This document shows positions 1 through 21,515 of a stretch of DNA of 21,515 nucleotides, piece by piece. Location of the stretch: the IMG/VR virus record IMGVR_UViG_3300038418_000118, positions 1 to 21,515 of that record; one strand, 5' to 3'. The notes below the pieces were generated by a model. That model did not search any database. It worked only from the letters and a program-made list of their open reading frames with translations, and was not told the DNA's origin. How positions within the stretch are numbered: position 1 is the first letter of the stretch; every line of letters starts with the position of its first letter. The position numbers were made by a program, and so were the translations under genes. Source of the stretch: a virus.

Positions 1-333
1 TATAGCTGTAATTGCCTCTGAAACGCCGTCTGGGTCTCCAAAGAGGGAGAACCTGAAAACAACAACATCGTCTGCGGAGCCTGGAACGCTCTTTGACTTC
101 TCGATTGTCATGGTTGCAGTAGGGTCATATTGATGCAAAACGTCAAGCAAAAGGTCAGCCTTCTTCGCGTCGTTACCTAGCCACTTATCCCAGATATGAT
201 ATTCCCATCCGTCTAGAGCTATATCAATAGTTTTCCAAGGAGAAACGTCTCCAACCGTCTCAACGACGGCTCCTTCTGGGTCGTCTGGTTCAGGGACTGG
301 TTGAGCAGGAACCGTATCCGTAGGCGTTGCCAT
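1..333 (-). CDS. Unknown acidic protein, partial (runs off left edge)
   Basis: An open frame of 111 codons starts at the ATG complementary to 331-333 and stays open to base 1, so the C-terminus is missing. The first 25 residues are rich in Pro, Asp and Glu (MATPTDTVPAQPVPEPDD...) and look disordered. The rest looks globular, with a WEYHIWDKWLG stretch. A TATA box (TTTAAATA, 358-365) is centred 28.5 nt upstream, which supports this start and a leaderless mRNA. The gene follows TerL on the same strand, where tailed viruses often carry portal or head genes, but I see no portal signature. I do not recognise the family. Real gene: fairly sure. Function: unknown. Confidence 0.75.
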   Translation of the reverse strand, partial: MATPTDTVPAQPVPEPDDPEGAVVETVGDVSPWKTIDIALDGWEYHIWDKWLGNDAKKADLLLDVLHQYDPTATMTIEKSKSVPGSADDVVVFRFSLFGDPDGVSEAITAI

Positions 334-356
334 GCTATGTATAGTTAGTCTTCCCA

Positions 357-366
357 GTATTTAAAG
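357..366 (-). promoter_or_regulatory. Archaeal TATA box for the left-edge gene
   Basis: On the minus strand the sequence reads CTTTAAATAC. Its centre is 28.5 nt before the ATG at 333, the spacing seen at most starts in this window. It lies just beyond the TerL stop codon (372-374), so the downstream gene has its own promoter. Confidence 0.65.
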
Positions 367-371
367 CTAAC

Positions 372-1925
372 TTAGACAAAGGAAACCATGTCAGAAACGT
401 TATCTGGAATTATCTGCCCTTTGCGGATGTAGAAGGCCACCATTGCGTTGACGAAGGCCATAAGAGAATCGTCTGTGGTATCTGGGTTGTGCGCCCAAAT
501 CTTGGTGCCTGTTGCGTCACTGGTATCTGGGTATTCGGCTAAGAAGTCGTGGATTATCCAGTCTCTTGCTGCTTCGTCTGCTTCTTCGTAGAAACGGAAT
601 CTAGTTGGTTTGGTAACGTAGTCCATAGCCGTGTCGAGTGCCCACGTTCTATTGACTTGGGCCATACTTCCAAACTGAGTTGGTTCTAGAGATATAGGTT
701 TGCCTGCCTTTCCTGAGCCTAGCTTTACGCTTAGGATGCGGTTGGCGAACCGCTTGTAGAGTTCCTGATTCTGGACAAATCCAGAACCATAGTCGCAAGC
801 ACATAGAGAGACGGGAAAAGTAGTCAACAGTGCGCCGACTCTATCAATCTGATGGGTGATGTCTGGGTCGTCTATCTTCTCTACATAAAGAACGTCTATT
901 GTGTAGATGTCAGGCAGTTCTAGGAGTCTGGGTCGTATCATGAAGAATACGGTGTTGGCTTTTGAAACGCCCCAGTCCACGCCAGCCAGTAGAAGGTCGT
1001 TCTTGTCGAACTCTCCTTTATGCAAAAGAGGACTGAAGAGAGTTCTCATGTAGGCGTAATCAGTCGGCCTGCCAAGGCCAGAGTAGAACAGTCCCAAGAC
1101 CTCGTTCATGAACTCCTGTCTTGGTTTGCTCTTTCTAGCATACTCAAAGTCCTCTGGTGAAATCCAAACACCGACAGCCATTTCTTGGCTAATATGATAG
1201 CCCGACCACATCCTACCTGCTTCTGGATTGGTGGCAGTCCATGTTTGCGATTCTTTGTTCCACTCCTTCTTGATGCTCTTATCGAAGAGGTCGGAGAAAT
1301 TGGTTCCAGTAAGAAGCGGCGTTCCGATTACCCACAGCCGTTTAAACGCACTGTGTCGCAAACCTTCTTCTGCAATTGGGATGGCGTTGGCACGGTAGTC
1401 TTGGAACTCGTCCAAAATTATTGCGTCTGCGTCAATGCTTCTCAGAGTCTTCGTGTCTTCAAAGGCAGTCATAAAGTAAATCTCTGAATTGCAATAGAGG
1501 ACTCGTGTTACTGCTTCTTCTCTGGTAAGGGGTTTGAGTATCGGGCTTCGGTGCAACTGCTTTTGGAAGCGGTCTTTGGAGAAGATGTTCGCCTTGTTGC
1601 CTGAAGACGTGGCGTAGACATACTTGCCAGGTCTTTTGGCACCCCAGTAGAACAGCATGTTTACAGCATACTCGGAGACTTCCATTTGTCTGCCCTTGAC
1701 TATTATGATTCTTTGGCTCTCATCCCTGTAAAGCTCTGGAAGCCAAGGTCGTTCTCCAAACCACGTCTTCTGTTCGGGCGGGGCTTTCTCAGGCAGAGTC
1801 ACATACTTCTCCACAAAGGAGACTGGGTCGGTAAGGTCTAAGTCCATCTTGGCTGGCTCCTTCTCTTTGATTTTGTCGAACTCTTGCTCCAAGCCTCTAA
1901 GCAACCGTTCATTAACTGTGGACAT
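372..1925 (-). CDS. terL: Terminase large subunit (packaging ATPase and nuclease)
   Basis: This is the DNA-packaging motor of a tailed virus: it cuts concatemeric DNA and pumps it into the prohead through the portal. The 517 residues carry both domains. In the ATPase half, a P-loop-like KGRQMEVSE lies at 77-85, Walker B plus catalytic Glu is IILDE at 169-173, and the coupling motif is IGTP at 200-203. In the RNase H-like nuclease half, acidic residues sit in GVDWG (D317), CDYGSG (D378) and TDDSLMA (D485/D486). The usual GKS/T is absent. The lysine lies at the front of the loop (K77...S84), as in the deviant Walker A of phage lambda terminase. The start is supported by a TATA box at 1951-1958 and a divergent gene 41 nt away. 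The length is normal for the family. Confidence 0.96.
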   Translation of the reverse strand: MSTVNERLLRGLEQEFDKIKEKEPAKMDLDLTDPVSFVEKYVTLPEKAPPEQKTWFGERPWLPELYRDESQRIIIVKGRQMEVSEYAVNMLFYWGAKRPGKYVYATSSGNKANIFSKDRFQKQLHRSPILKPLTREEAVTRVLYCNSEIYFMTAFEDTKTLRSIDADAIILDEFQDYRANAIPIAEEGLRHSAFKRLWVIGTPLLTGTNFSDLFDKSIKKEWNKESQTWTATNPEAGRMWSGYHISQEMAVGVWISPEDFEYARKSKPRQEFMNEVLGLFYSGLGRPTDYAYMRTLFSPLLHKGEFDKNDLLLAGVDWGVSKANTVFFMIRPRLLELPDIYTIDVLYVEKIDDPDITHQIDRVGALLTTFPVSLCACDYGSGFVQNQELYKRFANRILSVKLGSGKAGKPISLEPTQFGSMAQVNRTWALDTAMDYVTKPTRFRFYEEADEAARDWIIHDFLAEYPDTSDATGTKIWAHNPDTTDDSLMAFVNAMVAFYIRKGQIIPDNVSDMVSFV

Positions 1926-1932
1926 CTATATC

Positions 1933-1958
1933 TTTATATAGCCTGGTAGGGTATTTAA
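1933..1958. promoter_or_regulatory. Interleaved divergent promoters (TerL and 68-aa gene)
   Basis: The 41-nt gap between two divergent ATGs holds two TATA boxes. TTTATATA (1933-1940) is centred 30.5 nt before the plus-strand ATG at 1967. TTAAATAC on the minus strand (1951-1958) is centred 29.5 nt before the TerL ATG at 1925. Each box lies nearer to the other gene's start, so the two initiation complexes would overlap and probably exclude one another. Confidence 0.7.
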
Positions 1959-1966
1959 CTATTGTC

Positions 1967-2173
1967 ATGAAGCATGTTAAGGTCGTCTTCTATGGATTAA
2001 TTGCTGACATCCCCGAAGAAGGGGTAGAAGCGACGGGCGAGCTTATGGTGCTGCCCTTCTCATCTGGCGAACCGCCCTACTACAGAAAGGAAGCAGACGG
2101 CACTATCACGTTTCTCGATTGGGTCGCTATACTTGAGACTTGTTCTGACGACGAAGACGATGATGCTAAGTAA
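1967..2173 (+). CDS. Small protein of unknown function with acidic tail
   Basis: A 68-residue frame with a beta-rich body and a strongly acidic C-terminus (CSDDEDDDAK). The start is supported by a TATA box (1933-1940) at the spacing seen elsewhere, implying a leaderless transcript. It is divergent from TerL. Its last 94 bases overlap, in antisense, the end of the HNH gene on the other strand, an arrangement probably created when that gene was inserted. I do not recognise the family. The promoter and clean codon structure make it a likely real gene, but no function can be assigned. Confidence 0.65.
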   Translation: MKHVKVVFYGLIADIPEEGVEATGELMVLPFSSGEPPYYRKEADGTITFLDWVAILETCSDDEDDDAK

Positions 2174-2586
2174 CTCTCTATTTTTGTCTTTAGTTTCTCA
2201 TCCTCAAAAAGATGAAGTCTTGTATTACAAAGTTGACATAGAATACCTCTAAAACGACCAGTTTTATGGTTGTGGTCGGAAGCGTATCCATGAGGAGTTC
2301 TTTTTAAGATTCGACCACAGAGAGCACATAATCCATTTTGTTTTTGCCATGTTGTCTCAAATTCTTCAAGAGTTATTCCGATTCGATATTCCAAATTTCG
2401 TTTTTTATTGTAAAGGCTTTGGGCCTCACGATGACTCTCTCTCCATCTGCGTGCAGTCTCATTAAGTTTTTCGCTATTAATTTGGTGATATTCCTTCATG
2501 TAGTCTTTTTTCTTTTCTTTGTTGATGGGATTTGCAATCCATCTCTTCCATTCCAATTTCCTATTTTTTGGGTCTTTGTAAGGCAT
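2080..2586 (-). CDS. HNH endonuclease, endonuclease VII-like
   Basis: The 168 residues have a basic, helical N-terminus (1-60), then a zinc-bound HNH core of the recombination endonuclease VII type: CALC at 87-90, DHNHKTG at 104-110, RG at 113-114, and CQLCN at 117-121. The four cysteines bind structural zinc and D104/H105 and N121 lie in the beta-beta-alpha-metal active site. Such genes in viruses are usually free-standing homing endonucleases, or more rarely junction resolvases. The domain should end near residue 140. Residues 139-168 (low-complexity SSSSSS, then a neutral tail) are antisense to the 68-aa gene and are probably read-through. G+C in four 60-base lines I counted is about 35%, below its neighbours, which suggests transfer. 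It has its own TATA box at 2611-2618. Confidence 0.88.
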   Translation of the reverse strand: MPYKDPKNRKLEWKRWIANPINKEKKKDYMKEYHQINSEKLNETARRWRESHREAQSLYNKKRNLEYRIGITLEEFETTWQKQNGLCALCGRILKRTPHGYASDHNHKTGRFRGILCQLCNTRLHLFEDEKLKTKIESYLASSSSSSEQVSSIATQSRNVIVPSASFL

Positions 2587-2610
2587 CTAATAGAGATAGA
2601 AAGGGATTGC

Positions 2611-2618
2611 TATTTAAA
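2611..2618 (-). promoter_or_regulatory. TATA box for the endonuclease VII-like gene
   Basis: On the minus strand it reads TTTAAATA within GTTTAAATAGC, centred 28.5 nt before the ATG at 2586. It lies in the 48-nt gap behind the 220-aa gene, so the HNH gene is a self-contained cassette with its own promoter. Confidence 0.7.
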
Positions 2619-2634
2619 CTTTTCTAATTAAGAA

Positions 2635-3297
2635 TTACAATCCTTCTGCTTGTGGAAGAGCCAGACTCCTAGACCATTCTTTTCTTCTTTCGATGATAGT
2701 CTCATTGCACTTGGTGCAGGATATGTTGTCTGGCTGCTGTGTGGCATTCATCTCGTAGGTAAAGAACTCATGGCATTGGAAGCACCAGATTCTGTAGACT
2801 CCGAAAGAAGCACAAGGTGGTGGCATTCCCTCTGCATTGTTCCAGAATGCGACAAAGTCAGGAACAACGACTTGGAGTTCAGTCACTGGATTGGAGTCTA
2901 TGATGGCCCAAAGCTGGTTCTCGCCACTTGTAGGGTCTTTTCCTATGATTCCGACTAGCGTGAAGCGGTTGCTAGTTGGTGGAGCGTAGAGCAGGTCTCC
3001 TATCGAGTGCTCCTTCTCTTCGATAGTGGGGCTGGTGATGTGGTAGATGTAGTCGGTCTCCATAAAGAGGTTGAGTAAGGGGTCTTTGGCAACTTCGGGG
3101 CTGAAATCTGTGGCTGCCATTTCCAGAAGCGTCTTCTGCCGCTTTCCGACCTTTGGAACCACATCCCTTAACATGGCGTTAAAGATGCTGTCTAAAGCAT
3201 TGTCAGCGTAGGCCAACGCCTCCTTGTCTATCCTAGTTGAATCTTTCAACAGACGGAAAACCATCTTGAGTTGCGCCCACTGGAGCAAATTGTCCAT
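2635..3297 (-). CDS. Unknown protein with C-terminal zinc ribbon
   Basis: The 220 residues form a helical N-terminal half (about 1-90), a beta-rich middle and a C-terminal zinc ribbon: CFQC and, 19 residues on, CTKC (about 171-196). The ribbon suggests nucleic-acid or protein binding. It is the last gene of a three-gene minus-strand operon and starts 55 nt after the 89-aa gene, with no TATA box or clear Shine-Dalgarno sequence before its ATG. The frame is open upstream of this ATG for about 20 codons without another usual start. I do not recognise a family. Lying upstream of TerL on the same strand it could be a packaging or head factor, but that is positional inference only. Confidence 0.75.
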   Translation of the reverse strand: MDNLLQWAQLKMVFRLLKDSTRIDKEALAYADNALDSIFNAMLRDVVPKVGKRQKTLLEMAATDFSPEVAKDPLLNLFMETDYIYHITSPTIEEKEHSIGDLLYAPPTSNRFTLVGIIGKDPTSGENQLWAIIDSNPVTELQVVVPDFVAFWNNAEGMPPPCASFGVYRIWCFQCHEFFTYEMNATQQPDNISCTKCNETIIERRKEWSRSLALPQAEGL

Positions 3298-3352
3298 GTT
3301 TCTTCGTAGGTTGGCTTGGATGACCGTTCCCTCTTCCTCTGAAGGTGTTCGC

Positions 3353-3622
3353 TCAGGCGTAGGCTGTCACCTCTTGGTAGATTTCGTCTGATATTTTAAG
3401 TCCGATTTTCTTCTTCCGTAGCCTTCTCTTCGCGTCCTCTATAGCGGCTCGAAGTTCGTCGTCAGACATAGCTCTCATCTGCATGAAGAACTCGTCGGCA
3501 TTCGCAACGCCCCATTCTTTACACATCTCCGAAATTATATCGTGACTGTCCAAGCCAAGAAATATGTGAAGCCTTTTCTCTATCTCACGAGCCTTCGCGT
3601 AACAGGAGTGTCCTTCAGACAT
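3353..3622 (-). CDS. Small helical protein of unknown function
   Basis: The 89 residues are predicted mostly helical, with a basic patch RRLRKKK near residues 66-72 that could contact DNA. The ATG sits inside the stop of the preceding 42-aa gene (the shared bases read ATGTCTGA), so translation is probably coupled. It is the second gene of the operon starting at 3743. A small helical protein upstream of TerL might be a small terminase subunit, but no helix-turn-helix is clear and I would not assign it. Confidence 0.7.
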   Translation of the reverse strand: MSEGHSCYAKAREIEKRLHIFLGLDSHDIISEMCKEWGVANADEFFMQMRAMSDDELRAAIEDAKRRLRKKKIGLKISDEIYQEVTAYA

Positions 3623-3743
3623 CTTTAGTCACTCTCTTCATGTCTTTATCATAGACGATAAACGGAAACACAGAAACGTCAACGTAGCCCAACAATTCTT
3701 TTGTCTTCGGGTCTCGTCTTTCTCGTATCTTTGACTTGTCCAT
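3615..3743 (-). CDS. 42-residue protein, first gene of minus-strand operon
   Basis: A short frame starts MDKSKIRERRDPKTKELLGY and ends RVTKDV. It opens with a basic segment, followed by a hydrophobic beta-like stretch (VDVSVFPFIVYD). A TATA box (minus strand, 3766-3773) is centred 26.5 nt before the ATG, the window's standard leaderless spacing. The stop overlaps the ATG of the next gene by 8 nt. Promoter position and overlap together support a real gene despite its size. Function is unknown. Confidence 0.7.
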   Translation of the reverse strand: MDKSKIRERRDPKTKELLGYVDVSVFPFIVYDKDMKRVTKDV

Positions 3744-3765
3744 ACCTACCCCTCTCTCAGCATAC

Positions 3766-3800
3766 TATTTAAACGTTCTATTGAGAGTAAACTTTATATA
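3766..3800. promoter_or_regulatory. Divergent promoter pair
   Basis: The minus-strand box TTTAAATA (3766-3773) serves the 42-aa gene at 3743. The plus-strand box TTTATATA (3793-3800) is centred 25.5 nt before the ATG at 3822. The boxes lie back to back, 27 bp centre to centre, so the initiation zones do not cross, unlike the TerL pair. Confidence 0.72.
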
Positions 3801-3821
3801 GTGTGCTACATAGGGGGTGGT

Positions 3822-4049
3822 ATGGGTAGAAAAGCGACAACAAATCCGTTGGGTGATGTGCCGAAGATGGAGAGCAGACTGTGTGCCTTTTGTGATGGGA
3901 AAGAGGTAGCTCAAGTGGGAGTCACTGAGCACGCTATTCCTATGGGCGAGAACTGCTTTGGCAAGGCTATCGACAAGGGCGTGGTTTGGGACTACAACAC
4001 CACACTGACACAGATAAAAAGTTTAATAAGGCAGAGAACAAGGGGATAG
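3822..4049 (+). CDS. Small probable zinc-binding protein
   Basis: The 75-residue protein has a possible zinc site: C21, C24 (CAFC), H37 and C45. It has a basic N-terminus (MGRKATT) and C-terminus (RQRTRG). A GTG at 3801 is in frame but would lie at the TATA box, upstream of any transcript. ATG 3822, 25.5 nt from the box, is therefore the start I chose. A GGGGGTGGT run directly before the ATG looks like a ribosome site but would probably not be on the mRNA. It is followed 3 nt later by a putative nuclease gene, so it may be an accessory DNA-binding protein for the two nucleases of this operon. The family is not recognised. Confidence 0.72.
   Translation: MGRKATTNPLGDVPKMESRLCAFCDGKEVAQVGVTEHAIPMGENCFGKAIDKGVVWDYNTTLTQIKSLIRQRTRG
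4022..4029 (+). promoter_or_regulatory. Possible internal TATA box
   Basis: TTTAATAA near the end of the 75-aa gene is centred 27.5 nt before the GTG at 4053, so the nuclease gene could also be made from its own leaderless mRNA. An AAGGGGA just upstream of the GTG is an alternative ribosome-site explanation. Tentative. Confidence 0.35.
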
Positions 4050-4052
4050 AAT

Positions 4053-4580
4053 GTGTTAACAAGACTTGCTCCCGAAGATATTCTTGGATTTGATGCGAGA
4101 GACTACTTTGAAGTGGCTAAACAACGAGCTGACAAAGTTCATTTGAACACTCGCTATATTGGGACAGATGAAGCCAAGTTGGAAGGCTTTATCTTAGAAG
4201 AGGGCATTCTTAATCTTTTGCCAGTTGAGCGTCCTAAAGGTAGTGTTCCATACAATCATGATGTCCTCTTTAGGAGTCGTCTTCTAGAAGTAAAGGCAGA
4301 GCGAACTCCATCATGGATGATTGAAATTCCATTAGATTGGGATGCTAGATGCCAAGATTACTATCACCAAAAATGTGACTTCTACATTCATGGGCGCATA
4401 AATTTGAAAAAGAAGTTGGGCTGGATAATTGGTTTCATTTCTAGAGATGAATATTTCGCTCTTGCAGGAGAACCTCACAAAGCAGGAACCGACTACAACG
4501 GCATTAAGTTGAAAGAAGATACTTGGATGGTGCCCTATTCAAAGCTCTATCCTCTGCGATTGTTAGGTGTGGTTGCTTGA
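4053..4580 (+). CDS. Putative PD-(D/E)XK-fold nuclease
   Basis: The 175 residues carry the spacing of a PD-(D/E)XK core: E44 in a helix (KLEGFILEEG), D70 (YNHD), and E79-V-K81 on the next strand (LLEVKAE). Basic and aromatic residues follow (DFYIHGRIN). This fold includes restriction enzymes, Hjc-type junction resolvases and Cas4-like exonucleases. Which of these it is cannot be told, and no iron-sulfur cysteine set is present. The start is GTG at 4053, because an ATG two bases earlier reads ATG TGT TAA. The stop overlaps a TTG start of the ERCC4 nuclease (TTGA), which suggests coupled synthesis of two nucleases. The motif is visible; the activity is inferred. Confidence 0.6.
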   Translation: MLTRLAPEDILGFDARDYFEVAKQRADKVHLNTRYIGTDEAKLEGFILEEGILNLLPVERPKGSVPYNHDVLFRSRLLEVKAERTPSWMIEIPLDWDARCQDYYHQKCDFYIHGRINLKKKLGWIIGFISRDEYFALAGEPHKAGTDYNGIKLKEDTWMVPYSKLYPLRLLGVVA

Positions 4581-5275
4581 CTCTATACCTCAATAAGCAG
4601 GAATACGAGACGCTGAAAGAGTGGCTCCCGCCCGATACTGTGGTGGTGAAAGCTGAAGAGTTGGGAACCGATGCCGTCGTTCAGGGCGTGGAGAAAAGTA
4701 GGATGTATGAGAGAAAGGAGTTGAAGGACTTTCTGGCCTCTATTCATGATGGCCGCATTTGGGAGCAACTGAAAGACCTCTCAAACAACAAGGAGAACTA
4801 CGAGCCTTTTGTCATCCTAGAAGGGCTAGGGTTCTACGATTGGACTGTCAAGAAGTGGAAGAGTTTGAAGGACTACTTTGCGGAGCATCCAGAAAGGAAG
4901 TTAGCTTTCTTTGAAGCATTGGCCGCTTTTCGAGCCTTTGGTGTGGGGTTGGTTATTACCACCGACAAGTCCGACACTGCTCTCTTTCTTACCCATCAGA
5001 ACCTCAAGTTAGGCAAGCCCAAGGAGAAGAAGAGTTACCCATTGAGAGGCGGTATGAAACGTGATTGGTCTATAGATGAGAAGAGACAGTATCTCTATGA
5101 TGCTATGGGCACTCAATTTTCTAAGGCTATTCGTAAGACTACACTACGAGACCTACTCTCAAGTCCTTTGACTAAAGAAGAGTTACTCTCCAAGTTGCCT
5201 ACAACTTACACCAGTGGAAAGACAATACCTACAAAGTATCTTGAGGAGTTTGTCGAATTGCTTGGATACTCCTAA
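4577..5275 (+). CDS. ERCC4/XPF-family structure-specific nuclease
   Basis: The hallmark of XPF/Mus81/Hef nucleases is present: ERKELKD (45-51 from the TTG start, matching ERKxxxD), preceded by LGTD and followed by FLASIHDGRIWEQL and FVILEG. These enzymes cut flaps, forks and D-loops beside duplex DNA. The C-terminal part (about 150-232) follows the XPF layout (SYPLRGG, then helices) where tandem helix-hairpin-helix DNA binding is expected, but the GIG hairpins are not evident. The first acidic residue of the core seems replaced by Asn (LYLN). An ATG at 4523 is also in frame, but it would overlap the upstream gene by 58 nt. The TTG at 4577 overlaps that gene's stop as TTGA and begins right at the domain, so I prefer it (232 aa). 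Confidence 0.85.
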   Translation: MTLYLNKQEYETLKEWLPPDTVVVKAEELGTDAVVQGVEKSRMYERKELKDFLASIHDGRIWEQLKDLSNNKENYEPFVILEGLGFYDWTVKKWKSLKDYFAEHPERKLAFFEALAAFRAFGVGLVITTDKSDTALFLTHQNLKLGKPKEKKSYPLRGGMKRDWSIDEKRQYLYDAMGTQFSKAIRKTTLRDLLSSPLTKEELLSKLPTTYTSGKTIPTKYLEEFVELLGYS

Positions 5276-5303
5276 AGATAAGAACGCATTCTTTTCCATA
5301 ATG

Positions 5304-5311
5304 CTTAAATA
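5304..5311 (+). promoter_or_regulatory. TATA box deciding the HNH start
   Basis: CTTAAATA is followed by AGTGGGCGAACC. Its centre is 21.5 nt from the ATG at 5329, which is too near, and 27.5 nt from the ATG at 5335. This favours the second ATG as the leaderless start. Confidence 0.65.
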
Positions 5312-5334
5312 GTGGGCGAACCTATGGTATGCCT

Positions 5335-5838
5335 ATGGAAACTTGTAATGTTTGTGGTGTTGTTCTAACGAAACAAAATTTCCTTTCTTCAAGGGCGAAG
5401 CGGCACGATTACATTTGTATTTTATGTGGTAGAGCAAGAGCCAAAACGAATTACTATAAGAATCGTGACCATGTTCATACACAAAAGAAAATATGGTATA
5501 AAGCGAACCAAGGACGAAAGACTAAGTTTGAGCGTGAGAAGTATGCTCGGCTTAAGTTTGAAGTTCTTCTCCACTATACTCAAGTTTTTGACCCTACTGC
5601 TACAAGTCCTCATTGTAATGACCCTTTCCATAAACACCTACCCAATGACCCTCTTGCCAAAGACATTCGGGCACTCTCAATAGACCATATCAATGGTGGC
5701 GGAAACAAACATCTTAAAGAAATTGGTCAAGGCAAACTCTATTCGTGGCTCAAGAAGCATAACTATCCCCCTGGCTATCAGGTGCTTTGCATGAGTTGTC
5801 AATTCATCAAGCGGTCAGAAATGAGTGAAACACATTGA
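5335..5838 (+). CDS. HNH endonuclease with N-terminal zinc finger
   Basis: The 167 residues begin with a zinc finger (C4, C7, C28, C31), continue through a basic helical linker with many Lys and Arg (about 35-75), and end in an HNH core. The core has SIDHINGGGNKH (115-126), a YSWLKKHNYPPGYQVLC segment and CMSC (152-155). This arrangement is common in free-standing HNH homing endonucleases of tailed viruses, and it is unrelated to the endonuclease VII-like gene of this window. G+C in three lines I counted is about 37%, below the surrounding genes, which suggests insertion between the ERCC4 nuclease and the acetyltransferase. ATG 5335 is chosen over 5329 from the TATA spacing. Its stop overlaps the next gene's TTG start. 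Confidence 0.88.
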   Translation: METCNVCGVVLTKQNFLSSRAKRHDYICILCGRARAKTNYYKNRDHVHTQKKIWYKANQGRKTKFEREKYARLKFEVLLHYTQVFDPTATSPHCNDPFHKHLPNDPLAKDIRALSIDHINGGGNKHLKEIGQGKLYSWLKKHNYPPGYQVLCMSCQFIKRSEMSETH

Positions 5839-6287
5839 GTCTTTCAATTCAACGGGCACAACGAAAGGACTTGGACGCTATCATCGCTCTCAATGAGGCA
5901 AGTATGCCTGAACATTATAAATTGCAGTTTTGGAACTTCCATCTCGACTACTTTTGGGATGTGTTTCTCGCGGCCAAGTTAGATGATAAAGTTGTGGGCT
6001 ACGTTATGTGCCATGCAGAGACGATTCACCATGTTCGTGCAGGAATCATAATATCGCTGGCTGTGGCTCCAGAGCACAAGCGAGAAGGCATCGGCAAAGA
6101 GCTTATGCAGAACGTTCAGAGGATATTTCGCATGAAGGGCATTCCACTGGTCGCTCTTCAAGTGAGAAAGAGCAACGTAGACGCGATACGCTTTTATGAA
6201 GGACTGGGGTATCAAACAGAGATGATGTTGCCTGGTTACTACACCGAGCCTACCGAAGATGGCTGGCTGATGAGTCGCGTCCTGTAG
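5835..6287 (+). CDS. GNAT acetyltransferase, RimI-like
   Basis: The 150 residues form one GNAT domain that transfers an acetyl group from acetyl-CoA. Motif A is LAVAPEHKREGIGKELM (about 75-91), with the R/QxxGxG pyrophosphate loop as KREGIG. Motif B is LQVRKSNVDAIRFYEGLGYQ (108-127), which is typical of RimI/Ard1 enzymes that modify protein N-termini. The start is a TTG at 5835 sharing TTGA with the HNH stop. No promoter is visible, so it depends on the HNH transcript or on read-through from the nuclease operon. In a virus it could modify a virion or host protein. The substrate is unknown. Confidence 0.88.
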   Translation: MSLSIQRAQRKDLDAIIALNEASMPEHYKLQFWNFHLDYFWDVFLAAKLDDKVVGYVMCHAETIHHVRAGIIISLAVAPEHKREGIGKELMQNVQRIFRMKGIPLVALQVRKSNVDAIRFYEGLGYQTEMMLPGYYTEPTEDGWLMSRVL

Positions 6288-6300
6288 CCTTGGAGTTACC

Positions 6301-6308
6301 TTTAAATA
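6301..6308 (+). promoter_or_regulatory. TATA box of the tail tube gene
   Basis: TTTAAATA followed by GGCGGG is centred 28.5 nt before the ATG at 6333. It has one of the best TATA matches in the window, in keeping with a highly expressed structural gene. Confidence 0.72.
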
Positions 6309-6332
6309 GGCGGGAGTCGCTAATCTCCTTGT

Positions 6333-7346
6333 ATGGTAACGACCTTTTCACCTATAGCCGCAGGCTGGAGAGCCGCAGTGGGCTGGTATCCAGAGGCAAC
6401 CTATGGGACGGCAGTGCCGAGTGTTCAATACCATTGGGTTGGGGCAGTGCAAAGCATGAAGGCAACAATAGATAAGCAACCTATTCTAGTCTACAGAATG
6501 GATGGCAGCACCGACTTTCCTGCCTATCTTCTGAAAGGAGTAAGGAATGTAGACTTCAGTATTACCTATTGGCCTCAAGACATCGCTCTTCTGCTTGACG
6601 ATATTAACAACATCGGACTCAGCACGGTCTCTCACACTTTCATTATCGAAGATTTTGACACAACCAACACTTACACAATCACAGGGGCAGTGGCTAACAC
6701 TGTAACGATTACTGGTAAGACAGCCAACGCACTCGAAGTTACAATCACCTACTGGTGTCAAAATATTATTTGGGGCACTGGTGTCGCTGGCCTTCCTGTT
6801 GGTGTGACCTTTAGTGCTGACCCTCTCAATACGCCCTTCTTCTTCTCACAAGAGAGCGTTCAGATTCCGTCTGGAACACCACAGGTGCAGGCTTTGACCT
6901 TTACTGGCACTATTACCAACAACCTATACCGCGTGCCTCAATTTGGGACAGACGTTATCAGAAGCGTGCCGACTCTAACACGAAAGGCCGAAGGAACTCT
7001 TACAGCTACCTTTGCTTCAATAAATGATGTGCCGAATGAGAGAAATGTGCCGTATGAATATACGGCTGTTAGAACCACACCTTATTTAGACCCTGAACAA
7101 CTGTTGACACCTCCTACTCCGTCTGGTCTCTCTCAACAGACTATTCGTTTGATTCTTGGACTTCAAGGTGCTGGAGCCAACTATCCACCTACCCCTGCTG
7201 TTGGCACTGTTTTCTACTTGGATTACGCAGGTGCAGTGTTGCCCAAGATAGACCTCACTGTTCCAATTTCTGACCTTGTTGCTGTAGAGTTGCCTTGGAC
7301 TGCTACTAACGCTACAGTAGCGTCTCACGCTCCTCCTGCTCCATAA
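6333..7346 (+). CDS. Probable tail tube protein
   Basis: The 337-residue, beta-rich protein opens with a segment typical of major tail proteins (WYPEATYGTAVPSVQYHWVG, about 18-37), followed by a strand pattern (QSMKATIDKQPILVYRMDG) and repeated Thr-rich strands. Tail tube subunits stack as hexameric rings around the DNA channel. Its position, just before the chaperone and tape measure genes, is that of the tube gene in long-tailed viruses. A Pro/Ala-rich C-terminus (SHAPPAP) ends in tandem stops TAATAG. No sheath gene lies next to it, which points to a non-contractile tail, although one could lie outside the window. The fold is inferred from composition and position. Confidence 0.65.
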   Translation: MVTTFSPIAAGWRAAVGWYPEATYGTAVPSVQYHWVGAVQSMKATIDKQPILVYRMDGSTDFPAYLLKGVRNVDFSITYWPQDIALLLDDINNIGLSTVSHTFIIEDFDTTNTYTITGAVANTVTITGKTANALEVTITYWCQNIIWGTGVAGLPVGVTFSADPLNTPFFFSQESVQIPSGTPQVQALTFTGTITNNLYRVPQFGTDVIRSVPTLTRKAEGTLTATFASINDVPNERNVPYEYTAVRTTPYLDPEQLLTPPTPSGLSQQTIRLILGLQGAGANYPPTPAVGTVFYLDYAGAVLPKIDLTVPISDLVAVELPWTATNATVASHAPPAP

Positions 7347-7373
7347 TAGAATTTCAAGATTTCGGCAAGAAAG

Positions 7374-7381
7374 CTTATAAA
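7374..7381 (+). promoter_or_regulatory. TATA box of the two-helix membrane protein gene
   Basis: CTTATAAA should direct initiation near 7402-7406. That is beyond the first in-frame ATG (7385) but before the ATG at 7421, which has GGAG ten bases upstream. This unit would therefore have a short leader with a ribosome site, unlike most others here. Confidence 0.55.
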
Positions 7382-7420
7382 GGCATGCTTACTACCCTAC
7401 GAAGTGGAGATGAAAAACAA

Positions 7421-7759
7421 ATGAGTGACAACAAGTTAATGGGACTGACGGCAATTGCTCTGGTAGTGCTAGGAGCCTTCGTTATTGGGATAGAGGCAGG
7501 ACTGGGACTTGGCTTCATAGAGGTCGGAACCTTTGGACTTATAGTGACGTGGGGTATAGCCATCGCCTATGGTATGAAAGGCCATGAGGAAAGGATGAGC
7601 CTCTACAGAGAGATGGGAAGAATCGCAAGTGAAAGAGGTGAGATTATGCCTACTGTTGCTGAAATAATGAGAGACTATCCCTACCAGAATGTTGTGTATG
7701 GCACCGCCGCCAGCGAAGTCATGAACCTCAGAAATGAGGAAAGGGAACGAGAGAGATAA
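7421..7759 (+). CDS. Two-helix membrane protein within the tail cluster
   Basis: The 112 residues have two hydrophobic helices (about 7-25 and 32-50) joined by a short glycine-rich turn, then a charged, helical C-terminal domain ending NEERERER. An in-frame ATG at 7385 would lie upstream of the predicted transcript start, so ATG 7421, with GGAG at 7407-7410, is preferred. It lies between the tail tube and chaperone genes and has its own promoter. Two helices and a charged tail resemble some holins, which would open the host membrane at lysis. A membrane-inserted virion protein is equally possible. No homologue is recognised. Confidence 0.7.
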   Translation: MSDNKLMGLTAIALVVLGAFVIGIEAGLGLGFIEVGTFGLIVTWGIAIAYGMKGHEERMSLYREMGRIASERGEIMPTVAEIMRDYPYQNVVYGTAASEVMNLRNEERERER

Positions 7760-7767
7760 GGTAAATA

Positions 7768-7775
7768 CTTAAATA
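7768..7775 (+). promoter_or_regulatory. TATA box of the tail chaperone gene
   Basis: CTTAAATA followed by GCC is centred 26.5 nt before the ATG at 7798, predicting a leaderless mRNA for the tail assembly chaperone. Confidence 0.7.
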
Positions 7776-7797
7776 GCCTCTTACTCCTCTACTGCCT

Positions 7798-8118
7798 ATG
7801 ACTACCGAGACTAAGACTCTAGTGGTTAGGGGCGTGACTTACACCATCAAACGCTTTGGTCTTAAAGAGGGTGCTTTCGTAGATGGACTTATTGAAGCGG
7901 CCAAAGACCTTGAAAGGAAGCAAGCTATTTCTGTGTTCTATGGAACAGTCAAACCTAAGTTCGAGTCCGTTGAAGCGATAGAAGAGGGAGATAGGGAAAT
8001 AGGTCTCCATCTATGGATTGAGATAAACAGATTCAACCGATACGAAACCAGTTTTTTATCGCTCTTAAAGAACTCACCCTCACAGGTGTTACCACAAGAA
8101 GAGACCAAGAAACAGTAA
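7798..8118 (+). CDS. Tail assembly chaperone, short (zero-frame) product
   Basis: The 106-residue zero-frame product corresponds in position to lambda gpG: after the tail tube and just before the tape measure. It starts with a beta segment (TLVVRGVTYTIKRFG) and is otherwise helical, as in other chaperones of this type. The slippery site sits at codons 86-87, so the last 19 residues belong only to the unshifted form. The long form is listed separately. The protein is expected to coat the tape measure protein during tail assembly and not to be part of the finished tail. Confidence 0.75.
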   Translation: MTTETKTLVVRGVTYTIKRFGLKEGAFVDGLIEAAKDLERKQAISVFYGTVKPKFESVEAIEEGDREIGLHLWIEINRFNRYETSFLSLLKNSPSQVLPQEETKKQ

Positions 8119-8339
8119 ACAGAGCTAAGGCCGTTCTCAGCAAGTATAACGAGTATGCTATTCTGAAGACCCTTCAAGACCAGTTGGGCATCCCTAGAGA
8201 GGAAGCTCTTCAGATGAGTGCTCTTGAAGTCAGAGAGTTGCTTTTAGCTCATGACTTCGCTATTGAGGCTGAGAAGAGGAGACTTGAGAAGGAGCGTAAG
8301 AAAGCGGCTCAGGCGAAAGGGTTAAAAGGGGAGATGTAG
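7798..8339 (+). CDS. Tail assembly chaperone, -1 frameshift fusion (G-T type)
   Basis: If the ribosome slips back one base at 8052-8058, translation continues from codon 8058 in the -1 frame: IALKELTLTGVTTRRDQE..., ending AKGLKGEM at TAG 8337-8339. This gives 87 + 93 = 180 residues. The extension is highly charged and helical (AIEAEKRRLEKERKKAAQ), as in the T domain of lambda gpG-T. The -1 frame has no start near the overlap, has sensible composition, and exactly fills the space before the tape measure gene. The arrangement is conserved in many long-tailed phages. The frame and site are seen directly; that the shift happens is inferred. Confidence 0.85.
8052..8058 (+). promoter_or_regulatory. 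-1 ribosomal frameshift slippery site T TTT TTA
   Basis: The heptamer TTTTTTA is phased exactly as X XXY YYZ in the zero frame: AGT(8050-52) TTT TTA. After a -1 slip both tRNAs can re-pair (TTT and TTT). A weak hairpin, CACC 8075-8078 with GGTG 8085-8088, lies 16 nt downstream. It is small and rather far, so I do not count it as a proven stimulator. Confidence 0.85.
8321..8328 (+). promoter_or_regulatory. Possible TATA box before the tape measure gene
   Basis: GTTAAAAG, inside the end of the chaperone extension, is centred 29.5 nt before the ATG at 8354. The match is weaker than the other boxes, so co-transcription from 7768 is also possible. Confidence 0.4.
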
Positions 8340-8353
8340 CCTTATAGAGTGAT

Positions 8354-9280
8354 ATGTCAAGGGAAGAGAAACCTAATCCTCTTGTGGAAAATGCGCAAGC
8401 AGCTAAACAAGCTCTGCTTCTCAGTGGAGACTTAGCGGCTCTGAACGAAGCCGTTGAAGCAAATGTTATATCGGTTAAAGAGTATTCTGAAGCACTGCAC
8501 GGTCTTACTTCAAATGAAACTACTGCTATACAGGGAGTGAAAAACTTTTCTACTATTATAAACAGTTGGCGAACCATTTTCAATGCCACAGCAGACCTAG
8601 TGGCTGGTAACATTGATGAATTGGTGAATTTGTATAATGCTCAAATCAACGTCATTCAGACTCAGAATAAATACACACAAGCACTTGCTTTGCAGGCAAC
8701 AGCCGTCAACATCTATGGTAAAGGCTCGGAACAGGCAACAAGAGCGACTACAGCCGCAAGTTATGTTGGTGCTCTTTACACTCAGTCTAAGAAGAATGAG
8801 ACAGTAGCCATGAATGATTACGTTACAGCAACAGCTTCAAATGTTGCAAAAATCGCCTCGTCTATTACTGACGTTGTGACTTCTATGAACTTGTTTGACA
8901 TTGCTTTGGGTGCTGTAGCCTTGTCATCTGCTGAAGGTGCTGCACAGATGGCACTTGCAGCCATTCCAATTGTTGGTGGCATCGCCGCGTTAGGAATTGG
9001 AGCATATCAATTGGCTACGACTCCTCATATTGCAGCACCTGGGATGCAGAGTGGTGGCTATGTTCCTAGAACTGGTCAATATACGCTCCATGCTGGTGAG
9101 ACTGTAATTCCAAAAGCTGAGACAAGTGGTGGGACAGGTATTGGTGTAGGCGCACCAAATGTTGAGATTCACATTCATGCTACAAGCAACGTAGACTTGG
9201 CGAGAGTGAGACAAGAAGTGGAGACTGCTTTGGCCAAGACTCTTCTAGCATCACAGAGACAGAGAGGGGTGTATGGATAA
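8354..9280 (+). CDS. Tail tape measure protein (short)
   Basis: The 308 residues are Ala-rich and helical up to about 190. A hydrophobic segment follows (about 178-222, with MALAAIPIVGGIAALGIGAY), then the C-terminal signature of many tape measure proteins, QSGGYVPRTGQYTLHAGETVIP (about 232-253), and a short beta/helix end. Tape measure proteins set tail length, extend through the tube lumen, and are ejected at infection. At the usual relation of about 0.15 nm per residue, the tail would be only about 46 nm long. The position right after the frameshifted chaperone supports the call. Its stop overlaps the next ATG by one base (TAATG), so translation is coupled to the hub gene. Confidence 0.88.
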   Translation: MSREEKPNPLVENAQAAKQALLLSGDLAALNEAVEANVISVKEYSEALHGLTSNETTAIQGVKNFSTIINSWRTIFNATADLVAGNIDELVNLYNAQINVIQTQNKYTQALALQATAVNIYGKGSEQATRATTAASYVGALYTQSKKNETVAMNDYVTATASNVAKIASSITDVVTSMNLFDIALGAVALSSAEGAAQMALAAIPIVGGIAALGIGAYQLATTPHIAAPGMQSGGYVPRTGQYTLHAGETVIPKAETSGGTGIGVGAPNVEIHIHATSNVDLARVRQEVETALAKTLLASQRQRGVYG

Positions 9281-12255
9281 TGTCTAACACTATTAACTAT
9301 GTGGTCACATACAATTCAGACATCAATACCCTGCCTAGTCCGACCTATCTTTCTCCTATCAAAAACATTACACTTCAACGCAACATAGCACCTTCTGAAG
9401 ACAACGCGACTATCACTCTTGGTGGAATACAGAAGATTGATTCAGCCAGAGAGGTCTACTTCTATCGTGTTAACTCAGACGGAACTTATACTCTCAAGTT
9501 TAGAGGGATGACCACCAATCCAACGTATCACGTTGCAGACGACGGACTTGTTACCTCTGTTCAGATTAACAGTCTGTGGTATATGCTTCAGACCAGACTC
9601 TTCCAAATTGCAGGAAAGAGTCCACCGCCGCTTCAGCCCAACACCAATCCCTATTTGGTTTATCTTAATCCGACGTTGGGATTGGACTTTGGAATGATTT
9701 GGGCAGACATCCTTGTAAACGCATTTCAAGAGTCCTATTCTACTGGGCATCTTCCTCCACTTCATTTAGCCAACATAAACGACGATGGGTCGGGAAATAT
9801 GAACATAGGTGTAGAACCGCCTTACCTTACTGACTTTGACCCTACTGTAGTAAATGACAACATGAATATTCAGTATCAGTCTATCTCTGCTGTGGTAGAT
9901 AGATTGGTAACATCTGCTCTGTTCAACGCTGGCCAAGGTTCTCCTTTTCTCGCAGAGTATAGAATGAACATAGGAGACTATCCGACTCCCCTTCCTTCTA
10001 TTCCTCATCCTGAGTTTGTCACACCCAAGCTACCAACCGCAACGGTAATGCTTTTTGACCCTGTTCATGGTAAATTAGGTAATGGTAACAATAGAACGGG
10101 AGTAACTATAGGAGACTTTGCCACGCAAATCGACCCTGCGGGAACGCTTCCTGCTAGTCTTGCATTTCCAATGGCCTATGTGGAATTTGGTGTAACAAAT
10201 GGGTATCTACCTATAGACACTATCATCTTCTCAGAAGGCGACAACATAGTTTCAATTGACCTCACCTACGACTATTTGGTGATGAACAACAGTTATGTCC
10301 TTTCTGGTGGGAGTTTTCAGGGGTCGGATGTGGTCGCTCTGCCTATAGACAATCAAAGAAGCATTGCTGAATATGGATTGAAGCAGACCAACCAACCGCT
10401 CTCTAACGTGGTAGACCAAGGAGAGATTAAACGCTTTGTTGGGACGAGCATTAACTTCTTCCAGCACCCTATTCCAAATATCGTGATAAAGCCCGACTAC
10501 GTTTACGCAAGCACGCACATACTGTATGCTGGCGATTATATAATGGTGAACGCTCCAAGTCTTGCTGGAGTATTGGAAGATAGCAACGGTAATCCTTTGA
10601 TTGCTTATCAAGCTGCGACAGCCGCTTTTACCGCTAGAATCAAGACCATAGATATAACGTGGAATCCAACAGATGGCGAAGACATTACGCTTACATTGAC
10701 CTTTCCAGTTCAGAACGTTCCAATAGCAGAGTGGAATGCTGCTCATAACACTCAACAGTTGGGGTCGCCTGGTGGCGCAATACAGTCCATGTATACTGTA
10801 GTCGAGCCAGCCGCTAAGACTATGCTAGGAAGGGGAAGACAAGCAGAAGGAGCAGCCACACATCAGAGTGGTGGAGATTTCCTTACTAACAGAAATAATC
10901 CTACCACTGTAGTTGTTACAGATACAGGAACGACAGATAACGTAACTCCAGACGTAGGATTTTTGGAGCTTCCGATTTTTGCACAACACATACCCAATAA
11001 CATGGATGCAATAAATTGGGATGGAAGTTCAGTAAAAGGAGACGATATTCTTATCTACCAGTTTGGTGTTGAAGTTGATACACCAGACACTGCACCGAGC
11101 AATACCGCTTCTGCACCAAGCAACGTCTATCTCACCGTTATTCAGCCCGATGGAATGGCTATAATTGACACGATAGTTGACATCAATCAGTTAACCAACA
11201 TTCTTTCACTTATTTCCAAATCTCATGAACGTCCACCTTTGCCACCTCCAGGGACACCTCCTTTGTCAGCTCCTTTGCTCACTGATGAGGCTAGAAGTGT
11301 CAATCTGAGTGGAAGATACCAAATCATAGTCCGTAACTCAAAGGCGTTTGTTTGGTGTCCAAATCCGCTATTCCAAACTCCGTCTCTTCTTTCTCCGCCA
11401 AGTGCTATACCTAATACTGCTGGTTTTGTGGGTTATTCTTACATCATCACGCCCTGTATTGATGCGGCTGGAGACTATCCATTTGGCATGTCATACTGGA
11501 CATGGATAACCAGTGCAACCATCGGTGTGGGTGGTCACAATGTTGCTCTAACATGGAATATTGTAAGCGGGGCAGGGAGTTACAATATCTATCGCCAAGA
11601 CAGCATACTTACTCCAGACGATATATTGCGCTATGGAAAGGTAGGCACGTCAGTTGTAAATTCGTTTACAGATAGCATAGCTATTCCTACTGCGGGACTT
11701 CAGCCCTATCCGCCGTTTGTTACACAAACACTCACTCCTGCGGCTGTTGGTGGAAGTATTGTCGTTAATCAAACCTATTGGTATGTTGTAACTGCTGTCA
11801 ATTCGGCAGGAAACGAAACTGTGTGTTCAGCCGCAGGTGCTTATGACCATACAGGCACTATAGATACCGAGCCGCCAGTCAATCCAGTAGCCCTTTACAT
11901 AGAGTGGCCTACAGTGCCACAAGCCGTGAGTTACAATATCTACAGAGGAGACGGCCCTGCTGCTTATACTCTAGCCACCCTTTGGCAACTACAGACTAGC
12001 ATATTTGATACCAATTTTACAGATGACGGAAGTATTACGCCATCTTCTACTACACACCCTCCTTCCGAGATGGAGACAGAAACCAGAGTAGGTTCCAACG
12101 CCTATACTATCTATGCCAACCACTCCTTTCTACAAGACCCTGCCAACACCCAAACTGCCTCTGGTGGTGGGACTAACAATCCTAGCACTGCCATTGTATA
12201 CGACCCTACCCAACGGAGAGTGTATCAGACTTACGGATATGTGGCTCCCTTCTAA
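9280..12255 (+). CDS. Tail hub / tip protein with fibronectin-like domains
   Basis: The 991 residues begin with a hub-like region (about 1-520). It includes strands of the kind seen in baseplate hub or late-control-D proteins (FRGMTTNPTYHVADDG, then NSLWYMLQTRLF). A Pro-rich linker (PPLPPPGTPPL, near 652-662) precedes two fibronectin type III-like domains, marked by repeated SYNIYR at 767-772 and 884-889, 117 residues apart. The DNA for this repeat is identical over 15 bases (11577-11591 and 11928-11942), which suggests domain duplication. The C-terminus is low in charge and ends in a short Tyr-rich strand. It probably closes the tail tip and carries host-contact domains. Order after the tape measure gene fits the hub. 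The start is fixed by TAATG overlap. Confidence 0.75.
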   Translation: MSNTINYVVTYNSDINTLPSPTYLSPIKNITLQRNIAPSEDNATITLGGIQKIDSAREVYFYRVNSDGTYTLKFRGMTTNPTYHVADDGLVTSVQINSLWYMLQTRLFQIAGKSPPPLQPNTNPYLVYLNPTLGLDFGMIWADILVNAFQESYSTGHLPPLHLANINDDGSGNMNIGVEPPYLTDFDPTVVNDNMNIQYQSISAVVDRLVTSALFNAGQGSPFLAEYRMNIGDYPTPLPSIPHPEFVTPKLPTATVMLFDPVHGKLGNGNNRTGVTIGDFATQIDPAGTLPASLAFPMAYVEFGVTNGYLPIDTIIFSEGDNIVSIDLTYDYLVMNNSYVLSGGSFQGSDVVALPIDNQRSIAEYGLKQTNQPLSNVVDQGEIKRFVGTSINFFQHPIPNIVIKPDYVYASTHILYAGDYIMVNAPSLAGVLEDSNGNPLIAYQAATAAFTARIKTIDITWNPTDGEDITLTLTFPVQNVPIAEWNAAHNTQQLGSPGGAIQSMYTVVEPAAKTMLGRGRQAEGAATHQSGGDFLTNRNNPTTVVVTDTGTTDNVTPDVGFLELPIFAQHIPNNMDAINWDGSSVKGDDILIYQFGVEVDTPDTAPSNTASAPSNVYLTVIQPDGMAIIDTIVDINQLTNILSLISKSHERPPLPPPGTPPLSAPLLTDEARSVNLSGRYQIIVRNSKAFVWCPNPLFQTPSLLSPPSAIPNTAGFVGYSYIITPCIDAAGDYPFGMSYWTWITSATIGVGGHNVALTWNIVSGAGSYNIYRQDSILTPDDILRYGKVGTSVVNSFTDSIAIPTAGLQPYPPFVTQTLTPAAVGGSIVVNQTYWYVVTAVNSAGNETVCSAAGAYDHTGTIDTEPPVNPVALYIEWPTVPQAVSYNIYRGDGPAAYTLATLWQLQTSIFDTNFTDDGSITPSSTTHPPSEMETETRVGSNAYTIYANHSFLQDPANTQTASGGGTNNPSTAIVYDPTQRRVYQTYGYVAPF

Positions 12256-12261
12256 GAGAAC

Positions 12262-12269
12262 ATTTATAA
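12262..12269 (+). promoter_or_regulatory. TATA box of the fibre-like gene
   Basis: ATTTATAA is centred 30.5 nt before the ATG at 12296. A second, poorer CCTATAAG at 12271-12278 is 21 nt away and probably too near. Confidence 0.6.
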
Positions 12270-12295
12270 GCCTATAAGACCCTTAGAATCTTAGT

Positions 12296-13630
12296 ATGGC
12301 TGCACCTGTGCTTTCAACCGACTTTCAGATTGGTCTAGACAATGCTATGATTCAAGTGGCTCAGAATTACACTGTTCCAGCCAATCCTCCATCAACGCCA
12401 AATCCGCCTACCAATTGGCTTACACAGCCCACTAACACCGCTACTACAACTACTAAAGACAGTGTTACGATTTACGTCTCAGCTATCAAAGGATTCAACA
12501 ACCCGCTAACGATGTCTTTCATGATAGAGAGAGTCAATAACTATGTAGACTTAAGCCTGCCTACTCCTGATGTAACTACTGCATTTTGGCAAGGAGATAT
12601 AGGTATGGACATAAGCACTTGGATTACAGGCACTTCTGTAACTCTACCAAACGGTGATACTGGATGGAGAGGTTTACTTGGTTTTAACCTCGTTCCGAAT
12701 GGGGATAGTATGGTCAATCCTCTCAATACTTATGAGGCTCAGAATTATCGGACACTTTGGATAAATCCTCAAGGCACTGGTGGTGCTATTGACCCCAATC
12801 ATCCGCCTTCTTATCAGGTCAATATCTATGCTTTCGACCCTATAACTAATACTTACGCCGCTTGCAGTTTCACGCTTGTAGTTATGCCCAGTGTTGCAAA
12901 CTACGGAATAGGAGTAACAGAGACAATACCTGCGGCCAATACCTATGTGAATCAAAATAGTGGCGTTGGAACCAAAACACTTTATGTAGCTTCGACCTCT
13001 GGTTTCAACGTGGGCGATTCTATAGATATAGGAATGAACACAGCAAGGTATGAGGTTGGTGTTGTTGCTTCTACCACTTCTACATCTCTAGTCCTTTCAG
13101 TTGGATTGACCAACACACATACCGCCGTGCAAGCTGACACTGTAACTGGAAACAGACTCTTCGGCAATTCGGTGACGTTGAAATACGACGGAGCAAACCC
13201 TGCTATAAACAACTATGCGATTGTCTTCTTCAATTTCTATCCTCTTGAAAGTGCTGGAATAGTCAATCAGACTCCTTCGCCCATTGCTGTTACTATTGAT
13301 GCTGTTGACAAGGACGGAATAATAGATTACACCAATAGCACCATAATAGGCTATCCTATGGTTAGTCCTACTTCTCTAACAGGTTATTTTCTTGCTCAAG
13401 CTCTTGCCCCACCACCACCGATTGAATTACCCATTCATCTCACCAGAGATATGCCACTGGTAAGGCCAGACCTCTACGTTATTGAGTTTAGGCTCTATCT
13501 CTTCGATTGGGCAACAGCCCACCCTGGCCTCCCACTTCCAACGAAGTCTGTTTTACTTAAAGTGACTGGAGCCGACGCAAATGGCGTAAGCGTCTCTGGC
13601 TATACAAAGATAACGCCAGTTGTTAGTTAG
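12296..13630 (+). CDS. Tail fibre-like protein with immunoglobulin-like domains
   Basis: The 444 residues are rich in Thr, Asn, Pro and Val and appear all-beta. A segment at about 220-285 (GVGTKTLYVASTSGFNVGDS, then a turn and SLVLSVGLTNTHTA) matches a small beta domain common in phage and archaeal surface proteins (GxxxLxVxSxxGFxxGDxI). The N-terminal third contains a Pro/Thr-rich linker (PANPPSTPNPPTNW). Nothing suggests an enzyme. It probably decorates the tail tip between hub and adhesin. It has its own promoter and is followed 8 nt later by the next structural gene. The specific role is inferred from position. Confidence 0.65.
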   Translation: MAAPVLSTDFQIGLDNAMIQVAQNYTVPANPPSTPNPPTNWLTQPTNTATTTTKDSVTIYVSAIKGFNNPLTMSFMIERVNNYVDLSLPTPDVTTAFWQGDIGMDISTWITGTSVTLPNGDTGWRGLLGFNLVPNGDSMVNPLNTYEAQNYRTLWINPQGTGGAIDPNHPPSYQVNIYAFDPITNTYAACSFTLVVMPSVANYGIGVTETIPAANTYVNQNSGVGTKTLYVASTSGFNVGDSIDIGMNTARYEVGVVASTTSTSLVLSVGLTNTHTAVQADTVTGNRLFGNSVTLKYDGANPAINNYAIVFFNFYPLESAGIVNQTPSPIAVTIDAVDKDGIIDYTNSTIIGYPMVSPTSLTGYFLAQALAPPPPIELPIHLTRDMPLVRPDLYVIEFRLYLFDWATAHPGLPLPTKSVLLKVTGADANGVSVSGYTKITPVVS

Positions 13631-13635
13631 GTGAT
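13629..13635 (+). promoter_or_regulatory. Strong Shine-Dalgarno sequence
   Basis: AGGTGAT, overlapping the stop of the fibre gene, ends 3 nt before the ATG at 13639. It matches the archaeal anti-SD (GGTGAT core). It is one of few clear ribosome sites here, as expected for a downstream operon gene that cannot use a leaderless start. Confidence 0.7.
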
Positions 13636-13638
13636 ATA

Positions 13639-15912
13639 ATGTCCACAACCACAACTATTCCCCTTGGTCTTGAGATAAGGCGGCTAGGCTGGAAAGACGA
13701 TGCCTTTAGGCAGGCCGACCACGCACCTAGCCTTCCTCCTAGTGGAGTCCCTACTGGAATGCTTGGCTGGTGGGACAATACGACTGGTAATGCTATCACC
13801 TTTGCGAATGGAACAGTGACCACGAATGGAGCCTTTGGTGCTCCCAGTCCAGCCATTACAAACGGAGACGAACTCACTCTTCCAGCCAATATCGAAGTGG
13901 AGAAAGACTTTCCAGTTGCCATTCCTGCTGCCTCTACAGGTTCTATAAGACTCAGAGCAAAGAACGCTGGTCTCGGAGATTCTATTCTTTCTGTCATACT
14001 CCTTTATTTAGAGCCGCTTCCAAGTCCACATCTCGCTTTCCTATATGCTGGTGCGGTAGACTTGACTTCTACCCTTTACACTCACTACACGATTGGCCCG
14101 ACTTATCTCGGAAGCGATGTTTGGGGAGTCCAATTGATATGCGATAACGGGGCCATCATAGACTATGTGGCTCTTGCTACCTGCGACTACATCAATCAGG
14201 GTGGGCAAAGTCTGGATGTTTCCATTCCGAAGAAGACTGTATCTCAGACCATTCCAAACGAGATAGACATAATACAGCAACTGGGCATCTCAAGCAGGTC
14301 AAAGGCGGTGGTGATACCTAAGATTACTGTGACCGCTTACAGATGGTTAGAGGACAAACTCACCAATGGCATCCCTCTAGAACTTCTTACTCCTACTCAG
14401 CAAGCCACTGGCTATCTTAGCGACCTTAAGAGACACACCGAAGCTGGATGGGTTGGTGTGCCTCTTCCAACTACAGATTCTCTTCTTGTGACAGCTACAG
14501 GACAGCAGTTGTATGATATATCCTTCACTCTGGTAAAAGCAGACAATGAAGCAAACATAGAGACCACTGCTTTAGCTTGTCCAGTTCCGCCCGTTCCTTT
14601 TCCGCCAAGTCTGAGTCTGACTGGAACCACATACGATGGAGATGCGTTGCACGATAGCTATGCACGAAAGAGCTTTTACGCGGATGGAAGATGGTGGGTG
14701 GTATGGAGCAATGGTAGCGGTAGTTATGCGCTTCATACAGGAACCACTCACAATCCAACATCTGCAACGGCTTGCTACGACCCCTATATGGGAGCACCAC
14801 TCAACGGTTGGGTTGGTTATACTTTGAGTTACTTCAGTGGCCCTGCTAATGGTCAAAGCAAAACGATTTTATCGAATACTGCAACAACGATAACTACTGC
14901 TGCATTTGCACCAGCACCAACACCTACAGGTGGCGACTGGTATATAGTGTTTGCACCTATTCCGTTAGGCATAGAAGAAGCATCCTCTTCTGATAGGAAC
15001 ACTTGGACTACGCAAATAGACTTGGATTCTGGTCTAAGTCCAACTGTAGGATACGACCTTGCGGTGTGGTATGACATACCAAGCAATACTTTTCGTTATG
15101 TCTCTCTAACGGCTGGCAACTCTCCTAGATATAGAGTAGGAACTCCTCATGCTAATGGGTCAATCGCATGGCTTGCCGCAGAGCAAGTTCTTCCATTCGG
15201 TTGGTTTGCTGTAAGTGTGATAACTGACACCAACGGCTACGATTGGGTTTGTAACTCAAGTAGTGGACAGGTCTTTGAGAACGCTAACACAGATGGAACA
15301 TGGTCTACAGCACTTACTCATACCGTTCCTTCTATAAACAACAGAGCCACTATTGTTCCTCTCTCTGCTGGTAAGGTTGCAATTGTTTACAGTGATACTG
15401 CAAGTCATAACATATATGCTCAATGGTATGATGGCGCATGGCATAGTTCAATCGGTCACACATTTCACGATGTTGATAGTTCTAGTGGTGGTGCGGCTGG
15501 TTTTACAGCAGTAACGATAGGAGACATAATCTATATAGCCGCAGTTGACTCTGTTGGTGATGTGTGGTATGTCAAGTTTGATGCAGCAACAAACTCGTTC
15601 TCTGAGGAACAAACGTTAGTTCCTTCTGTGAGTATCAACGCTCGCCCAATGGTAAGCAAGGATTACTTAGGAAACATCTTTGTCTTCTATCCTGTTCCTT
15701 CGTCGAATACGATGAACTACTTGCGAAGATGGGTCGATGGGTCGTGGAGCAGCGTCCAAGTTTTCTCTCCAGCAGTCGGAGCCTTCCCAAGTGATGAAAG
15801 ATTTGCCTCTTCATGGGACGACACTGGTGGTTTTATCTCGGTTGCGTTCCTTGCCGCGTCTGGCGGAACTCCGTCTTGGAACGTATGGACAGCGTTTCTC
15901 GACACACATTAG
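13639..15912 (+). CDS. Adhesin / receptor-binding tail protein with propeller-like repeats
   Basis: The 757 residues fall into an N-terminal beta region (about 1-220) with carbohydrate-binding-like spacing, a middle linker (PVPPVPFPPSL near 315-325), and a C-terminal block (about 335-757) of repeated strands rich in Trp. The repeats include RWWVVWSNG, WYDGAWHSS, WVDGSWSS and an Asp-box-like SSDRNTW near 450, and resemble a sialidase-type beta-propeller. A segment GQSKTILSNTATTITTAAF matches a common viral beta motif. No catalytic set of a sialidase is evident. Position, size and repeats suggest the host-receptor binder. It is co-transcribed with the fibre gene and has a strong Shine-Dalgarno sequence. 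Confidence 0.68.
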   Translation: MSTTTTIPLGLEIRRLGWKDDAFRQADHAPSLPPSGVPTGMLGWWDNTTGNAITFANGTVTTNGAFGAPSPAITNGDELTLPANIEVEKDFPVAIPAASTGSIRLRAKNAGLGDSILSVILLYLEPLPSPHLAFLYAGAVDLTSTLYTHYTIGPTYLGSDVWGVQLICDNGAIIDYVALATCDYINQGGQSLDVSIPKKTVSQTIPNEIDIIQQLGISSRSKAVVIPKITVTAYRWLEDKLTNGIPLELLTPTQQATGYLSDLKRHTEAGWVGVPLPTTDSLLVTATGQQLYDISFTLVKADNEANIETTALACPVPPVPFPPSLSLTGTTYDGDALHDSYARKSFYADGRWWVVWSNGSGSYALHTGTTHNPTSATACYDPYMGAPLNGWVGYTLSYFSGPANGQSKTILSNTATTITTAAFAPAPTPTGGDWYIVFAPIPLGIEEASSSDRNTWTTQIDLDSGLSPTVGYDLAVWYDIPSNTFRYVSLTAGNSPRYRVGTPHANGSIAWLAAEQVLPFGWFAVSVITDTNGYDWVCNSSSGQVFENANTDGTWSTALTHTVPSINNRATIVPLSAGKVAIVYSDTASHNIYAQWYDGAWHSSIGHTFHDVDSSSGGAAGFTAVTIGDIIYIAAVDSVGDVWYVKFDAATNSFSEEQTLVPSVSINARPMVSKDYLGNIFVFYPVPSSNTMNYLRRWVDGSWSSVQVFSPAVGAFPSDERFASSWDDTGGFISVAFLAASGGTPSWNVWTAFLDTH

Positions 15913-15925
15913 ATTAGAGTATAGA

Positions 15926-15933
15926 CTTATTAA
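15926..15933 (+). promoter_or_regulatory. TATA-like box before the 140-aa gene
   Basis: CTTATTAA is centred 27.5 nt before the ATG at 15957. The sequence is a weaker TATA match but the spacing is the window's standard one. Confidence 0.5.
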
Positions 15934-15956
15934 GACCTTCAGACCTCTACTACTTA

Positions 15957-16379
15957 ATGCCACAAGTTACGATTCAGCCTGCTTCTCTTACTGGAACTCC
16001 GCTAGGAACACCTATTCCTTTAGAGGTTGCCACCTTTGATGAGTCGAGAAAGGCCAAACTCAAGATGTATTCACGAGTCCAAGCCTTTTCAGACACTGCT
16101 TTGGTGATAGGTTCTTACAATAGAGAATTTGAGATGTCTGTAGTTGTGCCTCAAGACTTCATTCTTGTTGGTGGCATTCCACAAGCTGGTGGAGAGGATG
16201 TTGAGACTCTATTGGCTGGTCTTCAACTTCAAGACCAATGGCTAGTAGACCCAGAAGGAGTAGGAAGGCAAGTGAGAATAACGAATGTCGGAACCAAGCA
16301 TACTGGTGGCCAGCCCTTCTACTACGAAGTGGATGTATCTATGATTGCAGTAAACAACGTAGAGATTTCATCTAATTAG
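15957..16379 (+). CDS. Small tail-associated protein of unknown function
   Basis: The 140 residues are predicted alpha/beta with little low complexity: a beta N-terminus, a central YSRVQAFSDTALVIGSYNREF, a glycine-rich loop (GGIPQAGGEDVETLLAGL) and C-terminal strands (RQVRITNVGTKHTGGQPFYYEVDV). It lies at the end of the plus-strand tail module with its own promoter, so a baseplate or tail-tip accessory role is plausible. The strand pattern is reminiscent of small tail-completion or distal tail subunits, but I cannot name the family. Confidence 0.65.
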   Translation: MPQVTIQPASLTGTPLGTPIPLEVATFDESRKAKLKMYSRVQAFSDTALVIGSYNREFEMSVVVPQDFILVGGIPQAGGEDVETLLAGLQLQDQWLVDPEGVGRQVRITNVGTKHTGGQPFYYEVDVSMIAVNNVEISSN

Positions 16380-16385
16380 ACGGGG

Positions 16386-16400
16386 AGAATCTTTTTATAG
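16386..16400 (+). promoter_or_regulatory. Promoter core shared with 20991-21005
   Basis: AGAATCTTTTTATAG holds the TATA box TTTTTATA (16392-16399), centred 26.5 nt before the GTG at 16422. The same 15 bases occur before the gene at 21030. A second TATA-like TATTTAAC (16411-16418) is too close to that GTG to serve it. Confidence 0.62.
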
Positions 16401-16421
16401 TGCGAACCAGTATTTAACCTT

Positions 16422-16673
16422 GTGGACTTAGCAAGCCTTCTTATAATTGTTCTGCTTGCAATCGGTCTGGTAACTGAAACCTTCTTGCTGATTGGTGCGA
16501 TGAAGATTTTACGCTCCCTTCAGAGAAAAATCTACATCCTGCTGGCCAATTATAAGTCAGACTTGGAGATGGTGCTTCTGCACTCCCACGAGTTCGACGA
16601 CTTCATAAAGGCGACAGAGCAGGCCATGCAAACTGACGATGCAGAGAAGGCCAAACATTCGGGCATTGGCTGA
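16422..16673 (+). CDS. Small single-pass membrane protein
   Basis: The 83 residues start with one long hydrophobic helix (about 3-29, LASLLIIVLLAIGLVTETFLL), followed by a basic stretch (RSLQRKIY) and an amphipathic, acidic helical tail. The start is GTG, supported by the TATA box at 16392-16399. No ATG precedes the helix. It is the last plus-strand gene of the tail module, and its stop is one base from the convergent DNA polymerase stop. Small membrane proteins here are often lysis or virion-membrane factors, but no motif decides this. Confidence 0.68.
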   Translation: MDLASLLIIVLLAIGLVTETFLLIGAMKILRSLQRKIYILLANYKSDLEMVLLHSHEFDDFIKATEQAMQTDDAEKAKHSGIG

Positions 16674-16674
16674 C

Positions 16675-18804
16675 CTACCACTCCAACTTCTCCTGACCCT
16701 CTCCAGCGACCATCTGTTTCTTATACTTTTGTATCACCTCGATTAGCCCAAGCCGATACATGATAGGGTCAACTTGATGGGAAATATACCACCCGTAATC
16801 GACCTCTTCAGGCTTTACTAAGTTCATCAGCTTCGGTATACCGCCTCTGGTCATTATGAAGCTTACAACTCCATACTTGACCATCTCTGTCGGAACCCAA
16901 CCTGTCGCTACCGCGTCCTTGTAGGCTCTGACATGAGGCGGGGTAGGCATCCGTCTCTCCTTTCCATTCTTATCCTTCTTCATCAAACCATAAGACTCGG
17001 CAGGACGCGGCATGTGTTTCTCAATCACCAACAGAGGGTCATACAATCCTTTGTAAAGGTTGACCTTGGTTGTCTCGTAGAAGTCCAACATCTTCTCTTT
17101 CGGAACCTTTGAGACCTGCATCTTCTTTATGGCCTCTTGGAGATTCTTCGCCAACTCAGTCCAGTCGCCTCTCAGGGTCTCCATTCCTGCCTCTTCAAAC
17201 TTGTCAACTACTTGCTTGGTCTTGTCGATGTGGACTATACCGTAATACTTCTTCTTCGCCTTCTCACCTTTTGCACTCCTTGGGAAACCAAGCACGCTCC
17301 AATAGCTCTCGAACCCGAACTTGATGTTGGTCACGTTGTAGGTCTGCTCTACGAAGTTGTTTATCAACGGGAGAATCGTATCAACGTCTTCCATCTTCCC
17401 ATGAACGAATATCGAGTCGGTATCATCGTAGTAGACAATGTAGCCCAAGCTCTTCAGAAACTCGGCTGTATGGGTCAGGATGTCTCTGCCGTGAAAACAG
17501 GTGCTGTCTGACACGTCTACCGCCTTGAAGCGGTAGTAGGTGCTTGCGAAGAGACCATAGACCGCGTTAATTGCAATTTTGTAGGCCCACCTTTCTACCT
17601 TATCTTTTGCGTTTCTTTTGCCACTGAGCAACTCTAGGATTATAGGTTCCACTATCTTGAACTTGCCCAACGGGGCCAGCTTATAGGCTAGGATTACGTT
17701 GGGGTATAGGGAGTCAACGTCGAACTGGAGCACGTCGTCGAAGAAGCCTCTCTCATAGATGTCAACCCATCCGCCAGTATACTTGGGTCTCTTGTTGTAG
17801 GCCGTCTTGCATGGAAGCACATATCCAATAGTGTGAGCAGTTCTGAGAAAGTATTGGTCGAGCACTGGTGTAACTGTGATAGTCTTCTTCTCTGGATGAA
17901 CCCCGAAGATTTGGTCAGGGAAGATGTGTCCCTGCTTGGCCAGTTGGATTGCTACTTTGCTATAGTCCTTCGGTGCGCCAGTCATAAGATTGTTGGCTGA
18001 GTCTATCATCTCGGTCATCTCCGCGTCCCACAGCACACGCTCCCTTAGTTGAGCATCTGGCAAGGTGCTAAGTCTGACGTTGACGAATGGCTTCTTCTCA
18101 TTGAAAAACCTCTTGCCTACCTTCCCCAAAGACCACTGGCTTCTGAAGTTCTTCTCCATGAAGCGGTAGGCGAGAGACACGTCCAGAAACCTAGTCTGTG
18201 CAAAGTCGAACTTGATGTGGTTGTAGGCCAGCCTCTTAGAGAAGAACGGGACATCCCACTCTCGGCTGTTCCAGCCCTTCATTAGAGCTATCTTGTTCTC
18301 CTTAATGAAGGTGGTGGCATCTTGCAAGAGCTTGGGTTCTGGCCCTGTCCATGCGTGCTTCTCTCCCTTATAGACGATTCCGATAGCCGTGATGGGAACG
18401 TTGGCCGTCTCCGCACTTGGCTGCCCCTGACTGTCATCTTCTTCAGTATCCCACGCCGCTTGGTTGGGATAGTCGTCACACACATAAAGGTTGTCCAACA
18501 TCCAAACGCCCACATACTTCTTATCGGCCTCGTAGACCGTAATGCTCTTGGCCTCTTGTCTGGTGCGGAAGTCTTTCACGTTGGTCGGCTGATTGAAGGT
18601 GTATCTCTTAACGTTCTCTTCTGTATCGAAGGCATTGAAGTTGGTTCGCTCCATCTTAGCCATCGTCTGGATTTCGTATTTCGCTGGCGCGTAGCAGTAA
18701 GGGGCAGGGAAGGGGTCGATAAGCTCGAACTCTCCGCCTCTATATACTCTCATCCTTACTTTGTTGTTCTCGATAACGTAGTTGGCTGAATCGAAAGGAA
18801 TCAT
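16675..18804 (-). CDS. polB: Family B DNA polymerase with proofreading exonuclease domain
   Basis: The 709 residues replicate the viral genome. Exonuclease motifs are WDTE (118-121), GWNSREWDVP (177-186, D184) and LWDAEM (258-263, D260). The linker motif YTGG follows at 342-345. Polymerase motif A is DVDSLYPNV (362-370), motif B is K409...NAVYG (413-417), and motif C is YYDDTDS (458-464). The thumb carries TPPHVRAYKDA. Motifs A and B are only about 45 residues apart, roughly half the spacing of cellular archaeal PolB, so the fingers are short. The Tyr usual in ExoIII (YxxxD) appears to be Arg. An ATG at 18834 exists, but ATG 18804 overlaps the upstream stop as ATGA and is preferred. There is no terminal-protein (TPR) insertion, so it is not clearly protein-primed. 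Confidence 0.95.
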   Translation of the reverse strand: MIPFDSANYVIENNKVRMRVYRGGEFELIDPFPAPYCYAPAKYEIQTMAKMERTNFNAFDTEENVKRYTFNQPTNVKDFRTRQEAKSITVYEADKKYVGVWMLDNLYVCDDYPNQAAWDTEEDDSQGQPSAETANVPITAIGIVYKGEKHAWTGPEPKLLQDATTFIKENKIALMKGWNSREWDVPFFSKRLAYNHIKFDFAQTRFLDVSLAYRFMEKNFRSQWSLGKVGKRFFNEKKPFVNVRLSTLPDAQLRERVLWDAEMTEMIDSANNLMTGAPKDYSKVAIQLAKQGHIFPDQIFGVHPEKKTITVTPVLDQYFLRTAHTIGYVLPCKTAYNKRPKYTGGWVDIYERGFFDDVLQFDVDSLYPNVILAYKLAPLGKFKIVEPIILELLSGKRNAKDKVERWAYKIAINAVYGLFASTYYRFKAVDVSDSTCFHGRDILTHTAEFLKSLGYIVYYDDTDSIFVHGKMEDVDTILPLINNFVEQTYNVTNIKFGFESYWSVLGFPRSAKGEKAKKKYYGIVHIDKTKQVVDKFEEAGMETLRGDWTELAKNLQEAIKKMQVSKVPKEKMLDFYETTKVNLYKGLYDPLLVIEKHMPRPAESYGLMKKDKNGKERRMPTPPHVRAYKDAVATGWVPTEMVKYGVVSFIMTRGGIPKLMNLVKPEEVDYGWYISHQVDPIMYRLGLIEVIQKYKKQMVAGEGQEKLEW

Positions 18805-19199
18805 TCTCCAATGGCACCTACGATGATGGCCCACAAATCTGGGTCAGTGTCCTTTATCCTGTCCAAGTGGGGCGGCTTGAGTCCCTGCTGCTTGGCGTAA
18901 TCGACATAGTAAACGATGCTTTCGATGGTGTCTGTCGGTTGCAACTCGTTGCACAGCTTCAAATAGGACTGCACCGCATTTAAGGCTTGCTCTCTGGTGA
19001 GCTTCAAAATGTTGGCTACATAAGGGGCAATGACGAGCCAGAGGATGCGGTGGCGACCATCCTTCACTGGCCGCAATAGGAGCTTGGCGATATACTGGTA
19101 GCCCTCACCGTTGCACAAGTTGCCCGAATACTCTACCTTCTTCTCGAACTGCTTCTTGAAGTTCTCCACGTTGAACTTCTTAAGTTCCTCTTCGTCCAT
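18801..19199 (-). CDS. Probable PriX-like primase accessory protein
   Basis: The 132 residues contain a segment RHRILWLVIAPYVANILKL, then TREQALNAVQSYLKLC (about 49-83). It resembles the core of PriX, the non-catalytic primase subunit known from Sulfolobus, whose fold is like the PriL C-terminal domain without its iron-sulfur cluster. The C-terminal part (KQQGLKPPHLDRIKD) also fits. The gene overlaps polB by four bases (ATGA), so the two are translated together. No catalytic primase is in the window; it may lie outside or come from the host. The start is backed by a TATA box at 19222-19229. I base the family call on remembered pattern only, so moderate confidence. Confidence 0.5.
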   Translation of the reverse strand: MDEEELKKFNVENFKKQFEKKVEYSGNLCNGEGYQYIAKLLLRPVKDGRHRILWLVIAPYVANILKLTREQALNAVQSYLKLCNELQPTDTIESIVYYVDYAKQQGLKPPHLDRIKDTDPDLWAIIVGAIGE

Positions 19200-19221
19200 G
19201 CTCTACCCCTAGTGTCCAGAG

Positions 19222-19229
19222 TTTATAAG
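19222..19229 (-). promoter_or_regulatory. TATA box of the PriX-like/polB operon
   Basis: On the minus strand it reads CTTATAAA within CCTTATAAAC, centred 26.5 nt before the ATG at 19199. It sits in the gap after the ATPase stop, so the primase-polymerase pair has its own promoter. Confidence 0.68.
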
Positions 19230-19233
19230 GATT

Positions 19234-20217
19234 CTACTCGGCCTTGGCTTCCTGTCTCTCAGCCTTTTGTGTCTCTTTCGCAGAAGCTAAGTCCTTCGCA
19301 GAAACCCTCTTGAACCCATCGTTGCTTATGAGTAAGTCGTAACTTTTACCATATTCTGGTAGGTTAGGGAAGCGAATACACCAGACCTCCCTTGCGCCGT
19401 GAGGCGTTATCTTCTTCTTAAAGCCATAGAGAATCTTGGTGTAGTGGCCTATCATCTTGCCGCCTTTCTCTACCAACTCCTTCTCTATCATTCTAGCCGT
19501 GAAAGGGTCTGTGGGGTTGTTGGTGATGTGGTTGGTCGTCATAATGTAGATTGACTTGTTCAGTCTTTTGCTACCCTTGAAGACCAAGTTCTGTAGAGTG
19601 TTCAGAAACTCTTCCTCAGTTTGCGACCTGATGCCGAAGTTCTGTCTTCCGCCCATCGTGAGTTGGTCGAATGGCGTGGTAAGAGAGTCAACGACAATGT
19701 AACGGATGTCGTGCTCTGCCAGCATCTTAGCCAACGGAGAGTGCTCGGTGTCTACTTTAATCATCTTGAACTCCAGTTTGATGCCCTTCTGCTTTTCCTC
19801 TGCTGCCTTCTTTGCGTCCTCTTCTCTCTTCTTCCTTTGTTCAGGTGTCTCTCCCTTTATCTCTTTCAGAGGCTTTGGCTCGGCTACTTCCGCTTCGGTG
19901 ATGATTACCTTACCGTCAACCCCGATATAACTCATTACGTCTTCGGCAGTTGGAAGATACACCCAATGGATTATGGGTTCGACTCCATATTTCTTCTTGA
20001 AGACGTTGTCCCATCCTTCATGCTCTTCGATAACAACTGAGAACATGAAGTCGGTAGGCTCTTCGGTGGATAGCCACAGAATCTCACCACCCTCTTCTTT
20101 GACTACCTTAAAGCCAAGTTCGCGGGAGTAGAGGCTCTTTCCCGTCTGTTTCATACCGCAGGTGCCCATGACAATCGAACTTATCATAGGCTCATCCAAT
20201 TCTAAGAACTTTGTCAT
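19234..20217 (-). CDS. RecA/RadA-like ATPase
   Basis: The 327 residues hold one RecA-type P-loop domain: Walker A GMKQTGKS (21-28), Walker B IVVDS (174-178), a loop rich in Gly and Gln (TMGGRQNFGIRSQT, 187-200) where DNA-binding L2 lies in RadA, and a polar strand end (YIMTTNH, 224-230). Residues about 110-150 form a highly charged insertion (EQRKKREEDAKKAAEEKQK) that looks like a coiled coil. There is no N-terminal helix-hairpin-helix domain, as in RadB and many viral RecA-like proteins. It probably promotes strand exchange or assists replication. The C-terminus is charged and disordered. The gene has its own promoter with a downstream element shared with the 229-aa gene. Confidence 0.82.
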   Translation of the reverse strand: MTKFLELDEPMISSIVMGTCGMKQTGKSLYSRELGFKVVKEEGGEILWLSTEEPTDFMFSVVIEEHEGWDNVFKKKYGVEPIIHWVYLPTAEDVMSYIGVDGKVIITEAEVAEPKPLKEIKGETPEQRKKREEDAKKAAEEKQKGIKLEFKMIKVDTEHSPLAKMLAEHDIRYIVVDSLTTPFDQLTMGGRQNFGIRSQTEEEFLNTLQNLVFKGSKRLNKSIYIMTTNHITNNPTDPFTARMIEKELVEKGGKMIGHYTKILYGFKKKITPHGAREVWCIRFPNLPEYGKSYDLLISNDGFKRVSAKDLASAKETQKAERQEAKAE

Positions 20218-20223
20218 AGGCAG

Positions 20224-20247
20224 TCCTTCGTTAACTCGCTATTTAAA
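20224..20247 (-). promoter_or_regulatory. Promoter of the RecA-like gene with AACGAAGGA element
   Basis: The TATA box TTTAAATA (minus strand, 20240-20247) is centred 26.5 nt before the ATG at 20217. AACGAAGGA (20224-20232) follows at the same distance as in the promoter of the 229-aa gene. Confidence 0.7.
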
Positions 20248-20254
20248 CATTTTA

Positions 20255-20944
20255 TCAGTTGACCCTGAAAGCGGAGTAGCCAGTGCTTAACTCGACTTCC
20301 TCGCCGTCATAGCTGGAGATTACCGAGCCTCGTCCGTCTGTGTCAACGATATACTTGGCGATGCCTTCTGTATCTAGAGCAGCCAAGCCCATGAAGGCTT
20401 CGTCACCAAACTCGTCGATATACCACTGGACATAGTCATCGTTTGGAACCGCTTTCTCTATAAGATATTGGAGAAAGGAATCTCGGTCTGCTACGTCAGC
20501 GTAGTGCATTTCTTCTTCAAGCCGCGAGGGAAACATATCGGGTTCTTTCGATTGCTCTTCAGCAATATCATTAATGTAATTGTCAAGCTGCTCGATGCAA
20601 GCTGTTTCAAAATCGTCTTCATTGGTAACATAGTCCTTCCATGTAATGTTCAGCCCTTCTGTTCCAAGCTCTTCCAGCGAATCTTCGGCACTTTGTGTGG
20701 CATACTCGTCTGCCTCTGTATCGTTCATCACGACCCACTCTTGACCAGCCACATAAATCCTTACATACGGGGTCGCATCTACACTCTCTATGTCTTCCAC
20801 GTTCATTCCAAGATTGTCCAGAAGCTTGACGATGGCAGAAAGATGTGGCACGTCTACATCAGGGAACATATCTTCCAGTGCCTCTGGTTGCTTCGCCACT
20901 GGTTCCTCTGGCACCTTCGGCTTCTCTGGTTCTGCGGCTGCCAT
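20255..20944 (-). CDS. Acidic protein of unknown function
   Basis: The 229 residues are strongly acidic throughout. The first 25 are Pro/Glu-rich and disordered (EPEKPKVPEEPVAK). The body alternates strands and helices (YVRIYVAGQEWVVMND; EDDFETACIEQLDNYINDI). The C-terminus, DGRGSVISSYDGEEVEL (about 203-219) ending YSAFRVN, resembles a short conserved ending seen in uncharacterised proteins of tailed phages. It is promoted separately just upstream of the RecA-like gene and shares its promoter element, so it probably acts at the same stage, in replication. DNA mimicry is conceivable given the charge, but nothing proves it. Confidence 0.75.
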   Translation of the reverse strand: MAAAEPEKPKVPEEPVAKQPEALEDMFPDVDVPHLSAIVKLLDNLGMNVEDIESVDATPYVRIYVAGQEWVVMNDTEADEYATQSAEDSLEELGTEGLNITWKDYVTNEDDFETACIEQLDNYINDIAEEQSKEPDMFPSRLEEEMHYADVADRDSFLQYLIEKAVPNDDYVQWYIDEFGDEAFMGLAALDTEGIAKYIVDTDGRGSVISSYDGEEVELSTGYSAFRVN

Positions 20945-20953
20945 GTCATCATA

Positions 20954-20977
20954 TCCTTCGTTGCCGCCCTATTTAAG
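20954..20977 (-). promoter_or_regulatory. Promoter of the acidic protein gene with AACGAAGGA element
   Basis: CTTAAATA (minus strand, 20970-20977) is centred 29.5 nt before the ATG at 20944. AACGAAGGA (20954-20962) lies downstream of the box at exactly the spacing found at 20224-20247. Confidence 0.7.
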
Positions 20978-20990
20978 CATAGTCTTCGTA

Positions 20991-21005
20991 AGAATCTTTT
21001 TATAG
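20991..21005 (+). promoter_or_regulatory. Promoter of the right-edge gene
   Basis: AGAATCTTTTTATAG, identical over 15 bases to 16386-16400, has its TATA box (20997-21004) centred 29.5 nt before the ATG at 21030. It is divergent from the promoter of the acidic protein. Confidence 0.66.
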
Positions 21006-21029
21006 GCTAGGGGAGATGGGTAAGGTAAT

Positions 21030-21515
21030 ATGTCGGAAAACAACAAAACCCTTAACAACTTTCAGGTGATAAAGCCTGTCTACCAACGGAGCGACATCAT
21101 GGACACTCCAGACGGTATGGTTATAAGTGTTGGTGCCAAGCTCTACAAGGCTTATCCTACGGCAGTGTCAGCTCCAATCTACATTGTGGATACCAAGAAC
21201 ATCATCCACAGTAAGAAGTCATCGCTGCCTTTGATAGATGTAGATATAAAGACATTGGACGAAATCTTTGAGTTAAGGGAGCGAGATTACATCCTCACTC
21301 GTTTGCATGACCCGCGAATAAAGGAATGGGACGACTTGAGCCTCTATACCTTTGGAACCATGTTTCAGTTTAACGACGCGACTCTGTCCAAGTGGGTCGA
21401 TATAGGGACGGGAAAGGTGACAGAAGATTGGACAAAATTGGTGAGTGACATCCTGCAATACAATTGCGAGAAGGACGAGAGCTTGGTCTTGGTGAATAAG
21501 GCTTCAATCCCAAGA
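21030..21515 (+). CDS. Unknown protein, partial (runs off right edge)
   Basis: An open frame of 162 codons begins MSENNKTLNNFQVIKPVYQR and is open at the last base. It has a beta-rich first half (MVISVGAKLYKAY, APIYIVDTKN) and a mixed, charged second half (DEIFELRERDYILTRLHD; KWVDIGTGKVTEDW). The start is backed by a TATA box at 20997-21004. It is divergent from the replication block. The family is not recognised. The even alternation of strand and helix looks like a soluble globular protein. Confidence 0.72.
   Translation, partial: MSENNKTLNNFQVIKPVYQRSDIMDTPDGMVISVGAKLYKAYPTAVSAPIYIVDTKNIIHSKKSSLPLIDVDIKTLDEIFELRERDYILTRLHDPRIKEWDDLSLYTFGTMFQFNDATLSKWVDIGTGKVTEDWTKLVSDILQYNCEKDESLVLVNKASIPR

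What the first reader, a model, noticed from the sequence alone, without database searches (positions are those of the whole stretch)
8052..8339. Programmed -1 frameshift in a tail assembly chaperone of a probable archaeal virus
TTTTTTA is in exact X XXY YYZ phase in the zero frame, and the -1 frame is then open for 93 codons to TAG 8337-8339, filling an interval that would otherwise hold no gene between chaperone and tape measure. The gene order matches lambda G/G-T. Frameshifting of this kind is well known in phages but thinly documented by experiment in archaea, where the surrounding promoters place this virus. No strong downstream structure is evident, so what stimulates the slip may differ.
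Basis: partly seen in the sequence, partly recalled or inferred. Interest (0 to 1): 0.75.

Follow-up and report, generated by a model that had tools for sequence, protein, structure and literature searches.

The report
Ribosomal frameshift in archaeal virus chaperone
A tailed virus of an uncultivated archaeon very probably makes two versions of a tail-building helper protein from one gene by letting some ribosomes slip back one base at a T6A site; this is a well-known phage strategy, here conserved across a virus group with no described member, on the crenarchaeal-like side of the archaea.

Summary
TTTTTTA lies at 8052-8058, in T TTT TTA phase of ORF 7798-8118, and the -1 frame runs 93 codons to TAG 8337-8339. 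IMG/VR relatives gave seven distinct sequences (55-69% fused-protein identity to the window). All keep the in-frame heptamer, a 90-97-codon -1 ORF, and a zero-frame stop exactly 57 nt past the heptamer. The phase of substitutions switches from zero-frame to -1-frame third positions at the heptamer, and same-codon conservation peaks there (0.95 observed, 0.62 expected), although TTA is only 5% of Leu codons. In four relatives a -1-frame stop ends 6 nt upstream, and no usable -1 start is conserved, so the C-terminal domain is reached by a shift at the heptamer. Weak profile and fold hits (best PDB hit: HK97 tail assembly chaperone) and position between tail tube and tape-measure-like genes support a lambda G/GT-like chaperone. 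No downstream RNA structure is supported, as reported for P2's TTTTTTG site. TATA-like boxes and PriX point to an archaeal, Thermoproteota-like host. Frameshifting itself is inferred; transcriptional slippage is not excluded. New member of a known kind: predicted -1 shifts are reported in haloarchaeal tailed viruses.

The parts
6333..7346 (+). tail tube protein
   Evidence: Pfam PF18906 Phage_tube_2, E=1.3e-13; 70-72% identical in two relatives
7762..7797 (+). leader with TATA-like element (TACTTAAATAG) upstream of the chaperone start
   Evidence: direct reading; TTTATATAG or CTTAAATAG at the same place in relatives
7798..8118 (+). zero-frame ORF, short chaperone (gpG-like), 106 aa
   Evidence: ORF; relatives; weak PHROG tail assembly chaperone hits for relatives; fold matches
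8052..8058 (+). slippery heptamer T TTT TTA
   Evidence: in phase; invariant in seven distinct sequences; peak of same-codon conservation
8058..8339 (+). -1 frame extension (gpT-like), 93 codons, stop TAG 8337-8339
   Evidence: 90-97 codons in all relatives; -1-frame substitution phase; helical model with pLDDT 82
8116..8118 (+). zero-frame stop TAA, 57 nt after the heptamer, same distance in all seven sequences
8354..9280 (+). short tape-measure-like protein, 308 aa
   Evidence: L009 homologue hits PHROG tape measure families at 5.4e-05 and 8.5e-05; conserved in all relatives

Best explanation
ORF 7798-8118 encodes a gpG-like tail assembly chaperone. At U UUU UUA (8052-8058) a minority of ribosomes, with tRNA-Phe in the P site and tRNA-Leu in the A site, slips back one base and continues in the -1 frame to 8337, giving a 180-aa GT-like fusion that adds a helical domain. 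Most ribosomes stop at 8116 and give the 106-aa form. By analogy with lambda, the short form coats the tape measure protein and the rare long form recruits tail tube subunits, so the slip rate sets their ratio. Shown here: sequence, frame and conservation. Inferred: that the slip happens, that it is ribosomal, the ratio, and the roles in tail assembly.
For: In-frame heptamer and -1 ORF. Both conserved in seven distinct sequences with an invariant 57-nt overlap. The S-to-A change in L009 (AGT to GCT) keeps the T that the heptamer needs. Same-codon conservation 0.95 against 0.62 expected in the 7-codon window at the heptamer; no other window with over 100 comparisons exceeds 0.9 except the adjacent overlapping one. 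Substitution phase switches at the heptamer. A -1-frame stop ends 6 nt upstream in four relatives, and no start is conserved near the heptamer. Gene order tube, chaperone, tape measure. Fold matches: 10 of the top 50 BFVD hits are named tail assembly chaperone or N15 GT; the best PDB match is HK97 tail assembly chaperone 2ob9.
Against: No expression data. The zero-frame structure model is poor (mean pLDDT 46), and every fold and PHROG chaperone match is individually non-significant (best E about 0.02). No stimulatory structure was found and no upstream Shine-Dalgarno-like motif is evident. T6 could also be slipped on by RNA polymerase.
Confidence: 0.85

Rival explanations
1. Transcriptional slippage: RNA polymerase adds one U (or drops two) in the T6 run, so a fraction of mRNAs encode the fusion directly.
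For: The site is a homopolymer of six T in every relative, and no relative shows a different X/Y combination that would favour a ribosomal heptamer.
Against: Only six T. The TTA codon is also fixed although it is 5% of Leu codons, as a tandem-tRNA-slip heptamer needs; polymerase slippage would not need the A, though that A is also the first base of the conserved -1 Ile codon. The known lambda-type tail chaperones shift on the ribosome (PMC5009743).
Confidence: 0.1
2. The -1 ORF is a separate gene started internally (for example TTG 8184 or ATG 8214).
For: Starts exist in the -1 frame; ATG 8214 aligns with an invariant Met in all relatives.
Against: -1-frame coding conservation begins at the heptamer, about 160 nt before that ATG; TTG 8184 is not conserved; no TATA-like box is apparent just upstream; it would not explain the invariant heptamer.
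Confidence: 0.03
3. Assembly or sequencing error in the T run splits one continuous gene.
For: Homopolymers are error-prone.
Against: The same T6 is seen in contigs from at least seven metagenomes with sequences 57-91% identical in the region downstream, and the zero-frame stop stays exactly 57 nt downstream in all.
Confidence: 0.01
4. A genuine recoded gene, but the proteins are not tail assembly chaperones.
For: Chaperone matches are weak individually.
Against: Position next to tube and tape-measure-like genes, and convergent weak evidence from three searches.
Confidence: 0.07

Closest known systems
Phage lambda gpG/gpGT
   Same: A -1 shift near the end of a small gene between the tail tube and tape measure genes gives a rare extended protein (PMC5009743).
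   Different: Lambda shifts on GGGAAAG (own knowledge); here U UUU UUA; no sequence similarity found; different domain of host.
Phage P2 E/E+E'
   Same: -1 shift at TTTTTTG, short 91 aa and long 142 aa forms, no downstream hairpin reported (PMC3091744).
   Different: Bacterial myovirus; last base G; no sequence similarity detected here.
Haloarchaeal tailed viruses HVTV-1, HCTV-1, -2, -5 (predicted -1), HSTV-2 (predicted +1)
   Same: Archaeal head-tailed viruses with predicted frameshifts in G-T (PMC5009743, PMC8211752).
   Different: Their reported sites for HCTV-1, -2, -5 are GGGAAAC, AAAAAAC, GGGAAAG; euryarchaeal hosts. Here U6A in PriX-bearing, Thermoproteota-like viruses.
HIV-1 gag-pol shift site
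   Same: Identical heptamer U UUU UUA (PMC5009743).
   Different: Eukaryotic ribosomes and a downstream stimulatory RNA structure (own knowledge); the proteins are unrelated.

Membership tests
Programmed -1 ribosomal frameshift | X XXY YYZ heptamer in zero-frame phase | tested here: met
Programmed -1 ribosomal frameshift | Conserved -1 ORF entered at the heptamer | tested here: met
Programmed -1 ribosomal frameshift | Heptamer conserved at synonymous positions | tested here: met
Programmed -1 ribosomal frameshift | Downstream stimulatory structure (frequent, not a defining requirement; reported absent at the P2 site) | tested here: not met
   z-scores -0.76 to +1.51; consensus fold -4.7 kcal/mol with little covariation
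Programmed -1 ribosomal frameshift | Fusion product actually made by ribosomes | not testable with these tools
   needs reporter, proteomics or cDNA
Tail assembly chaperone G/GT | Lies between tail tube and tape measure genes | tested here: met
   PF18906 upstream, tape-measure-like gene downstream; one small ORF intervenes
Tail assembly chaperone G/GT | Sequence or fold of known chaperones | tested here: inconclusive
   PHROG hits best E=0.027; fold hits enriched but each non-significant
Tail assembly chaperone G/GT | Short and long forms bind tape measure and tube proteins | not testable with these tools
   binding assays needed
Virus of archaea | Archaeal promoters and replication genes | tested here: met
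   TATA-like boxes upstream of about 14 of 24 starts, no shuffle control; PriX in 7 of 8 contigs, in controls only S. acidocaldarius; host species not identified

The most novel reading that the evidence does not exclude
In these viruses the slip at U UUU UUA depends on the state of the host's archaeal tRNA-Phe (wyosine-type modification at position 37, which restrains -1 slips) instead of an RNA structure, so tail protein stoichiometry is tied to host tRNA modification in Thermoproteota-like archaea.
Probability: 0.2. Interest if true: 0.65.

Novelty: new member of a known kind. Interest (0 to 1): 0.42.

Why it matters
A 2021 review counts only one demonstrated case of programmed -1 frameshifting in archaea (fucA1 of Saccharolobus solfataricus), with the haloarchaeal viruses as predictions (PMC8211752). 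This is a comparatively strong sequence case, conserved across seven distinct viral sequences with an invariant overlap, in a lineage apart from the haloarchaeal viruses. It gives a short defined cassette for testing -1 slippage on archaeal ribosomes at the heptamer HIV uses, apparently without a structural stimulator, and suggests the G/GT strategy spans bacterial and crenarchaeal-like tailed viruses.

Tried and rejected
Conserved downstream stem or pseudoknot: single-strand folds match shuffles and the consensus fold shows little covariation; a weak 6-bp element (alignment columns 10-15 with 33-38) lies in dual-coding sequence and is broken at one pair or more in some relatives. Internal start for the -1 frame: not conserved near the heptamer. 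Reinitiation at the zero-frame stop: no -1-frame start codon near it in any relative. Relatives in cellular genomes: none found. Similarity of the large tail protein 9280-12255 to described phages: none. Relatives with a different heptamer, which would separate ribosomal from transcriptional slippage: none found; the extra contigs from the terminase search do not show the site. MCM and TFIIB as archaeal markers in the related contigs: none above cut-off. The Pfam Rho_RNA_bind hit to the zero-frame ORF (E=0.01, below cut-off) and the DARPin hit of the -1 domain were treated as chance.

Full report
Observation. The window is a virus record of 21,515 bases. TTTTTTA occupies 8052-8058 in the phase AGT TTT TTA of ORF 7798-8118 (106 aa). 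The -1 frame then runs ATC GCT CTT ... for 93 codons to TAG 8337-8339. The heptamer by itself is common enough (2 found, 3.6 expected), so the case rests on phase, the open -1 frame (50 of 20,000 dinucleotide shuffles) and conservation.

Homologues. Searches with the two halves, the fusion, the tape-measure-like protein, the tail tube, the large downstream tail protein and the terminase brought in relatives on contigs from several metagenomes, three of them 105-107 kb and one 91 kb. Seven distinct sequences (window, L004, L005, L009, L016, L017, L020; near-duplicates L003 and L022) cover the site. All carry T TTT TTA in phase, a -1 ORF of 90-97 codons, and a zero-frame stop 57 nt after the heptamer. 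Fused proteins are 55-69% identical to the window. In L009 the preceding Ser codon has become Ala (AGT to GCT) yet its final T is kept.

Selection. Among same-residue comparisons the codon is identical in 95% of cases in the 7-codon window at the heptamer against 62% expected; only the adjacent overlapping window is also above 0.9 with over 100 comparisons. TTA is 5% of Leu codons in tail genes of the group, yet it is invariant here; none of 21 Phe-Leu pairs in those genes is TTT TTA. Substitutions upstream fall mostly at zero-frame third positions (88 of 178 in the last 30 nt); after the heptamer they fall mostly at -1-frame third positions (92 of 136 at +15 to +44), including inside the overlap. 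In the overlap the -1 peptide is better conserved than the zero-frame peptide (69% against 57% identity). The zero-frame stop is held by xTA codons for Val or Leu in the -1 frame, although GTA is 21% of Val and CTA plus TTA 14% of Leu codons, which hints that termination of the short form is itself selected.

Entry into the -1 frame. In L004, L016, L017 and L020 a -1-frame stop ends 6 nt before the heptamer, so no upstream start can serve. The first in-frame ATG common to all lies about 160 nt downstream, inside the conserved domain. Independent initiation is therefore a poor explanation.

Identity. The gene lies between a tail tube gene (PF18906, E=1.3e-13), with one small ORF intervening, and a short tape-measure-like gene (308 aa; the L009 homologue hits PHROG tape measure families at 5e-05 and 9e-05). 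Three of seven homologues hit PHROG 3860 tail assembly chaperone weakly (best E=0.027). The zero-frame model is poor (pLDDT 46) but shows a beta-hairpin followed by helices. Its Foldseek matches are dominated, among functionally named hits, by tail assembly chaperones including N15 GT and that of Halobacterium phage ChaoS9, and HK97 chaperone 2ob9 is the best of about 350,000 PDB chains, at a non-significant E of 0.43. The -1 domain is helical with fair confidence (pLDDT 82). I take chaperone identity as likely, not proven.

Stimulators. No downstream structure clearly exceeds shuffles in any relative (z -0.76 to +1.51) and the consensus fold is weak. A paper on P2-like phages reports the same lack of structure at the TTTTTTG site of P2 (PMC3091744), so this is not unusual for U6 sites in tail chaperones. 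U UUU UUA is the HIV-1 site and gives a heterogeneous product there (PMC5009743). Wyosine-type modification of tRNA-Phe, present in many archaea, is reported to prevent -1 frameshifting (PMC7761594); this motivates, but does not test, the novel case.

Host. Many starts have TATA-like boxes and almost none a Shine-Dalgarno motif by simple pattern (no shuffle control). PriX occurs in 7 of 8 contigs, and among 14 control genomes only in Sulfolobus acidocaldarius; one paper found PriX specific to Sulfolobales (PMC9258230). Family B polymerase, Rad51-like ATPase and ERCC4 nuclease fit an archaeal virus. The large terminase subunit is only distantly like those of bacterial phages (about 26% identity).

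Known and new. Predicted -1 frameshifts in haloarchaeal tailed viruses are in print (PMC5009743, PMC8211752). I found no report for this group, but the library holds only open-licence papers, and Pietila 2013 and Sencilo 2013 were not available. Verdict: real, well supported by comparative evidence, a new member of a known kind.

Noticed in passing
window 18801-19199 (-): PriX primase subunit gene, present in 7 of 8 related viral contigs; in controls found only in Sulfolobus acidocaldarius, although one paper reports PriX as specific to Sulfolobales. Useful host clue.
   Followed up: partly
window 7385-7759: Small ORF between the tail tube and chaperone genes with N-terminal hydrophobic segments; ORFs at the same place in most relatives share a NVVYGTAASE-like motif. 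Function unknown.
   Followed up: no
window 8354-9280: Very short tape-measure-like protein (291-353 aa in the group), which would imply a short tail if it is the ruler.
   Followed up: partly
window 8334-8356: A TATAGAGT-like motif is conserved roughly 8-16 nt before the tape-measure start in relatives, too close for a TATA box; possibly another initiation signal.
   Followed up: no
window 2080-2586 (-), 5835-6287 (+): Endonuclease VII-like and GNAT acetyltransferase genes near the terminase and tail modules.
   Followed up: no
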